Assembly (NCBI RefSeq): GCF_000956475.1 | Contig: NZ_JYJB01000007.1 | Location: 1-64,000, forward strand | DNA: 64,000 nt | From: Microbacterium hydrocarbonoxydans | GTDB lineage: Bacteria > Actinomycetota > Actinomycetes > Actinomycetales > Microbacteriaceae | Direction: 5' to 3' | Part shown: positions 1-64,000 of the stretch, piece after piece | How the letters are laid out: every line of letters starts with the position of its first letter | How positions within the stretch are numbered: position 1 is the first letter of the stretch | Position numbers and translations under genes: made by a program | Notes under the pieces: model-generated | What the model was told of the DNA's origin: nothing | The model's input: only the letters and a program-made list of their open reading frames with translations | Database searches by the model: none

Positions 1-47
1 GGCGCACGGAGGGGAGGGGACAGCGGCGGGGAAGTCACTGGGAACGT

Positions 48-83
48 CGGAGGGGCGGATGCTGTGCAGCATCCGCCCCTCCG
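48..83 (-). terminator. Rho-independent-like terminator of argG
   Basis: A perfect inverted repeat with 17-base arms (48-64 and 67-83) and a two-base centre lies 12 bases past the argG stop codon. It is GC-rich with no clear T-tract, as is common for hairpin terminators in high-GC actinobacteria. Its symmetry means it could also stop transcription entering from the other side. Confidence 0.85.
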
Positions 84-95
84 AGAAGACAGCCG

Positions 96-1550
<1,455 letters not shown>

Positions 1551-1645
1551 CTATCGGCGGCGTGTCGGCTGTTTCGGCGGGGGCGGATGCCGGTGGCTGG
1601 GCGTAGCCGGTGACCCGACGGAACGCCGCCGCCGTGGCGCCCCGC

Positions 1646-2041
1646 CTATGCCGGTGTCTTATGCGACGCCGGTGGCGCGGCAGCATCGAGCGCGGATCGC
1701 TGAGTAGCCGCGTACTGGCCGCCCCACGCGGTGAGCGCGTCGATGAGAGGCATGGAGCCGAGGCCGAGGTCGCTCAGGCGGTACTCCACCTTCGGAGGAA
1801 CCTGCCGGTACACCTCGCGCGTGATCAGTCCGTCGTCTTCGAGCTCGCGCAGCTGGCGCGTGAGAACGCGGGCCGTCGGCTCGTCGAGCAGGCGGCTGAG
1901 CTCGCCGAAGCGGAGCACCTCATGCTCACCGAGCAGGCTGAGGATGCTCGGCTTCCACGCCCCGCCGAGAACCGCGATCGAGATCTCGGCGTCGCAGGCG
2001 TCGCCCCACTCGCGCACGATGCGTTCGGTCTTCTCCCTCAT
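1646..2041 (-). CDS. HxlR-family winged-helix transcriptional regulator
   Basis: This 131-residue protein has the HxlR winged-helix fold, with GGAWKPSILSLL beginning the core and RVLTRQLRELEDDGLI forming the recognition region. It keeps one cysteine near the N-terminus (Cys16), in the position where redox or quinone sensors of this family (YodB and HypR types) carry their reactive thiol. It is divergent from an MFS exporter and a quinone reductase-like gene, so the plain inference is that it represses them and is relieved by electrophiles, quinones or disulfide stress. The ligand is not proven by sequence. A poor inverted repeat in the 54-base gap could be its operator. Confidence 0.9.
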   Translation of the reverse strand: MREKTERIVREWGDACDAEISIAVLGGAWKPSILSLLGEHEVLRFGELSRLLDEPTARVLTRQLRELEDDGLITREVYRQVPPKVEYRLSDLGLGSMPLIDALTAWGGQYAATQRSALDAAAPPASHKTPA

Positions 2042-2081
2042 CGCTCCGCCTTCCGTCGACGATCATGGTATCCGAAACGTC

Positions 2082-2106
2082 AGTATGTTACCTGGATGAC
2101 CGTACT
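2082..2106. promoter_or_regulatory. Possible HxlR operator and promoter for the MFS gene
   Basis: AGTA at 2082 and TACT at 2103 form the ends of a loose inverted repeat (CAgTA...TACtTG) in the divergent gap. TATGTT at 2084-2089 could be a -10 element whose start point would fall on the ATG at 2096, giving a leaderless message. No good -35 is visible. This is a weak call. Confidence 0.3.
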
Positions 2107-3511
2107 TGTCGGAATCGTACCTCTCCGCCAGACTCGGGTGGTGACCTTCCCTGTCCCTGTCGTCTCCGCTCCTGTGCGCCCTGCCCGGCACCCGTGGTTG
2201 GCCATGGTGCCGCTGCTCCTCGGCATCCTCATCGGAGCCCTTGCGATCAGCAGCGTGTCGACCGCGCTGCCCGCGATACGCGGCGACCTGATGCTGTCCG
2301 ACAGCGGTGCGCTGTGGCTGGTCGACGTGTACGCGCTGTCGCTCGCGGCGACCCTCATCCTCGCCTCGCGCATCGGCGACGCCTTCGGCCGCAAGCGCAT
2401 CGTGCTGCTCGGCCTCGCCGGCTTCGCGGCGCTCAACCTCGTGGGCGGGCTCGCGCAGGACGGACTGCTGCTGATCGTGGTGCGCGCGCTGCTCGGCGTC
2501 GCGGAGGCGTTCGTGGTGGCGGGGGTCGTCGCGACGATCGGCGTGCACTACCAGGCGCGTCAGCGCGTGCTGGCGTACGGGCTCTGGACGGCGACCTTCG
2601 GCACCGGCAGCGCGCTCGGGCCTGTGCTCGGCGGCATCGTCACGGAGGGCCCGGGATGGCGGTGGCTGCTGCTCGGCAGCGTGCCCCTCGCGGTGGTCGC
2701 CGGCATCCTCGCGACCTGGCTGGTTCCCGATTCGCACAGTTCCCGGCCCGCGTCGTGGGACGTGCTCAGCATCCTGTCGTCGATCGTCGCGCTCGGCGCG
2801 CTCGTGTTCGCCGTGCACGAGGCGCTCGCGACACCGAGCGCCGCCGCCGTCGCCGCCGTCGTCGCCATCGCGACTCTCGTGTACTTCATCCGGCGCCAGC
2901 GCGCGCTCCGCGAACCCCTCATCGACATGCGGCTGTTCTCGGTGCCCGGGTTCAGCCCGGCGATCATGCGCATCGTGGCGAGCAGCGGCGTGGCTGCGGC
3001 ATCCGTCCTGCTCGTCAGCCTGCACCTGCAGGATCTGCGCGCTCATACGGCTGCCGAGGCGGGGATCGCGATCCTCCCGCAGGCGGTCGCGATCGCCTTG
3101 GGCGGTGTCGTCGCCCCGTTGTTCCTGCGCTGGCTGACCTCGCCCACGCTGACCGTGCTCGCGCTCGTCGTGCAGGGAGCCGGGCTCGCGTGGCTGGCTT
3201 TCGCCCCCGACGTCGTGGCGATTCCGCTCGTGCTCGTCGGCGCCGGGTTCGGGGTCGCCGCGACTCTGGCGGCCACGACCCTCTTCGACGTCACGACGGA
3301 AGATGACGCCGGGCAGGTCGGAGCGATCCAGGAGGTGAGCTTCTCGCTCGGCGGCGGACTCGGCATCGCGGTGCTCGGCACGATCTCGACGATCGTCGGC
3401 GCCGGCGGATTCGCCGTGGCACTCGTCGTCGCCGCCGTGGCCGTGCTGGCGGCAGCAGTGCTGCCGTTGTGGCAGGGTGCCTCCGCGAACGCCGCAGCCG
3501 ACGCTCACTGA
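2096..3511 (+). CDS. MFS drug/quaternary-ammonium exporter (DHA2-like)
   Basis: This is a polytopic membrane transporter of the major facilitator superfamily. It has the A-motif-like segment ASRIGDAFGRKR between helices 2 and 3, the proton-antiporter C-motif region ALGPVLGGIV, and a long series of hydrophobic helices over about 470 residues, as in the 14-helix DHA2 exporters (QacA/SmvA-like). It lies divergent from the HxlR regulator and 23 bases before a quinone reductase, which suggests export of a toxic organic compound. No ribosome-binding site precedes either the ATG at 2096 or the GTGs at 2138 and 2141, so the start is uncertain and translation may be leaderless. Confidence 0.88.
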   Translation: MTVLVGIVPLRQTRVVTFPVPVVSAPVRPARHPWLAMVPLLLGILIGALAISSVSTALPAIRGDLMLSDSGALWLVDVYALSLAATLILASRIGDAFGRKRIVLLGLAGFAALNLVGGLAQDGLLLIVVRALLGVAEAFVVAGVVATIGVHYQARQRVLAYGLWTATFGTGSALGPVLGGIVTEGPGWRWLLLGSVPLAVVAGILATWLVPDSHSSRPASWDVLSILSSIVALGALVFAVHEALATPSAAAVAAVVAIATLVYFIRRQRALREPLIDMRLFSVPGFSPAIMRIVASSGVAAASVLLVSLHLQDLRAHTAAEAGIAILPQAVAIALGGVVAPLFLRWLTSPTLTVLALVVQGAGLAWLAFAPDVVAIPLVLVGAGFGVAATLAATTLFDVTTEDDAGQVGAIQEVSFSLGGGLGIAVLGTISTIVGAGGFAVALVVAAVAVLAAAVLPLWQGASANAAADAH

Positions 3512-3534
3512 CGCAGATCTGACGAAAGGACACC

Positions 3535-4317
3535 ATGTCGACGCGCCCTGTCGCCCACTGGATCCACGCCCACCCGCAGGCGGATTCCTTCAACTCTCTG
3601 CTCTTCCGCGAGGGAGTCGAAGCGCTCTCCCGCGACTACGACGTCGTCACCAGTGACCTGTACCGGCAGGGATTCGACCCCGTGCTCGCAGCGCGCGACT
3701 TCGGCGACCCGCTCGGGCGGCCCGGCAACGTGGTCGACCTCATGGGCGAGGTGTTCGCCGAGGGCCGAGTGCCCGACGACGTGGCCGAGGAGCAGCGCAG
3801 GCTCGCCGCGGCGGACCTCATCGTGCTGCAGTTCCCACTCTGGTGGTACGGGCCGCCGGCGATCCTGAAGGGGTGGTTCGACCGGGTGCTCACGAACGGG
3901 TTCGCGTACGGTCCGAACGACCCCGAGACCGGCCTCCCTCTCCGCTACGGCGACGGTCTGCTGTCGGGGCGCCGCGCGCTCGTGATCGTCACAGCGGGTG
4001 AAGACGACCGCTCGATCGGCAGTCGTGGCATCAGCGGCGACATCGACCAGCTGCTGTTCCCGCTCACGCACGGCACGCTCTGGTACACCGGCATCGAGCC
4101 GCTCGACCTGCACGTCGTCCACGATGCCGACGGCCTCGACGCGGACGATGTCGAGCGCGAGACCGCGCGGCTGCTCGCGCGTCTCGACGGCGTCGTCGAT
4201 GAGGTGCCGAGCCGTCCGTACCGGCGGCTGAAAGACGGGGACTACCGGGGCACCCGCGCGCTGCGCGCCGACCTCCTGCCCGGACGCACCGACCTCGACA
4301 TCCACCGCATCCGCTGA
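3535..4317 (+). CDS. Flavodoxin-fold NAD(P)H quinone oxidoreductase
   Basis: This 260-residue protein belongs to the Flavodoxin_2 / NQO1-like family, which binds FMN or FAD and reduces quinones or similar electrophiles by two electrons. Family features include the N-terminal AHPQADSFN phosphate-binding turn and the FPLWWYGPPAILKGWFDRV segment that lines the flavin site. A GAAAGGA ribosome-binding site precedes the ATG. It follows the MFS exporter by 23 bases and is probably co-transcribed under the HxlR regulator, giving a detoxify-and-export pair. The exact substrate is unknown. Confidence 0.9.
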   Translation: MSTRPVAHWIHAHPQADSFNSLLFREGVEALSRDYDVVTSDLYRQGFDPVLAARDFGDPLGRPGNVVDLMGEVFAEGRVPDDVAEEQRRLAAADLIVLQFPLWWYGPPAILKGWFDRVLTNGFAYGPNDPETGLPLRYGDGLLSGRRALVIVTAGEDDRSIGSRGISGDIDQLLFPLTHGTLWYTGIEPLDLHVVHDADGLDADDVERETARLLARLDGVVDEVPSRPYRRLKDGDYRGTRALRADLLPGRTDLDIHRIR

Positions 4318-4462
4318 GCCCGTCGCCGGTCAGGCGCTCGCCGCCCCGCCACACGGCGGCAGAGACGAGGCGGATCGGCCCCATTCGGCGGGTTACGCTC
4401 GGTAGTACGGGAGGGGACGCTGGTCGAGTCGCCGCATGGTGACAGTGGACAAAGGAGTTCCG

Positions 4463-5431
4463 ATGACTGACACGCTCATCCGCCCGCCGTTCGACCCCGA
4501 ACTCGAAGCGGCGCTGTCGCTCATGGGCGATGCGTTCCCGTCGACGATCACGCCAGAGATGATCCCGATCATGCGCTCTGCGGCGGTGTTCCCCGGTCCG
4601 ACGCCGCAAGAGGTGCTCGCCGAGCGAGGATTCGTGCATCGCGATGTCACGATCCCCGGACACGAAGGCGACGAGATCGTGGTCACGGTGATCCACAGAG
4701 AAGGCCGAACCGGTCGCGGCCCCGGTTTCTTCCACACTCACGGCGGCGGCATGATCATCGGCAACCGGTGGCTCGGGGTCGAGGGGTTCCTCGGCTGGGC
4801 GGAGCGCTTCAACGGTGTGATCGTGACGGTCGAGTACCGGCTCGCGCCCGAATTCCCCGATCCGTATCCGGTCGAAGATTGCTATGCGGGCCTCGTGTGG
4901 ATGGCCGAGCACGCCGACGAGCTCGGAGTGGATCTCGACCGTCTGCTCATCGGCGGCGCGAGCGCGGGCGGAGGACTCGCCGCGGGAACGACACTGCTCG
5001 CGCGCGATCGGAAGGGTCCGGTGCTGATAGGGCAGCTTCTGATCTACCCCATGCTGGATGATCGCGATCAGACGGTGTCGACAAGGCAGATCGACGGCGA
5101 GGGTGTGTGGGATCGCGGGTCGAACCTCACCGGATGGACGGCACTGCTCGGAGACCGTCGAGGTACGGATGACGTGTCGATCTATGCCGCGCCGGCGCGG
5201 AACACGGATTTCTCGAACCTGCCGCCGGCGTACATCGACGCGGGGAGTGCGGAGGTGTTCCGCGACGAAGACGTCGCCTACGCGACGAAGCTCTGGGAGG
5301 CCGGGATCCAGGCGGAGCTGCACGTGTTCGCCGGCGGATTCCACGGGTTCGACAACTTCGCCCCTCAGGCGTCGGTGTCGCAGGCGATGCTCGCGGCACG
5401 TGACAACTGGGTGAACCGGCTGCTCGGCTGA
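4463..5431 (+). CDS. Alpha/beta hydrolase, hormone-sensitive lipase family
   Basis: This is a cytoplasmic carboxylesterase-like hydrolase of 322 residues. It has the HGGG oxyanion motif in HTHGGGMIIG, the nucleophile elbow GGASAGGG, an aspartate in the segment DAGSAEVFRDED, and a C-terminal HGF histidine, so the full catalytic triad is present. I chose the ATG at 4463 because AAAGGAG lies six bases upstream; an in-frame ATG at 4436 lacks this. The gene is followed by an inverted repeat and a PucR-type regulator, but no pathway partner is evident. The natural ester is unknown. Confidence 0.88.
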   Translation: MTDTLIRPPFDPELEAALSLMGDAFPSTITPEMIPIMRSAAVFPGPTPQEVLAERGFVHRDVTIPGHEGDEIVVTVIHREGRTGRGPGFFHTHGGGMIIGNRWLGVEGFLGWAERFNGVIVTVEYRLAPEFPDPYPVEDCYAGLVWMAEHADELGVDLDRLLIGGASAGGGLAAGTTLLARDRKGPVLIGQLLIYPMLDDRDQTVSTRQIDGEGVWDRGSNLTGWTALLGDRRGTDDVSIYAAPARNTDFSNLPPAYIDAGSAEVFRDEDVAYATKLWEAGIQAELHVFAGGFHGFDNFAPQASVSQAMLAARDNWVNRLLG

Positions 5432-5438
5432 AACGCCC

Positions 5439-5468
5439 CCTATGGGGTCGCGCGCTCGACCCCGTAGG
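5439..5468. promoter_or_regulatory. Inverted repeat before the PucR-type regulator gene
   Basis: CCTATGGGGTCG (5439-5450) and CGACCCCGTAGG (5457-5468) form 12-base arms with a single mismatch around a six-base centre. It sits between the esterase stop and the regulator start, so it could be an operator for autoregulation or a terminator. The A/T pair near the ends and lack of a T-tract slightly favour an operator. Confidence 0.45.
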
Positions 5469-5483
5469 GTGGAACCCCGCGCG

Positions 5484-6482
5484 ATGGAGCCCGACATGCA
5501 AGATCTGCTGGGGCGGCTCACCGCCCTCGACCCGGATGCGAGCGAGACGCTCAAGGTCGTCTCGTACTTCGATGCGCTCGTAGCCCGGTCGGTCGGGATG
5601 GAGAGCATGCTTCGCGGGGCTGCCCTGCTCAGCGGTGCGACCGTGGGGCATAGCGACGGACGCCAGGCCATGCGCGTGCGCGCGGACGGCGTGCGCATCG
5701 AACCCGGTGACGTCTCGGACAGGTGGCCTGCGCGGGCGAGCGGCCCCGATGCCGTCGCATGGATCGAGCGAGACGGCGATCTCCACACCAACGACGCCAT
5801 GATTCTCGAACGGCTGGCTCTCGCGCTCGGCATCATCCGCGCGCGTCGCACGATCGGGCCGGAGAGCGCGGTCGAGTTGGCGATCAGCGCCTACACCGGA
5901 GTACAGGAACGCGAAGGTGCTCTGGCGAGGCTGCGTTTGGGCGACGGCCCCCTCGTCGTCCTGGCGTCTCCCCCTGATCCGTCGCCCTCCTCTCAACATC
6001 CGTCGGCTGTCGTCGCCACGAGCCACGGCCTGACGAGGGCGACCATCGTGCGCCAGGGGTCGGATCCTCTCTTGCTGTGGCCGGCCGCGGCCGACCTGCG
6101 CCTCGGTGTCGGCGTACCGGGACTCGCGCCGGCCTCGTGGTCGTCAGCGCTCATTGCCGTTCGTCTCACCAGCGCCTCGGCGCCTGTCATCGACGCCACC
6201 GACCTCGGGGCGGCACTGATCGTCGCAGAGGCGGCCGAAGGCAGACCGCTGCATCCGGATGCCGAAGCTCTCTCGAGTCTCGACCCGCGAAGTCTCGCGC
6301 TCCTCGATGCCGTCGTCGAGGAGCAGAGCGTCCGGGCGGCGGCCTCGCGACTCGGCCGCCACCACTCGAGCGTGCAGGAGAAGCTCACGGCCCTGACCGA
6401 TGTCCTGGGTTACGACCCGCGCACCTCGAGGGGTCACACCCGATACACACTCGCGCGCATGCTCCTCACCCTGGCAGGGTGA
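5484..6482 (+). CDS. PucR-type helix-turn-helix regulator
   Basis: The last 65 residues carry a PucR C-terminal-type helix-turn-helix (LLDAVVEEQSVRAAASRLGRHHSSVQEKL, in two parts), in which a regulator stacks array-like helices over DNA. The upstream 260 residues show no recognised ligand domain; they contain short conserved-looking blocks such as DLHTNDAMILERLALALGI. I chose the ATG at 5484, preceded by GGGTGGA, giving 332 residues; ATG 5496 is an alternative. Its gene is preceded by a 30-base inverted repeat. The signal and targets are unknown, although the adjacent esterase is a possible target. Confidence 0.75.
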   Translation: MEPDMQDLLGRLTALDPDASETLKVVSYFDALVARSVGMESMLRGAALLSGATVGHSDGRQAMRVRADGVRIEPGDVSDRWPARASGPDAVAWIERDGDLHTNDAMILERLALALGIIRARRTIGPESAVELAISAYTGVQEREGALARLRLGDGPLVVLASPPDPSPSSQHPSAVVATSHGLTRATIVRQGSDPLLLWPAAADLRLGVGVPGLAPASWSSALIAVRLTSASAPVIDATDLGAALIVAEAAEGRPLHPDAEALSSLDPRSLALLDAVVEEQSVRAAASRLGRHHSSVQEKLTALTDVLGYDPRTSRGHTRYTLARMLLTLAG

Positions 6483-6621
6483 GTGTGCTGCACAGAGCGG
6501 ATGCGGCGCGCCCCCGCTGCGCGAGGACAGGTGAACGCGCCAGGAGAAGACGCCTGCCGGCATCCGTGCTGTTCTCGTGCAGTCGAACTGCTCTCGGAAG
6601 GCCGCAGAGGCGACCCGCCTC

Positions 6622-7593
6622 TCAGCCCTGCAGACGCGCAGCGAGCCAGGCGGCCTGGCGCTGCCAGTGCATCCCCTGCCCGCCCTCGTGCTCGTTGAAG
6701 GGGTACTCGATCACCTCTGCACCACCGAGGTGGCCGTTGGCTGCTGCGTACACCGTCGACGGCGGGCAGATCGGGTCCATGAGCGCGACCGAATAGAGTG
6801 CGGGGGCGGCTGCCCGCGCCGCGAAGTTCGCCCCGTCGAAGTACGACAGGGTCCGGAACGTCTGATCCACGGCATCGCGGTGCACGGACAGGTAGCGGAC
6901 GATCTCGTTGTAGGGGTCTCTGTCGGTCAGACCGACCGCCCGCTCGAAGTGGCAGAGGAACGGCACATCGGGCATGACGCCGACGAGGCCGTCGCTGAGG
7001 CCGGCCGCGGCGATCGCGATGCCGCCGCCCTGGCTGCCGCCGGTGACGGCGACCCGTGCATCGTCGACCTGGTCGAGCCCTCGCATGGCGTCGATGAACA
7101 GCGCCGCATCGGTGAACACCCGACGGTAGTAGTACTGCTCGGGGTCGTCGATGCCGCGGGTCATGAACCCGGAAGCCGAGGCGCCGGTGCCGTGCGGATC
7201 GGGGGTGTCTCCGCCGGTTCCCCATGCACTGCCCTGACCGCGCGTGTCCATGAAGGCCCAGGCGTAGCCGGAGGCAGCCCACGCGAGGCGCTCGTGCGGC
7301 AGACCGCGTCCACCGCCGTAGCCGTTGAACTCGACCACGGTCGGCAGCGGTCCGGATGCGCCGGCCGGCACGACGAACCACCCGCGAACCGCATCGCCGC
7401 CGAACCCGCTGAACGAGACGTCGTACACCTCGACCAGAGTGAGGGGCGACTCGACGCGGGTCAGCGTCGGCGGCTGCGCGACCGCGCGCGACTCCGCGAG
7501 CGTGCGCGCCCAGAACTCGTCGAAGTCGTCGGGCGTCTGCACGGCGGGACGGTACGAGCGCAGCTCGGCGACGGGCAGGTCGAAACGGGGCAT
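6622..7593 (-). CDS. CE7 acetyl xylan/oligosaccharide esterase
   Basis: This is a cytoplasmic deacetylase of carbohydrate esterase family 7 (acetyl xylan esterase / cephalosporin-C deacetylase), 323 residues without a signal peptide. The family motifs are all present: RGQGSAWG, the nucleophile in GGSQGGG (Ser187), the aspartate in MDPICPPST and the histidine in NEHEGG. In this context it would remove acetyl groups from imported mannan oligosaccharides before GH2 and GH113 attack. It lies 45 bases downstream of two LacI genes on the same strand and is likely co-transcribed with them. The actual sugar preference is inferred from the neighbours. Confidence 0.93.
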   Translation of the reverse strand: MPRFDLPVAELRSYRPAVQTPDDFDEFWARTLAESRAVAQPPTLTRVESPLTLVEVYDVSFSGFGGDAVRGWFVVPAGASGPLPTVVEFNGYGGGRGLPHERLAWAASGYAWAFMDTRGQGSAWGTGGDTPDPHGTGASASGFMTRGIDDPEQYYYRRVFTDAALFIDAMRGLDQVDDARVAVTGGSQGGGIAIAAAGLSDGLVGVMPDVPFLCHFERAVGLTDRDPYNEIVRYLSVHRDAVDQTFRTLSYFDGANFAARAAAPALYSVALMDPICPPSTVYAAANGHLGGAEVIEYPFNEHEGGQGMHWQRQAAWLAARLQG

Positions 7594-7638
7594 GGCGATC
7601 GATCTCCAGGGTTCATCGGGGGTGGACGAGAGCGAGGC

Positions 7639-8667
7639 TCACGCAGAGCGTATCGGAGCGTCTGCGGTGGACCCGCGCACCTCGAGCCTGGGGGTGGAAT
7701 CCAGGAAGGCGGCAGGTGCGCTGCCGCTCATCACGTCGAACAGGCGTCGGGCGGCGTGCGCCCCGAATGCGACGACGTCGTGGCTCAGCGTCGTGAGCGC
7801 GGGGACCGTGTAGCGGCAGATCAGCGAATCGTCCCAGGCGATGATCGAGACGTCCTCCGGAACCCGCAGACCAGCGCGCGCGAAGACGCCCAAGGAGGCG
7901 ATCGCCATGATGTCGTTGTCGTAGACGAAGGCGGTGGGGGGATCGGATGCCGCGATCGCCTGCTCGGTGACCCTGGCGCCTTCCTCCGGCGAGTAGTCGG
8001 TGCGCAGCAGCATCCCCTCGCATCCGAGCGCGGCGATCTCGTCGCGGAAGGCGGCGTCGCGGATCTGCGTGTGCACGAGCGCCGAGAGACCGGCGACACG
8101 CGCGATGCGCCGGTGCCCCGCAGCCGCGAGAGCGCGGACGGCCTCGCGCATCGCCTCGGCGTCATCGGTCCAGACGGTGGCCAGACCCGGAGCGGCGGTC
8201 GGGTCGGCGACGGCGACGGCGGGGAACTCCGGATGCTGGGCGAAGTAATCTGCGCGCGGGTCGTCTTCGCGGAGGTCCATGAGCAGCACGCCGTCGACTC
8301 GGCGCGTGGTGCGCCAGCGGCGCAGCGTCTTCAGCTGACTCGCCGTGTCGGGAGCGACCTGAAGCAGCAGGCCGAACCCCCGAGGGGAGAGCTCGGTCTC
8401 CATGCCGGCGATGAACTGCATGAAGAACGACTCCACGCCCAGGTTCGCAGGATCGCGGGCCAGCACGAGCCCGATGCTGTTGGTCTTCTTGGCCGTGAGC
8501 GATTTCGCCGCGGCTCCCGGCGCCCATCCCAGCTCGTCGGCGACCAGAAGGATCCGGGTGCGGGTGGCCTCGGACACTCCCTTGCGTCCGTTGAGTGCGA
8601 ACGACACCGCGCCGGGGGAGACGCCGGCGCGCTCTGCGATCTCGGCGATCGTGACCTGTCTGCTCAC
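7639..8667 (-). CDS. LacI-family transcriptional regulator (second of a tandem pair)
   Basis: This 342-residue protein has an N-terminal LacI helix-turn-helix (TIAEIAERAGVSPGAVSFAL) and a periplasmic-binding-protein-like sugar domain. It starts with GTG, overlapping the stop of the upstream LacI gene by four bases, so the two are translationally coupled. The hinge helix region (TRILLVADELGWAPGAAAKSL) is intact. With the adjacent LacI it probably controls the divergent mannan transport and hydrolase operon and the CE7 gene; its inducer is likely a manno-oligosaccharide. The split of duties between the two LacI proteins cannot be read from sequence. Confidence 0.93.
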   Translation of the reverse strand: MSRQVTIAEIAERAGVSPGAVSFALNGRKGVSEATRTRILLVADELGWAPGAAAKSLTAKKTNSIGLVLARDPANLGVESFFMQFIAGMETELSPRGFGLLLQVAPDTASQLKTLRRWRTTRRVDGVLLMDLREDDPRADYFAQHPEFPAVAVADPTAAPGLATVWTDDAEAMREAVRALAAAGHRRIARVAGLSALVHTQIRDAAFRDEIAALGCEGMLLRTDYSPEEGARVTEQAIAASDPPTAFVYDNDIMAIASLGVFARAGLRVPEDVSIIAWDDSLICRYTVPALTTLSHDVVAFGAHAARRLFDVMSGSAPAAFLDSTPRLEVRGSTADAPIRSA

Positions 8668-9698
8668 CGATCCGCTCCGGCCCGGTCGCCTCTGGGCGGG
8701 CGCTCGCCGGTTCCGCGCTCGACCACCCAGGTCGGCAGCTCGATCTGGCGGGTGAACCCCGTGGGGTCGGCGATCCGCTCGAGGGCCAGCCGGGCGGCGC
8801 GCCGCCCCAGCTCGACCGGATCGTAGGAGATCACCGTCACCCCGAGCACGTCGGCGGTGTCGAAGTCGTCGATGCCGATGAGCGCCGGCTCCGGCCGGTC
8901 GGCTCGCGCGCGGAAGGCGCGCAGCGCGCCGACGGTCATGCGGTTGTTGCCCGTGATCAGCGCCGTGGGCGGCTCCTCCCGATCGAGCAGATCACCGATG
9001 ATCTGCTCCGGACGCACGCTGCGGTCGTCGACGAGCGCCTCGAGAGGCGCGGTGTCGGTGATCCCGTGCGCGGCCATCGCCTCACGGTAACCGCGAATCC
9101 GCTCGATCTGGGTGTACACGTCTGCGGGATTGCACGCATAGGCGATGCGGCGGTGACCGAGTGAGAGCAGCCGTCTGGTGGCTTCGAAAGCGCCCCGGTG
9201 GTTCTCGATCACGATCGAGTCGGCGACGAGATTGCGGGCGGGGCGGTCGATCGCGATCACGGGAGTGCCGAGCTGGCGCTCACCCTCGAGATACGACTGG
9301 TCGCCGGCCACGGGGATCAGCAGCAGCGCGCCGATGCGCTGGGCGAGCAGGGCGTCGGCCACCCGCTCCTCGCCATCCGGCGTGTCGTCGGTGGTCGCGA
9401 CGATGAGCGCGTAGCCGTTGCGGCTGAGTTCTTCTTCGATGCCTGAGGCGACCTTGTAGTAGAAGGGGTTGCTGAGGTCGCCCATCACGAACCCGAAGGT
9501 GTGGGTCGCGCCCCCGCGCCGGAGGGTGCGGGCCAGCGTGTTCGGGCGGAACCGGAGCCGCTTGGCCGCGCTCAGCACCCGCTCGACCGTGTCGGGGGAG
9601 ACGAGTTCGCGATTCGCGTAGACGCGCGAGACCGTCTTCGAGCTCACGCCCGCCAGCCGGGCGACGTCGTCGAGTGTCGCTCGTGGCTGGACTGCCAT
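8664..9698 (-). CDS. LacI-family transcriptional regulator (first of a tandem pair)
   Basis: This 344-residue LacI protein has the helix-turn-helix TLDDVARLAGVSSKTVSRV followed by a hinge and a two-lobed sugar-binding core. The ATG has AAGGAG six bases upstream. It is the gene nearest the divergent transporter promoter, which carries an 18-base palindrome with a central CG that fits a LacI operator. Autoregulation and control of the mannan operon are the natural inference. The ligand-binding lobe differs clearly from that of its neighbour, so the two probably sense different sugars. Confidence 0.94.
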   Translation of the reverse strand: MAVQPRATLDDVARLAGVSSKTVSRVYANRELVSPDTVERVLSAAKRLRFRPNTLARTLRRGGATHTFGFVMGDLSNPFYYKVASGIEEELSRNGYALIVATTDDTPDGEERVADALLAQRIGALLLIPVAGDQSYLEGERQLGTPVIAIDRPARNLVADSIVIENHRGAFEATRRLLSLGHRRIAYACNPADVYTQIERIRGYREAMAAHGITDTAPLEALVDDRSVRPEQIIGDLLDREEPPTALITGNNRMTVGALRAFRARADRPEPALIGIDDFDTADVLGVTVISYDPVELGRRAARLALERIADPTGFTRQIELPTWVVERGTGERPPRGDRAGADR

Positions 9699-9751
9699 CT
9701 CTGCTCCTTCGCTCAGGTTTGCAGTGCGAGCATATCAGGGCTGGCGACGCT

Positions 9752-9795
9752 ATGTCTATCGAAAGACATTAAGTAGACATTTACCCCTTTATAGT
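9752..9795 (+). promoter_or_regulatory. LacI operator and promoter region of the mannan transport operon
   Basis: ATGTCTATCGAAAGACAT at 9752-9769 is a palindrome in 16 of 18 positions with the central CG typical of LacI sites. A further AGACAT half site follows at 9775, and a -10-like TATAGT lies at 9790-9795. The leader from there to the ATG at 9982 is unusually AT-rich for this window and about 185 bases long. Between the two divergent starts (9699-9981) I see nothing else that looks like a gene. Confidence 0.6.
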
Positions 9796-9981
9796 CTGAG
9801 AGACAGGATAGAAAGATCCAGTTCAAAAGAGATAATTCTTCGATCAGGCGTCGATTCTGACGTCCAGACAGCGATGACATTTAGTTGCAGAATCTGCGAT
9901 GTGAGGCCTAATCTGGCTCCGCAGCCCCACGGCACGGGGGCGGCGCCCAGTTCAAGGGTGAACCTGACAAGGAGTCCTCAC

Positions 9982-11295
9982 ATGGCAAAGAAGACAGTGG
10001 CGGCACTGGCGGCGGTCGCCGTGACCGCTATCGCGCTGAGCGGATGCTCCGCCGGCGGCGCGAGCGATCCGAACAACAAGATCGACGGCGAGGTGAAGGG
10101 CGATCTCAAGGTGATCACCTGGCGCACCGACCTCGTCGAGGACGGCACGTTCGACACGTACGTCAAGGAGTTCGAGAAGAAGTACCCCGACGTTAAGGTC
10201 ACCGTCGAGGGGATCACCGACTACGAGGGCGAGATGAAGACCCGCCTCTCGACCAAGAACTACGGCGACGTGATCGGCATCCCGACCATGCAGCAGAGCC
10301 AGTTCGAGCAGTTCCTCGAGCCGCTCGGCAAGAAGGACGACTTCGCCGACAAGTACCGGTTCCTGAACACCCACTCGTACGAGGGCACCCAGTACGGCGT
10401 CGCCGTGGGCGGCAACGCCAACGGCATCGTCTACAACAAGAAGGTCTTCGAAGAAGCAGGCATCACCGAGCTGCCCACCACACCCGACGAGTTCCTGTCC
10501 GATCTGAAGAAGATCAAGAGCTCGACCGACGCGATCCCGTACTACACGAACTACAAGGACGGCTGGCCGCTGACGCAGTCGTTCAGCAACCTCGGCTCGA
10601 TCACGAACAACCCCGATGCCGCGACGGAGATGGCGAAGGACGACGCACCCTGGACCGAGGGCACCGACATCTACGCGATCGACTCGCTGCTCTACGACGC
10701 GGTCGCCGAGGGCCTCACCGAGGCCGACCCCCTGACCACCAACTGGGAGCAGTCGAAGGTCGACCTCGCGACCGGCAAGATCGCGACGATGCCGCTCGGC
10801 TCCTGGGCGATCTCGCAGATGCAGGCCGCAGCGGAGGACAACGGCGCCTCGGCCGACGACATCGGCTACATGGCGTTCCCGGCGAACGTCGACGGCACGC
10901 AGTACGCAGTGATCGGCGGCGACTACAACCTGGGCGTGAGCAAGCACTCGAAGTCCAAGGCCGCGGCATGGGCGTGGATCCAGTGGTTCATCGAGGACTC
11001 CGGCTTCACCGAGGACCAGGGCATGATCTCGACCGTGAAGTCCAAGGATCTGCCCGAGAACCTCGGCGACTTCACCGCCGCCGGCGTCCAGCTCATGGAG
11101 ACCAACCCGGCTCCGGCCGGCGAGGAGAGCCTGCTCAGCGACGTCTCGAACGACTCGCAGATCGACCTGTGGGGCCCGATCTACCGCCAGAAGCTCGTCG
11201 ACGTCGCCCGCGGTGCCGCCGAGGGCGACAAGGACAGCTACTTCGCAGAGCTCAACGAGCGCTGGGCGGCCTCGGTCGAGAAGGTCGCGAAGTAG
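9982..11295 (+). CDS. Sugar ABC transporter substrate-binding lipoprotein
   Basis: This is a 437-residue extracellular solute-binding protein of family 1 (MalE-like). It starts with a signal peptide and a lipobox LSGC (residues 19-22), so it is anchored to the outer face of the membrane through Cys22. AAGGAG lies upstream of the chosen ATG. Blocks such as GNANGIVYNKKVFEEAG and MPLGSWAISQM are typical of oligosaccharide-binding members. It heads an operon with two permeases and three mannan-active glycosidases, so manno-oligosaccharides are the likely ligand. No ATPase is encoded nearby. Confidence 0.94.
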   Translation: MAKKTVAALAAVAVTAIALSGCSAGGASDPNNKIDGEVKGDLKVITWRTDLVEDGTFDTYVKEFEKKYPDVKVTVEGITDYEGEMKTRLSTKNYGDVIGIPTMQQSQFEQFLEPLGKKDDFADKYRFLNTHSYEGTQYGVAVGGNANGIVYNKKVFEEAGITELPTTPDEFLSDLKKIKSSTDAIPYYTNYKDGWPLTQSFSNLGSITNNPDAATEMAKDDAPWTEGTDIYAIDSLLYDAVAEGLTEADPLTTNWEQSKVDLATGKIATMPLGSWAISQMQAAAEDNGASADDIGYMAFPANVDGTQYAVIGGDYNLGVSKHSKSKAAAWAWIQWFIEDSGFTEDQGMISTVKSKDLPENLGDFTAAGVQLMETNPAPAGEESLLSDVSNDSQIDLWGPIYRQKLVDVARGAAEGDKDSYFAELNERWAASVEKVAK

Positions 11296-11336
11296 GCGCC
11301 TCGGAGCGCTGACGCGAGACACGAAAGGCACACACC

Positions 11337-12305
11337 ATGGCGACTCTGGCACCGGAATCCGCAGCAGCTGCGGGTCGGGTGGCCGGCGCGACTCCGGAGG
11401 GCCGCCCGACCGGGCGGTCCTCCGGGACCACCGCACGCAGCAGGATGCTGCGCCGACTCACCCCCTACCTGTTCCTCGCCGTCGCGGTGGGGCTCCTCCT
11501 CCTGCTGACGTACTGGCCGGCGGTGAACCTGGTCTGGTACAGCCTCACCGACTGGGACGGGCTCGACCAGAACCAGAACTTCATCGGGCTCGACAACTAC
11601 ATCGCGGTCTTCACCGATCCGCGGGTGTTCCAGGTCTTCGGCGTCAGCCTGTACTACTTCGCCGCCTCGTTCGTGCAGATGGGCCTCGCGCTGTACTTCG
11701 CGACGATCCTCAGCTTCTCGACCCGGTTCCAGAACCTGTTCCGCGGCATCCTCTTCTTCCCCTATCTGCTCAACGGCGTCGCCATCGGCTTCGTCTTCCT
11801 CTATCTCTTCCAGCCGGGCGGAACGCTCGACACCGTGCTGGGCTGGGTCGGCGTCACCGAGCCGCCGCAGTGGCTCGGCAATCCCGACATCGCGAACTGG
11901 TCGCTCGCCGGCACCAGCGTGTGGCGCTACATGGGCATGAACTTCGTGCTGTTCCTGGGTGCGATCCAGTCGCTGCCGAGCGACCTCTACGAAGCCGCCG
12001 AACTCGACGGCGCCAGCAAGTGGCAGCAGTTCTGGGCGATCGTGTTCCCCGGCATCCGCCGTGTGATCGGCCTCTCGTTCATCCTGGCGATCTCCGGATC
12101 GCTCGCGGTCTTCGAGATCCCGTTCATCATGACGGGCGGCGCCAACGGCACGTCGACCTTCGTGATCCAGACGATCCAGACGGCGTTCAACTTCCGGCAG
12201 GTCGGTCTCGCCAGCGCGATGGCCGTCGTCCTGCTGCTGATCGTGCTGCTGGTCACCTGGGTGCAGCGCAAGCTCTTCCCCGACGAGAAGGTGGACCTGA
12301 CATGA
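11337..12305 (+). CDS. Sugar ABC transporter permease (MalF-type)
   Basis: This 322-residue inner-membrane permease has six or so hydrophobic helices and the EAA loop EAAELDGASKWQQFWAIVFPG, which contacts the ATPase. About 40 residues at the N-terminus are Ala/Gly/Arg-rich and cytoplasmic. It follows the binding protein by 41 bases and overlaps the next permease by four bases (ATGA). Its partner ATPase must be supplied from elsewhere in the genome. Confidence 0.94.
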   Translation: MATLAPESAAAAGRVAGATPEGRPTGRSSGTTARSRMLRRLTPYLFLAVAVGLLLLLTYWPAVNLVWYSLTDWDGLDQNQNFIGLDNYIAVFTDPRVFQVFGVSLYYFAASFVQMGLALYFATILSFSTRFQNLFRGILFFPYLLNGVAIGFVFLYLFQPGGTLDTVLGWVGVTEPPQWLGNPDIANWSLAGTSVWRYMGMNFVLFLGAIQSLPSDLYEAAELDGASKWQQFWAIVFPGIRRVIGLSFILAISGSLAVFEIPFIMTGGANGTSTFVIQTIQTAFNFRQVGLASAMAVVLLLIVLLVTWVQRKLFPDEKVDLT

Positions 12306-13198
12306 CCGCCACGACGACCAACCCCGCTGTCAATCCTCGCCGTGGCGAGCGGCGCTCGGCAGGCATGCTGGCCATCCGCACGCGCACCGTGTCGGCGAAG
12401 ACGGGCAAGTACCTCAGCCTCGTCATCGCCGCGGTCTGCACGCTGCTGCCCCTCGTGACCGTGGTGTTCGCGAGCCTGAAGAGCAAGCAGGAGTACGGTG
12501 CCACCGGCCCCCTTGCCCCGCCGTCGAACTGGTTCAACTTCGAGAACTTCATCACCGCTTTCAACAGCGGTCAGATGCTGCAGGGCTTCATCAACACCAT
12601 GATCGTGCTCGTGGTCTCGCTGGCCGGCACGATCCTGATCGGCACCATGGCCGCGTACGCGCTCGACCGCTTCGAGTTCCGCGGCCGGAAGCTCGTGATG
12701 GGCCTGTTCCTCGTCGCCACGCTCATCCCGAGCGTCACGAGCCAGGTCGCCACGTTCCAGGTCGTGAACGGACTCGGGCTCTACGACACCAAGGCCGCCC
12801 TGATCCTGCTCTTCATGGGCACCGACATCATCGCGATCTACCTGTTCATCCAGTTCATGGCCTCAATCCCCGTGTCGCTCGACGAGGCCGCCATGATCGA
12901 CGGCGCGAACCGCTGGACCATCTACTGGCGGATCATCCTGCCGCTGCTGCGTCCCGCGATCGCGACCGTCGTGATCATCAAGGGCATCGCGATCTACAAC
13001 GAGTTCTACTCCCCGTTCCTGTACCTGCCCAGCGAGGACCTCATCTCGACCTCGCTGTTCCGCTTCAAGGGGCCGTTCGGCTCGCAGTGGGAGATCATCT
13101 CGGCCGGCACGCTCATCGTCATCATCCCCACCCTGATCGCCTTCCTGCTGCTGCAGCGGTGGATCTACAAGGGCCTCACCTCCGGAGCCGTCAAATGA
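12302..13198 (+). CDS. Sugar ABC transporter permease (MalG-type)
   Basis: This 298-residue permease is the second membrane subunit of the mannan-operon transporter. It contains the EAA loop DEAAMIDGANRWTIYWRIILP and a C-terminal helix ending WIYKGLTSGAVK, which is typical of MalG-like proteins. Its start overlaps the stop of the upstream permease (ATGA) and its stop overlaps the start of the beta-mannosidase gene, so the whole set is translationally coupled. Confidence 0.94.
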   Translation: MTATTTNPAVNPRRGERRSAGMLAIRTRTVSAKTGKYLSLVIAAVCTLLPLVTVVFASLKSKQEYGATGPLAPPSNWFNFENFITAFNSGQMLQGFINTMIVLVVSLAGTILIGTMAAYALDRFEFRGRKLVMGLFLVATLIPSVTSQVATFQVVNGLGLYDTKAALILLFMGTDIIAIYLFIQFMASIPVSLDEAAMIDGANRWTIYWRIILPLLRPAIATVVIIKGIAIYNEFYSPFLYLPSEDLISTSLFRFKGPFGSQWEIISAGTLIVIIPTLIAFLLLQRWIYKGLTSGAVK

Positions 13199-15678
13199 CC
13201 CTCACCAGCACCGCCGTCCTCGCCCCCGTTCGCCGCGAGCTGCAGACCGGCTGGACCGTGTCCGCAGCATCCGGACCCGCCCCCGTCGAGTTCGTGGGCG
13301 CCGTCGTCGACGCGGCCGTGCCCGGGTGCGTGCACACCGACCTGCTGAGCGCCGGGCGCATCCCCGACCCGTACCTCGACGACAACGAAGCGCTGCTCGC
13401 GTGGATCGGCCTGGTCGACTGGACCTACCGGACCACCTTCGAGTGGAAGCCCGACGGCCATGAGCGGCATGACCTGGTCTTCGACGGCCTCGACACCGTG
13501 GCCACCGTGCGGGTCAACGGGCGCGTGGTGCTCGAGAGCGCCAACCAGCACCGCTCGTACCGGGTCGACGTGCGCGAGGCCCTGATCGCCGGAGCAAACT
13601 CGCTCGAGGTCGCGTTCCGCTCGCCGATCAAGTACGCGAACGAGCAGAGCCTCGAGCTCGGCGCGCGCCCCCGCCCGTACCCGCTGCCCTACGAGGCGAT
13701 TCGCAAGTCCGCCTCGAACTTCGGCTGGGACTGGGGGATCGCGACCTACACCTCTGGCATCTGGCGCCCCGTGCGCCTGGAGTCGTGGTCGGTCGCCCGC
13801 ATCGTCGAGGCGCGCGTCGCCGCGTCTCCGACGGTGAGCGGCGGACGGGTCGAGGCTGAGGTCGTGATCGAGCGGGCCACGGCATCCGATGACACCGCCT
13901 TCACGATCACCGCCGAGCTCGCAGGCTCCCGAAGCGAGGTCGTCGTTCCCGCCGGCTCCGACCGGGCCACCGTGGCCGTCGAGGCGGCAGGGCTCGAGCG
14001 CTGGTGGCCGGTCGGCCACGGCGACCAGCCGCTGTACGACGTGCACCTGTCGATCCGCGAGGAGCCGCCGCACGTGCGCGGCGACCTCGACGCCGTCGTG
14101 CGCCGTGTCGGGTTCCGCACGATCGAGTGGAACACGACGGCGGATGCCGAGGGCACCCCGTTCACGCTCGTCGTGAACGATCGGCTGATCTTCGTCAAGG
14201 GCGTCAACTGGATCCCCGACGACGCGCTTCCGGTTCGCGTCGACCGCGCCCGCTACGAGCGCCGCCTGCGCCAGGCGGTCGCGGCGAACCTCAACCTCAT
14301 CCGCGTGTGGGGCGGAGGCATCTACGAAGCCGACGACTTCTACGAGCTGTGCGACGAGCTGGGCCTGCTCACCTGGCAGGACTTCCTGTTCGCATGCGCG
14401 GCCTATCCCGAAGAGGAGCCGCTGCGCAGCGAGATCGAGGCCGAGGCGCGCGAGAACATCGTGCGCCTGGCGTCGCACCCCTCGCTCGTGCTGCTGACGG
14501 GCAACAACGAGAACCTGTGGGGCTTCGAGGACTGGGGGTGGAAGACGTACCTCGACGGCAAGACCTGGGGTGCGTACTACTACCACGAGCTGTTCCCGCA
14601 GCTGGTCGCCGAACTCGCACCGCACGTGCCGTACAGCCCTGGCAGCCCCTTCAGCCCGAACGGCGAGCACCCCAACGCCGAGCCGCACGGCACCATGCAT
14701 CTGTGGGAGCAGTGGAACCGGCTCGACTACGGCACCTACCGCGACCACCGCCCGCGCTTCGTCGCGGAGTTCGGCTGGCAGGGACCGCCGGCGTGGTCGA
14801 CGCTGGTGCGGTCGGTGTCGGATGCTCCGCTCACCCCCGAGTCGCCGGGCATGATCGTGCACCAGAAGGCGATGGAGGGAGGCGCCAAGCTCACCAACGG
14901 GCTCCTGCCGCACTTCCGCATGCCGGCGGACATGGAGACCTGGCACTGGGCCATGCAGCTGAACCAGGCGAACGCCGTGCGCTTCGCGCTCGAGCACTTC
15001 CGGTCGTGGGCCCCGCACACGATGGGCGCCGTGGTCTGGCAGCTCAACGACTGCTGGCCGGTCACGTCGTGGGCCGCCATCGACGGCGACGAGCGGCTGA
15101 AGCCCCTGTGGCACGCGCTCAAGATCGCGTTCGCGCCGCGGGTCGTGTCGGTGCAGCCGCGCGAGGGCGGCCTCGCGGCGGTGCTCTCGAACGACACCGG
15201 CGAGGTCTGGTCGGGCGAGCTCTCCGTGCGACGCCTGAGCTTCGACGGAGCGGCGCTCGCCGAGGCGACCGTGCCGTTCACTGTCGCGGCATGGGGATCG
15301 GCGACGGTCGCCCTCGACGCGCAGGTGACGACGGCGACGGATGCTGCGGGCGAGGTGCTCGTGGCGGATGCCGGCGAACGCGGGTTCTGGTTCTACGCCG
15401 AGCCGCGCGATTCGAAGCTGCCCGCCGCGCAGCTGGCCTTCGAGACCTCGGCGGTCGACGGGGGAACCGAGGTCCGCGTCACCGCGGCGAACCTTGTGCG
15501 CGACCTCTCGCTGCTGGTGGACAAGGTCGACCCCGACTCGTTCACGGAGGAGGGGCTCGTGACGCTGCTGCCGGGCGAGACCGCGACATTCCTCGTGCGG
15601 CATGCGTCGCCGATCGATGCTGCCGAGCTCACCTCGGAGCGGGTGGTCCGCACCGCGAACGAGCTGGTCGCCCGATGA
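13195..15678 (+). CDS. Beta-mannosidase, glycoside hydrolase family 2
   Basis: This 827-residue enzyme would release mannose from the non-reducing end of beta-1,4-manno-oligosaccharides. It has the GH2 order: an N-terminal sugar-binding domain (AVPGCVHTDLL, YRTTFEW), Ig-like domain, TIM barrel and C-terminal domains. The acid/base glutamate is Glu439 in GNNENLWG and the nucleophile is Glu525 in VAEFGWQG. The segment FVKGVNWIPDD is a strong beta-mannosidase signature. There is no signal peptide, so it acts in the cytoplasm on imported sugars. The ATG overlaps the permease stop codon. Confidence 0.95.
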   Translation: MTLTSTAVLAPVRRELQTGWTVSAASGPAPVEFVGAVVDAAVPGCVHTDLLSAGRIPDPYLDDNEALLAWIGLVDWTYRTTFEWKPDGHERHDLVFDGLDTVATVRVNGRVVLESANQHRSYRVDVREALIAGANSLEVAFRSPIKYANEQSLELGARPRPYPLPYEAIRKSASNFGWDWGIATYTSGIWRPVRLESWSVARIVEARVAASPTVSGGRVEAEVVIERATASDDTAFTITAELAGSRSEVVVPAGSDRATVAVEAAGLERWWPVGHGDQPLYDVHLSIREEPPHVRGDLDAVVRRVGFRTIEWNTTADAEGTPFTLVVNDRLIFVKGVNWIPDDALPVRVDRARYERRLRQAVAANLNLIRVWGGGIYEADDFYELCDELGLLTWQDFLFACAAYPEEEPLRSEIEAEARENIVRLASHPSLVLLTGNNENLWGFEDWGWKTYLDGKTWGAYYYHELFPQLVAELAPHVPYSPGSPFSPNGEHPNAEPHGTMHLWEQWNRLDYGTYRDHRPRFVAEFGWQGPPAWSTLVRSVSDAPLTPESPGMIVHQKAMEGGAKLTNGLLPHFRMPADMETWHWAMQLNQANAVRFALEHFRSWAPHTMGAVVWQLNDCWPVTSWAAIDGDERLKPLWHALKIAFAPRVVSVQPREGGLAAVLSNDTGEVWSGELSVRRLSFDGAALAEATVPFTVAAWGSATVALDAQVTTATDAAGEVLVADAGERGFWFYAEPRDSKLPAAQLAFETSAVDGGTEVRVTAANLVRDLSLLVDKVDPDSFTEEGLVTLLPGETATFLVRHASPIDAAELTSERVVRTANELVAR

Positions 15679-16643
15679 CGGCGTCCGTTCGTCCCGATGC
15701 GTTCGATCCGGGGTACATCGCCGGAATGACCTGGGGATGGACCGGCATCCGCGGCACCTGGGCGACGCCCGCGGCATCCGATTCCCTCGCCGCGATGGCC
15801 GACCACGGCGTCAACTGGACGGCCATCGCCTACGCGGTCGAACAGGCCACTGCGCAGTCGACCGAGATGCCGTGGAACCAGGCGCCGACGGTGACGGAAG
15901 ACGAGATCGTGTGGGCGATCCGCGAGTCGAAGGCACGCGGACTGAAGGTGTGCCTGAAGCCCGTCGTGAACGTGAGCGACGGCACGTGGCGCGCCTACAT
16001 CGGCTTCTTCGACTGGGACGTTCCCGGCGAGCCGAGCTGGACCGAGTGGTTCGCGTCGTACACCGAGTTCATCCTGCATGCCGCCCGGATCGCCGAGGCC
16101 GAGGGCTGCGAGATGCTCTGCATCGGCTGCGAGATGGTGCGCGCCGACTCGAGGGATGCCGAGTGGCGGGCGCTCGCGGACGCGGTCCGCGAGGTGTACT
16201 CGGGCGTGATCGCATACAACTGCGACAAGTACCAGGAGGACCACGTCACCTGGTGGGACGCGGTCGATGTGATCACCTCGAGCGGCTATTACCCGATCGA
16301 CCGGTGGGACGCAGAGCTCGATCGCATCCAGAAGGTGGTGGATGCCGCCGGCAAGCCGTTCTTCTTCATGGAGGCGGGCTGTCCCTCGCGCGTCGGCTCG
16401 GCCGACAAGCCGAACGACTGGAACCTCCAGGGCGCCCCATCGGGCGACGAGCAGCTTCGCTACTACCGCGCCATGTTCGACGCATGCGACGCGCGACCAT
16501 GGGTGCGCGGCTTCATGCTGTGGGACTGGCCGCCCGCGCTGTACGCCGCCGCGGATGCGAGCGAGAACGACGACTACTGCCCCTACGGCAAGCCCGCCGG
16601 AGAGTACCTGCGCGAGAAGTACCGCTCCAAGACCGCGAGCTGA
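15675..16643 (+). CDS. GH113 beta-mannanase, cytoplasmic
   Basis: This 322-residue protein matches glycoside hydrolase family 113, a group of beta-1,4-mannan-active TIM-barrel enzymes. Motifs seen are AGMTWGWTGIRG near the N-terminus, Glu153 in CIGCEMVRAD (acid/base) and Glu233 in FFFMEAGCP (nucleophile). These are close in position to the catalytic glutamates known from Alicyclobacillus ManA (151 and 231). It has no signal peptide and its start overlaps the GH2 stop, so it should cut imported manno-oligosaccharides in the cytoplasm alongside the beta-mannosidase. Whether it works endo or exo is not clear from sequence. Confidence 0.9.
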   Translation: MTASVRPDAFDPGYIAGMTWGWTGIRGTWATPAASDSLAAMADHGVNWTAIAYAVEQATAQSTEMPWNQAPTVTEDEIVWAIRESKARGLKVCLKPVVNVSDGTWRAYIGFFDWDVPGEPSWTEWFASYTEFILHAARIAEAEGCEMLCIGCEMVRADSRDAEWRALADAVREVYSGVIAYNCDKYQEDHVTWWDAVDVITSSGYYPIDRWDAELDRIQKVVDAAGKPFFFMEAGCPSRVGSADKPNDWNLQGAPSGDEQLRYYRAMFDACDARPWVRGFMLWDWPPALYAAADASENDDYCPYGKPAGEYLREKYRSKTAS

Positions 16644-16659
16644 GCCGAGATCCGCGACG

Positions 16660-16755
16660 CTTCGACAAGCTCAGCGCTCCAGTTCTGGTGGGTCCCTGAG
16701 CCTGTTCCGGTGGGTCCCTGGGCCCTGTTCCGGTGGGTCCCTGAGCTTGTCGAAG
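16660..16755. repeat. Tandem repeat flanked by an inverted Microbacteriaceae-type repeat
   Basis: The 15-base word CTTCGACAAGCTCAG at 16660-16674 is repeated in exact inverse at 16741-16755. Between and overlapping them are three copies of GGTGGGTCCCTG, at 16687, 16709 and 16732, spaced 22 and 23 bases apart. The TTCGACAAGCTCAG/CTGAGCTTGTCGAA word is, from memory, a dispersed repeat in Microbacteriaceae genomes. It sits between the GH113 and GH26 genes and could act as a processing or attenuation hairpin. The rest of the 150-base gap holds only the GH26 ribosome-binding site. Confidence 0.8.
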
Positions 16756-16793
16756 GGCCCACACCCCGCATCACACCGATCAAAGGAGATCCG

Positions 16794-19640
16794 ATGAGAC
16801 ATCGCCGTACCCGCTCCGTCGCCGCGCTCGGCGCGGCCGTCTTGCTCGGGGCGCTGGTCGCTCCGGCATCCGTGCATCAGGCATCCGCTGCCGACGAGAC
16901 CGCTGCACCCGTCGATCTGGTCGACGATCAGGCGACGCCCGAGACCCGCAGCCTGTTCGCGTACCTGCAGGGCGTGCGCGGCGAGAACGTGCTGTTCGGT
17001 CAGCAGCACGCGACCGACTATGGCGAGAGCTTCGACACCCGCGACGGCGTCTCGAGCGACGTGAAGGCCGCGACCGGCGACTATCCGGCGGTGTTCGGCT
17101 TCGACACCCTCATCATCGAGGGGCGCGAGCGGCCGGGCGTGGCCGAGGCGACGCGCGAGCAGAACGCGCTCACGCTCGCGCACTCGATCCGCGAGGCCCA
17201 CGACCTCGGCGCGATCTCGACGCTGTCGGCGCACGTCGAGAACTTCGCGACGGGCGGCGACTTCTACGACACCTCGGGCGACGCGCTGCGCGCCGCCCTC
17301 CCCGGTGGTCCGAAGAACGCCGAGCTCACCGCTTATCTCGACCTGATCGCGCTCGCGGCCGACAATGCGGTGGATGCCGACGGCACCCCGATCCCGGTCG
17401 TATTCCGTCCGTGGCATGAGAACGCCGGATCGTGGTTCTGGTGGGGCGCGGCCTTCGGGTCGCCAGGCGAGTACGCCGAGCTGTACCGATACACGGTCGA
17501 GTACCTGCGCGACGTGAAGGGCGTGCACAACCTGCTCTACGCCTTCTCGCCCGGCGGCGGTTTCGGCGGGGATCAGGACCTCTATCTGCGCACCTATCCG
17601 GGTGACGATTTCATCGACGTGCTCGGCTACGACACCTACGACGCCTCGGCCTCGCCCGCCTTCCTGACCGGCCTCGTCGACGACCTGGGCATGATCGCGG
17701 ACCTTGCCGACCAGAAGGGCAAGATCAGTGCCTTCACCGAGTTCGGCATCACCAACGGCGTGCAGCCCGACGGTGCGAACGCGAACCCGCACTGGTACAC
17801 CGACGTGCTCGACGCGATCAAGGCCGATCCCGAGGCGTCGCGGTCGGCGTACATGCTGACCTGGGCGAACTTCGGCGGCGACACGACCCCGTACACGCCG
17901 GCCTCCGGCGAGATGCTGCCCGACTTCCAGGCGTTCCACGACGACCCGTTCACCTCGTTCGCAGCCGACGTCGAGGGCGAGTCCGGCATCGAGACGACGG
18001 CTGTCGCCGAGGCGCCGACTGTGCACCTGGCCAGCCCGGCCAGCGGCGCGCGCGTCGCCGCGAGCCCCGCGACCGTCCGTGCATCGGTGCGCGGGCTCGA
18101 CGCCGATCAGGTGACCGTGACGGTCGACGGCACCGACATCTCCCTCGAGCTGAAGTCACCGGCTGACGGGTCGCTGTGGTGGACCGGTGAGCTCGCGCTC
18201 CCGGCCGAGCTGCTCGACAACTCCACGAGGGCTCTCACGGTGCACGTGCTGTCGGACGGTCAGGAGGTCGCCACGCAGGCGTCGACGATCATCGCCGGCC
18301 CGCGCCCCGTGCTCGCGCACGGCGTGGTCGACGACTTCGACGGATACGGCGACGACGCGGCGCTGCGCAGCGAGTTCGTGCAGTACGGCGCCAACACGAT
18401 CAGCCTCGAGACGCAGAGCGTGGGCGACGGCACCGGCGCACTGCGTCTCGACTACTCGTTCGCGACGCAGTCGTACACCGGAATCGGCAAGCAGGTGACC
18501 GACGATTGGTCGGATCTCGGCGCGCTCGAGCTGTGGCTCGACCCGGATGCCTCGAACAACAAGCTCGTGCTGCAGATCGCCGCGGGCGGCATCGCCTTCG
18601 AGGCCTACCCGTCGCTTGCCGGTGACGACCCGACGCAGCTGTCGATCCCGTTCACCGACTGGCGTCCCGCGCCGTGGGACACCGCGAACGCCGACAAGCG
18701 GCTCACGCCCGAGATGCTCGCGAAGGTCACGCAGTTCAACGTCTACGTCAACGCGGTGGAGGGTGCTGCGGCATCCGGCTCTCTCGTGATCGACTCGATT
18801 CGCGCCGTGCCGGGCGCGCCCCTCTATTCCGACGTCCCGAACGACCACCCGGATGCCGCCGCGATCCGGTGGCTGCACGACGAGGTCATCGACCTCGGCG
18901 ACGCCGGGCGATTCCACCCGAGCAGGTCGTTGAAGGATGCCGATGCGACCGCGGTCTTCGCAGCCTACGATGCGTCCGTCGAAGGCCCGCTCTCGTCGCG
19001 CCGTCTGGCGATCACCGAGGCGCTCTGGCGGGTGGCGGGTTCGCCCGCGCCGACAGTCGCGCACACGTTCAAGGATGTTCCAGTCGCATCGCGGGCCGCG
19101 GTGTCGTGGGCTGCAGAGGAAGGGATCGTCGACGGAGCCTCCGGCGTGAAGTTCGGCGTCAACGGCCGCGTCGACCGCGCCGAGATCGCCCGCTGGCTGC
19201 TGCGCGCCGACGTGTATCGCACGGCGCACGAGGGCACCGTGATCTCCGACTTCGAGACCGGGGCGCAGGGATGGGCCATCGCCTCATGGGAGACCAACGG
19301 CGGCACGGTCTCCGCTGCCGACGGCGCCCTCGTGGTCGATCCTGACGAGGGCGGCAACTGGGTGAGCTGGACAGGTGGGCTCGATCTGAGCGGTCGCACC
19401 AGGCTGTTGCTGGACGTCTCGTCGACGACGGGCTTCGACACCAAGGCGGCTCTGCAGCTCGGCCCTGATTGGACCTGGTGCGAGACCGCGCTGGCCGGCT
19501 GGACTGGCACGCCGGGCATCGCGGCGATCGACCTGACGACGCTGAGCCCGCAGTGCCAGGCGCTGCTCGGCCAGGTGCGCGGCATCAACGTGTACCTCAA
19601 CGAGGGACATCACGTGCTGGAGGCCATCAGCGCGCAGTGA
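16794..19640 (+). CDS. Secreted modular GH26 endo-beta-1,4-mannanase
   Basis: This 948-residue exported enzyme would cut mannan or galactomannan outside the cell. A signal peptide (about residues 1-33, ending HQASA) leads into a GH26 barrel with acid/base Glu209 in RPWHENAGSWFWWG and nucleophile Glu316 in FTEFG. After residue 405 come an Ig-like domain, a beta-sandwich binding module (around VVDDFDGYGDD), two or three SLH-like repeats (YSDVPNDHPDAAAIRWL and TFKDVPVASRAAVSWAAEEG), and a final module beginning ISDFETGAQGWAI. No sortase or lipid anchor is visible. AAAGGAG precedes the ATG. A strong terminator follows, so this ends the operon. Confidence 0.94.
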   Translation: MRHRRTRSVAALGAAVLLGALVAPASVHQASAADETAAPVDLVDDQATPETRSLFAYLQGVRGENVLFGQQHATDYGESFDTRDGVSSDVKAATGDYPAVFGFDTLIIEGRERPGVAEATREQNALTLAHSIREAHDLGAISTLSAHVENFATGGDFYDTSGDALRAALPGGPKNAELTAYLDLIALAADNAVDADGTPIPVVFRPWHENAGSWFWWGAAFGSPGEYAELYRYTVEYLRDVKGVHNLLYAFSPGGGFGGDQDLYLRTYPGDDFIDVLGYDTYDASASPAFLTGLVDDLGMIADLADQKGKISAFTEFGITNGVQPDGANANPHWYTDVLDAIKADPEASRSAYMLTWANFGGDTTPYTPASGEMLPDFQAFHDDPFTSFAADVEGESGIETTAVAEAPTVHLASPASGARVAASPATVRASVRGLDADQVTVTVDGTDISLELKSPADGSLWWTGELALPAELLDNSTRALTVHVLSDGQEVATQASTIIAGPRPVLAHGVVDDFDGYGDDAALRSEFVQYGANTISLETQSVGDGTGALRLDYSFATQSYTGIGKQVTDDWSDLGALELWLDPDASNNKLVLQIAAGGIAFEAYPSLAGDDPTQLSIPFTDWRPAPWDTANADKRLTPEMLAKVTQFNVYVNAVEGAAASGSLVIDSIRAVPGAPLYSDVPNDHPDAAAIRWLHDEVIDLGDAGRFHPSRSLKDADATAVFAAYDASVEGPLSSRRLAITEALWRVAGSPAPTVAHTFKDVPVASRAAVSWAAEEGIVDGASGVKFGVNGRVDRAEIARWLLRADVYRTAHEGTVISDFETGAQGWAIASWETNGGTVSAADGALVVDPDEGGNWVSWTGGLDLSGRTRLLLDVSSTTGFDTKAALQLGPDWTWCETALAGWTGTPGIAAIDLTTLSPQCQALLGQVRGINVYLNEGHHVLEAISAQ

Positions 19641-19682
19641 CCGCACGGCCCGGTCGGGGCCCGGAGATCTCGGACCATCTGT

Positions 19683-19723
19683 CACGCGGGCGGCGTGTCG
19701 ACGGTCGACATGCCGCCCGCGTG
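19683..19723 (+). terminator. Terminator of the mannan operon
   Basis: Two 20-base arms (19683-19702 and 19704-19723) pair with one G-T mismatch around a single central base, 42 bases after the GH26 stop. This is one of the strongest hairpins in the window and marks the end of the SBP-permease-hydrolase operon. Confidence 0.85.
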
Positions 19724-19786
19724 CAGTCTGGTCCGTGCTTTCCGGGACAATCGAGCGTTATCGTATTAGAGAACACGGGAAGGTGG

Positions 19787-20371
19787 ATGATGGGCATCTC
19801 CGATTCGCTGCGACGAGCGCGACGGCACTCGGGCGAGAGTCTGCGAAGCATCGCTGCCCGCGCCGGTGTCGGTGCGGGCAACCTCAGCGCGATCGAGAAC
19901 GGCCACCGCGACCCGACGACGTCGACAGTGGATCGGATCGCGTTCGCCGTCGGCATCGAGTTCATACCGGTCGCCACGCGCGGCCGGACCTCGGCAGCGC
20001 GGGCGGCGGATCAGATCGCGGGGGCGGAAGAGCGGGGCGAGCATCCATTGGCCTATCGGCGATTCATCCAGCTCGCCGACGACCTCGCCTCGGTCGATCC
20101 CGTGACCCGGGTTCTCCTCGCGGCCGAGGCGCCGACCGACTACGCATCTCGGTGGCTCGATGCCATCGCCGCAGTCGTCGAGTTGCGCCTGCGTGAGGTG
20201 TCCGCCCCCGTCCCTTCCTGGGCGCTCGAACGCGCAGGCGCCCCCGACTCGCGGTGGGAGCCCCAGCGGGGCGCCCGGCCTCTCCCGGTGTCGGCCGATC
20301 CTGCCGAGGTGCCGCCCGAGTTCCTCCGCCGCGGTGTGGTGATCGAGTGCGGCGAACTCGCGAGCGTGTGA
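19787..20371 (+). CDS. XRE-family helix-turn-helix protein, probable antitoxin
   Basis: This 194-residue protein has an N-terminal XRE/Cro helix-turn-helix (SLRSIAARAGVGAGNLSAIENG) and a C-terminal helical region ending PPEFLRRGVVIECGELASV. The same layout is found in antitoxins encoded just before nucleotidyltransferase-like toxins in actinobacteria. GGGAAGG precedes two adjacent ATG codons (19787 and 19790); the exact start is not decisive. The next gene begins 25 bases downstream. The helix-turn-helix domain is seen directly; the antitoxin role is inferred from the layout. Confidence 0.82.
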   Translation: MMGISDSLRRARRHSGESLRSIAARAGVGAGNLSAIENGHRDPTTSTVDRIAFAVGIEFIPVATRGRTSAARAADQIAGAEERGEHPLAYRRFIQLADDLASVDPVTRVLLAAEAPTDYASRWLDAIAAVVELRLREVSAPVPSWALERAGAPDSRWEPQRGARPLPVSADPAEVPPEFLRRGVVIECGELASV

Positions 20372-20396
20372 CGCGCTCGTCTTCCTAAGAGGGAAC

Positions 20397-20975
20397 ACGC
20401 CGAGCACTCTCACCCGCGCCGACATCATCGACGGCATCCGACAGATCATTGTGCGGCTTCGCGACGCAGGCGCCACGGCGACGATCCAGATCGTCGGCGG
20501 CGCTGCCATCGCCCTCACGCTCGATGGCGACAGGCCGGCGACCGTCGATGTGGACGGTTCGATCACGCCGGTGGAGGATGTCGAAGTCATTGCAGCTCGA
20601 CTCGCCCGCGAACGGGGGTGGCCAGCGGATTGGGTGAACGACAAGGCCAAGATCTTCCTTCCGGATGGCATGGGGCGCAGTCCGGAGTGGGTCACTCTTT
20701 ACGACGAGGACGGGATCGTCGTGCAGGCGGCATCTCCTTCGATGCTGCTGGCGATGAAGCGCCGCGCAGTCGAACGCCGCGGGCTCCGAGACATCGACGA
20801 CGTCGCCATCCTCCTGTCCGTCATCGGCATCGACGACGCCGATGCGGCCGAGGGCCTTCTGAACGAGTTCTTTCCCGGCGAAGATCTCTCGCCGAGGACG
20901 TATGAGCGGATTTGGAAGGTGCTGGCGGCCGGTCTTCCGTCTCGCATGCAGCCGCCGCCACCTGACTTCTCCTGA
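20397..20975 (+). CDS. Nucleotidyltransferase-fold protein, probable toxin (ACG start?)
   Basis: This about 192-residue protein looks like a DUF6036/AbiEii-type nucleotidyltransferase. IVGGAAIAL gives the GG of the active site, followed 15 residues later by the DVD metal pair in TVDVD. No ATG, GTG or TTG exists in frame between the preceding stop (20340) and a GTG at 20451, yet the reading frame upstream of that GTG reads as real protein (PSTLTRADIIDGIRQIIVRL). A ribosome-binding-like AAGAGGG lies just before ACG at 20397, so either ACG is used as a start or an ATG was lost. If only the GTG is used, the protein is 174 residues long and lacks its first helix. It forms a pair with the XRE gene. 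Confidence 0.72.
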   Translation, partial: TPSTLTRADIIDGIRQIIVRLRDAGATATIQIVGGAAIALTLDGDRPATVDVDGSITPVEDVEVIAARLARERGWPADWVNDKAKIFLPDGMGRSPEWVTLYDEDGIVVQAASPSMLLAMKRRAVERRGLRDIDDVAILLSVIGIDDADAAEGLLNEFFPGEDLSPRTYERIWKVLAAGLPSRMQPPPPDFS

Positions 20976-21003
20976 GAGGCTTCCCGCAAACGTGCTACTC
21001 TCC

Positions 21004-21031
21004 TGAACGGTGTTCAGATGAACACTGTTCA
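21004..21031. promoter_or_regulatory. Two tandem BioQ-like biotin operators
   Basis: TGAACGGTGTTCA (21004-21016) and TGAACACTGTTCA (21019-21031) are two perfect 5-3-5 palindromes of the form TGAAC-N3-GTTCA, with centres 15 bases apart. Together they form a larger near-palindrome. They end against the AGGAGG ribosome-binding site of bioY. The pattern matches, as far as I recall, the operator of the actinobacterial TetR-family biotin repressor BioQ (TGAAC-N3-GTTAC type). No bioQ gene is in this window. Confidence 0.8.
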
Positions 21032-21042
21032 GGAGGCAGAGA

Positions 21043-21651
21043 ATGACGACGACCGCACACCCCACGAGCCCGTACCTCGCCGATATGGGCCGGCGTTCGC
21101 TCGCCCGAGACGCCGTGCTCGTGGTGGCGGCCACCGCACTCATAGCAGTCTCGGCGCAGCTGGTCATCCCGCTGCCGTTCACTCCGGTGCCGATCACCCT
21201 CGCCACGCTGACGGTCATGGCGAGCGGTGCCGCGCTTGGTCCGCTGCGCGGCACGCTCAGCGCTGGCCTCTACCTGCTGATCGGCGCGCTGGGCGCCCCG
21301 GTCTTCTCGCACGGGCAGTCGGGCGTGCTGCTGCCGACCTTCGGATACATCGTCGGCTACGTGATCGCGGCCTTGGTCGTCGGGCAGCTCGCCCGGCGTC
21401 AGGCCGACCGACGCGTCGGCCCGGCGGTCGGTCTCGCGGTGCTCGGCACCCTCGCGCTCTATGTCTGCGGAGTGCCGTGGCTCGCGTTGTCGCTGCACAT
21501 CCCCATCGGCGACGCCATCGTCCTCGGCGTGCTGCCCTTTCTCATCGGCGACGCCCTGAAGATCGTCGTGCTCAGCATCCTGCTGCCGTCGTGGTGGCGA
21601 CTCACGGACGCGACGCGCACGCGCATGCGGAACGAGAGCGACGCCGCGTGA
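21043..21651 (+). CDS. bioY: Biotin transporter substrate-binding membrane subunit
   Basis: BioY is the S component that binds biotin in ECF-type or stand-alone uptake. This 202-residue protein has about six hydrophobic helices and the BioY block [17 protein letters not shown] followed by [15 protein letters not shown] lies seven bases before the ATG. The gene overlaps bioB (GTGA) and is preceded by two BioQ-like boxes, so uptake and the last synthesis step are controlled together. No bioM or bioN gene is adjacent. Confidence 0.95.
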
Positions 21652-22718
21652 CCGATTTCGCGGCCCTTGCGGATCGGGTTCTCGAGGGCGAGAGGCTCAC
21701 CGAGCGCGATGCGCGCAGCATCCTCTGCACGCCCGATCACGAGTTGCTCGACCTGGTCATGGCGGCGGGGCGGATCAGGCGAGCGCACTTCGGCAACCGG
21801 GTGAAGCTCAACTATCTCGTCAACCTCAAGTCGGGCCTCTGTCCCGAGAACTGCCACTACTGCTCGCAGGCGCTCGGGTCAGCCGCGCAGATTCTCAAGT
21901 ATTCGTGGCTTGCGCCCGACGAGGCCGTGCGGCAGGCCGAGGCGGGGATCGGCGGGGGCGCTGCCCGGGTCTGCCTGGTCGCCAGCGGCCGGGGCCCGAT
22001 GGACCGCGACATCGATCGGGTCTCCGACATCGCGGTCGCATTGAAGGACCGCCATCCAGCGGTCGAGGTGTGCGCCTGCCTCGGTCTGCTCACGGACGGG
22101 CAGGCCGAGAGGCTGCGCGGAGCGGGCGTCGACGCCTACAACCACAACATCAACACGGCGGAGTCGTTCCACGAGCAGATCGTGCAGACGCACACGTACG
22201 CCGACCGCGTGACCACGATCGGCAGGGCGAAGGATGCCGGCCTCTCGCCGTGCAGCGGACTCATCGTCGGCATGGGCGAGAGCCCGGAGCAGATCGTCGA
22301 GGCGGTGTTCGCGCTGCGGGCGCTCGAGTCCGACTCGATCCCGATCAACTTCCTGGTCCCGTTCGACGGCACGCCGATGCAGGGCCGGTGGCACCTCACG
22401 CCCGCGCAGTGCCTGCGCATCGTCGCCCTCGTGCGATTCGCGTGCCCGGCATCCGAAGTCCGCCTCGCCGGCGGAAGAGAGGTGCACCTGCGCAGCCTGC
22501 AGGGTCTCGCCCTGCACATCGCGAACTCGATCTTCCTGGGCGACTATCTCACCGCTCAGGGTCAGGCGGCCCTAGACGACCTGGCGATGATCCGCGACAA
22601 CGGGTTCGTCCCGGAGGGCGCCGATCGCGAACTCGCCACGGCGGGAGCCCCGGCGCGAGCGACGGCACCCGCGGCCCGGCTGCGGGGAGCCGGAACCGCG
22701 GTGCCGCCGAACGCCTGA
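21648..22718 (+). CDS. bioB: Biotin synthase (radical SAM)
   Basis: This enzyme inserts sulfur into dethiobiotin to make biotin. The 356-residue protein has the radical SAM cluster motif CPENCHYC (Cys65, Cys69, Cys72), an SAM-binding region and the C-terminal BioB residues around [15 protein letters not shown] start overlaps the bioY stop codon. No other bio gene is nearby, so the cell may scavenge biotin or dethiobiotin, or make dethiobiotin from genes elsewhere. Its stop abuts the stop of the convergent GH36 gene with no gap. Confidence 0.96.
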
Positions 22719-24857
22719 TCAGACCGCGGTCAGGTGCACCAGGATCGCCTGCCCCGGCCACAGGGTCGGCATCTGCAGTCCGACCTCGGCGAGCAGGCGC
22801 CCGGAGATCTCGACGGTGCGAGCATCCAGCCACCCGGGCGTGATCCAGCCCCACTCCGCCTTGCCGACCTCGTCGAGCACCTCGACGCGATAGCGGCGTT
22901 CCGGGTCGAGTCCTTCGAGCCGCACGCGCTCGGCGAGCGCCTCACGCGGAGCCGCGACGGTCGAGAAGGTCCACACCGCCTCGGCCCGATCGGCCGATAC
23001 CACCCCGCGCGCACGCAGCGCCGGGTCGAACAGGTCGGCGTGCACCACAGAGCCGGTGTGCAGCACGGGGCGCAGGCGCTTGTATGCGCGGGCGAACGCC
23101 TGCACCTGCTCGAGCTCGTCTTCGCTGCACCCCAGCAGGTTCCATTCGAACCCGGCCGATCCCTGCAGCGACGTGATGATCCGGTACGACAGGTCGATCG
23201 TGCGTCCGGAGGAGTGCGCCGGCGAGGGCCCGACGTGCGCACCGATCAGTTCGGGCGGCAGGAGCAGCTCGGTCCAGCGCTGGATGTCGTGCCGCTCGAT
23301 CGCATCGTTCGAGTCCGACGCCCAGACGCGGTCGGTGTAGGCGAGCACGCCCAGGTCGGAGCGTGCTCCTCCCGACGAGCACGACTCGATCTCGATACCC
23401 GGGTGGTCGTGCTTGATGCGGGCCATCAGCCGGTAGGCGGCCTCGGTCTGCAGGTGGGTCGCGGGGCGGCCCTCGTGCACGGCCTCGACCAGATCGCGGT
23501 TGTGGTCCCACTTGATGAAGTCGATCTTCAGGGCCGTCACGAGCGCGCTCATCTGCGAGCGCACGTGCTCGAACGCGTCGGGGTTGGCGAGATCGAGCAC
23601 GTACTGTGTGCGCCAGGACAGGCCGGCAGGGCTCGGGACGGATGCCGGGTTGCCGAGGATCCAGTCCGGATGCTGCCGCGCGAGGTCCGAGTCGAGGTTG
23701 ATCATCTCGGGCTCGAACCACAGCCCGAACTCCATGCCGAGCTCGTGCACGAGCTCGGCGAGCGGCTCGAGCCCATCAGGCCAGGACTCGTGGTCGACGA
23801 CCCAGTCGCCGAGACCCGCTGTGTCGTTGTGGCGGGCGGGGAACCAGCCGTCGTCGAGCACGAAGCGCTCGACTCCCACCTCCGCCGCCCGGCGCGCGAG
23901 ACGGGCGAGCTTGGCAGGGGAGTGGTCGAAGTACACGGCCTCCCACGTGTTCAGCACAAGCGGGCGCTCGGTCGACGGGTGGGCCGGCCGCGCGCGCATC
24001 CAGGTGTGGAATCGCGCCGAGACGCCGTCGAGGCCGGCATCCGACCACGCGAAGTACGCCGTGGGGGTGCGGTAGGTCTCACCGCGCTGCAGGCGCATCT
24101 CCGCGGGGCGCAGCAGCTCGCCCGCGCCCAGCATCGTGGCGTGCTCGGTCATCCGGTCGACCCGGTGCTCGAGGTCGGCGCTCCAGCCCAGGTGCACCGC
24201 CCAGATCTCACCGCTGCGATTGCGCGGCGCCTCGACGCTCGCGAGCGTCGCCCAGGGTGCGTCGTGTCCTCCACGGCCTCGGCGCGAACCGCGGAGGGTG
24301 GGGCCGGGAGGCATGTCGTACGTGGTGGGCTGCTTCTCGCCCGTCCAGCGACCGCCGAACGTCGTGAGCGTCGCCGCGCGCTTCGGCACGGGCAGGATGG
24401 CATCCAGTCTCGACACCTCGACCACGCCGTCTCCATCGTTGCGCAGCCCGTGCGAGACCAGCACGAGACCGCCGGCGCCGATCTCGATGCGCGAGCGCAG
24501 CGACAGTGCGGATGCTGCGTCGTTCGCATCGACCTCGAGCGCCGCGTCGTCCTGCCGGACGTCGACGGCGCTCCACCGCGGGAAGACCGGCAGCCCGTCG
24601 CGCGTGACGAGCAGGCCGGGCGTGCCCGCCCATCCGTCGCTCTCCTGCGGGACCAGCGGCACCTGCCAGGCCGCGTCGAGCGTGCCGGGCTCGCTCTGGC
24701 GCGACGTGATCAGCGTCAGCTCAGCGGCCGACGGCAGCCCCGGACCGAGGTCGGCGCCCCAGTGCAGCACCGCAGGAAGACCGGTGCGGGTGTCGGTGTC
24801 GATGATCAGGCCGACGCCGTCTCGGCGCAGCATCCGGATGGTCGTGTCGTGGGTCAT
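22719..24857 (-). CDS. Alpha-galactosidase, glycoside hydrolase family 36
   Basis: This 712-residue cytoplasmic enzyme would remove alpha-1,6-galactose from galactomannan or raffinose-type oligosaccharides. It has the GH36 motifs: LDDGWFPARHNDTAGLGDW, the nucleophile Asp451 in DFIKWDHNRD, CSSGGARSDLG and the acid/base Asp515 in WASDSNDAIERHD. The ATG at 24857 is chosen because AGGAG lies six bases upstream. It is the last gene of an operon with manA and a sugar kinase, and complements the beta-mannan enzymes 3 kb away. A second GH36 lies at 53.4-55.5 kb. Confidence 0.95.
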   Translation of the reverse strand: MTHDTTIRMLRRDGVGLIIDTDTRTGLPAVLHWGADLGPGLPSAAELTLITSRQSEPGTLDAAWQVPLVPQESDGWAGTPGLLVTRDGLPVFPRWSAVDVRQDDAALEVDANDAASALSLRSRIEIGAGGLVLVSHGLRNDGDGVVEVSRLDAILPVPKRAATLTTFGGRWTGEKQPTTYDMPPGPTLRGSRRGRGGHDAPWATLASVEAPRNRSGEIWAVHLGWSADLEHRVDRMTEHATMLGAGELLRPAEMRLQRGETYRTPTAYFAWSDAGLDGVSARFHTWMRARPAHPSTERPLVLNTWEAVYFDHSPAKLARLARRAAEVGVERFVLDDGWFPARHNDTAGLGDWVVDHESWPDGLEPLAELVHELGMEFGLWFEPEMINLDSDLARQHPDWILGNPASVPSPAGLSWRTQYVLDLANPDAFEHVRSQMSALVTALKIDFIKWDHNRDLVEAVHEGRPATHLQTEAAYRLMARIKHDHPGIEIESCSSGGARSDLGVLAYTDRVWASDSNDAIERHDIQRWTELLLPPELIGAHVGPSPAHSSGRTIDLSYRIITSLQGSAGFEWNLLGCSEDELEQVQAFARAYKRLRPVLHTGSVVHADLFDPALRARGVVSADRAEAVWTFSTVAAPREALAERVRLEGLDPERRYRVEVLDEVGKAEWGWITPGWLDARTVEISGRLLAEVGLQMPTLWPGQAILVHLTAV

Positions 24858-24882
24858 GATGCTCCTGTGTCCGTCGGCGGGC

Positions 24883-26034
24883 TCAGGCCCCGGCGGCGAC
24901 GAAGAGCCGCCCCTCGCCCTCGACGCGCACGTTCGCCGCGCGGGCGATGAGAGCAGCGCGCCCGCGCGGCATGTCGATGCTGTCGGCATCCGACGACAGC
25001 GTGAACCCGCCCTCGGTGCACAGTGCGATGGCGGCGCCGGTCAGGTCGATCTCGCCGCCGGTGGTGCACTCGTAGAGCACGAAGCCGGGTTCGTCATCGG
25101 CACCCCCTGGACGGAAGACGCGGATGCCGTCGCCCGCAGGCACGGGCACGAGGTGCGGATCGCCGCCCTCGCGCGCATCGAGCACGCGCCCGAGCTCTGC
25201 CGTGTCGATGTGCTTGGGCGTGAGCCCGCCGCGGAGCACGTTGTCGCTCGGTCCCATCAGTTCGACCCCCGAACCGCGGAGATAGGCGTGGATGTTGCCG
25301 GCAGGCAGCCACAGCGCCTCGCCCGCACGCAGCGTGAGGTGCTGCAGCATGAGCGCGCCGAGGATGCCGGGGTCGCCGGGGTGGGCCTGTGCGATCGGCC
25401 GCAGCACAGCGAAGCGGTCGTCGGCCGCGCCGGCCTCGGTCGCGGCGGCGACCAGCGGAGCGATCCGCTCGTCACCCGACAGCAGCCACAGGAAGGCGTG
25501 ACGGATGCCGTCGGCATCCGCCAGCAGGCTGCTCCAGGTCTGCAGGGCCGATGCGTGCTCCTCGCCCACCACCACCGCGAGCGCGTCGAGGTCGGCCTGC
25601 ACCTCGGCGATGGGGCGGAAGCCGCAGAGCGCTTCGAATCCGTCGTTCAGCGCCACGATCATCTCGGGCTTCGAGTTCGGGTCGCGGTAGTTGCGGTTCG
25701 GGGCGTCGACGGGGATGCCGAGCTCGTTCTCGCGCGCGAAGCCCTCCTGCGCCTGTGCCGTGCTCGGGTGCGCCTGCAGCGAGAGCGGCTCGGCCGCGCA
25801 GAGGATCTTCAGCAGGAACGGCAGGCGGATGCCGGTCGCCCGCTCCCACTGGTCGAGCGTCTGCCACGGCGCGTCGCCGAGGATGCGACTCGGTGCGGCG
25901 GGATGGGCGCCCAGCCACAGTTCGGCCTCACGCAGGCCGGTCTCGGCGGTGCCGCGCACGTGGGCTACTCCGTCGATCTCGCCCCAGGCGTAGTCGCGCG
26001 GCGTGTTGTCGATCTCCCAGAAGACGGCGGTCAT
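24883..26034 (-). CDS. manA: Mannose-6-phosphate isomerase, class I
   Basis: ManA converts mannose 6-phosphate to fructose 6-phosphate and uses zinc. The 383-residue protein has the metal-site segments LSLQAHPS and NSKPEM and the GNIHAYLRGSGVELMGPSDNVLRGGLT block in two parts typical of type I isomerases. Its ATG overlaps the stop of the kinase gene upstream, so both are made together. In this operon it would complete the route from mannan-derived mannose to glycolysis. Confidence 0.95.
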   Translation of the reverse strand: MTAVFWEIDNTPRDYAWGEIDGVAHVRGTAETGLREAELWLGAHPAAPSRILGDAPWQTLDQWERATGIRLPFLLKILCAAEPLSLQAHPSTAQAQEGFARENELGIPVDAPNRNYRDPNSKPEMIVALNDGFEALCGFRPIAEVQADLDALAVVVGEEHASALQTWSSLLADADGIRHAFLWLLSGDERIAPLVAAATEAGAADDRFAVLRPIAQAHPGDPGILGALMLQHLTLRAGEALWLPAGNIHAYLRGSGVELMGPSDNVLRGGLTPKHIDTAELGRVLDAREGGDPHLVPVPAGDGIRVFRPGGADDEPGFVLYECTTGGEIDLTGAAIALCTEGGFTLSSDADSIDMPRGRAALIARAANVRVEGEGRLFVAAGA

Positions 26035-26975
26035 GCCGTCACCTCCTTCTCGGCGCGGACGAGCTCGGCGAGCCGCCCTCTCAGTGGATGGTCGGCGGCG
26101 AGCTCGACGAGCGCGTCGACTCCGTCGAGTCCGGTGCCGACCGGGGGGATGAAGCGCACCGCGGTACGCGCAGCACGCACCGACGTCTCGAAGGCGCTGC
26201 GGATGAGGTCGGAACGCAGGACCCCGCCGATCGCGCCGACGGGGGCGTCGGCTGCGGCCGAGGTCGTCTGCAGGGCGGAAGTCACCGACAGCGCGAGCTC
26301 GGCGGCGGCCGCCTCGCAGATGCGCCGGGCCACAGGGTCGCCGTCGGCTGCGAGAGCAGAGGTGGGAGCTGCGAACGAAGCCACCAGCCGCACACGGTCG
26401 GGGTCGGCCTGAAGAGAGGTGTACGCCCCCTCGAGGTCGGGCCAGCGCTCGCGGACCAGCGGGGTGAGCGCGGTCTGCTCGCCGCGTCCGTCGTAGGCGC
26501 GCATCACGGCATCCAGCGCCTCGCGGCCGATCCAGTAGCCGCTCCCCGCGTCGCCCATGATGTTGCCCCAGCCGTCGACGCGCACGGCCGAGCGAGGTCC
26601 CACTCCGAGGGTGACGACGCCGGTGCCGACGGCGACCACGGCCCCCTGCTGATCGCCCAGCACGCCGAGGAACGACGTGATCGAGTCGTGCGCGACGATC
26701 ACACGGCGCACCTCTGCGAGCGCAGGACGGTCGAGAAGCGCATCGGCCTCGGCGCGGACGTCGGTGACGCCCGTGACGCCGATCGCGAGGGTGGACGGAA
26801 CGGCGCCGGCCACGTGCGAGACCCGCTCGGCGATGTCGGCGAGCTGCGGCGCGAGCGGACGGTCGGTCAGCACGCCGGGCAGCAGGTCGTCGCGACTCGA
26901 GCCGTCGGCCCAATGCAGTCGCACCTTGGTGCCGGTCTGTCCGGCATCCATCGAGAGGAGGGCGAGGGTGCTCAT
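26031..26975 (-). CDS. BadF/BadG-type sugar kinase, likely mannose kinase by context
   Basis: This 314-residue protein belongs to the BadF/BadG/BcrA/BcrD ATPase family, whose best known sugar member is N-acetylglucosamine kinase. It has the ASKHA phosphate-1 loop MDAGQTGTK (residues 9-17), a second phosphate loop VGTGVVTLGVG and DAGSGYWIG. Its gene is coupled to manA through an ATGA overlap and followed by an alpha-galactosidase, so mannose is the most sensible substrate, although the family name would suggest N-acetylglucosamine. The ribosome-binding site is weak (GAAAG). This is the first gene of a three-gene operon. Confidence 0.85.
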   Translation of the reverse strand: MSTLALLSMDAGQTGTKVRLHWADGSSRDDLLPGVLTDRPLAPQLADIAERVSHVAGAVPSTLAIGVTGVTDVRAEADALLDRPALAEVRRVIVAHDSITSFLGVLGDQQGAVVAVGTGVVTLGVGPRSAVRVDGWGNIMGDAGSGYWIGREALDAVMRAYDGRGEQTALTPLVRERWPDLEGAYTSLQADPDRVRLVASFAAPTSALAADGDPVARRICEAAAAELALSVTSALQTTSAAADAPVGAIGGVLRSDLIRSAFETSVRAARTAVRFIPPVGTGLDGVDALVELAADHPLRGRLAELVRAEKEVTA

Positions 26976-27146
26976 CGGTGTTCTTTCGTCTGCGGAGCCC
27001 GCCAGGTGCGGTCGAGCGTATGACAGCGTAGGACATTCATGCACCCTGACAAAGCCGGGAACTGTCGTTCTGTCCGCTCCTGTCTCGACCGCAGATCGTT
27101 GATGTTGCGGGGAAAAGCGGCCCGTCTCCTCCTGCATGTCCGATGG

Positions 27147-27165
27147 AATGTCTGTCGTCGACATT
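27147..27165. promoter_or_regulatory. Putative LacI-type operator upstream of the kinase-manA-GH36 operon
   Basis: AATGTCTGTCGTCGACATT has exact six-base inverted arms and resembles the palindrome upstream of the mannan transporter (ATGTCT...AGACAT at 9752). A further GACATT half site lies at 27032, nearer the kinase start. The 217-base gap (26976-27192) holds nothing else that I recognise. A shared regulator for both sugar operons is plausible. Confidence 0.45.
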
Positions 27166-27192
27166 CAGTCTTCGCAGGGGCTCCGTGGCCGC

Positions 27193-28320
27193 TCAGTAGA
27201 ACCCCGGATACTCCTCGAGCTTCTTCTCGAACGCCTCGCGGTCGGCCTCCTGCAGCACCGCGCTCGCGATCACGACCAGCTGGAGTCCCTCGAGCGGCTC
27301 GCCGGTGCGGGCGTTCTGCGCATCGCGGGTACTGCGGAAGCTGTCGTCGCCGTTCGCCAGGTCGTAGATGTCGGCGTAGAAGCGCATCGGGTCGGGGTAG
27401 TTCTCGGTGTACGACTCCCAGGTGTGCTGGGTGTGCGGGTCGTCGCTGCCGTACAGCTTCGTCATCACCGACGGGTCGATGCTCGACTCCGACGGGTCGT
27501 TGAAGGCGTACAGGCCGTACATGCCGTGATCCACGACGATCTGGTCGATCAGGTCCATGATGGCCACCTTGGTGGCGTAGTCGTGGATCGGCTCGGTCGT
27601 CGCCCAGCCCTCGGTCGCGAACTCGTACAGCATCGACTCGCCCCCGTAGGCGTTGCGCTCCGGACGCAGATCCTCGTCGCCGACCTGCACCCACTGGTAC
27701 CCGAACTGGGCCGTCACCTGATCGCGGACATCGGCGAACAGATCGGCTGCCGCCGCCCGGACCTCCTCGACCGACTGCTGGTCGAGCGCCTCCTGCGGAT
27801 CGATGTCCTTGATGCCGGGGTACGCCTCTTCGTGCTTCTGCTCGTCGCTCTTCATGCCGTCGTAGGTGCCGGCCGCCGACGTGCGCAGCGCGCTCAGGCC
27901 GCCCACAGTGGCGACGTTGAACAGCAGGGTGATGACAAGTGCGATGCTGCCCAGCATCCGCCCTCGAGAGGTGACGAGCGCGGCGACCACGAGCCCCACC
28001 ACCACGAGCTGGAGCGCGAACATCGTCACGCCGTAGAGGAGGTCGGTGCCGCCTGCGATCATCACGATCAGCAGGATCCCCGCGAACAGGCCGGCGACGG
28101 CGAGCACGATTCGGCTGAACACCGATGACGGCTTCTTCTCGATCGCCGCCGCCGCGGTCTCTCCGGCGGTGTACCCCGCGGTCGCGGGCGCCGGAGCGGG
28201 CGAGACGTACGCCGACTGCTGGCGTTTCGCTCCGCGATACCCGCCAGGCGGAGGTACAGGCGGGGCCCCCTCGGTGCCGGCGATGTAGCGCTGGCGCTGC
28301 TTCTCCCGATCCATCACCAT
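27193..28320 (-). CDS. Membrane protein of unknown function, last gene of the MoxR/VWA operon
   Basis: This 375-residue protein has a proline-rich cytoplasmic N-terminus, a cluster of three or four hydrophobic helices (about residues 55-140) and a polar C-terminal domain of 230 residues with no family I recognise. The C-terminal part is Asp/Glu-rich (YAFNDPSESSIDPSVM and similar). It may start at ATG 28320 or 28314; the latter gives a TGATG overlap with the upstream stop. Its place at the end of a MoxR-VWA operon suggests it belongs to the same membrane assembly. Confidence 0.75.
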   Translation of the reverse strand: MVMDREKQRQRYIAGTEGAPPVPPPGGYRGAKRQQSAYVSPAPAPATAGYTAGETAAAAIEKKPSSVFSRIVLAVAGLFAGILLIVMIAGGTDLLYGVTMFALQLVVVGLVVAALVTSRGRMLGSIALVITLLFNVATVGGLSALRTSAAGTYDGMKSDEQKHEEAYPGIKDIDPQEALDQQSVEEVRAAAADLFADVRDQVTAQFGYQWVQVGDEDLRPERNAYGGESMLYEFATEGWATTEPIHDYATKVAIMDLIDQIVVDHGMYGLYAFNDPSESSIDPSVMTKLYGSDDPHTQHTWESYTENYPDPMRFYADIYDLANGDDSFRSTRDAQNARTGEPLEGLQLVVIASAVLQEADREAFEKKLEEYPGFY

Positions 28321-29108
28321 GGCTTGTCCGTTCCGGTGCCGCCGCCGTCTTCGCCGTCCTGCCGCTGGTCGCGCTCCTGCTGGCCCTGTTCGAGCTTCTC
28401 CTTGAGCTCGTCGAGCTTCTCCTCCGAGGGCTGCGGCTCGGGCTGCTCTTCGGGCTTCTCCTCTTCGGGCTGCTGCTGCTGTTCCTGCTCCTGCTGCTTC
28501 TGCTTCAGGCGGTCCTCGGTGTCTTCCTTGGTCTGCTGCATGTCGCGGTCGGGGTCGGAGGACTGCTTCTGCGCGTCTTCGCTGTTGCACTCCTCGGGCG
28601 TCTCGCTCGTGATCGTCAGCGCCTCACCGTAGAACTCGGCGCCCGCTGCGCCGTCTCCGTCGGCCACGGCCGCATCCCCCTGCCGCTCGATCACGAGAGC
28701 CAGGTTGATGCGCACGGTGCACACCTCGAGGCCGTGTGCCAGCTCGAGCGCCTTCTCGAGCTCGGCGCGCGCCTCGGGGAGCTTCTCTGCGCCGGCCAGG
28801 GCCGTGCCGATGTTGAACGGCGCCTTGAACGGCTCGAACCAGTTCAGAAACTCCTGGCCGTGGGCCGACGCCTCTGAACCCGCGTAGTCGTCGACGACAT
28901 AGGCGCTGATGGCCTGATGTGCGAACGCGTACATGCTCAGCAGCTTGCCGACGAACAGGAGCGCTGCGAGGGTCAGCGGGAGCGTCCCGATCGCGATCCA
29001 GCGACGGATGCGTCGCCGCTTGCGGTTGGAGGCGAGAAGAGCGGATGCCGCGGCCGAGGCGTCGGCGCTCGCGCTCTGCGCGCTCGGCTCTGTCGAGACC
29101 GTTGTCAT
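28314..29108 (-). CDS. Membrane protein with TPR-like region and Gln/Glu-rich tail (BatC-like)
   Basis: This 264-residue protein has one hydrophobic helix at about residues 38-62, a central helical stretch resembling a short TPR array (FNIGTALAGAEKLPEARAELEKAL), and a very acidic, Gln/Glu/Pro-rich tail over the last 90 residues. The tail is low complexity and probably disordered. Its place after two VWA genes matches the BatC position of Bat operons, so a scaffolding role is inferred. It overlaps its neighbours on both sides by four to seven bases. Confidence 0.75.
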   Translation of the reverse strand: MTTVSTEPSAQSASADASAAASALLASNRKRRRIRRWIAIGTLPLTLAALLFVGKLLSMYAFAHQAISAYVVDDYAGSEASAHGQEFLNWFEPFKAPFNIGTALAGAEKLPEARAELEKALELAHGLEVCTVRINLALVIERQGDAAVADGDGAAGAEFYGEALTITSETPEECNSEDAQKQSSDPDRDMQQTKEDTEDRLKQKQQEQEQQQQPEEEKPEEQPEPQPSEEKLDELKEKLEQGQQERDQRQDGEDGGGTGTDKPW

Positions 29109-30262
29109 GACTCACCTCCGGAGGGTTCCGTCGACGAAGGATGCACGCGTGCGGGCACTTCGACTTGCTCCGCCTGCTCAGTGCCGCGCTCGCTCAACGG
29201 CCGGGTTTCCTCGGTCTTCGAGCGAGGAGAGGAGCGACGGGATGAAACGCCCCCTGCCGCCGGCGCCTTCAGCAGCCGCAGGCGCGCGACGAGCATCGTG
29301 GCCCTCGCGAGCTCCACCGCGAGCAGCAGGATCACGACGAGGGCAGCGATCCAGTACAGCTCGGTCACGTTGCCGATCTCGCCGGACTTCGAGTAGCTCG
29401 TCGTGGTCGAGGGCGCCTCCGGCAGGGTGAGCTCGGCATCCGCCGTCCTGTGCTGATACTTCACGCCGAGCTGCTCGGCGATCGTGTTCAGGTTCTTCTC
29501 GTCGATGACCGACTTCGCGTTCGCGCCCTGGTACTGGATGTACCCGCCGTCGGAGCCGTCGAGGCCGCCGGTCGTGAGCTTCATCGCACCGCCCTCCTCC
29601 GTGCCGTAGCCGAACACGCCTCCCGCATCGGTCAGCTCGGCGCTGCCGGCGAACGACTCGGGCGTGCTGCCGTCGGTCTGCTCGCCGTCGCCGAAGTAGA
29701 ACACCATGCGTGAGCGGTCGGGCGACGACTCGGCCGCGTTAGAGAGGGTGTCGCTGAGCATCTGCGCGGCGATGCCGACCGAGCTGCCGCGCGACTGGCT
29801 GGTCACCTCGGGGCGCAGCACATCGAGCGACGAGACCAGCGCCGTGGTGTCGGTGGTCAACGGCAGCCGCAGGTCGGCGGCGGCGTCGAACGTGATGAGC
29901 GCGAAGCGCGCGCCCGGATACTCGTCGACGATGGCCTGGATGTCGGCGCGAACGCCGTCGAGGCGGGGTTTGTCGCCATCCCAGTCCTCCGCGACGATGC
30001 TCGCAGTGGTGTCGACGACGAGCACGATGTCGGTGTCGGTCGCGAGGGTCTGCGTGGCGCCCCCGGGGATGCCTGGGCGCAGCAGCATCACGAAGCAGGC
30101 GAGGATCATCACCAGGCGCATGGCCCACAGCCACAGCGGTGCTCCTCTTCTGCCGTTCCCTGAGCCGGCCGAGGGGCGCGTCATGACGACCACGGCGACC
30201 GCCACCACGGGCGCGAAGAGCAGCAGCAGGAGGAAGACGTTGAGGACGGGCTGGAAGATCAC
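29105..30262 (-). CDS. VWA-domain membrane protein (BatB-like)
   Basis: This 385-residue protein has N-terminal helices (residues 4-25 and about 50-70), a von Willebrand A domain, and another helix near residue 320. The metal site motif is DTTAS, a variant of the usual DxSxS. A GTG start overlaps the stop of the upstream VWA gene (GTGA). VWA proteins paired with a MoxR ATPase usually help assemble or activate metal-dependent complexes at the membrane. The tail after the last helix is Arg/Ser-rich and cytoplasmic. Confidence 0.85.
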   Translation of the reverse strand: MIFQPVLNVFLLLLLFAPVVAVAVVVMTRPSAGSGNGRRGAPLWLWAMRLVMILACFVMLLRPGIPGGATQTLATDTDIVLVVDTTASIVAEDWDGDKPRLDGVRADIQAIVDEYPGARFALITFDAAADLRLPLTTDTTALVSSLDVLRPEVTSQSRGSSVGIAAQMLSDTLSNAAESSPDRSRMVFYFGDGEQTDGSTPESFAGSAELTDAGGVFGYGTEEGGAMKLTTGGLDGSDGGYIQYQGANAKSVIDEKNLNTIAEQLGVKYQHRTADAELTLPEAPSTTTSYSKSGEIGNVTELYWIAALVVILLLAVELARATMLVARLRLLKAPAAGGVSSRRSSPRSKTEETRPLSERGTEQAEQVEVPARVHPSSTEPSGGES

Positions 30263-31245
30263 AGCTTCACCCTCCAGACGACGATGACGAACGCGAGCGA
30301 GGCGATCATCAGCACGACGATCCAGAGGTTCGGCGTGTCCGTCCAGACCACCTGCGCCTGACCCTTGAGCTCGGTGGCATCCTGCTCCTGCACGGCGGTG
30401 ACGATGTCGCCGACCGTCGTCGTGTCGCGAAGGCCGTATGCCTGCCCTCCGGTGCTCTCGGCCGCCTTCGTGAGCTCGTCGCTGATCGCGGCATCCTTGC
30501 CCTGCACGGGGTTGATCGCGAACACGCGCACGCCGCTGGCCTTCGCATAGGCCGCGGCCTCCTCGACGGTGACGATCGAGGCGCCGTTCACCTCGTTGTC
30601 TGTCGCGAGGATCACCGAACGAGAACGGTCGTCGTCGGGGTGATCGAACGCGAGGGCGCATGCGGCGAGTCCGTCGCCGATGAGCGAGGCGCCGTCGCCG
30701 TTGAGGGTGCCCACCCAGTGCTCGGGGATCTCATCGACGTAGTCGAAGCTCTCCCGCACGCTCTGCAGGTGCTCGCGGACGAACTCGTAGTCGTCGGTGA
30801 GGGGGAAGACCTGCACGGGCGAGCTGTTGAAGATCGTCAGGCCGATGCGCTCGCCCTTGAAGCCCTCGAGCAGCTCCTCGAACACGCTCAGCACCTCGAC
30901 GTCGACCTCGCTCATCGACCCGGACACGTCGAGGCAGAGCATGATGTCGCGGCTCGTGTTCACGGGCTGGATCGTCTGCGACGACATCGGCCGTGCGGCC
31001 ACCACGCCGGCGCTGAGCGCGGCGACGGCTCCGAGGGCGAGGATGCCGGTGAGTCCCAGCACGCGTCGGCGCAGCGCGGAGCGGAACGTCGGCAGCGCCC
31101 GAAGCCGCTCGGCGCGCGCGATGCGAGCCCGCTCTCCGGCCGCTGTGCGTGCGTGGGATCGGAGTCCGAGGAAGAGGCCGACCCCGACCGCGACGATCAC
31201 GACGCCGAGGGCGACGAGGATCATCCACCAGTTCGCTAGTGCCAT
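30259..31245 (-). CDS. VWA-domain membrane protein (BatA-like)
   Basis: This 328-residue protein has a helix at residues 5-29, another near 63-83, a VWA domain with a full MIDAS motif LDVSGSMSEVD, and a C-terminal helix (IVVLMIASLAFVIVVWRV). Both hydrophobic ends anchor it to the membrane with the VWA domain most likely outside. The ATG overlaps the previous gene by ten bases. With the next gene it forms the BatA/BatB-like pair that a MoxR ATPase would act on. Confidence 0.87.
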   Translation of the reverse strand: MALANWWMILVALGVVIVAVGVGLFLGLRSHARTAAGERARIARAERLRALPTFRSALRRRVLGLTGILALGAVAALSAGVVAARPMSSQTIQPVNTSRDIMLCLDVSGSMSEVDVEVLSVFEELLEGFKGERIGLTIFNSSPVQVFPLTDDYEFVREHLQSVRESFDYVDEIPEHWVGTLNGDGASLIGDGLAACALAFDHPDDDRSRSVILATDNEVNGASIVTVEEAAAYAKASGVRVFAINPVQGKDAAISDELTKAAESTGGQAYGLRDTTTVGDIVTAVQEQDATELKGQAQVVWTDTPNLWIVVLMIASLAFVIVVWRVKL

Positions 31246-31730
31246 GTGCGCACCACCGTCCGGGCGGCTTCGGCGCCGGCAGTCGGGTCGATCGCGGGAC
31301 CAGGGCGGAAGATGCTCGGGTAGAAGTGCCGGCTGATCGCGTCGATCAGCGCCGGGTGCACTCCGCGCGCGACGAGATCGTCGAGGGCGAGCACGGGCGC
31401 CTCGAGACCGCTGTACTCGTTCACGAACGTGCGGACCACCTTGCTCAGCTCGAAGTTCGCGTGACGGGCCGACAGAGTGCGCGCCCGGTAGTCGTCTTCG
31501 ATGCGCTGGATGCGCTCGAGGTACTCCATCCGCAGCTGCGACAGCACATCCATCGTGAGCACCTGCGGTCCGGGCTTGTTCACGTCGAGCTCGGTGAGCC
31601 CACGGCGCGGCCTGGTGAGGAACGTCACGAGCCAGGCGCCCAGCACGAGAAGGGCCAGGATGCCGAATGCGAGCAGCATCCACCACCCCGAGTACTGGAA
31701 CGGGGGATACAGTTCGTCAGAGCCGGGCAT
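31236..31730 (-). CDS. Small membrane protein of the MoxR operon (DUF4381-like)
   Basis: This 164-residue protein has one membrane helix at about residues 15-37 followed by a charged helical domain (MDVLSQLRMEYLERIQRIEDDYRART). The size, topology and place between DUF58 and VWA genes match the DUF4381-type component of Bat-like operons, but I see no decisive motif. It overlaps the DUF58 gene by 14 bases. Confidence 0.72.
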   Translation of the reverse strand: MPGSDELYPPFQYSGWWMLLAFGILALLVLGAWLVTFLTRPRRGLTELDVNKPGPQVLTMDVLSQLRMEYLERIQRIEDDYRARTLSARHANFELSKVVRTFVNEYSGLEAPVLALDDLVARGVHPALIDAISRHFYPSIFRPGPAIDPTAGAEAARTVVRTWH

Positions 31731-32604
31731 GAGACCTCCGGTTCAGCAGCTGCAGCAGCTGCGACACCGCGTCGTCCTGGCCTTCGAGCACCGTGTGGCT
31801 GATCTCCATGCGCTTGAGCGTCTCGACGAGATGCTCCGCATCCGCTGCGGTCTGCGCCGAGAGCTCGCGCACGATCTCCACGTCGCCCTGCACGAAGTCC
31901 GGCACGTCCCACATGGTGTCGACGTCGGAGCGGATCGCGTTCGTCGCATGGTCGAGCACGACCTCGGCATCGCGCACCGTGAGCCACAGCACGTCATGCT
32001 GCACGCGCAGCCGGCGGAGCATCCGCTCGGTGTTCTCCGTGATGGGCGCCTCGTCGGTGATGATCACGACGATCATCCGACGCGAGATCGTGCGGGTGAT
32101 GAACGACAGCAGGGCGTCGCGGTCGCTGGGCGCGTGGCTCGAGTCGATGGCGGCGTCGATCGTGCGCAGTGCATGCTCGAGTGCGCCCTCGCTGCGACCC
32201 GGAGCCCGACGCCGCACGCGTTCGGCGTCGCCGTACACGACGGTGAAGTCGTCGCCGTGGCGCAGCGCCAGCACGCCGAGCACGCCGGCGGCGAGGATCG
32301 CGAGGTCCTTCTTCGACTTCTCGTCGTGCGCGAGCGCTCCCATCGACCGGCCGGTGTCGACCGCGAACATGATGGTGTGCATGCGCTGGGCGCGGTGCCG
32401 CTTCACGAGCGGGGTGCCCTGGCGGGCGGTCGCGCGCCAGTCGATGTCGCGCACCTGATCGCCGTACTCGTACTTGCGCAGGTCTTCGAAGTCGAGGCTG
32501 CGGCCGTGCATGAGCGACGCGTATGCGCCGTCGAGCGCGTGCAGCGACTTGCGCGACGAGTGGATGAAGAGCTTGCTCTTCACCTGCGTGATCAGGCTGG
32601 GCAT
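31717..32604 (-). CDS. DUF58 domain protein
   Basis: This 295-residue protein has the DUF58 signature (DQVRDIDWRATARQGTPLVK) followed by a degenerate VWA-like fold (MFAVDTGRSMGALA). DUF58 proteins are regular partners of MoxR ATPases, whose gene lies just seven bases upstream. Unlike many DUF58 proteins this one lacks N-terminal membrane helices, so it is likely a soluble adaptor between the ATPase and the membrane VWA proteins. Confidence 0.92.
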   Translation of the reverse strand: MPSLITQVKSKLFIHSSRKSLHALDGAYASLMHGRSLDFEDLRKYEYGDQVRDIDWRATARQGTPLVKRHRAQRMHTIMFAVDTGRSMGALAHDEKSKKDLAILAAGVLGVLALRHGDDFTVVYGDAERVRRRAPGRSEGALEHALRTIDAAIDSSHAPSDRDALLSFITRTISRRMIVVIITDEAPITENTERMLRRLRVQHDVLWLTVRDAEVVLDHATNAIRSDVDTMWDVPDFVQGDVEIVRELSAQTAADAEHLVETLKRMEISHTVLEGQDDAVSQLLQLLNRRSHARL

Positions 32605-32611
32605 CGGGAGG

Positions 32612-33763
<1,152 letters not shown>

Positions 33764-33875
33764 CGGTGTCTCCTCTTTCGCACGGGGACACGACAGCGAT
33801 CCCCCGATTCAGCGTAACGGCACGGCGCTGTGCTCGCGGTGGGGAGATCTGCCCATGACGGATGCCGCGGCATCC

Positions 33876-35003
33876 TCAGCGCCCGACCGGACCGCCCGAG
33901 TCCTGATCGGCGGCGTCGCCGATCAGGAACTGCCCACCCGCCTGCTCGGCGAGCCCGGGACCGAACAAGGCACCGGGCGTGTAGGCGCCCGGCGCGCCCT
34001 CACCACGAGCCAGGGCGGCCGCCACGGAGGCGGCGACCGCGGCCGTGTACGCCATGCCGTCGCCAGCACGCAGCCAGCCCTCGCGACGGGTGCCGTCGGG
34101 CCAGGAGACGATCGCATGGCCCCAGGAGTGCCGGCGCGGCGCCGGAGTCTGCTTCATCTCGGCCTTCGCCATCCGGCGGAGGGCGAAGCGGCGCAGTGCT
34201 CCGATCGACAGCAGCCTTCCCGCCAGAGGCGCGACGGCGCGCACCCCGGAGGAGGAGGGGGCCATCGCCGTCGTCGCCGTGACGGACGGAGCCCCGCTGG
34301 CGCGGTGCGCGGCGAGGAGTTCTGCGATGGGCGCGCTCGCGGTCTTCGCCTGCTCGCCATCGGGCAGGGAGAGCTTCTGCGGATCGGAGCCGAGGGGCGC
34401 GGAGACCAGGCGCCCGTCGACGTAGCGGCGACCGCCGATGGTGAACATGTCGATCATGGAGGCGGCGAAGGCGGCGCCGACGACTCCGGCGTCGAGCGAC
34501 ACCGAGGCCAGCGCGTCGACCCGGACGCTGGCGGGTGTCGGACGATCCGCGCACAGTGCGATGACGACGGCTTCCGTGGCCAGGACGCCGAAGCCGGAGC
34601 CGGTCACGAGCGTGCTGCCCGCCCGTTCGGCCTCCTCGTGCAGGCTGAGCATCCGGGGCACGGACGTGAGGTCGGCGGCGATGTCGAGGTAGTGGCCCCC
34701 CGGCATGCAGGCGCGGGCGATGACGGTCGCCGTCTCGGCGTAGTCGCCGATGCCGTTGAACACGACCGCAGGTCGTTGCCGAACGATCTCCGCGACGATG
34801 TCGTCCACCGACTCGACGATGACGGCGCGGGTGCCGAGCTCCGCGGCTCTCGTGCGCAGGCTCTCGCCGTCTCTTCCGCGTCCCACCAGCACCGGCGCCA
34901 GCCCCTGAGCCGCGAGGTCCGCCGTGACGGCGCGTCCGATGCGCCCGCTGGCCCCGAGAACCCAGATCTCGCCGATTCGCGGGGTCCGTGTGGTGTCCGT
35001 CAT
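33876..35003 (-). CDS. Saccharopine dehydrogenase-like NAD(P)-binding protein
   Basis: This 375-residue protein starts with a Rossmann nucleotide-binding motif (WVLGASGRIGRAV) and follows the saccharopine dehydrogenase NADP-binding pattern, with VVFNGIGDYAETATVIARAC and HYLDIAADL. Members act as oxidoreductases or trans-acting enoyl reductases; this one has no partner that defines the substrate. It is divergent from a TetR regulator across a 60-base palindrome and is the likely target of that regulator. Confidence 0.85.
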   Translation of the reverse strand: MTDTTRTPRIGEIWVLGASGRIGRAVTADLAAQGLAPVLVGRGRDGESLRTRAAELGTRAVIVESVDDIVAEIVRQRPAVVFNGIGDYAETATVIARACMPGGHYLDIAADLTSVPRMLSLHEEAERAGSTLVTGSGFGVLATEAVVIALCADRPTPASVRVDALASVSLDAGVVGAAFAASMIDMFTIGGRRYVDGRLVSAPLGSDPQKLSLPDGEQAKTASAPIAELLAAHRASGAPSVTATTAMAPSSSGVRAVAPLAGRLLSIGALRRFALRRMAKAEMKQTPAPRRHSWGHAIVSWPDGTRREGWLRAGDGMAYTAAVAASVAAALARGEGAPGAYTPGALFGPGLAEQAGGQFLIGDAADQDSGGPVGR

Positions 35004-35042
35004 GAGAGTGCTCCTGTCGTCCGGTCAAGGCGGGGTGACGCA

Positions 35043-35102
35043 CAGTGATGTCTCACTGTGTCATCAGAACGATACCACTGATGACACACTGAGGCATCAC
35101 TT
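35043..35102. promoter_or_regulatory. 60-base palindromic operator between the reductase-like gene and tetR
   Basis: Two 25-base arms (35043-35067 and 35078-35102) pair with three mismatches around a ten-base centre. The core inner arms contain TGTGTCATCAG and its inverse CTGATGACACA. It covers the whole divergent promoter zone. TGATAT at 35102-35107 could be the -10 of the tetR gene, giving a start at or next to its ATG. The length suggests two TetR dimers bind. Confidence 0.8.
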
Positions 35103-35115
35103 GATATCGTGCGGT

Positions 35116-35697
35116 ATGGCCAGATGGGATCCCGGAACCGAAGAGCGCCTCACCCGCGCGGCTCTCGACCTCTTCGCGGAGCACGGATACGACGACGTGA
35201 CCGTGACGCAGATCGCCGAGCGGGCCGGCATCACGCGACGTTCGTACTTCCGCTACTTCCCCGACAAGCGCGAAGTCCTGTTCGCCGGCTCGGAGAGGCT
35301 GCCCATCGTGATCGGTGACGCCGTCCTCGCCGCCGACCCCGCCGCTTCCCCGTTGTCAGCGGTTGTCGAGGCCTTCGCCCAGGCCGGTGCCGCGCTCGCC
35401 GAGCACGTCGGACGCAGCGCCGAGCGCCGCGCCGTGATCGCTTCCAGCCCCGAGCTCCAGGAGCGGGAGCGCAGCAAGTTCGCCGCCGTCGCCGACGCGA
35501 TCCGCACCGCACTCCTCCGGCGGGATGTCGACGAGGACCGCGCGCGACTCGTGGCTCAGATCGCCACGCTCGCGGCCCAGAGTGCATTCGAGCGATGGAC
35601 CGACGGGCCCGGGCACGAGAGCTTCGCGGAGTGTCTCGACAGGGTCATCGAGTCGGTTCGCGACGTGCTCGCCGGGGGCGGCGGTCCTTCCCGTTGA
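35116..35697 (+). CDS. TetR-family transcriptional regulator
   Basis: This 193-residue regulator has an N-terminal TetR helix-turn-helix (VTVTQIAERAGITRRSYFRYFPDKREVL in two parts) and an all-helical ligand domain with a C-terminal MftR-like region. The ATG at 35116 has no ribosome-binding site but sits at a suitable distance from a -10-like TGATAT, so a leaderless message is likely. It probably represses both itself and the divergent NAD(P)-binding gene through the palindrome between them. The inducer is unknown. Confidence 0.9.
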   Translation: MARWDPGTEERLTRAALDLFAEHGYDDVTVTQIAERAGITRRSYFRYFPDKREVLFAGSERLPIVIGDAVLAADPAASPLSAVVEAFAQAGAALAEHVGRSAERRAVIASSPELQERERSKFAAVADAIRTALLRRDVDEDRARLVAQIATLAAQSAFERWTDGPGHESFAECLDRVIESVRDVLAGGGGPSR

Positions 35698-35729
35698 GAG
35701 CGGCCCGCGGGCCGATCTGACCGAGTGGC

Positions 35730-36629
35730 TCAGATGTCGTCTCGACGGGCCTCGATCGCCGACCCGGCGGTGCCGTCGGAGTACGCCACGCGGATCGTGG
35801 GGTTCGACAGGCCCAGGTCGATGAGCGACCTGCCGAAGGTGATCGAGGCACGACCGTCGGCGCCGAACGTGACGGTGCCGGCGTTCGAGGAGCCATAGTT
35901 GACGGATGCCTGCGAGCCGGGGTTTCCGGTGACCGTGAGCGTGTAGCTGCTGAGCACGGGCACGAGAACGACGATCGCCGTGTTCTTCTGCAGCCCGCCC
36001 CAGGCCAGCGGCTTCGGTGCAGGTGGAGGAGTGGTGGGCGTCGTGGGCGTGGTGGGCGTCGTCGGGGTGGTGGGCGTGGTCGGCGTCCCGGGGTCGGTCG
36101 GCGTCGTTCCGGGCGTGGTCCCCGGGGTCGTTCCCGGGGTCGTGGTGCCGGGTGTCGTCGTCCCCGGCGTTGTGGTGCCGGGCGTGGTCCTCTGCCCTTC
36201 GGATCCCGGCGTGGTCGGCGACGCCGACTCCGGCGCGGTCTTCGGTGCGTCCTCGGATTTCGGATCCTCGGTCGCGGAGTCATCGGCGGGGGCCGTGGGC
36301 GCACCGGTGCGATCCACCAGGCCGTACTCGCCTGCCGGCACCTTGTCGTCGGCTCGGTCGGCATAGGTCGTCACCGGCGAGTTCGCGAGCGCGGTCAGAT
36401 CGCCGCCGCCCGACGTGAGCAGTCCGAAGGCCATGAGCCCGACACCGCCCACGACCGAGCCGATCGCAAGGATCTTGCGCGGTCGCGACCAGCCCGAGAC
36501 CCGGGCGTGCACTCGAGCCACGGTTCCCGCGGCGGGCAGAGTCGCCTCCGCCGCGTGCCGGCTGTCGCGCCTGCTGTGGCCAGCTGGCGCGCTCGACTCC
36601 GCAGCGGGCCCCTCCTGCCCGTGGTCCAT
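35730..36629 (-). CDS. Membrane-anchored protein with Thr/Pro-rich repeat linker and Ig-like end
   Basis: This protein of about 299 residues has a basic cytoplasmic N-terminus, one membrane helix (residues 51-74, KILAIGSVVGGVGLMAFGLL), an extracellular linker of TTPGTTTPG and PTTPTTP repeats (about residues 128-205) and a C-terminal beta-rich domain (LSSYTLTVTGNPGSQASV). The linker is low complexity and may span the cell wall or be glycosylated. No enzyme motif is visible. The start is uncertain; ATG 36629 is the first methionine before the helix, and a GTG upstream is possible. Confidence 0.72.
   Translation of the reverse strand: MDHGQEGPAAESSAPAGHSRRDSRHAAEATLPAAGTVARVHARVSGWSRPRKILAIGSVVGGVGLMAFGLLTSGGGDLTALANSPVTTYADRADDKVPAGEYGLVDRTGAPTAPADDSATEDPKSEDAPKTAPESASPTTPGSEGQRTTPGTTTPGTTTPGTTTPGTTPGTTPGTTPTDPGTPTTPTTPTTPTTPTTPTTPPPAPKPLAWGGLQKNTAIVVLVPVLSSYTLTVTGNPGSQASVNYGSSNAGTVTFGADGRASITFGRSLIDLGLSNPTIRVAYSDGTAGSAIEARRDDI
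36017..36200. repeat. Short tandem repeats coding for a Thr/Pro linker
   Basis: Six- to twelve-base repeats such as GTGGTGGGCGTC and CCCGGGGTCGTT run through this stretch and encode the Thr/Pro/Gly repeats of the gene on the minus strand. Such repeats can change length by slippage, so related strains may differ here. It is not a CRISPR array because the units lack unique spacers. Confidence 0.8.
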
Positions 36630-36914
36630 CTCGTACCGCCGATCCCTCTCCCACGCGAGCCCTGAGGCCTGATCAGCCGAGCTCCCCGCCGGCTGGGCGG
36701 TCGACCACTCTCCGACGACCGCGTGCGTGCTCGCCAATATAGCGGGATTCTGACTGTCGGGGGAGGTGGCCCTTCGTCGGGCGAGATCCGAGCGAGACGA
36801 GGTGCGGATCAGAGTACCGGTGTGCTGCCAGGAAACCTTGAACTTTCCCCCGTAGTATCGAGCCGCGCCGCGAGGGGCCCGTGGGCGCGAATTGAACACA
36901 GAAAGCTGTACAGC

Positions 36915-37589
36915 ATGACTGATGCACAGGTGTCGCTCGATGAGCGACTCGGCCCCGTGAGCGTGGAGGGTTCGGCGCTCGCCGACCAGATCTTCGACAT
37001 CGTCGGCAACGCGATCGTCGAGGGAACGCTCGAGCCCGGCGAGAAGGTCAACGACAAGGAGCTCGCGGCAGCTCTCGGCATCTCGCGCACGCCCGTGCGC
37101 GAGGCCCTCCAGCGCCTGACATGGGTCGGTCTGGTCGAAGTCGCTCCCAGCCGCTACACCCGTGTCACCGAGATCACTGACGAGATGGTGAGCAGCACGC
37201 TCGAGTACATGGGCATGCAGGCCAGCGTCGCGTTGCAGCTCGCCATGCGTCGGATGGATGCCGATGAGCTCGCGGAGGCGGTGGAACTCCTCGACCATGT
37301 CATCGCCGCGACCGAAGCCGACGATGCAGAAGCCATGATGAACGAGTCGCTCGTGCTGCTCGAGTACCTCGTCGGCAAGAGCGCGAATCCGGTCTTCTCG
37401 GCGATGATGGCCGAGACCAGTCTTCTCGTGGCTCGAAACCTGCGCCACCTGCACCCTGAAGAGGGCTCGTCCGAGCACCGTCTCGAGTGCTTCCGCGAGA
37501 TGCGCGCCGCCATGCTCGCCGGCGACGCGGATGCTGCGGAGAAGTGGTTCCGCAGACAGCACGGCATCGGCGTCGACACCTCCCTCTGA
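36915..37589 (+). CDS. GntR-family regulator (FCD type)
   Basis: This 224-residue protein has an N-terminal winged helix (ALADQIFDIVGNAIVEGTLEPGEKVNDKELAAALGISRTPVREALQRL in parts) and a C-terminal FCD-like helical domain that in relatives binds small organic acids or sugars. The ATG at 36915 has only a weak ribosome-binding site. The 285-base gap before it holds no gene I can see. There is no obvious neighbouring target; the receptor-channel pair downstream is 127 bases away. Confidence 0.9.
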   Translation: MTDAQVSLDERLGPVSVEGSALADQIFDIVGNAIVEGTLEPGEKVNDKELAAALGISRTPVREALQRLTWVGLVEVAPSRYTRVTEITDEMVSSTLEYMGMQASVALQLAMRRMDADELAEAVELLDHVIAATEADDAEAMMNESLVLLEYLVGKSANPVFSAMMAETSLLVARNLRHLHPEEGSSEHRLECFREMRAAMLAGDADAAEKWFRRQHGIGVDTSL

Positions 37590-37716
37590 GCCGCCCCCCC
37601 GGCTCTCACCCCGCCTGCGGAGCTGTTCGTCCTGCCGCGCCCAGCCCTAGACGCGAAGACCGCCACATCGATATGTTCGATGCGGGGACGCGGAACTCAT
37701 GCGTGGCGGAGGGCAC

Positions 37717-39876
37717 ATGACGGACACGAGCGAGCGGATCAGCGGCACCCGAGAACGAGGATGGCGGCGCCTGCGCCGGCCGGGGCTGAGCATCCAGTCC
37801 AAGCTCCTCATCATGCTCCTGGCGGTGAGTCTGCTCTCGTCGATCGTCGTGGGCGCGATCGGATTTCTGAACGGACGGCAGTCGCTGCACGCCGCGGCGG
37901 TCGATCAGCTCATCACGATCCGCTCGATGCGCGCGGCTGAGGTCGTCGAGGCGCTCGACGACGTCAAGGAGTCGGCGTCTCTCAACTCGCGCAACCTCAG
38001 CGCGCAGACGCTGTCGAACGAGATGAACGCGGCGTTCGACGAGCTCCAGCAGCAGCAGATCAGCGAGGAGCAGCAGGCGCAGCTCGAGTCGTACTACGCC
38101 GACACCTTCGTGCCCGAGCTCGAGAAGCGCACCGGCGACGATTACGGCACCAAGGCCTTCATCCCCGAATCCAACGCCGGGAAGTATCTGCAACTGCACT
38201 ACTCGACCAGGAACCAGGATTTCGACGCCGACTACGACACGCTGCTCACCGCGAACGACGCCGGTGACGGCACGACCTACTCGGCGATGGCCGATCGGTA
38301 CGGCGACTACTTCACGAGGCTGATCGACCGGGCAGGCTACGAGGACGCACTGCTGCTCAACCTCGACGGCGACGTCGTGTTCTCGGCGTACAAGGGCGTC
38401 GATCTGGGCACCAACCTGAACACGGGGCCGTATCGTGACACGGCGTTCGCCGACGCCTACCGTGACGTCATCGCCACCAACTCCGTCGACAGCATCGAGA
38501 TGACCGACTTCGAGCGATGGATCCCGTCGTTCAATGTCCCGTCGATATGGGTGGTCTCTCCGGTCGGCAACGACAGCCGCATCACCGGCGCGATCGCCTT
38601 CCAGATCCCGATCGACAAGATCAACGGCGTCACGACGGGCCACGAGCAGTGGAAGAGCGAAGGCCTCGGCGACACGGGCGAGGTCTACCTCGTCGGTCGC
38701 GACGACCTGATGCGCAGCACGGCGCGCCTGCTCGAGGAAGATCCGGAGGAGTACCACAGGCGACTCATCAGCGGAGGCATCGCGCCGTCGATCGCCGATC
38801 GCATCGTCAAAGTCGGAGGGACCGTCCTGCTGCAGCCCGTCACCACCAAAGCGGTGGCGGATGCGCAGGCGGGCAAGAGCGGCACGACCGAGGGACGCGA
38901 CTTCATCGGCGGCGACAGCCTCACCGCCTACGCACCCCTGGAGGTCGAAGGCCTCGACTGGGTGATCATCGCCCGCATCGACTCCGCCGAGGCATTCGCG
39001 CCGGTCGCCGACTTCACCCGCACCGTGCTGCTGTCGCTGCTCGGCATCCTGCTCGCCGTCTCGCTGCTCTCGCTGCTGCTGGCGCAGGTGTTCACCAGGC
39101 CCATCAACCGCCTGGTCGGCGCCGTGCACCGAGTCGCCGAAGGCGACCTCGACGTGCAGGTGCCGCACTCCTCGCGCGACGAGTTCGGCGACCTCGGCAG
39201 CGCCTTCAACGACATGGCCTCGAGCCTGCGGATCAAGCAGCAGCTGATCGACGAGCAGCAGATCGAGAACGAGAAGCTGCTTCTCACGCTCATGCCCGAG
39301 AGCGTCGCCACGAAGTACAAGAAGGGCGAGGAGGCGATCTCGGAGGCGCACGAGAACGTGTCGGTGGTCTTCGCCGAGGTGGTCGGCCTCGACGATCTGG
39401 CTCGCGGGCTGAGCAGCGACGAGGAGATCGCACTGCTCAACACGCTCATGCGGGGGTTCGACGAAGCGGCCGAGAAGGCGGGCGTCGAGAAGGTGCGCAC
39501 ACTGCGCGGCGGGTACCTGGCGTCGTCCGGCCTCGTGGTGCCTCGCGTCGACAACATCCGCCGCAGCGTCGAGTTCGCTCGCAGCCTGCTCGGAGTCATC
39601 GAGCGGTTCAACTCGCAGAACGGCACGCAGATCTCGCTCAGAGCCGGCGTCGACACGGGCACCGTGACCAGCGGTCTCGTGGGTCGCACCAGCCTCGCGT
39701 ACGACCTCTGGGGCGACGCGGTGAACCTCGCCTATCGCGTCAGATCCGTCACCGGCGAGCCCGGCATCTACGTCAGCCAGACCGTGCGCGACCGCACGCA
39801 GGAGCTGGTGACCTACGTCGAAGCCGGGACGGTGGAGTCGCAGGGCCGCACCGAGACCGTCTGGAAGGTGGCCTGA
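37717..39876 (+). CDS. dCache-HAMP receptor with degenerate class III cyclase domain
   Basis: This 719-residue membrane protein has helix 1 at residues 30-51, a large extracellular double-Cache-like sensor domain (about 52-436), helix 2 at 437-458, a HAMP linker (459-510) and a C-terminal adenylate/guanylate cyclase homology domain. In the cyclase domain the first metal aspartate is glutamate (FAE, Glu554) and the second is glycine (LRGGY, Gly598, where IGDAY is usual). The transition-state Asn670 and Arg674 are kept (VNLAYRV). Normal catalysis is therefore doubtful. The ATG has GGAGGG close upstream. Its stop is one base before an MscS gene with a cNMP-binding-like domain, so the two work together. 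Confidence 0.88.
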   Translation: MTDTSERISGTRERGWRRLRRPGLSIQSKLLIMLLAVSLLSSIVVGAIGFLNGRQSLHAAAVDQLITIRSMRAAEVVEALDDVKESASLNSRNLSAQTLSNEMNAAFDELQQQQISEEQQAQLESYYADTFVPELEKRTGDDYGTKAFIPESNAGKYLQLHYSTRNQDFDADYDTLLTANDAGDGTTYSAMADRYGDYFTRLIDRAGYEDALLLNLDGDVVFSAYKGVDLGTNLNTGPYRDTAFADAYRDVIATNSVDSIEMTDFERWIPSFNVPSIWVVSPVGNDSRITGAIAFQIPIDKINGVTTGHEQWKSEGLGDTGEVYLVGRDDLMRSTARLLEEDPEEYHRRLISGGIAPSIADRIVKVGGTVLLQPVTTKAVADAQAGKSGTTEGRDFIGGDSLTAYAPLEVEGLDWVIIARIDSAEAFAPVADFTRTVLLSLLGILLAVSLLSLLLAQVFTRPINRLVGAVHRVAEGDLDVQVPHSSRDEFGDLGSAFNDMASSLRIKQQLIDEQQIENEKLLLTLMPESVATKYKKGEEAISEAHENVSVVFAEVVGLDDLARGLSSDEEIALLNTLMRGFDEAAEKAGVEKVRTLRGGYLASSGLVVPRVDNIRRSVEFARSLLGVIERFNSQNGTQISLRAGVDTGTVTSGLVGRTSLAYDLWGDAVNLAYRVRSVTGEPGIYVSQTVRDRTQELVTYVEAGTVESQGRTETVWKVA

Positions 39877-39877
39877 C

Positions 39878-41302
39878 ATGGCCGAGGCGTTCCAGGACGG
39901 CTGGGCCTGGTGGGTGATCGCGCTCGCCGTCGGCGTGCCCGTGCTCCTGGTGATCCTCACCGAGGCCATCGGCGCATTGAGCAGACGGGGGAACCCGGTG
40001 GCCAAGCCGCTGCGGATGCTGCGCAACTGGGTGGTCCCGGTCGGAGCCCTCTTCGCGCTGCTCGCGTTCGCGATCCAGTCGCCCGCCGACCGGGTGTGGG
40101 TGCGGGTGGTCGCGACCGTGTTCGGCTTCCTCGTGATCCTGCTCGTGCTGTCGGCGTTCAACGTGGCGCTGTTCGCGAACGCGACGCCCGGCACCTGGCG
40201 CGAGCGGATCCCGTCGATCTTCGTGGAGATCGCCCGCCTTACGCTCGTCGTGATCGGGCTCGCCCTGCTGTTCTCCTGGGTGTGGGACGCCGACGTCGGC
40301 GGCCTGTTCACGGCGCTCGGCGTCGGATCCATCGTGATCGGCCTGGCCCTGCAGAATGCGGTCGGGGGTGTGATCTCGGGGCTCCTGCTGCTGTTCGAGC
40401 AGCCGTTCAAGATCGGCGACTGGCTCGACACCGGCGGCGTGAAGGGCCGGGTCGTCGAGGTGAACTGGCGCGCCGTGCACATCGACACCGGATCCGGCAT
40501 CCAGATCGTCCCGAACTCCAACCTCTCGGGCGCATCCTTCACCAACATGAGCCAGCCCGACGGACCGTACTCCGCCGAGACGGAGGTGAAGTTCTCGACC
40601 GACGATCCGCCGCACGAGGTGATGGCGCTGCTTCTCGAGACGGCCGATGCCCTTCCGATGCGGATGCCGGGAGAGCGGGCGTCGGTGCAGTACTCGGGCG
40701 CGGGCGCCTACGGAGTCTCCATCCCGGTCGCCGCCCCTGCTGACGCCGCCCGCGCGCTGTCGATGTATCTGTCGTGGCTCTGGTACGCCGCACGTCGGCG
40801 CCGGTTCGCGCTCGACGGGGACTCGACCGATCCGCTCGCCGAACCGCAGGTGCTCGCCGCGGCGCTGGCCGAGATCGCGCCGACGCTCCACCTGCGCGAA
40901 GACGATGCCGAGGCACTGCGTTCGACCGCGCACCTCGAGCGCTACGGGGTGGGAGAGGTCGTGCTCCCGAGCGGCGTCGTGCCCGACGAGGTGCGCGTGG
41001 TGCTGTCGGGTCGGGCGCTGCTGTCGCTGGAGGCCGACGGCGGACGGATCGAGGTGGGAGCGACGGAGAAGGGCGAGATGATCGGGCAGACCGCTCTGAC
41101 CCGTGAGCGCACCAAGGTCGTGACGATCGCCGGCGAGATCCTGACCGTCGTGGTGCTGCCGTTGAACACCGTCGACGAGCTGATCAGGACACGTCCGCGG
41201 CTGGCGGCCGAGATCGGCGAGTCGCTCGAACTCAAGCGCACTCAGGCGGAAGCGCGGCTCTCGGAGCTGGGCATCGCGAAAGGCGGCATCCGCGGGCTCT
41301 GA
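39878..41302 (+). CDS. MscS-type channel with C-terminal cyclic-nucleotide-binding-like domain
   Basis: This 474-residue protein combines membrane helices (about residues 8-145), the MscS pore and beta domain (LGVGSIVIGLALQNAVGGVI and EQPFKIGDWL) and a C-terminal CNBD/Crp-like domain (about 330-460). The CNBD phosphate cassette is GEMIGQTALTRERT: the arginine (Arg411) that holds the phosphate is present, but the glutamate that binds the ribose is Gln404. It follows the receptor gene by one base. The likely job is a channel gated by membrane tension, the receptor, or a nucleotide-like ligand. Confidence 0.9.
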   Translation: MAEAFQDGWAWWVIALAVGVPVLLVILTEAIGALSRRGNPVAKPLRMLRNWVVPVGALFALLAFAIQSPADRVWVRVVATVFGFLVILLVLSAFNVALFANATPGTWRERIPSIFVEIARLTLVVIGLALLFSWVWDADVGGLFTALGVGSIVIGLALQNAVGGVISGLLLLFEQPFKIGDWLDTGGVKGRVVEVNWRAVHIDTGSGIQIVPNSNLSGASFTNMSQPDGPYSAETEVKFSTDDPPHEVMALLLETADALPMRMPGERASVQYSGAGAYGVSIPVAAPADAARALSMYLSWLWYAARRRRFALDGDSTDPLAEPQVLAAALAEIAPTLHLREDDAEALRSTAHLERYGVGEVVLPSGVVPDEVRVVLSGRALLSLEADGGRIEVGATEKGEMIGQTALTRERTKVVTIAGEILTVVVLPLNTVDELIRTRPRLAAEIGESLELKRTQAEARLSELGIAKGGIRGL

Positions 41303-41320
41303 GTGGACCGCAGGCCCGGG

Positions 41321-42028
41321 TCAGGCGACGGATGCCGTGACGCGGGCCTCGCGGCGGCGCCCGATCCACACGACGCCCGCCGCCACCGCGAGGATCGCGA
41401 TGGCGATGCCGACCACGTAGCCGGCCACGCCGACGTATCCGCCAGGGATGAAGTGCGGGTTCAGGAACGGGTACGGGTACCACCAGTGATCGCCGGTGTT
41501 CGGAGCGATGATGAAGTCTGCGCGGATCAGCGTGTACACGACCCACACGATCGGGAACGCAGCGGCGATCAGCACCCGGTTCCACGGCATCGCCCGGTGG
41601 CGCGGGGCGAACAGGACGTCGGCGAGGAGGAACGCCGGGATCACGACGTGCAGCACCTCGTTCGACCACCACACGGTCTGGCCCTGCGGAAGCGCGTAGC
41701 CGCGCAGGAGCAGGTTGTAGACGATGCCGGTGACGATCATGTAGGTGCTCGCGCACACCAGAAGCGTCGCGAGCCAGGTCGGTTCGCGGTCAGCGTCGCG
41801 GCCGGCCGTCCACGCCCAGATCGCGGCGATCGCGAGCGCGACGGCGGCCAGCACGTTCGACTCGATGGTGAAGAAACTGAAGAAGTTGGTGAGGACGGTG
41901 GGGATGTGGCCGCCCCACTCGGTCTGCGATTCGCCGGCATTGCGCAGGGTCTGCGACAGCTGGGCGATGATCGCGGCCGTGCCGAGAACGGCCGCCGCCA
42001 GGCGTGCAAAGGGCCACCACTTCGTCAT
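41321..42028 (-). CDS. Pr6Pr-family membrane protein
   Basis: This 235-residue protein has six or seven hydrophobic helices and matches the Pr6Pr group of actinobacterial membrane proteins, seen in NFFSFFTIESNVL, VVWVVYTLIRAD-like and WYPYPFLNPHFIPGGY. Its function is unknown; related eukaryotic FAR-17a/AIG1 proteins hydrolyse lipid esters, but the link is only structural. Convergent with the MscS gene, 18 bases apart. Confidence 0.85.
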   Translation of the reverse strand: MTKWWPFARLAAAVLGTAAIIAQLSQTLRNAGESQTEWGGHIPTVLTNFFSFFTIESNVLAAVALAIAAIWAWTAGRDADREPTWLATLLVCASTYMIVTGIVYNLLLRGYALPQGQTVWWSNEVLHVVIPAFLLADVLFAPRHRAMPWNRVLIAAAFPIVWVVYTLIRADFIIAPNTGDHWWYPYPFLNPHFIPGGYVGVAGYVVGIAIAILAVAAGVVWIGRRREARVTASVA

Positions 42029-42111
42029 GTCTACCTCCGGAAGCTCACTCTAGCGGTGGGGTCCCGGCGGGGGAGGAGGCCGCGCAGAACGGGCCGTGTC
42101 GGGGCCTTCGG

Positions 42112-42181
42112 TAGGATGGAAAGGCCCGAAGAGGGCCAGCTCATCAGCCGGTGCAAACCCGGCGAAAGCAAGGGGGTCTCC
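42112..42181 (+). promoter_or_regulatory. purA promoter and structured leader
   Basis: TAGGAT at 42112-42117 resembles a -10 element. The leader that follows can form a hairpin of GGCCC (42123-42127) with GGGCC (42133-42137) and a second of GCCGG (42147-42151) with CCGGC (42159-42163), then AAGGGGG as the ribosome-binding site. I cannot match it to a known riboswitch. Confidence 0.4.
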
Positions 42182-42182
42182 C

Positions 42183-43469
42183 ATGCCAGGAATCGTTATC
42201 GTCGGCGTCCAGTGGGGCGATGAGGGCAAGGGCAAGGCCACAGACCTGCTCGGCGAGCGCACCGACTGGGTCGTCAAGTTCAACGGCGGCAACAACGCCG
42301 GCCACACGGTCGTCGTCGGCGACGAGAAGTACGCGCTGCACCTGCTGCCCTCCGGCATCCTCTCCCCGGGCGTGACTCCGGTGATCGGCAACGGCGTCGT
42401 GATCGACCTCGAGGTGCTGTTCAGCGAGCTCGAGGCGCTGAGCGCCCGCGGCATCGACATCTCGCGTCTGAAGGTCAGCGCGAACGCGCACATCATCACG
42501 CAGTACCACCGCACGCTCGACAAGGTCACAGAGCGCTTCCTCGGCAAGCGCAACATCGGCACCACGGGTCGCGGCATCGGCCCGGCCTACGCCGACAAGA
42601 TCAATCGCGTCGGCATCCGCGTGCAGGACCTCTTCGACGAGAACATCCTCCGCCAGAAGGTCGACGGCGCGCTCGACCAGAAGAACCACCTGCTGGTGAA
42701 GGTCTTCAACCGCCGTGCCGTGACCGTCGACGAGATCGTCGAAGAGCTGCTCGTCTACGCCGAGCGTCTGCGTCCGATGGTCGCCGACACCGGTCACCTC
42801 ATCGCCGAGGCTCTCGGCCGAGGCGAGGTCGTCGTCTTCGAGGGCGGCCAGGCGACCATGCTCGACATCGACCACGGCACCTACCCCTTCGTCACTTCGT
42901 CGACCGCGACGGCGGCGGGCGCGGCATCCGGCTCGGGCGTCGGCCCCGGGTCGCTCGACCGCATCGTCGGCATCGTGAAGGCGTACACGACGCGCGTGGG
43001 CTCGGGCCCCTTCCCGACCGAGCTGTTCGACGAGCAGGGCGAGTGGTTGCGCAAGCAGGGCTTCGAGTTCGGCACCACGACCGGCCGCCCGCGTCGCGTC
43101 GGCTGGTACGACGCCCCGATCACGCGCTACGCGACCCGCATCAACGGCATCACCGACCTCGTGCTCACCAAGCTCGACATCCTGACCGGCCTCGAGCAGG
43201 TGCCAGTCTGCGTGGCCTACGACGTCGATGGCGTGCGCTTCGACGAGGTGCCGGTCAACCAGACCGAGTTCCACCACGCGACGCCGATCCTGGAGTACTT
43301 CCCCGGCTGGAGCGAGGACATCTCGACGGCTCGCACCTTCGAGGACCTGCCGCAGAGCGCTCAGGACTACGTGCTCGCGCTCGAGAAGATGAGCAACACG
43401 CGCATCTCGGTGATCGGCGTCGGCCCCGAGCGCGATCAGGTCATCGTCCGTCACGACCTGCTCGACTGA
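42183..43469 (+). CDS. purA: Adenylosuccinate synthetase
   Basis: PurA joins IMP and aspartate with GTP hydrolysis, the first step from IMP to AMP. The 428-residue protein has the N-terminal P-loop-like [11 protein letters not shown], the IMP-binding [21 protein letters not shown] and the C-terminal VGPERDQVI segment. AAGGGGG lies six bases before the ATG. A structured leader precedes it and an 80-base palindrome follows. It stands apart from other purine genes, which is usual for purA. Confidence 0.97.
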
Positions 43470-43477
43470 GCGCGCCA

Positions 43478-43555
43478 CGAGTGCACGGGCTGTTGCCCAG
43501 TGCACGGGCTATCGACGTCGATAAAGCGTGCACTCGACGGCAAGTCGTGCACTCG
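43478..43555. repeat. Cruciform-like palindrome with four GTGCAC sites
   Basis: A nested inverted repeat spans 78 bases. The outer arms CGAGTGCACG (43478) and CGTGCACTCG (43546) are exact, TTGCC and GGCAA lie inside them, AGTGCAC (43499) and GTGCACT (43528) pair next, and the perfect palindrome TATCGACGTCGATA (43510-43523) forms the centre. It starts nine bases after the purA stop and ends just before the next gene's ribosome-binding site. It may be a REP-like element, a terminator or a binding site. Confidence 0.8.
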
Positions 43556-43572
43556 GGGAGAGGGGATGCCGC

Positions 43573-44748
43573 ATGACGCGGTTCTGGCTCGGCGGCTACG
43601 GCCCCGCGATGGAGGGCACGGCCGAGGGCATCGGACTCCTCGCGGGAGATGCGGGCGCCGAGACCGCGCTGAGCTACCGCGGAGCCGTGACAAGAACTCC
43701 GTCGCCGTCGTGGCTGGCGCAGCATCCGACTCTCGACGTCGTCTACGCGGCTCTCGAGGACGATGCGGCGGTGCAGGCCTTCGCACGCAGCGGCGAGTCG
43801 ACGCTGACCCCGCTCGACGAGCCGGTCGAGGCGGGAAAGTACGTCTGCCACCTCGCGGTCGCGCCCTCGGGGCGCTACCTGATCGCGAGCTGCTACGGAG
43901 ACGGGCGGGTGGTGCGCATCGGGATCGACGGCGCTGGTCGCCTGGTTGCGGATGCCGCGAACAAGGCTGCCGAGCTGCGCGCTGCCCTGCTCGGCGAGCC
44001 GCTGCAAGACACGGCAGTGCCCGCGGGCACCGGGGTCGCGGCCAAGGATCCGTACGCTTCGCGCCCCATGCCCGCTCCAGAAGGCGCGGCTGCGCCGCCT
44101 GGAGCCTCGGGGCACGGGGACCCTGGCTCAGCGGCCGAAGAGGGTGCCCGCGAATCGCACGCGCACGCCGCGGCGTTCCTCGCCGACGGTCGGATCGCGA
44201 CGACAGACCTCGGGTTCGACGTGGTGCGGATCTGGCGGCCGACCGCATCCGGGCTGACGCTCGATCACGAGGTGGTGCTGCCGAAGGGCACGGGACCGCG
44301 GCACATGGTCGTGCATCCCAGCGGGCATCTGCACGTGGTCACCGAGTACTCGTGCGAGGTCTTCACGCTCGCCGCCCGCCCCGACGGCACCTGGGCCGTC
44401 GTCTCATCGGTGCTCTCGAGCCCGATCGCCGAGATCGGCGTCGACTTCCCGGCCGAACTCGCCCGCACCCGCGACGGGCAGTTCATGTACACGGCGCTGC
44501 GCGGAAGCAACACCATCGCCGCGTTGCGGGTCCGAGGCGCCGGAGAGACCCTCGAGCCGATCGCGCTCGCCGACTCGGGCGTCGACTGGCCGCGGCACCA
44601 TCTCGTGCACGAGGGCAAGCTGCTCGTCGCGGGTCAGCGCTCCGACACGATCAGCCTGATCGATCTCGATGAGCGCACCGGGGCGCCCCTCGGCATCCGT
44701 CATCAGGCCGACGTGCCGACGCCGACGCACTTCCTGCCGGTGCGCTGA
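43573..44748 (+). CDS. Lactonase-family beta-propeller protein
   Basis: This 391-residue protein resembles the cytoplasmic 6-phosphogluconolactonase/3-carboxymuconate cyclase (Pgl, Lactonase) family of seven-bladed propellers: FWLGGYG near the start, HPTLDVVYA, GPRHMVVHPSG and DWPRHHLVHEGKLLVAGQ. A Pro/Ala/Gly-rich insertion of some 60 residues (about 145-205) is unusual for the family and probably a loop. GAGAGGGG precedes the ATG. No pentose phosphate gene is nearby, so the substrate is open. Confidence 0.85.
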   Translation: MTRFWLGGYGPAMEGTAEGIGLLAGDAGAETALSYRGAVTRTPSPSWLAQHPTLDVVYAALEDDAAVQAFARSGESTLTPLDEPVEAGKYVCHLAVAPSGRYLIASCYGDGRVVRIGIDGAGRLVADAANKAAELRAALLGEPLQDTAVPAGTGVAAKDPYASRPMPAPEGAAAPPGASGHGDPGSAAEEGARESHAHAAAFLADGRIATTDLGFDVVRIWRPTASGLTLDHEVVLPKGTGPRHMVVHPSGHLHVVTEYSCEVFTLAARPDGTWAVVSSVLSSPIAEIGVDFPAELARTRDGQFMYTALRGSNTIAALRVRGAGETLEPIALADSGVDWPRHHLVHEGKLLVAGQRSDTISLIDLDERTGAPLGIRHQADVPTPTHFLPVR

Positions 44749-44759
44749 CCCCAGCCCCC

Positions 44760-45857
44760 TCAGGCGGCGACCGCCGGCGAGGCCGGCTGAGCAGCGAACA
44801 GCCGGTCGACGACGAACGCCGCGTCGCGACCCATCCCCATGAGGGTCGGCGACGCCACGGAGTACTGGAACGGCAGCCCCAGGAACGCCAGCCCCGGCAC
44901 TGCGGTCGCCAGACCCCGTTCATGCGCTGGCCAGCCGTGCTCGTCGAGAGCGCCCGGGATGCCGATCATGTCGAACACGGGCAGCGAACCCGTGCACCAC
45001 ACGACGGTTGCGGCATCCACTCGCTCTCCGCCGTCGAGCACCGGCAGGCCGGCCTCGACCCCGACGACCCGGCCGACGTGGCGGATGCCCGCCTTCTCCA
45101 AGGTGGCCATGCGGTTGCGCACGAGATTGACGCCGTGCCCGCGATGCTCGTCGCGGAAACGCCTGCCCTTCTCGGTGTCGACCGTGGTGTTCACCAGCCG
45201 CCGGATGAAGATGCCCATGACGAGGTTGCCGATGGGCGTGTCGATGCGGCCTGGCACTTCGCCCGGATTGCGCCCGGCGATCACGGTCGGGTGACCGGCG
45301 GCCACCGCCTCGAGCGCGATGTCGGTGCCCGAGTTGCCCGCGCCGACGATGAGCACGGCGCCCGGCGCGAGGTCTTCAGGGCCTCGGTAGTCCAGCGAGT
45401 GGACCTGGCGGATTCCGGGATCGAGGTCGGCTGCGAAACCGGGAGTGATGGGACGGTGGTGAGCGCCGACCGCCACGATCACACGATCGGCGAGCACCTG
45501 GTCGCCGCTCGACAGCGCGAGCCGGAACCGGCTTGCCTCGACCGTCAGCCGCTCGACCCGCACAGAGGTGCGCACGGGGAGGTCGAAGGCGGCCGCGTAC
45601 CGCTCGAGGTAGTCGGCCAGCTGCGCACCCGTCGGGTAGGCGAAGAAGCCGACGCCGATCGGCAGCCCCGGCAGGCTCGCCCACCGCGGCGGCGTGAACA
45701 GGCGCAGCGAGTGGTAGCGCTCCCGCCAGGGGTCGCCGATGCGGGCGTGCGCGTCGAAGATCTCGAAGGCGATGCCGCGGTCGTGAGCGCGGCGGCCGGC
45801 GTGCAGCCCTGCCGCACCCGCTCCGATGATGGCCAGGTCGAGTGATGTCGTGGACAT
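44760..45857 (-). CDS. Flavin-dependent monooxygenase-like NAD(P)/FAD oxidoreductase
   Basis: This 365-residue protein has an FAD-binding GAGAAG motif (residues 12-17), a second nucleotide-binding GAGNSGTDIA, and the layout of class B flavin monooxygenase-like or YpdA-type oxidoreductases: SLRLFTPPRWASLPG and YPTGAQLADYLERYA. The FxGxxxHxxxW fingerprint of Baeyer-Villiger enzymes is not clearly present. It lies 66 bases downstream of a LuxR/TPR regulator on the same strand, which is its likely controller. Substrate unknown. Confidence 0.86.
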   Translation of the reverse strand: MSTTSLDLAIIGAGAAGLHAGRRAHDRGIAFEIFDAHARIGDPWRERYHSLRLFTPPRWASLPGLPIGVGFFAYPTGAQLADYLERYAAAFDLPVRTSVRVERLTVEASRFRLALSSGDQVLADRVIVAVGAHHRPITPGFAADLDPGIRQVHSLDYRGPEDLAPGAVLIVGAGNSGTDIALEAVAAGHPTVIAGRNPGEVPGRIDTPIGNLVMGIFIRRLVNTTVDTEKGRRFRDEHRGHGVNLVRNRMATLEKAGIRHVGRVVGVEAGLPVLDGGERVDAATVVWCTGSLPVFDMIGIPGALDEHGWPAHERGLATAVPGLAFLGLPFQYSVASPTLMGMGRDAAFVVDRLFAAQPASPAVAA

Positions 45858-45923
45858 GATTTCCTCCTTCCTGCAGACGCTACGGAGGGCGGGGCGGAGC
45901 CGGCATCGGCAGAAATGACCAAT

Positions 45924-47534
45924 TCAGGATGCTGCGACGAGCCCGTGCTCGAAGGCGTACGCGGTCGCGGCCGAGCGGCTGGGTACGCCGAGCTTGGCGA
46001 GGATGTTGCCGACGTGACGGGCGACCGTGCGGTCGCTGAGGAACAGCCGCTCCGCGATGCGGCGATTCGACCAGCCGTGCGCGACGAGGTCGAGCACCTC
46101 TCGCTCGCGGCGGCTCAGACCAGGACCCGCGGCGATCGCGCCGGGTGCGGATGCCGCGAGCCGCTCCAAGCGGGCGAGATCCGGGATCGCCCCGAGCGAC
46201 TCGAGCACGACGCGGGCGGCGTCGAACTCGAGCAGCGCGCCCTCGTCATCGCCGCCGTCACGCGCGCACCGGCCGATCGCCATGCGCGTGAGCGCGGCCT
46301 CGTAGGGCGCATCGAGCTGCCGCCACTGCGCCCACGCCGTGCGCAGCATCCGATGCGCCTCCCTGCCGCGCCCTTCGGCGGTGGCGACGGCGCCATCGGC
46401 GCGGTTCGCCAGGGCGTGCAGATACAGGATGTCGCCGGCATCCGCCTCAGAGCGCAGCTCGTCCGCCGCGATGCGGGCGTCGGCGGGCCGCCGCCGCTCG
46501 AGGGCGATCTGCGCGGCAGCAGAGAGGATCTCGGCTCTGTCCGACGGGGTCGTGGCGGTCGCCCGCGCCCGCTCGAGACCCGCCCACGCGACATCGAGCT
46601 CACCCGCATCGCGGTGCACGAGCGCGAGGCCCGGCTGCACCTCGCGGCCCAGCGCGGCGGCCCGGCGATACGCCTCACGGGCCGCGTCGGCGCGGCCCGC
46701 GACGCGGTGCAGCTCGCCGAGCCGATACCAGGCGTTGCCGAGCGTGTCGGGGCGCTCCTCGGTGCGGCAGACGCTCTCGGCGGCCTCGGATGTCGCGGCC
46801 CACTCGCCGCCGAACTGCATCACGGTGGCGGTGTGCAGGGTGCATTCGCCGCGGAACGGCTCGAGTCCGCGCTGCGCATCGCACCAGTCGCCGAGATCAC
46901 GCGTCCACACCCGCGCCCTCTCGATGTCGCCGCGGGCGAGCAGACCCGCGATGACCGCGCAGTACGCGGGGCCGGCCGCGCGATCGGTGACGCGTCCAGA
47001 CCCGATCAGCAGCATGACCCGGTCCATGCAGGCGACACCCTCGTCGATGCGGCCCACGCGCATGAGCACTCGGCCCTCGCCCATCGATGCGAGCACTTCG
47101 ACGTCGGGCTCGCTGGATGCGGCCAGCCGCCCGGCATCGCGGTACAGCCCGGCCGCCTCATCCAGCTCGCCGCGCATGTATGCGACCTGGGCACGGCAGA
47201 GCGCGGCGCAGGCGTCGGTTCGGGCGTCGCCGGCGGCCCGCTCGCACAGCTCGAACAGGCGGCCCATCCAGGTGCGGGCCTTCACCTGCTCCCCGTGCTC
47301 GCCGAGCGTGAATCCGAGCCAGAACGCGCAGCGCACGGCATCCGCCGTCAGGCCCGCGTCGAGGAAGCGCAGGTGCGCGCGCTCCCAGGCGCGCTCGGAG
47401 ACGTCGTCACGTCCGATGAACCACGCCGCCTGGCCGAGCTCGTCGAGCTGGGCGGCGTCGAGGTCCGCCTCGTTCGCGCTGAGCAGTTCGAAGCGTCCCG
47501 TCCAGTCGATGACGGGGGCCTGCCGGATGGCCAT
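45924..47534 (-). CDS. LuxR-type regulator with TPR-rich sensor region
   Basis: This 536-residue protein has many helical repeats resembling TPRs (for example AYRRAAALGREVQPGLALVH and GDIERARVWTRDLGDW) over about 450 residues and a C-terminal LuxR/GerE helix-turn-helix (LSRREREVLDLVAHGWSNRRIAERLFLSDRTVARHVG in parts). It lacks the N-terminal ATPase of LAL/MalT-type regulators. Such proteins are common in actinobacteria next to oxidoreductases, as here. I chose ATG 47534; a GTG at 47540 is equally near. The signal is unknown. Confidence 0.88.
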   Translation of the reverse strand: MAIRQAPVIDWTGRFELLSANEADLDAAQLDELGQAAWFIGRDDVSERAWERAHLRFLDAGLTADAVRCAFWLGFTLGEHGEQVKARTWMGRLFELCERAAGDARTDACAALCRAQVAYMRGELDEAAGLYRDAGRLAASSEPDVEVLASMGEGRVLMRVGRIDEGVACMDRVMLLIGSGRVTDRAAGPAYCAVIAGLLARGDIERARVWTRDLGDWCDAQRGLEPFRGECTLHTATVMQFGGEWAATSEAAESVCRTEERPDTLGNAWYRLGELHRVAGRADAAREAYRRAAALGREVQPGLALVHRDAGELDVAWAGLERARATATTPSDRAEILSAAAQIALERRRPADARIAADELRSEADAGDILYLHALANRADGAVATAEGRGREAHRMLRTAWAQWRQLDAPYEAALTRMAIGRCARDGGDDEGALLEFDAARVVLESLGAIPDLARLERLAASAPGAIAAGPGLSRREREVLDLVAHGWSNRRIAERLFLSDRTVARHVGNILAKLGVPSRSAATAYAFEHGLVAAS

Positions 47535-47690
47535 GGTCACAGTATCCGCGCCTCTCCGCGCGGCGGCAAGGAGCGGCTTCGACGCCCATCGCCCAAGAGG
47601 ACCGGTCATCTTCGGCGACGTGTCCGGAACAACCGGCCCGTGACTCGGCGTTGCTCTTCGGTAAGACTGGGCGACGGAGAGGTGCGACAT

Positions 47691-49127
47691 ATGGATGCTG
47701 CGGCGAAGACGGATGAATACGACCTGATCGTGCTGGGCGGAGGGCCGGTCGGCGAGAACGTCGCCGACCGAGCCGTGCAGGGAGGTCTCACCGCGATCAT
47801 CGTCGAGAGCGAGCTCGTGGGCGGCGAATGCTCGTACTGGGCGTGCATGCCGTCGAAGGCTCTGCTGCGCTCGGCCCAGGCGCTGCGCGTGGCCCAGCAC
47901 GTGAAGGGTGCGGCCGAAGCCGTCACCGGAGCGCTCGACGTGTCTGCGGTCTTCGCCCGTCGTGACTCGTTCACGAGCAACTGGTCTGACGACGGGCAGG
48001 TGCGCTGGCTCGAGTCCGCGCACATCGACCTGGCGCGCGGGCACGGGCGCCTCACGGGCGAGCGCGAGGTCACGGTGACGGATGCCGACGGTGGCACCCG
48101 AGTGCTTCGCGCCCGTCATGCGGTGGCGGTCAGCACGGGATCGGATGCCGTCATCCCGCCCATCGACGGCCTCGCAGGGGTCGCTCCGTGGACGAGCCGC
48201 GAGGCGACCAGCGCCCAGGAGCTGCCCGCCTCGCTCGCCGTGATCGGCGGCGGCGTGGTCGCGGTCGAGATGGCCACAGCGTACGCGGCGCTCGGCTCGA
48301 CCGTGACCGTCATCGCGCGCAGCGGGCTGCTCGGCGGGATGGAGCCCTTCGCGGGCGAGCGGGTCGCAGCCGGGCTCGAAGAGCTCGGAGTGGACGTGCG
48401 CCTGTCGGTCGGCACCGAGTCGGTTCGCCGGGACGAGGAGGGCGTGCACATTGTGCTGTCGGACGGGTCGACCGTCACAGCATCCGAAGTCCTCGTCGCC
48501 ACCGGGCGATCCCCGCGCAGCGGTGACATCGGGCTCGAGACGGTCGGACTCGAACCGGGCGCGTGGATCAGAGTCGACGACACGCTGCAGGTGCCGGACG
48601 TGCCGTGGCTGTACGCCGTCGGCGACGTCAACGGCCGCGTTCTGCTCACCCATCAGGGCAAATACCAGGCGCGCGCCGCGGGAGACCTGATCGCGGCTCG
48701 TGCACTCGGTGAAGCGGTGGATGACGCGCCTTGGGGCCGCCACGTCGCGACCGCCGACCACGCTGCTGCGCCGCAGGTGACGTTCTCATTCCCGGAGGTC
48801 GCGTCGGTCGGCCTGACCGAGAAGGCGGCGAAGGACGCCGGCATCTCGGTGCAGGTCGTGGACTACGACCTCGGCTGGGTGGCGGGTGCGAGCCTGTACG
48901 AAGACGGCTTCGAGGGACAGGCGCGCCTGGTGATCGACACCGAGCGCGATGTGATCGTCGGCGCGACCTTCGTCGGACCCGAGGTCGCCGAGCTCGTGCA
49001 GACGGCGACCGTCGCGATCGTCGGCGAGGTGCCGATCTCGCGGCTCTGGCATGCCGTGCCCGCGTATCCGACCGTCAGCGAGATCTGGCTGCGGCTGCTC
49101 GAGGGCTATGGGCGGGACTCCGCATGA
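47691..49127 (+). CDS. Pyridine nucleotide-disulfide oxidoreductase (MerA/Lpd-like)
   Basis: This 478-residue flavoprotein has the FAD motif GGGPVGENVA, a redox-active disulfide in GGECSYWACMPSK (CxxxxC), a second Rossmann motif IGGGVVAVEMA and the FAD loop LYAVGDVNG. In the C-terminal active site the histidine of lipoamide dehydrogenase (HPTLSE) is replaced by tyrosine (AYPTVSEIW), as in mercuric reductase-like branches. So it is probably not a lipoamide dehydrogenase. It is divergent from the LuxR regulator. The real substrate is unknown. Confidence 0.88.
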   Translation: MDAAAKTDEYDLIVLGGGPVGENVADRAVQGGLTAIIVESELVGGECSYWACMPSKALLRSAQALRVAQHVKGAAEAVTGALDVSAVFARRDSFTSNWSDDGQVRWLESAHIDLARGHGRLTGEREVTVTDADGGTRVLRARHAVAVSTGSDAVIPPIDGLAGVAPWTSREATSAQELPASLAVIGGGVVAVEMATAYAALGSTVTVIARSGLLGGMEPFAGERVAAGLEELGVDVRLSVGTESVRRDEEGVHIVLSDGSTVTASEVLVATGRSPRSGDIGLETVGLEPGAWIRVDDTLQVPDVPWLYAVGDVNGRVLLTHQGKYQARAAGDLIAARALGEAVDDAPWGRHVATADHAAAPQVTFSFPEVASVGLTEKAAKDAGISVQVVDYDLGWVAGASLYEDGFEGQARLVIDTERDVIVGATFVGPEVAELVQTATVAIVGEVPISRLWHAVPAYPTVSEIWLRLLEGYGRDSA

Positions 49128-49262
49128 TCACCCCATCCGATCCGGAGGACGCTCCGAACAGATGACGGAATGCGTCGCATATCGACGTGTGCGCACGCAA
49201 TCCTCCCCCCCGATGTCCGACACCTCTTATACGCTCGAAACCACATCTGAGGAGGCAGCACC

Positions 49263-49565
49263 ATGAAGGCCGTACTCGCAGGAACAACGCTCGCCGAAGC
49301 TGACGAGAGCGATCTCATCCGCATCGAGGGGAACTGGTACTTCCCTCCGGCATCCGTCGCGCCCGACGTGCTCGTCGAGAGCCCGACGCCGTACACGTGC
49401 CCCTGGAAGGGCGTGTGCCAGTACTGGTCGGTGCAGGCGGGCGGCGAGCTGCACCAAGACCTCGCGTGGTCGTACCCGCATCCGTATCCGACCGCCTTCG
49501 ACCGCGTCGGCAAGGACTTCTCGGGCTACGTCGCCTTCGCGCCGGGCGTCGAGGTCTCGCCGTAA
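49263..49565 (+). CDS. DUF427 domain protein
   Basis: This 100-residue protein matches the DUF427 family, small beta-rich proteins of unknown function, through the blocks NWYFPPASVAPDVLVESP, YTCPWKGVCQYWSV and AWSYPHPYP. GAGGAGG lies upstream of the ATG. It sits between a disulfide oxidoreductase and the OpuC-like operon, 18 bases before the latter; whether it is part of that operon is uncertain. Confidence 0.9.
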   Translation: MKAVLAGTTLAEADESDLIRIEGNWYFPPASVAPDVLVESPTPYTCPWKGVCQYWSVQAGGELHQDLAWSYPHPYPTAFDRVGKDFSGYVAFAPGVEVSP

Positions 49566-49583
49566 CCCCGACGGGAGACCGCC

Positions 49584-50438
49584 TTGATCGAGTTCCGCAA
49601 CGTCACGAAGCGATTCCCCGACGGGACGCTCGCCGTGAACGACTTCAGCCTCGTGCTGCCCTCGCGAAAGACGACGGTCTTCGTCGGATCGTCGGGATGC
49701 GGCAAGACCACTCTGCTGCGCATGATCAACCGCATGGTCGAGCCGACCTCGGGTGACGTCGAGATCGACGGAGAGAGCGTGCTCGGCGGCGATCCTGTGA
49801 AGCTGCGCCGCAGCATCGGCTATGTCATGCAGAACTCCGGCCTGATGCCGCACTTCAGCGTGATCGACAACGTGTCGACCGTGCTGCGGCTCAACGGCGT
49901 GAGTCGCGCGGCCGCTCACGATCGAGCGCGAGAGCTCCTCGACACGGTGGGTCTCGATCGCTCTCTCGCCGACCGTTACCCGAGCCAGCTGTCCGGCGGA
50001 CAGCAGCAGCGCGTGGGGGTGGCCCGAGGGCTGGCGGCCGATCCCAACATCCTGCTGATGGACGAGCCGTTCGGCGCAGTCGACCCCATCGTGCGAGCCG
50101 ATCTGCAGCAGGAGACGAGTCGACTGCAGCGAGAGCTCGACAAGACCGTGGTCTTCGTCACGCACGACATCGATGAGGCCTTCCTGCTCGGCGACCAGGT
50201 CGTGATCCTCGACAAGGGCGCCCGCATCGTTCAAGTCGGCAGCCCCAGCGAGATCATCGAGAACCCGGCCGACGACTTCGTCGCGGCATTCATCGGCGCC
50301 GACCGCGGGCGCCGCGCACTGAGCCTCAAGCAGACGCCGCGCGGACTCGTGGTGGTCGACTCCGAGGGGCGGACGCAGGGTGCGATCGTCGGGTCGGATG
50401 CCGCGGCGCCTGCGCCGGTCGATGGAGCCGCGCCATGA
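49584..50438 (+). CDS. Compatible-solute ABC transporter ATPase (OpuCA/ProV-like, no CBS)
   Basis: This 284-residue ATPase energises uptake of glycine betaine, choline, carnitine or a related solute. It has Walker A GSSGCGKTT, signature LSGGQQQRVGVARGLA and Walker B ILLMDEPFGAVD. Most OpuCA and ProV relatives are near 400 residues with two CBS domains that sense ionic strength; here the protein ends soon after the ATPase core and has no CBS. It starts with TTG. The next gene overlaps it by four bases (ATGA). Confidence 0.9.
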   Translation: MIEFRNVTKRFPDGTLAVNDFSLVLPSRKTTVFVGSSGCGKTTLLRMINRMVEPTSGDVEIDGESVLGGDPVKLRRSIGYVMQNSGLMPHFSVIDNVSTVLRLNGVSRAAAHDRARELLDTVGLDRSLADRYPSQLSGGQQQRVGVARGLAADPNILLMDEPFGAVDPIVRADLQQETSRLQRELDKTVVFVTHDIDEAFLLGDQVVILDKGARIVQVGSPSEIIENPADDFVAAFIGADRGRRALSLKQTPRGLVVVDSEGRTQGAIVGSDAAAPAPVDGAAP

Positions 50439-51124
50439 ACTGGGTCGTCGACAACCTCGGGCTGATCCTCCAGCTGACGGCGATCCACCTGCAGCAGAGC
50501 GTCATACCGATCGTGCTCGGCTTCGTCCTGTCGCTGCCACTCGGATGGGTCGCGTGGCGCTACCGGTTGGTGCGCGGGCCTGTCATCGTGCTCACGGGTC
50601 TGCTCTACACGATCCCCTCGCTCGCGCTGCTGATCCTGCTTCCGGCGACCCTCGGCTATTCCGCCATCAGCGCGCCCAATCTGATCATCGCGCTCACGAT
50701 CTACGCCGTTGCGATCCTCGTGCGGGCCGTGGCTGACGGCCTCGACTCGGTCGACGACGACGTGCGACAGGCGGCCACAGCCACCGGCTTCGCTCCGTTC
50801 CGCCGGTTCTGGGCGGTGGAGTTCCCGCTCGCAGGCCCCGTGATCCTCGCCGGACTCCGGGTCACGGCGGTGAGCACCATCTCGCTCGCGACGGTCGGCA
50901 TCCTGATCGGCGTCACCAATCTCGGCTACCTCTTCACGAACGGTCTCGAGCGCCGCATCATCGCCGAGGTGCTCGCCGGCGTCATCGCGGTCGTGGTCAT
51001 CGCGCTGCTGTTCGACCTGGTGCTCATGCTGGTCGGTCGAGCCCTGATGCCGTGGACCCGTGCGAACTCGGCGGCGGCGCAGGGCGCCTCGGCTCACGCC
51101 ATCACGACGAGGGCCGCCGCATGA
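50435..51124 (+). CDS. Compatible-solute ABC transporter permease (OpuCB-like)
   Basis: This 229-residue permease has five or six helices and a BPD-transport inner-membrane signature (DSVDDDVRQAATATGFAPFRRFWAVEFP). It is short, as OpuCB/OpuCD proteins are. Coupled by ATGA overlaps both upstream to the ATPase and downstream to a second permease. Confidence 0.93.
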   Translation: MNWVVDNLGLILQLTAIHLQQSVIPIVLGFVLSLPLGWVAWRYRLVRGPVIVLTGLLYTIPSLALLILLPATLGYSAISAPNLIIALTIYAVAILVRAVADGLDSVDDDVRQAATATGFAPFRRFWAVEFPLAGPVILAGLRVTAVSTISLATVGILIGVTNLGYLFTNGLERRIIAEVLAGVIAVVVIALLFDLVLMLVGRALMPWTRANSAAAQGASAHAITTRAAA

Positions 51125-51843
51125 ACCTCTTCGCCGAGGCCATCGCCTGGATGCTCGCACCCGCGCAGTGGACGGGCAACTACGCGTTACCGAAGCTGCT
51201 GGGCGAGCATCTCGCGCTGACCGCGATCTCGGTCCTCATCGCCGCAGCGATCGCGCTGCCGATCGGATGGGTCATCGGCCACACGGGCAGGGGGCGCGAG
51301 ATCGCGGTCGCGGTCTCGGGTGCCGCGCGGGCGATCCCCGCATTCGGTCTCATGGTGCTGCTCGTGCTGCTTCTCGGTGTGCTCCGCATCCCCGAGGCGG
51401 CGATCATCACCTTCGTGCTGCTCGCCATACCCTCGCTCCTCGCCGGCGCCTATACGGGTCTCGAGGCGATCGACCGGCGCGTGATCGACTCGGCGCGCGC
51501 GATGGGCATGACCGAGTGGCAGATCTTCTTCAAGGTCGAGCTTCCGCTGGGCCTGCCGTTGCTGCTCGGCGGCATCCGCTCCGCGCTCCTGCAGGTCATC
51601 GCGACGGTGACCATCGCGGCATACGTCAACCTCGGCGGCCTCGGCTGGCCGATCATCCAGGGCATCCCGCTGCGTCGCTTCGACCAGGTGCTCGCCGGCG
51701 CGATCATCGTCGCCGTGCTGGCGCTCGTGGTCGATCTGCTTCTCGCGGCCGCCCAGCATGCGGCGGTTCCCGCGGGTCTGCGTCCCCCGCGGGCGGTGCG
51801 CCGCCGTTCCGCAGCGCCGGTCGCCGCATCCGCTCCCGCCTGA
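51121..51843 (+). CDS. Compatible-solute ABC transporter permease (OpuCD-like)
   Basis: This 240-residue permease is the second membrane subunit of the OpuC-like system, with the loop DSARAMGMTEWQIFFKVELP and the GLGWPIIQGI segment found in OpuC permeases. The last 25 residues are Arg/Pro/Ala-rich and cytoplasmic. The binding protein gene follows after 47 bases. Confidence 0.93.
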   Translation: MNLFAEAIAWMLAPAQWTGNYALPKLLGEHLALTAISVLIAAAIALPIGWVIGHTGRGREIAVAVSGAARAIPAFGLMVLLVLLLGVLRIPEAAIITFVLLAIPSLLAGAYTGLEAIDRRVIDSARAMGMTEWQIFFKVELPLGLPLLLGGIRSALLQVIATVTIAAYVNLGGLGWPIIQGIPLRRFDQVLAGAIIVAVLALVVDLLLAAAQHAAVPAGLRPPRAVRRRSAAPVAASAPA

Positions 51844-51890
51844 TCCTTCACAGCATCCGAAATCCCCGCACTCCCAGAGAAGAGGAAGTC

Positions 51891-52814
51891 ATGTTCACAG
51901 CACGAGGCAAGCGCTCCGCCTTCGCGGTCGGCCTGGTGGCCGCCGCAGCACTCGCCCTGTCGGCCTGCAGCTCGAGCAATCCGCTCGACGAGCCGTCCGA
52001 TGCCGGTTCCGGCTCGGGCGACAGCGACACGATCGTCGTCGGCTCGCAGGCGTATTACTCGAACGAGATCATCGCCGAGATCTACGCCCAGGCGCTCGAG
52101 AACGCCGGGTTCACGGTCGAGAAGAAGCTCAACATCGGCCAGCGCGACGCGTACATGCCCGAGGTCGAGTCGGGCGACATCGACGTGTTCCCCGAGTACA
52201 CCGGCAGCCTGCTCGAGTACCTGTCGAAGGACGGCACCGACGTCACGAGCCCCGACGACGTGTACGCGGCACTGAAGGATGCGCTCCCGAAGGAGCTGAC
52301 CGCTCTCGACTACGCCGAGGCGTCCGACCAGGACACCTACACGGTGCTCAAGAGCTTCGCCGACGAGAACGGGCTGAAGACGATCGCCGACCTGGCGAAG
52401 GTCACGACCCCGGTGACGATCGGCGCGGCGCCGGAGTTCGAACAGCGGCCGTACGGTCCCGCGGCGGCCAAGGAGGTCTACGGCGTCGACCTCGCGTTCT
52501 CCGCGACCGGTCAGACGACACTCGAGTCGCTGCTGGCGGGCCAGATCCAGGTGGCCGATATCTACACGGCAGACCCTGCCTTCCAGACCGAGGACATCGT
52601 CGCGCTCGAGGACCCGGAGAACCTGATCCTCGCCTCGAACGTCGTGCCGATCGTGTCGAGCGACATCGCCGACGACGTCTCCGACGTGCTCAACGCGATC
52701 AGCGCCAAGCTCACGGCCGAGGAGCTCGTCGGGCTCAACGTGCAGAGCACGGTCGACCAGAAGTCCTCGGCCGACATCGCCAAGGCCTGGCTCGAGGAGC
52801 AGGGTCTGGTCTGA
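51891..52814 (+). CDS. Compatible-solute-binding lipoprotein (OpuCC-like)
   Basis: This 307-residue lipoprotein has a signal peptide with lipobox LSAC (residues 23-26) and an OpuAC/QAT-type binding domain (VVGSQAYYSNEIIAEIYAQALE and VFPEYTGSLLEYL). The YTGS segment is typical of choline, betaine or osmoprotectant binders of the F-type transporters. AGAGGAAG lies upstream. A strong terminator follows, ending the four-gene operon. Confidence 0.94.
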   Translation: MFTARGKRSAFAVGLVAAAALALSACSSSNPLDEPSDAGSGSGDSDTIVVGSQAYYSNEIIAEIYAQALENAGFTVEKKLNIGQRDAYMPEVESGDIDVFPEYTGSLLEYLSKDGTDVTSPDDVYAALKDALPKELTALDYAEASDQDTYTVLKSFADENGLKTIADLAKVTTPVTIGAAPEFEQRPYGPAAAKEVYGVDLAFSATGQTTLESLLAGQIQVADIYTADPAFQTEDIVALEDPENLILASNVVPIVSSDIADDVSDVLNAISAKLTAEELVGLNVQSTVDQKSSADIAKAWLEEQGLV

Positions 52815-52820
52815 TCGAAC

Positions 52821-52860
52821 CGGAAGGGGCCTTCGGATGACCATCCGAGGGCCCCTTCCG
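52821..52860 (+). terminator. Terminator of the OpuC-like operon
   Basis: Two 20-base arms (52821-52840 and 52841-52860) are inverse copies of each other with two mismatches, starting six bases after the stop codon. The core is GGAAGGGGCC pairing with GGCCCCTTCC. Confidence 0.9.
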
Positions 52861-52927
52861 TGTGCGTGCGGTGCGACCAACGGCGCGGGCCTGGGAGAAT
52901 GGCGACCATGGCAACGGACACATCGGC

Positions 52928-53293
52928 ATGATCTCGAAGCGCGATCTCGCCCAACGGCTCGACATCTCCCTGGAGATGGCCGAACGTCACGGTTTCGGCG
53001 ACGGCGCGAGCGAGTCCGAGCTCGCGGCGCTCGAGCAGGATCCGCCCGCATGGCTCGTCCAGTCCCGATCGAACCGCAAGAAGGGTGCGCGCCCTGTCTG
53101 GGTCACGTTGACCTGCGATGTGTGCGGCTTTTCCGAGACGGCGAGGCCGAAGAAGTGGTGGCCCGAGTTCACCTACGTGTTCTGCCGCCAGCACTCAGCC
53201 GACGAACTTCCGAAGCCGGCCGCCGGGCTGCATCGCGGTTATTTCGAGGGTGTCGGAAGCCGGTTCGTCGGCGTCGTGGACCAGGGTCTCTGA
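52928..53293 (+). CDS. Small conserved-looking protein with a CxxC motif
   Basis: This protein of about 121 residues has a short N-terminal helix region (RDLAQRLDISLEMAERHGFG), an ELAALEQDPPAWLVQSR segment reminiscent of small actinobacterial DUF families, and a C-terminal half with CDVC and FCRQH that could bind zinc. I do not recognise its function. The start at 52928 has no strong ribosome-binding site. It lies after the OpuC terminator, so it is its own unit. Confidence 0.72.
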   Translation: MISKRDLAQRLDISLEMAERHGFGDGASESELAALEQDPPAWLVQSRSNRKKGARPVWVTLTCDVCGFSETARPKKWWPEFTYVFCRQHSADELPKPAAGLHRGYFEGVGSRFVGVVDQGL

Positions 53294-53368
53294 CCCCCGC
53301 TCGATCGCGCGAAGCGTCCCGCACTCCGGGATGAGGCCTTCTGCGCTGTGGGGAACGAGGAGCACGAT

Positions 53369-55534
53369 TCAGGCTTCGCTCGCGGCCGGTACTTTCTCGA
53401 GCTCGAGTACCAGAGCCTGGCCCGGCCCGAGCAGGGGGAGGCGCACGCCTCGATGTGCCAGGGCGGCGCCGGTGAGGATGGCCTGTCCGCGCTCCATCCA
53501 CGGCGGACGGGTGGGCTCGATCGACCGAGGCAGCCGCAGCTCAGGCACCGGGCGCACCAGATACTCCGCAGCGGGATCGAGTTCCGGCAACCGAAGCAAC
53601 CGCGGGAGTGCGCGATCGGAACTGGCGATCCGTGCGACGCGAACAAGGGCGCGGCTCCTGTCGTGTGCAGTGACGGACGTGATCCGGATGCCATCATCGC
53701 CTCCCTCGAGATGGGCGAGCACACCCGAGTGAAGGAGGCCACGGAGGCGCCGGTATGCGGCGATGGCGTCGCGAAGCTGCTCCAACTCGTCCGGCGAGCA
53801 CTGCGAGATGTCCCATTCGATCCCGAACGAACCGAAGAGCGCCACGGCGATCCTGAGGCCCAGCGTCGTCTCGCGCCCGGTGGTGTGAGTCGACGGAGGC
53901 CCCACGTGCGAGCCGATCAGCTCGAGGGGGATGAGCAGTTCGGTCCATCGTTGGATGTCGAGGCGTTCGATGGGGTCGTTCGTGTCGGAGGCCCACACTC
54001 GATCCGTGTGCTCCAGGATCCCGAGGTCGACGCGAGCACCGCCTGATGCGCACGACTCGATCTCGAGTCCAGGATGCCGTAGGCGCAGGGCTTCCAGTAG
54101 CGCATACACCGCGATCGTCTGGCGATGCACTGCCGCCCGACCCTCGTGCACGGCCTCGATGAGGTCACGATTCTGATCCCACTTGATGTAATCGAGTTCG
54201 TACTCCGTGACCAGCCGTGAGATCGAGTCCAGGAGATAGTCGAACACGGCGGGGTTGGCGACGTCGAGCACGTACTGGTGCCGCCAGCTCCGCACACCGG
54301 CAAGGTGGTCCTGCAGCAACCATTCGGGGTGCTCACGCGCGAGGTCGGAATCGATGTTCACCATCTCGGGTTCGAACCAGAGGCCGAACTGCATCCCGGC
54401 CCGGCGCACATCATCAACGAGTGGGTGCAGACCATCCGGCCAGATGACCGGGTCGACGCTCCAATCGCCGAGACCGGCCCGGTCATGTCGACGCCCACGA
54501 AACCAGCCGTCGTCGAGGACGAAGCGCTCCACGCCGATGTCTGCCGCAATGCGGGCGAGAGCGCGCAGAGGCTCGAGGTCGTGCTGGAAGTAGACCGCCT
54601 CCCAGGTGTTCAGCGTGACGGGGCGAACCGCAGGATGGCCCGCCCGCGATCGGAGCGAGGCGTGGAGCCGGTCTGCGACACCATCGATTCCTCGATTGCT
54701 CCACACGAAAGCGGTTGGAGGGGAGACGAATCGGGCCCCCGGTGCCAGGACGATCTCGCCGGCTCGGAGGAGCGGCCCGGCGCCGATGAGAGTGCTCGCT
54801 TCCGGCAGCGCGTCGTAACGGTATACGGCATCCGCGCTCCAAGCGAGGTGCACCGCCCACACCTCCCCGGACCTGTTGTCGAAGGCGCGCGTTCCCACGG
54901 TCAACAGCATCGGAGAATCGTGACCGGTGCGGCCTCGCCGGGTTTCGCGGACGCGGCTCCCCTCCAACAGCCGACTGCGTTGCGGGCTGCGCTCCCGAGT
55001 CCAGCGACCCGAGAAATCCAGGGCTTCGCTTGCGAGATCTCCGACAGGCATGGTCGCTTCCAACGCGACGAGATCGAGGTCGTCGTCACCTGTGTTGACC
55101 AGCTCATGCGTCACGCGAAGGACCCCGGCATCATCGAGCAGGAACTCGATGATGAGTCGGAGATCCTCGTCGATGGCGGTCACTCTCAGGCGGTCATCGT
55201 CGGAGACCACCTCGGTCGTACGCCACCTCGGAAGAGCCGCCTTGCCGGATCGGTGTGCCGCGAATCCGGGGCGTCCTTCCCAGCCCTCATGTTCGCCGGG
55301 AAGGACGGTCACGGGCCATTCGCTGTCGAGGGCGCTGGGCGACACCTGTCTGCGGGTCGAAAGTACCAGTTCATCGGCATCCATCGTGCCGAGGGGTGCG
55401 CCCCAGTGCACGACCTCCGGCAGGCCCTCAGACAGAGCGAAGACGACTTCGACGCCTCCCCGGTGCAGCACGTGGTGTCTTGAGGTGACAGGCAGCTCGT
55501 CCGTGTGATCGCGACCCTGCGAGATCAGAGTCAT
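53369..55534 (-). CDS. Alpha-galactosidase, glycoside hydrolase family 36 (second copy)
   Basis: This 721-residue cytoplasmic enzyme is a paralogue of the GH36 at 22.7 kb, with the same motifs: LDDGWFRGRRHDRAGLGDW, nucleophile Asp453 in DYIKWDQNRD, CASGGARVDLG and acid/base Asp517 in WASDTNDPIERLD. The two differ throughout the N-terminal and C-terminal beta domains. It is transcribed toward the OpuC side, away from the ROK gene region, and shares an operator-like sequence with the transporter and GH42 operon on the other side of that gene. Substrates may be raffinose-type or galactan oligosaccharides. Confidence 0.95.
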   Translation of the reverse strand: MTLISQGRDHTDELPVTSRHHVLHRGGVEVVFALSEGLPEVVHWGAPLGTMDADELVLSTRRQVSPSALDSEWPVTVLPGEHEGWEGRPGFAAHRSGKAALPRWRTTEVVSDDDRLRVTAIDEDLRLIIEFLLDDAGVLRVTHELVNTGDDDLDLVALEATMPVGDLASEALDFSGRWTRERSPQRSRLLEGSRVRETRRGRTGHDSPMLLTVGTRAFDNRSGEVWAVHLAWSADAVYRYDALPEASTLIGAGPLLRAGEIVLAPGARFVSPPTAFVWSNRGIDGVADRLHASLRSRAGHPAVRPVTLNTWEAVYFQHDLEPLRALARIAADIGVERFVLDDGWFRGRRHDRAGLGDWSVDPVIWPDGLHPLVDDVRRAGMQFGLWFEPEMVNIDSDLAREHPEWLLQDHLAGVRSWRHQYVLDVANPAVFDYLLDSISRLVTEYELDYIKWDQNRDLIEAVHEGRAAVHRQTIAVYALLEALRLRHPGLEIESCASGGARVDLGILEHTDRVWASDTNDPIERLDIQRWTELLIPLELIGSHVGPPSTHTTGRETTLGLRIAVALFGSFGIEWDISQCSPDELEQLRDAIAAYRRLRGLLHSGVLAHLEGGDDGIRITSVTAHDRSRALVRVARIASSDRALPRLLRLPELDPAAEYLVRPVPELRLPRSIEPTRPPWMERGQAILTGAALAHRGVRLPLLGPGQALVLELEKVPAASEA

Positions 55535-55639
55535 TCGATCAGCGCCTTCACGTTGTCATAGTCCGCCAGCACTGAGATCTCCTTCGATGTTCTGGGGACT
55601 ACGAAGGTCCCAGCATCAAAGCATGGGCGCAATGAGTAC

Positions 55640-55665
55640 GTTTGTCAACAAATGAAACTAAGAAC
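55640..55665 (-). promoter_or_regulatory. ROK operator and -35 region of the GH36 promoter
   Basis: The core TTTGTCAACA followed by TGAAAC recurs on the opposite strand upstream of the sugar transporter (56881-56906). TTTGTCAACAAA is nearly palindromic. Read on the minus strand it contains TTGACA, so it overlaps the likely -35 element of the GH36 gene. Repressor binding here would block the promoter. Confidence 0.65.
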
Positions 55666-55667
55666 GA

Positions 55668-56825
55668 CTAGAAGCGGAGTACGGTGCGGATCCCGACCAC
55701 AGCGGCAGCGCGCGCCCATTCGTTGAACTGGAACGGCTGGACATCGAGGACGATCGGCTCGGAGCCCGTGCTCAGAACCTCATCGATCGTGGTGCGGATC
55801 TCACTCTCCGCCAATTCCCAGACCGCGAGGCCGTCGCCCGTGAGGATGATCTTCTCCGGGTCGAACCCGTTGGCGACGGTGGCGATGAGCGTTCCGAGCG
55901 CAACACCGGCATCGCGGAACGCTCGCACCGCTGCCGGCTGCCCGGCACGCCCCAGCGCGACGGCGGCGGGGTAGTCCGCAGCGAGACCATGCAGCGCGCG
56001 GACGATCGAGCCGTTGGTGAGATAGACGGAAGCGCATCCGCGATGACCGTCCGCACACAGCGGTCCCGCGTTGTCGATTTTCAGGTGATCCAGGCGACCC
56101 GCTCTGCCGTGCGATCCCGTCACCAGCCGGTCTCCGATGGAGAAACCGAATCCGATTCCGGTGCCGACCGTGACCAGCGCCAGCGACGAGCACCCTGCTC
56201 CTGCCCCGAACCACTGCTCGGTGGCGGTCAGGGCCCTGACATCGTTCTCGGTGGCTACGGGAATACCCAGTTCATCGGTCAGAATCCGGGCCAGAGGAAC
56301 ATCCTTCCACCCGAGGAAGGGAGAGTCGACGATCATCTTCCGATCCTGCGTAAGGTCCCCGGCTATGCACACTCCGCCGGCGACGATGTCGTCGAAAACC
56401 TCGGCGAATCCCGCGAAGACGGCGGCGATGCGCGCGACGACGTCCGATGGCTCCCGGGAGACCAGCCGTTCCTCAGCGGTCGCGATCTCGCGGGCGCTGA
56501 GATCCGTGACAGCGGCGAAGATCGTGTCGCCGGTCAGCTTCACGCCGAAGAAGTGCCGCCCAGGCGGCGCGATCTCGAACAGCTCGCTCGGGCGGCCGGT
56601 CCACGCCCGCTGCTCGATGGCCCCCTCGACGATCAGTCCGTGCTCCACGAGAGTGCGAGTGACGCGCGTCAGGCTAGCGCGCGAGACGCCAAGACGGCGG
56701 GCGATCTCCGCCCGCGGTAGCGGGCCGTGGATGAGAACCTCGCGCAGCGCTCCGCGCTCCACGTGATTCAGCGTCGGCCAGGCACGAGATCGACTCCCAG
56801 CAGCCTGCGGAGATTCTGTCGTCAT
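55668..56825 (-). CDS. ROK-family transcriptional repressor
   Basis: This 385-residue protein has an N-terminal winged helix (LPRAEIARRLGVSRASLTRVT) and a ROK domain, so it is a NagC/XylR/Mlc-like regulator rather than a kinase. The zinc motif of ROK proteins is partly altered (CADGHRGCAS instead of CxCGxxGCxE), while the ENDVRALTATEQW region keeps the ROK aspartate. It lies between two operons that share one operator sequence and is the likely repressor of both. I chose ATG 56825 for its GGTGGGA; an in-frame ATG at 56855 is possible. Confidence 0.9.
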   Translation of the reverse strand: MTTESPQAAGSRSRAWPTLNHVERGALREVLIHGPLPRAEIARRLGVSRASLTRVTRTLVEHGLIVEGAIEQRAWTGRPSELFEIAPPGRHFFGVKLTGDTIFAAVTDLSAREIATAEERLVSREPSDVVARIAAVFAGFAEVFDDIVAGGVCIAGDLTQDRKMIVDSPFLGWKDVPLARILTDELGIPVATENDVRALTATEQWFGAGAGCSSLALVTVGTGIGFGFSIGDRLVTGSHGRAGRLDHLKIDNAGPLCADGHRGCASVYLTNGSIVRALHGLAADYPAAVALGRAGQPAAVRAFRDAGVALGTLIATVANGFDPEKIILTGDGLAVWELAESEIRTTIDEVLSTGSEPIVLDVQPFQFNEWARAAAVVGIRTVLRF

Positions 56826-56880
56826 CGGTGTCCCACCCTCGCTTGTCTCCATCATGGCGCATCGAACGATTTATGCGAAG

Positions 56881-56906
56881 TTCGTTTCACCTGTTGACAA
56901 ACAAAG
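56881..56906 (+). promoter_or_regulatory. ROK operator and -35 region of the sugar transporter operon
   Basis: This inverse copy of the sequence at 55640-55665 shares GTTTCA and TGTTGACAAA. TTGACA at 56894-56899 is a perfect -35 match; a poor -10 (TCAACC) lies 17 bases on. The transporter start codon is about 75 bases further downstream. Confidence 0.65.
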
Positions 56907-56995
56907 CGTGGCGATGTCAACCTGTGGTGGCCGGATCGGGTCCGGTGCCAATGCCGGAGCAGAACCGGCTCACGCAGCTGTCAAAGGAGATGTTG

Positions 56996-58285
56996 ATGCG
57001 CATTCATCGACCGATCGCCGTCCTGGTGACGGGATTGACCATCGCCGGCCTCGCCGGCTGTTCGGGGTCCGGGGAGTCAGCGGACGGGCCGATCGAGCTC
57101 GAGTACTGGGCCTGGACGGCGCAATCGCAGGCCGTCGTCGACCAGTGGAACAAGGAGAATCCTGATATCCAGGTCAAGTACACCGATGCGGGGGGCGGCA
57201 CGGACTCCTCGACCAAGCTGCTGACCGCGACCCGAGCGGGCAACGCCCCGGACGTCGCCCTCGTGGAGTACACGACGCTTCCGGCCCTGGTCGTTGCCGA
57301 TGTGCCGACGGAGATCACAGACTACGTCGATGACATCCAGGACGCGTTCACCGAGGGAACCTGGGCCCAGACGACGTTCGACGGAGCCGTCTACGGCATC
57401 CCGCAGGACGTCGGGCCCATGGCGACCATCTACCGTGCTGACCGGTTCGCAGAGCTCGGCGTCACACCCCCGACCACCTGGGCGGAGTTCCGCACCGCCG
57501 CCGAGGCGATCAAAGCGGCTGACCCCGCCTCCGTGATCGCCGCTCTGCCTCCCACCGAGTTCGGGTTCTGGGCAGGAGTGGCGACGCAGGCGGGCGGCCG
57601 GTGGTGGTCGAGCGAAGGAGACGAATGGACCGTCGGCATCGCGGACGAGGCGTCATTGGAAGTCGCGGACTTCTTCGAGAAGCTCGTCGACGACGGTCTG
57701 ATCAGCACGGATCCGCTGCTCACTCCGGAGTACAACGCCGCGTTGAACGCGGGGACCATGCTCTCCTGGCCGTCTGCTGTCTGGGCGCCTGGCGTCATCG
57801 AGAACGTCGCTGCCGACACCAGTGGCGGGTGGGAGATGAGCCCGCTGCCCCGGTGGGACGAAGAGGATCCCGCCGTGCCGTACCAGGGTGGCTCTGCGCT
57901 CGTCGTGACGACCAGCAGCGATCACCCGGAGGAAGCCGCGAAGTTCGCCAGCTGGCTGAATGCATCCGAGGAGGGCAACGGACTCCTCGTGAGCGAGCAG
58001 TCCCTGTTCCCGGCAGCGATCGTCGGTCAGGAGATGGCGCAGAGCAATGATCCGCCCGCGCTGATGCCGCAGCAGACGGACTTCTACGATCTGGCCGCGG
58101 AGATCGCCGGTGAGACGATCCCCGTCATGTGGGGGCCGAATGTGAATCTCGCCCGCACCGTCTTCACCGACGAGCTCCAGAAGGCGATCGACAACGGCAC
58201 TCCCTGGCGCGATGCCTTCATCGCGACACAGAAGGCTGTGGTCGATGACATGGTCAAGAGCGGATTCAAGGTCACGAACGACTGA
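56996..58285 (+). CDS. Sugar ABC transporter substrate-binding lipoprotein
   Basis: This 429-residue family 1 binding protein has a signal peptide with lipobox LAGC (residues 19-22). Typical blocks are GIPQDVGPMATIYRADRF and GSALVVTTSSDHPEEAAKFASWL. AAAGGAG lies six bases before the chosen ATG; ATG 56990 would be too close to it. With two permeases and a GH42 beta-galactosidase it likely takes up galacto-oligosaccharides. No ATPase is adjacent. Confidence 0.93.
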   Translation: MRIHRPIAVLVTGLTIAGLAGCSGSGESADGPIELEYWAWTAQSQAVVDQWNKENPDIQVKYTDAGGGTDSSTKLLTATRAGNAPDVALVEYTTLPALVVADVPTEITDYVDDIQDAFTEGTWAQTTFDGAVYGIPQDVGPMATIYRADRFAELGVTPPTTWAEFRTAAEAIKAADPASVIAALPPTEFGFWAGVATQAGGRWWSSEGDEWTVGIADEASLEVADFFEKLVDDGLISTDPLLTPEYNAALNAGTMLSWPSAVWAPGVIENVAADTSGGWEMSPLPRWDEEDPAVPYQGGSALVVTTSSDHPEEAAKFASWLNASEEGNGLLVSEQSLFPAAIVGQEMAQSNDPPALMPQQTDFYDLAAEIAGETIPVMWGPNVNLARTVFTDELQKAIDNGTPWRDAFIATQKAVVDDMVKSGFKVTND

Positions 58286-58289
58286 CGAC

Positions 58290-58321
58290 GGTGGAGGGGC
58301 GGACGTCGCCACCCCTTCACC
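58290..58321 (+). terminator. Hairpin between the binding protein and permease genes
   Basis: GGTGGAGGGG (58290-58299) pairs with CCCCTTCACC (58312-58321) with one G-U pair. It lies just after the binding protein gene. Such hairpins often reduce permease expression relative to binding protein, through partial termination or by protecting the upstream RNA. Confidence 0.55.
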
Positions 58322-58351
58322 CCCTCAGATCGCTACTGAAAGAAGTGAGGT

Positions 58352-59311
58352 ATGACTTTGGTCACCGCAGCTCCCTCGTCGACGGCGTCTGCCGCCCCGC
58401 CTTCGACGTCTCGACGGCCGAAGGCCCATCGGCTCGCGCCGTATCTGTTCACGACCCCGGCGATCGTGCTCTACATCGTGTTCACGGTGATCCCCGTCCT
58501 CTATGCGATCTGGCTCAGCGTGCGTGCCTACCGGGTGCCGGGAGGAGCGCTCGGACGCAAGCAGGAGGTGTTCGTCGGGTTCGAGAACTACGTGGCGGTG
58601 CTGCAGGACGACACCTACCTCGCGGGATTCGGAAGGCTGTTCGTCTACGGAATCATCGCGATTCCATTGACTCTGGGGCTCGCTCTGCTCTTCGCACTGC
58701 TGCTGGACGCACCAGCGGTGCGTGCCAAGCGGTTCAGCCGCACGGCGATCTTCATCCCTTACGCCGTGCCGGGTGTGGTCGCGGCGTTGCTTTGGGGCTT
58801 CATGTACCTGCCCAGCACCAGTCCGTTTTCCTACCTCACTAAGGCTCTGGGATGGGGTCCGATCCCGTTCCTCGATGAAACGGGCATATACCCCTCCTTG
58901 GCGAATGTCGCCATCTGGGGCGGCGTCGGGTTCAACATGATCATCATCTACACCTCGCTTCGAGGCATCCCGGCTGAGATCTACGAGTCGGCACGACTGG
59001 ACGGGGCGACAGAGACCCAGATCGCATGGCGCATCAAGATTCCGCTGGTCGCCCCGGCGCTCGTGCTCACAGGGTTCTTCTCGCTGATCGGAACGGTCCA
59101 GCTCTATAGCGAGCCTGCCACGCTGCGGCCGATGACGAGCACGATCTCCGCCAGCTGGGTCCCGCTCATGTCGATCTACCGAGACGCTTTCGGGACCGAC
59201 AACCTGCCGCAGGCCGCGGCCGCCTCGACACTTCTCGCAGTGGGGACCGTGCTCATCTCGGCGCTCGTCCTCCACCTGGTCAACCGCCGACGCAACGGAG
59301 CGCAATCATGA
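58352..59311 (+). CDS. Sugar ABC transporter permease (MalF-type)
   Basis: This 319-residue permease has six helices and the EAA loop ESARLDGATETQIAWRIKIP. The N-terminal 30 residues are polar and cytoplasmic. Its stop overlaps the start of the next permease (ATGA). Expected to pair with that protein and a shared ATPase encoded elsewhere. Confidence 0.94.
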   Translation: MTLVTAAPSSTASAAPPSTSRRPKAHRLAPYLFTTPAIVLYIVFTVIPVLYAIWLSVRAYRVPGGALGRKQEVFVGFENYVAVLQDDTYLAGFGRLFVYGIIAIPLTLGLALLFALLLDAPAVRAKRFSRTAIFIPYAVPGVVAALLWGFMYLPSTSPFSYLTKALGWGPIPFLDETGIYPSLANVAIWGGVGFNMIIIYTSLRGIPAEIYESARLDGATETQIAWRIKIPLVAPALVLTGFFSLIGTVQLYSEPATLRPMTSTISASWVPLMSIYRDAFGTDNLPQAAAASTLLAVGTVLISALVLHLVNRRRNGAQS

Positions 59312-60231
59312 CCTCGACGATGACCCGGCCTCCTCGTACCGGCCGTGACGGCGATCCGCGCAGATCCGACCGAGACCTGCGTGCAGGCGCCCGCTCCAGA
59401 CAGGGAGGCTGGGGCGTCATCCCCACCGTCGTGCTGATCGCAGGGGCGATCTATTGCCTCATCCCGGTGGCATGGGTGTTCATGGCGGCCAGCAAGTCCA
59501 AGAGCGAGCTGTTCACGACGTTCAGCTTCTCGCCCGGCAGCGGTCTGTGGGACAACGTCGTCGCACTGTTCACGTACCAGGGCGGTCAGTACCTGCTCTG
59601 GTGCCTCAACTCCCTGCTTTACTCGGGCGTGGCATCCGTGCTCTCGGTGCTGGTCTCTGCGATGGCCGGTTTCGCTCTCGCGAAGTACACGTTCCGCGGA
59701 CGCACAGTGATCTTCTTCAGCTTCCTGGTCGGCATCCTGATCCCAGGCATCGTGCTGGCCGTTCCGCAGTACTTGCTGATGTCCGGCGTCGGTCTCGCGG
59801 GTACTCAATGGTCGGTGCTGCTTCCGAGCATCGTGAGTCCGTTCGGGATCTACCTGTGCCGTGTGTACGCGATGTCGGCGGTGCCGCAGGACACTCTGGA
59901 GGCTGCCCGCATCGACGGCGCAGGCGAATGGCGGATCTTCCGGATGATCGTGCTGCCCCTGATGGTACCCGGAATGGTTACCGTCTTCCTGCTGCACTTC
60001 ATCGGCACCTGGAACAATTTCCTGCTGCCGTTCATCATGCTTTCCGACCAGGATCTGTACCCGCTCACCGTGGGCCTCTTCACCCTGCTGTCCAAAGGCT
60101 CCAGCACGCCGGCACTGTACTCCGTCGCCATCACCGGGGCCGCGATATCCATCATCCCTCTAGTCGCCCTCGTCCTGTCGTTGCAGCGGTACTGGCGGCT
60201 GGATCTGATCTCAGGCGGGATCAAGGGCTGA
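59308..60231 (+). CDS. Sugar ABC transporter permease (MalG-type)
   Basis: This 307-residue permease has a charged N-terminal segment (residues 1-33), six helices and the EAA loop LEAARIDGAGEWRIFRMIVLP. The C-terminus ends in RYWRLDLISGGIKG, typical of MalG-like subunits. The beta-galactosidase gene follows after 29 bases. Confidence 0.94.
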   Translation: MTSTMTRPPRTGRDGDPRRSDRDLRAGARSRQGGWGVIPTVVLIAGAIYCLIPVAWVFMAASKSKSELFTTFSFSPGSGLWDNVVALFTYQGGQYLLWCLNSLLYSGVASVLSVLVSAMAGFALAKYTFRGRTVIFFSFLVGILIPGIVLAVPQYLLMSGVGLAGTQWSVLLPSIVSPFGIYLCRVYAMSAVPQDTLEAARIDGAGEWRIFRMIVLPLMVPGMVTVFLLHFIGTWNNFLLPFIMLSDQDLYPLTVGLFTLLSKGSSTPALYSVAITGAAISIIPLVALVLSLQRYWRLDLISGGIKG

Positions 60232-60260
60232 TGCCACCGAATCGACACGAAGGACGCCAC

Positions 60261-62294
60261 ATGTCGCACACGCCCTATTCCCCCGGCACCTTCCTCTTCG
60301 GAGGTGACTACAGTCCCGAGCAGTGGCCGCGTGAGACGTGGGCCGAGGATGTCGCGCTGATGGTGCGCGCCAAGGTGAACACCGCCACGATAGGCGTGTT
60401 CTCCTGGGCGATGCTCGAGCCGCGCGAAGGGCAGTACGAGACATCCTGGTTGGACGAGGTGATCGACGGGCTCGACGCCGCGGGTATCGGGTTCTTCCTC
60501 GCGACTCCGACGGCGTCGCCGCCCCCGTGGTTCACGGTTCAGCATCCGGACGCTCTTCCGCTGCGCGCCGATGGCACCCCGGTGCTGCACGGCTCGAGAG
60601 ACGCATACGCGATCAGTGCGCCTGCGTATCGCGACGCCTCGCGACGCATCGCGCGGTTCCTAGGAGAGAGGTACGGGAAGCACCCGCGGCTGCGCGGCTG
60701 GCACATCCACAACGAGTACGGCACCATCGACTTCGGCCCGCACGCCGCTCGCGCGTTCCGCGAGTGGCTTCGCCGGAGGTACGGCACGCTCGACGCTCTC
60801 AACGCGGCGTGGTACACGGCCTTCTGGTCTCAGCGGTACGGTGCGTGGGACGAGATCCTCCCGCCGATTCAGACGCAGTACCTGCACAATCCGAGTCAAC
60901 TCGTCGACTTCAGGCGCTTCAACTCCGACGAGATGCTCGCCGCCTACTCGGAGCAGAAGGATGAGATTCGTGCAACTGGTTCGACGGCGCCGATGACCAC
61001 CAACTTCATGCTCCCGACCTGGAATCATCTCGAGCAATGGTCCTGGAGCGAGGCTCAGGACTTCGTGTCACTCGATCACTATCTGGATACCGACGGGCCT
61101 GATGGTGAGACTCACGTGGCGTACGGCTCAGATCTCGCCAGATCCTGGTCGGGCGGCCCGTGGGTCCTGATGGAGCAGAACGCGACCGGCATCCGTGTCG
61201 GAGACCGAACGGTCGTCAAGGAGCCGGAACGAATGATCCGCAACTCCATCGGGTACATCGCTCGCGGGTCGCAGAGCTCCCTGTTCTTCCAGTGGCGTGC
61301 GTCGGCGGCGGGTTCCGAGCTCTGGCACGGGGCGCTGGTGCCGCACGCCGGGCCGGACTCCCGCGCATTCGAAGGGGCCGTCACGCTTGGACGCCTGCTC
61401 GAGAAGATCTCCGAGGTGGCCGCTCCCCCCGCAGACGGCGTGGTCGTCGAGTCGCAGATCGCGATCGTGTGGGATGCCGAGGGCTGGTGGTCGATGGATA
61501 CTCCGCACCTGCCGAATGAGGCGGTCGACTACTCAGGGGAGGTTCGGGCCGCCCATCGTGCGCTGTGGCGCGCCGGGCACACCGTCGACTTCGTGCGGCC
61601 GGGCGCGGACGCGTCCTCCTATCGGATGCTGGTGGTTTCTGCGTTGTACGCGATCACATCGGAAACGGTGCAGTGGCTCGAGGAGTACGTCCGCGCGGGC
61701 GGCGATCTCGTGGTGACCTTCGCATCGGGCCTCGCCGACGAGAACCAGCGCATCGTCGCCGGTGGGTATCCCGGCATGCTCCGGGATCTGCTGGGGGTGC
61801 GCAGCGAGCAGATCTTCCCGCGTGCCGAGGGCGAGATCGTGACGATCGGCGGTGGGATGGAATGCTCGTCCTGGACGGAACTGCTCCGCGTCGAAGCAGC
61901 CGAAGTAGTCGCCCGATACGAGTCGGGGAACCTCGCCGGGATGCCGGCGGTGACGAGACGAGACCTCGGATCGGGGACGGTGACGTACGTGTCCGCGAAG
62001 CTGGTCCAGGAATCCTTGGACGGCTTCCTGGCAGATCTCGCCTCGCGTGCCGGTGTCGTCCCCGTGCTCGAGGGCGCCAGCGCTCTCGGTGTCGAGGCGG
62101 TGCGACGTCGAGGTGCAGGGGGCGAGTATCTCTTCCTGCTGCATCACGGCCACCGCGCCGTTCAGATCGATGGCGCGGGCGTCGATCTGCTCAGTGGCGA
62201 GGCGGACCGGATTCTGCTGGAACCGGGGCAGGTCGCGGTGATCAGGGAGAGCTCTCGTTCCTGGTCGATCAGTGAGTCGCCCGCCCGCAGTTGA
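60261..62294 (+). CDS. Beta-galactosidase, glycoside hydrolase family 42
   Basis: This 677-residue cytoplasmic enzyme would cut terminal beta-galactose from imported oligosaccharides. It has the GH42 barrel with acid/base Glu152 in WHIHNEYG and nucleophile Glu305 in LMEQNA, the start motif FGGDYSPEQWP, and the trimerisation domain after residue 390. AAGGA lies upstream of the ATG. Together with the ABC transporter and the divergent alpha-galactosidase under one ROK repressor it suggests use of galactans or galacto-oligosaccharides. Confidence 0.95.
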   Translation: MSHTPYSPGTFLFGGDYSPEQWPRETWAEDVALMVRAKVNTATIGVFSWAMLEPREGQYETSWLDEVIDGLDAAGIGFFLATPTASPPPWFTVQHPDALPLRADGTPVLHGSRDAYAISAPAYRDASRRIARFLGERYGKHPRLRGWHIHNEYGTIDFGPHAARAFREWLRRRYGTLDALNAAWYTAFWSQRYGAWDEILPPIQTQYLHNPSQLVDFRRFNSDEMLAAYSEQKDEIRATGSTAPMTTNFMLPTWNHLEQWSWSEAQDFVSLDHYLDTDGPDGETHVAYGSDLARSWSGGPWVLMEQNATGIRVGDRTVVKEPERMIRNSIGYIARGSQSSLFFQWRASAAGSELWHGALVPHAGPDSRAFEGAVTLGRLLEKISEVAAPPADGVVVESQIAIVWDAEGWWSMDTPHLPNEAVDYSGEVRAAHRALWRAGHTVDFVRPGADASSYRMLVVSALYAITSETVQWLEEYVRAGGDLVVTFASGLADENQRIVAGGYPGMLRDLLGVRSEQIFPRAEGEIVTIGGGMECSSWTELLRVEAAEVVARYESGNLAGMPAVTRRDLGSGTVTYVSAKLVQESLDGFLADLASRAGVVPVLEGASALGVEAVRRRGAGGEYLFLLHHGHRAVQIDGAGVDLLSGEADRILLEPGQVAVIRESSRSWSISESPARS

Positions 62295-62310
62295 AACAGC
62301 GGGGGCGTAA

Positions 62311-63510
62311 CTACACCCGGGCGTCCTGCCGGGGAACCCAGACCTGGTTGATGATGATGAGGATGGATGCCGCGACCGGCACCGCCACGAGCGCGCCGAG
62401 GAGTCCGAGCAGCGTGCCGCCGGCGAGGGCGCCGATCACGACCAGCGAACCGGGGATGGAGATCGCGCGGTTCATCACGCGGGGCGTGATCACGTAGGCC
62501 TCGACCTGCATGTACACGAGGTAGACGATCCCGAACACCAGCGCGGCGACGGGATTCGTGAACAGCGCGAGCCCGGTGCCGATGATCCAGAACATCACCG
62601 ATCCCACGAGCGGGATCAGCGTGATGCAGAACGCCACGGTCGCCATCAGCGGCGGGAACGGGAGCCCGAGGAACAGGTAGAGCAGGAACGCGAGCAGTGC
62701 GTTGAAGAACGCGAGCACGACCATGCCCATCACGTAGCCGCCGACCGAGTCGGTGATCTGCTCGGTGATCTCTCCGGCCCTGGCGCGGTCGCGCGCAGGG
62801 GCGAGCCGCAGGAGCCCGGTCTTGATGCCGGGGAGCGTCGCGACGAAGTAGAGCGTCAGCACCAGCACGACGATGACGCCCGAGACGCCGCTCGCGATGC
62901 CGGCGCCGATCTTGAGCGCGCCGCCTCCGATCGCGGCGATGTTGCCCGGATCGGTGAGGAACTTCTGGATGTCGGCGACGAGGTCTTCGAACTGGTCGCC
63001 GAACTGCTTCTCGAGCGTCGCGTAGACGTCAGTGCGGGTGAAGTCCTGGATCATCCCCGGAACCGAGCGCACGAAGCTCGCCACCTGGTCGATCACGATC
63101 GGCAGGACCATCCACAGGATCAGCCCCACCACCGCGATGAGTCCGAGGATCACGACGACCACGGAGACCGCGCGGGAGAGGCCGCGGCGCTCCAGGAACC
63201 GCACGGCGGGGTCGAGTCCGAGAGCTGCGAACAGAGCGAGGGCGATGTAGATCAGCACGGTCGAGAGGCTCGTCACCGCGAGGCCGAGCACGATCGCCGC
63301 GAGTCCGCCGAGGGTGACGAGGAAGCCGAACGCGAACGGCTTGTCGATGCGCGTCCAGAACGAACGGCTCGGCGTCATGGGCTCGATCACCACGGGGTGC
63401 GCGGTGGCAGCGATCACGAGCTCCTCGACGGGTGGTGCCGCCGCCTCGTCGACGGGGGCGGACGCCGTGACCTGCTCGCTCGCGGACGACGTCGGCTCTT
63501 CTCGGCTCAT
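62311..63510 (-). CDS. AI-2E family permease
   Basis: This 399-residue membrane protein belongs to the AI-2E (PerM/TqsA-like) family, with eight or so helices, an N-terminal acidic tail of about 45 residues and the conserved C-terminal block VEAYVITPRVMNRAISI. Members are transporters or exporters of varied small solutes; the name does not prove autoinducer-2 transport. It is convergent with the GH42 gene, 17 bases away, and divergent from the chorismate mutase gene. Confidence 0.92.
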   Translation of the reverse strand: MSREEPTSSASEQVTASAPVDEAAAPPVEELVIAATAHPVVIEPMTPSRSFWTRIDKPFAFGFLVTLGGLAAIVLGLAVTSLSTVLIYIALALFAALGLDPAVRFLERRGLSRAVSVVVVILGLIAVVGLILWMVLPIVIDQVASFVRSVPGMIQDFTRTDVYATLEKQFGDQFEDLVADIQKFLTDPGNIAAIGGGALKIGAGIASGVSGVIVVLVLTLYFVATLPGIKTGLLRLAPARDRARAGEITEQITDSVGGYVMGMVVLAFFNALLAFLLYLFLGLPFPPLMATVAFCITLIPLVGSVMFWIIGTGLALFTNPVAALVFGIVYLVYMQVEAYVITPRVMNRAISIPGSLVVIGALAGGTLLGLLGALVAVPVAASILIIINQVWVPRQDARV

Positions 63511-63547
63511 GTGCTCACGATATCGGCCGGCATGGGGACCGTAGAGT

Positions 63548-63853
63548 ATGAGCATGACCGACGCGCTGGACCCGAAAGCCGAACTGCTCCGACTGCGCGC
63601 GAGCATCGACAACATCGATGCGGCGCTGATCTTCATGCTCGCCGAGCGCTTCCGCGCGACGCAGCAGGTCGGCCATCTCAAGGCGGAGCACGCCATGCCG
63701 GCATCCGATCCCGGGCGCGAGGAGCAGCAGGTCGCGCGTCTGCGCGCCCTGGCCGAGGATGCTCACCTCGACCCCGAGTTCGCCGAGAAGTGGTTCAACT
63801 TCGTGGTGGCCGAAGTCATCCGTCATCACACCGAAGCGGCCGAAGGGCGATGA
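63548..63853 (+). CDS. Chorismate mutase, type II (AroQ)
   Basis: This 101-residue protein is a stand-alone AroQ-type chorismate mutase, which makes prephenate for phenylalanine and tyrosine. Catalytic-region residues seen include LRASIDNIDAALIFMLAERF (first helix), VGHLKAEH, and the C-terminal helix with FVVAEVIRHH. A -10-like TAGAGT at 63542-63547 suggests a leaderless message starting near the second ATG (63554). A terminator follows. Confidence 0.92.
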   Translation: MSMTDALDPKAELLRLRASIDNIDAALIFMLAERFRATQQVGHLKAEHAMPASDPGREEQQVARLRALAEDAHLDPEFAEKWFNFVVAEVIRHHTEAAEGR

Positions 63854-63859
63854 GCTGAT

Positions 63860-63902
63860 CCCCGGGCGGACGACGGTGTGTGCAGCACTCATCCGCCCGG
63901 GG
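63860..63902 (+). terminator. Terminator of the chorismate mutase gene
   Basis: CCCCGGGCGGA (63860-63870) and TCCGCCCGGGG (63892-63902) form a perfect 11-base stem with a 21-base loop, six bases past the stop codon. Confidence 0.8.
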
Positions 63903-63911
63903 CAGTCAACT

Positions 63912-63954
63912 TAGTTTATTGAATAAACTATGGTCGAGGGTACGCAGTACCCTC
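63912..63954 (+). promoter_or_regulatory. AT-rich palindromic operator and hairpin of a gene beyond the window
   Basis: TAGTTTATT and AATAAACTA (63912-63930) form a perfect 9-1-9 palindrome, conspicuous in a GC-rich region. It is reminiscent of XylR/ROK-type operators. Directly after it GAGGGTAC-GCA-GTACCCTC (63936-63954) is a perfect hairpin. An ATG at 63990 may begin the regulated gene, but only three codons are in the window, so it cannot be named. Confidence 0.7.
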
Positions 63955-64000
63955 ACTCCTGTCAACCATTTCTCGACGACGGACCAGCCATGCTGAACAG

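Follow-up and report, generated by a model that had tools for sequence, protein, structure and literature searches.

The question raised by this locus of Microbacterium hydrocarbonoxydans is how a membrane receptor with a cyclase-like output might act on the channel encoded one base downstream, and whether a nucleotide is still involved. The window, that is the whole stretch analysed, comprises 64,000 nucleotides (positions 1 to 64,000 of contig NZ_JYJB01000007.1, assembly GCF_000956475.1). All features described below lie on its forward (+) strand.

Domain content of the receptor and channel genes

Gene A (37717..39876) encodes a dCache-HAMP receptor with a class III cyclase-like output and gene B (39878..41302) an MscS-type channel with a C-terminal CNBD-like domain, as judged from the open reading frames, Pfam and predicted models. 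Gene order, the one-base gap and domain content were as originally predicted. The open frame of gene A spans 37699-39876; we favour the ATG at 37717 as its start because of a GGAGGG at 37708-37713. Residues are numbered here in the 725-aa frame that begins at 37699, and numbers counted from 37717 are 6 lower.

In gene A, an extracytoplasmic dCache_1 domain (residues 171-425, 38209..38973; PF02743, 48.9 bits for a cut-off of 45) is followed by a HAMP domain (residues 460-511, 39076..39231; PF00672, 62.3 bits) and by the class III cyclase-like domain (residues 548-719, 39340..39855), which we predict to be non-catalytic from its motif counts. Profile and fold are both those of a class III cyclase: Guanylate_cyc (PF00211) scored 110.1 bits (cut-off 21.9), and in the predicted structure (m4f05ebcdc01c, mean pLDDT 81.7) the domain matched solved cyclases with Z about 20, among them 5o5k, a bacterial adenylyl cyclase domain (Z 21.3, rmsd 3.9, 201 residues). 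Gene B carries an MscS beta domain (residues 161-225, 40358..40552; MS_channel_2nd, PF00924, 70.0 bits) with its pore helix, and its predicted structure (m0850cca30644, mean pLDDT 83.9) matched MscS (7.5e-13) and YnaI in Foldseek. The CNBD-like domain (residues 355-438, 40940..41191) scored 26.9 bits with cNMP_binding (PF00027), just below the protein cut-off of 27.5, and 30.9, above it, in the genome scan. Its fold is intact, with Z 17.4 and rmsd 3.5 over 137 residues to 4muv, the CNBD of the M. loti channel.

The two genes form a near-obligate pair

At E 1e-20, the Microbacteriaceae genomes with a match to A and those with a match to B were the same 34 out of 249, and neither gene was matched in the other 215. 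B lay directly downstream of A, on the same strand, in 33/33 Microbacteriaceae relatives. The same arrangement was seen in all 23 further core loci taken from the order and the phylum, in 79/80 named loci (the best 80 of at least 480 matches, cyanobacterial locus L213 among them) and in 15/17 additional cyanobacterial places, the genome searches sampling evenly from larger groups. The pair thus occurs in both actinobacteria and cyanobacteria, and its recurrence across genera and phyla discounts chance. Exceptions were L182, with A and no B within 5 kb, L251, with A and no B in the 13.7 kb read, and G828, the sole phylum-level match of B without A, which is an MscS core lying at the end of its contig (6.5 kb read, no A). 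One genome may hold two pairs (L117, L118), and in a deep actinobacterial clade two A-like genes flank a single B.

Neighbouring genes were considered as further parts and rejected, being rare beside the pair in a search at E 1e-15. The upstream GntR gene was found near it in 1/56 loci, the small membrane gene downstream in 4/56, and purA and a lactonase in 2/56 each. The unit therefore consists of A and B alone, and we are confident, short of certainty, that they function as one.

A full set of catalytic residues is absent throughout the actinobacterial clade

The original prediction had placed Glu554 and Gly598 (in LRGGY) at the two metal positions and had noted that Asn670 and Arg674 were kept. 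All four residues are present, as Glu560 (39376..39378, first metal Asp column by alignment), Gly604 (39508..39510, second metal Asp column) and the transition-state pair Asn676 to Arg680 (39724..39738). A further change had been overlooked: Arg600 (594 in the former numbering; 39496..39498) occupies the substrate Lys column, while Asp669 (39703..39705) stands in the substrate Asp column. The window copy thus has neither the two metal aspartates nor the substrate Lys/Asp pair, and carries the Asn/Arg pair.

These columns were then counted in 126 distinct actinobacterial A domains, including that of the window and that of L182, a locus lacking B. Removal of domains with identical last 200 residues brought the set from 134 to 126; L213 was counted with the cyanobacteria, and L079 (partial), L108 (no homologue), L154 and L207 (frameshifts) and L254 (not A) were left out; the sequence sets draw on many genomes, some possibly of the same species. 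Metal site 1 was D in 82 and E in 36 domains, and metal site 2 was N in 52, G in 21 and D in 3. The exact Glu and Gly combination of the window is thus not fixed beside gene B; what is fixed is the absence of a Gly-Asp motif at metal site 2 (0/126) and the change of the substrate Lys to Arg (124/126, the other two being His). Both metal aspartates occurred together in 1/126, with Glu and Gly in the window copy, and the full catalytic set in none. Asp669 was kept in 121/126 and together with Arg600 in 119/126. The retention of Asn and Arg holds for the window but not for the clade, where they were found in 56/126 and 72/126 domains. The metal-2 column ranked only 137th of 172 in conservation, and in one subclade (5 named loci) Asp669 and Tyr606 are gone as well. 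As controls, 17 class III domains with no relative of B in the 2.9-3.7 kb read had both metal aspartates in 17/17 cases and all eight motif residues in 15/17. The absence of catalytic residues spans the whole actinobacterial core clade read, and in terms of its motifs the A domain is probably not an ordinary cyclase.

The domain is nonetheless not decaying. Its dN/dS ranged from 0 to 0.17 across 13 comparisons between close relatives, some of them not independent, and in every comparison it was lower than in the Cache/TM region, so that the domain is conserved under strong purifying selection. A profile scan of the window's genome gave one match each to PF00211 and PF00027, both in the pair, and none beyond it. 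In 30 of 33 Microbacteriaceae relatives, too, PF00211 matched nothing but the pair's domain, and in 100 family genomes including the window's own, 12 had any PF00211 match, which was gene A in 10. A further CNBD above the Pfam cut-off was present in 10 of the 33 relatives, so the pair's CNBD is not the sole one everywhere.

These data bear on two alternatives. The first, an ordinary cAMP receptor-channel pair of the bCNG type whose window copy is a broken allele, would account for a domain order that is the one expected of a cAMP circuit, and canonical cyanobacterial copies do exist (see below). Clade-wide loss, strong purifying selection and fixed pairing argue against a broken allele, as does the lack of any other class III cyclase match in the genome, and we consider this explanation very improbable. 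According to the second, A would be one half of a heterodimeric cyclase. In mammalian membrane cyclases, metal and substrate residues are brought together by two unlike halves, C1 and C2. Human AC9 and other such enzymes were the best PDB sequence matches of the A domain (1e-37) with close folds (Z 20.8), and in alignment the loop of A is similar to that of AC9's second cyclase half, where the metal aspartates are likewise missing. The deep clade with two A-like genes around one B could be read in the same way, but in three complete A-B-A loci both copies lack metal site 1, and no second class III domain was matched in the window's genome or in 30/33 relatives. A heterodimer therefore seems hardly credible.

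The nucleotide-binding cassette of the channel is altered

The phosphate-binding cassette of gene B (GEMIGQTALTRERTKVVTIAGE, residues 399-420, 41072..41137, by alignment) departs from that of CRP and PycTIR, in which a Glu is the ribose residue and an Arg the phosphate residue (PMC11224242). Q404 stands in the ribose Glu column and T412 in the phosphate Arg column, the latter assigned through alignment across a shortened loop. Across 124 CNBDs of B, the Glu was present in 1 and an Arg in the assigned column in none, while a new [TS]-R-[EQ] motif was found in 106/124. These rows left out L079, L141 (cut), L154, L207, L182 (without B) and exact repeats, with L213 again shifted. Arg409 is conserved and could be a shifted phosphate ligand, which leaves some doubt about the loss. 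The 13 other Microbacteriaceae CNBDs have no clean cAMP cassette either, and are thus of no use as a positive control. The idea that the sensor gates the channel through a nucleotide is thereby weakened, since the CNBD too is non-canonical, whereas the pairing of sensor and channel on which it was built stands.

Gene B resembles bCNG channels in joining an MscS core to a C-terminal CNBD, and differs from them in a cassette without Glu and, by the alignment used, without Arg. Coupling to a Cache receptor is, to our knowledge, no part of the bCNG type. The family appears by name in the references of PMC4560390.

Cyanobacterial copies and other relatives

In cyanobacteria, 7 of 17 A domains had both metal aspartates and 2 of 17 had all eight residues, so that part of the A family may be active. 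The canonical copies fall outside the actinobacterial clade. A tree built with the motif columns left out placed 41 sampled pair-family domains in one clade (support 100/100). Intact homologues in the same pair had been named as the mark of a broken allele; such copies do exist, but lying outside the actinobacterial clade they are taken to reflect an earlier state, without implying that the window allele is broken. In the L213 genome, eight other class III domains were canonical (8/8) and had no relative of B in the stretches read.

Receptor-type class III cyclases, such as those of Sinorhizobium plasmids, share the dCache-HAMP-cyclase architecture of gene A, the similarity (about 32% identity) extending along 91% of the protein. 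Unlike gene A, the two such full-length rhizobial homologues that we read are unpaired and fully canonical.

With its cyclase-fold gene beside a membrane CNBD effector, the pair also recalls Pycsar, in which PycC is found with PycTM or PycTIR. It differs in that A is a membrane receptor without the metal Asp pair of a PycC, and PADLOC gave no match for A or B of the window. Against a non-catalytic reading, Asn676 and Arg680 are kept in the window copy, and PADLOC PycC models do match the A of cyanobacterial locus L213 (best 1e-13).

The likeness to Pycsar bears on a further alternative, in which A would still make a second messenger by another chemistry or of another kind, read by the altered CNBD of B. 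The fixed base-pocket residues Arg600 and Asp669 would fit this, and both partners are altered as though ligand specificity had shifted. Pycsar cyclases likewise depart at base-recognition residues, according to passages of PMC11224242, and the B CNBD had only two sequence matches in the PDB, the second being a PycTIR (E 0.00017); the two canonical cyanobacterial A copies and the L213 match to PycC point the same way. However, in the same passages the PycC proteins compared keep both metal aspartates and the PycTIR CNBD keeps Glu and Arg, whereas in our sets the metal pair and the CNBD Glu each survive in a single sequence and the metal-2 column drifts freely. On balance we regard a new messenger as unlikely.

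A candidate mechanism for the pair

Arg600 and Asp669 hardly vary at all, a sign that the domain may still bind a nucleotide-like ligand; an unusual activity is also possible. One explanation built on this is that the cyclase domain, the CNBD or both simply sense a ligand without converting it (for instance a nucleoside, an NTP or another metabolite), A and B forming one complex gated by an outside and an inside signal. A base pocket kept while catalytic residues are lost is what one would expect from it, and the structural matches of B include a possible precedent, 6hyq, by its title a cAMP-independent T. cruzi PKA regulatory subunit with guanosine. The subclade devoid of Asp669 and Tyr606 speaks against it, and we give this explanation only a minor chance.

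Our preferred reading, towards which we lean slightly, is that A and B are an ancient receptor-channel module whose cyclase has lost its catalytic function and controls channel gating through contact or ligand binding. The extracytoplasmic dCache domain would bind a small molecule, and the signal would pass via HAMP and a coiled coil to the dimeric cyclase-fold domain. The latter would no longer perform two-metal cyclisation, and a ligand would probably sit in the retained base pocket (Arg600/Asp669). It would then alter the gating of channel B via the CNBD-like domain, most likely by direct contact. Taken on its own, direct contact between A and B has somewhat less than an even chance. Covariation over 124 A-B pairs (effective number 98) gave top scores that mostly recurred when B rows were shuffled within clades, and the correlation between A and B in identity to the window (0.96, n 123) shows only shared descent. 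L154 and L207 were considered as natural A-B fusions and rejected, as comparison with relatives revealed frameshifts; they were not used as contact evidence. More tentatively still, a cAMP circuit may have turned into a protein-contact relay, with a dead cyclase, a reworked CNBD and no diffusible nucleotide, the canonical cyanobacterial copies representing the earlier state.

The original prediction of a sensor coupled to a channel through a probably non-catalytic cyclase domain is therefore borne out by the fixed pairing, the clade-wide residue loss and the conservation of the domain. Its claim to an undescribed signalling system needs qualification, because the homologous gene of mycobacteria is already known. 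A homologous A-B pair is present in named Mycobacterium and Mycolicibacterium loci; we take it to be Rv2435c (MSMEG_4477)-Rv2434c, although these named genes were in none of the loci read; Rv2434c would presumably be the MscS-CNBD gene adjoining Rv2435c. Rv2435c has a double Cache domain (PMC4822843) and is counted among the adenylyl cyclases (PMC3961136, PMC7739888), and Rv2434c is described as a membrane protein with a possible role in cAMP signalling (PMC11205783). In the literature searched we found no text on the pair as a receptor-channel module, although a 2004 survey (PMC2447327) names both genes and may describe the pair.

If the preferred reading is true, the pair would represent an MscS channel that is under receptor control and needs no cyclic nucleotide, and would clearly exemplify the conversion of a cyclase, along with the receptor domain of its partner, into a non-catalytic relay. 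Those cyanobacterial copies whose residues are intact offer a direct comparison for the passage from an enzyme circuit to a contact circuit. In mycobacteria, the probable homologue is listed as an adenylyl cyclase, yet none of its 126 actinobacterial relatives has the full catalytic set; the count of cAMP enzymes there is perhaps one too high.

Organization of the receptor and channel genes

Gene A (37717–39876, + strand; the frame is open from 37699 and residues are numbered in the resulting 725-residue frame) encodes dCache_1, HAMP and Guanylate_cyc domains. It is followed on the same strand, after a gap of one base, by gene B (39878–41302), which encodes an MscS beta domain as well as a weak cNMP-binding domain (CNBD). 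The predicted model of A had a mean pLDDT of 81.7 and its output domain matched solved class III cyclases at a Z-score of about 20. The model of B (mean pLDDT 83.9) matched MscS and YnaI, and its C-terminus the CNBDs of channels and kinases, with Z = 17.4 to the CNBD of the M. loti channel. The original prediction, a receptor paired with an MscS-CNBD channel and bearing Glu and Gly at the cyclase metal positions, was right as an observation, every residue it named being correct when the sequence was re-read. A GntR/FCD regulator gene (36723–37589, + strand) lies just 5′ of A in the same orientation; since such a gene was found near the pair in only 1 of 56 relative loci, it is not a member of the A-B unit. 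The genes flanking A-B showed no conservation alongside the pair across the relative loci. A coding stretch on the minus strand (35730–36560) contains Thr-Pro repeat runs (TPTTPTTPTTP), like a secreted or wall-linked protein.

Pairing of A and B across actinobacteria

A and B form one unit. A was matched in 34 of 249 Microbacteriaceae genomes and B in those same 34 (both at E 1e-20); in 33/33 relatives B lay on the same strand as A and immediately 3′ to it, with a spacing ranging from an overlap of up to 8 bases to a gap of up to 20, depending on the start codons chosen. Searches with A matched 23 of 396 genomes order-wide, five of them through the cyclase domain alone, and 52 of 396 phylum-wide, 17 of them over the full length. 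B was present in all 23 loci of the core clade (the actinobacterial A-B clade to which the pair of the window belongs) fetched from these matches (L112–L134). Conversely, B was matched in 10 of 296 phylum genomes (E 1e-20), with a full-length A adjoining in nine; the tenth match was partial, covering the MscS core only, with no A within the 6.5 kb examined. Among the best 80 of 480 named loci, mainly from Microbacterium, Curtobacterium, Mycobacterium and Mycolicibacterium with some from Leifsonia, Herbiconiux and others, 79 had B, the exception being a mycobacterial A gene (L182) that lacks B in the roughly 5 kb downstream of it. In L182 the place of B is occupied by a gene resembling, by eye, a histidine kinase. 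Two pairs were found in one genome at L117 and L118, and likewise at L178 and L185. In two loci from genomes of another family (L114, L115), A and B are both 73–76% identical to those of the window and nearer to them than are the 33 relatives first sampled within Microbacteriaceae, which suggests that the pair moved between lineages as a unit.

Loss of the catalytic residues in the cyclase domain of A

Metal, substrate and transition-state columns were named after the general scheme of class III cyclases, and the assignments agree with an alignment of the A domain to human AC9. In the window they are occupied by Glu560 and Gly604 (metal), Arg600 and Asp669 (substrate) and Asn676 and Arg680 (transition state). 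Among 126 distinct actinobacterial core A sequences, both metal Asp were present in one and Gly-Asp in none. The pseudo-enzyme reading of the original prediction has good support as a condition of the entire clade. The first metal column held D 82, E 36, Q 5, V 2 and N 1, and the second N 52, G 21, E 15, S 13, Q 13, R 4, D 3 and others. The substrate columns were R 124 and H 2 (Lys column) and D 121 and A 5 (Asp column); the Asn column held N 56, S 48, D 13 and others, and the Arg column R 72, Q 43 and others. In conservation among 172 columns, metal 2 ranked 137th, Arg600 18th and Asp669 28th. All 17 control cyclase domains from the same searches had both metal Asp, and 15 had all eight motif residues; no B relative was found within the 2.9–3.7 kb examined around each. 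As read from these alignments, the catalytic set is lost across the whole actinobacterial core clade examined.

The cyclase domain is not decaying, since its dN/dS was 0 to 0.17 in 13 close-relative pairs (not all independent), each of which gave a higher value for the Cache/TM region. Near the lost loop, the core domains share a new conserved stretch, E-x-V-R-T-x-x-x-G-Y-L-A-S-C-G-L-x-x-P-R-x-D, within which Gly611 and Asp618 are invariant (126/126), as is Arg622 just past it. Five named loci (L172, L176, L179, L186 and L210) carry Asp669 to Ala and Tyr606 to Leu changes with Gln in metal column 1, and retain the pair despite these further losses.

Relatives outside the core clade

A cyanobacterial A-B pair, L213, was among the matches listed in the scan of named loci. 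Of 244 genomes from this phylum, including that of L213, 16 had relatives of A (E 1e-70), and B lay 3′ of A in 15 of 17 further places (16/18 with L213); one of the two places without B, L254, resembles A in the receptor half alone. Gly-Asp was kept in 12 of 17 cyanobacterial A domains, both metal Asp in 7 and all eight residues in 2 (L245, L246). In a deep actinobacterial clade, 0/8 A domains had both metal Asp. Here L135, L136 and L139 show the order A-B-A, with two unlike A-type receptors, both with altered cyclase domains, on either side of one channel gene; these could possibly form a heterodimer controlling one channel.

A tree built without the motif columns sampled 41 domains of the pair family, of which 17 were core, 17 cyanobacterial and 7 deep. 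These formed a single clade (100/100) that excluded both the 10 actinobacterial controls and 8 further cyclase domains encoded in the L213 genome. The 17 core domains were also a single clade (100/100); the branching of cyanobacterial versus deep domains was unresolved. The 8 other L213-genome domains were all canonical, with no B relative in the stretches examined around them. Twenty records of rhizobial plasmids contained a relative with about 32% identity to A, 19 of them matching over at least 80% of its length; the two examined were canonical and had no B nearby. Thus the unpaired relatives examined were intact, whereas the paired ones were mostly or wholly altered.

The CNBD of B and other cyclases in the genomes

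Cassette residues were counted across a set of 124 distinct B proteins from actinobacteria. The ribose-binding Glu column held Q 55, L 35 and E 1, the assigned phosphate-Arg column held Arg in none, and 106 of the proteins carried a new [TS]-R-[EQ] motif. In 16 cyanobacterial B proteins the Glu was kept in 14 and the Arg column was Ser in all. Both residues are conserved in CRP proteins and in the cUMP receptor PycTIR (PMC11224242), and their loss in B argues strongly that its CNBD is unlikely to bind a cyclic mononucleotide in the ordinary way. The case is not final, because B has a shorter loop and its conserved Arg409 might act as phosphate ligand from a shifted position.

The window genome (3.95 Mb, 10 contigs, completeness 100) contained one PF00211 and one PF00027 match, both belonging to this pair, so by these two profiles the cell lacks a second circuit of the kind. 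The domain of the pair was the sole PF00211 match in 30 of 33 relatives, and 10 of the 33 had a further CNBD above cut-off. Among 100 family genomes including that of the window, 12 had any PF00211 match, which was gene A in 10. As PF00211 is confined to this pair in the window genome and class III cyclases were the only kind detected in the actinobacterial genomes available at the time of the 2004 survey (PMC2447327), the cell probably makes no cAMP through a canonical class III enzyme. Two relatives (L268, L269 with L256, L257) have a second class III cyclase, in one case with both metal Asp, and a CRP-like CNBD gene about 2 kb from it. In five Microbacteriaceae loci (L262, L263, L265, L266, L267) a CNBD is embedded in a long open frame (563 to 981 residues), with the cassette Glu retained and a clear Arg absent.

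Discussion

Mycobacterial homologues are already known as genes. We take Rv2435c and MSMEG_4477 to be the mycobacterial members of the A family, which fits the published descriptions of both, and Rv2434c to be the channel gene adjoining Rv2435c. Rv2435c is counted among the M. tuberculosis class III cyclases, in the mammalian-type adenylyl cyclase group (PMC3961136), and has a double Cache domain (PMC4822843); MSMEG_4477 is given as one of eight M. smegmatis adenylyl cyclase genes (PMC7739888). bCNG channels are cited in the references of PMC4560390. In the literature searched, mostly outside subscription papers and excluding the body of the 2004 survey PMC2447327, we found no description of a receptor-channel pair with a dead cyclase.

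A covariation test between A and B gave a result that does not settle contact between them. The pairing and the missing catalytic residues are seen directly in the sequences, whereas enzymatic activity, ligand, contact and gating are inferred. Most likely, the pair works as a relay from the receptor onto the channel: the dCache domain would sense a ligand from outside, HAMP would relay the change to the cyclase-fold dimer, and this dimer would gate channel B through the reworked CNBD of the channel, either by contact or via a ligand that stays bound without being turned over.
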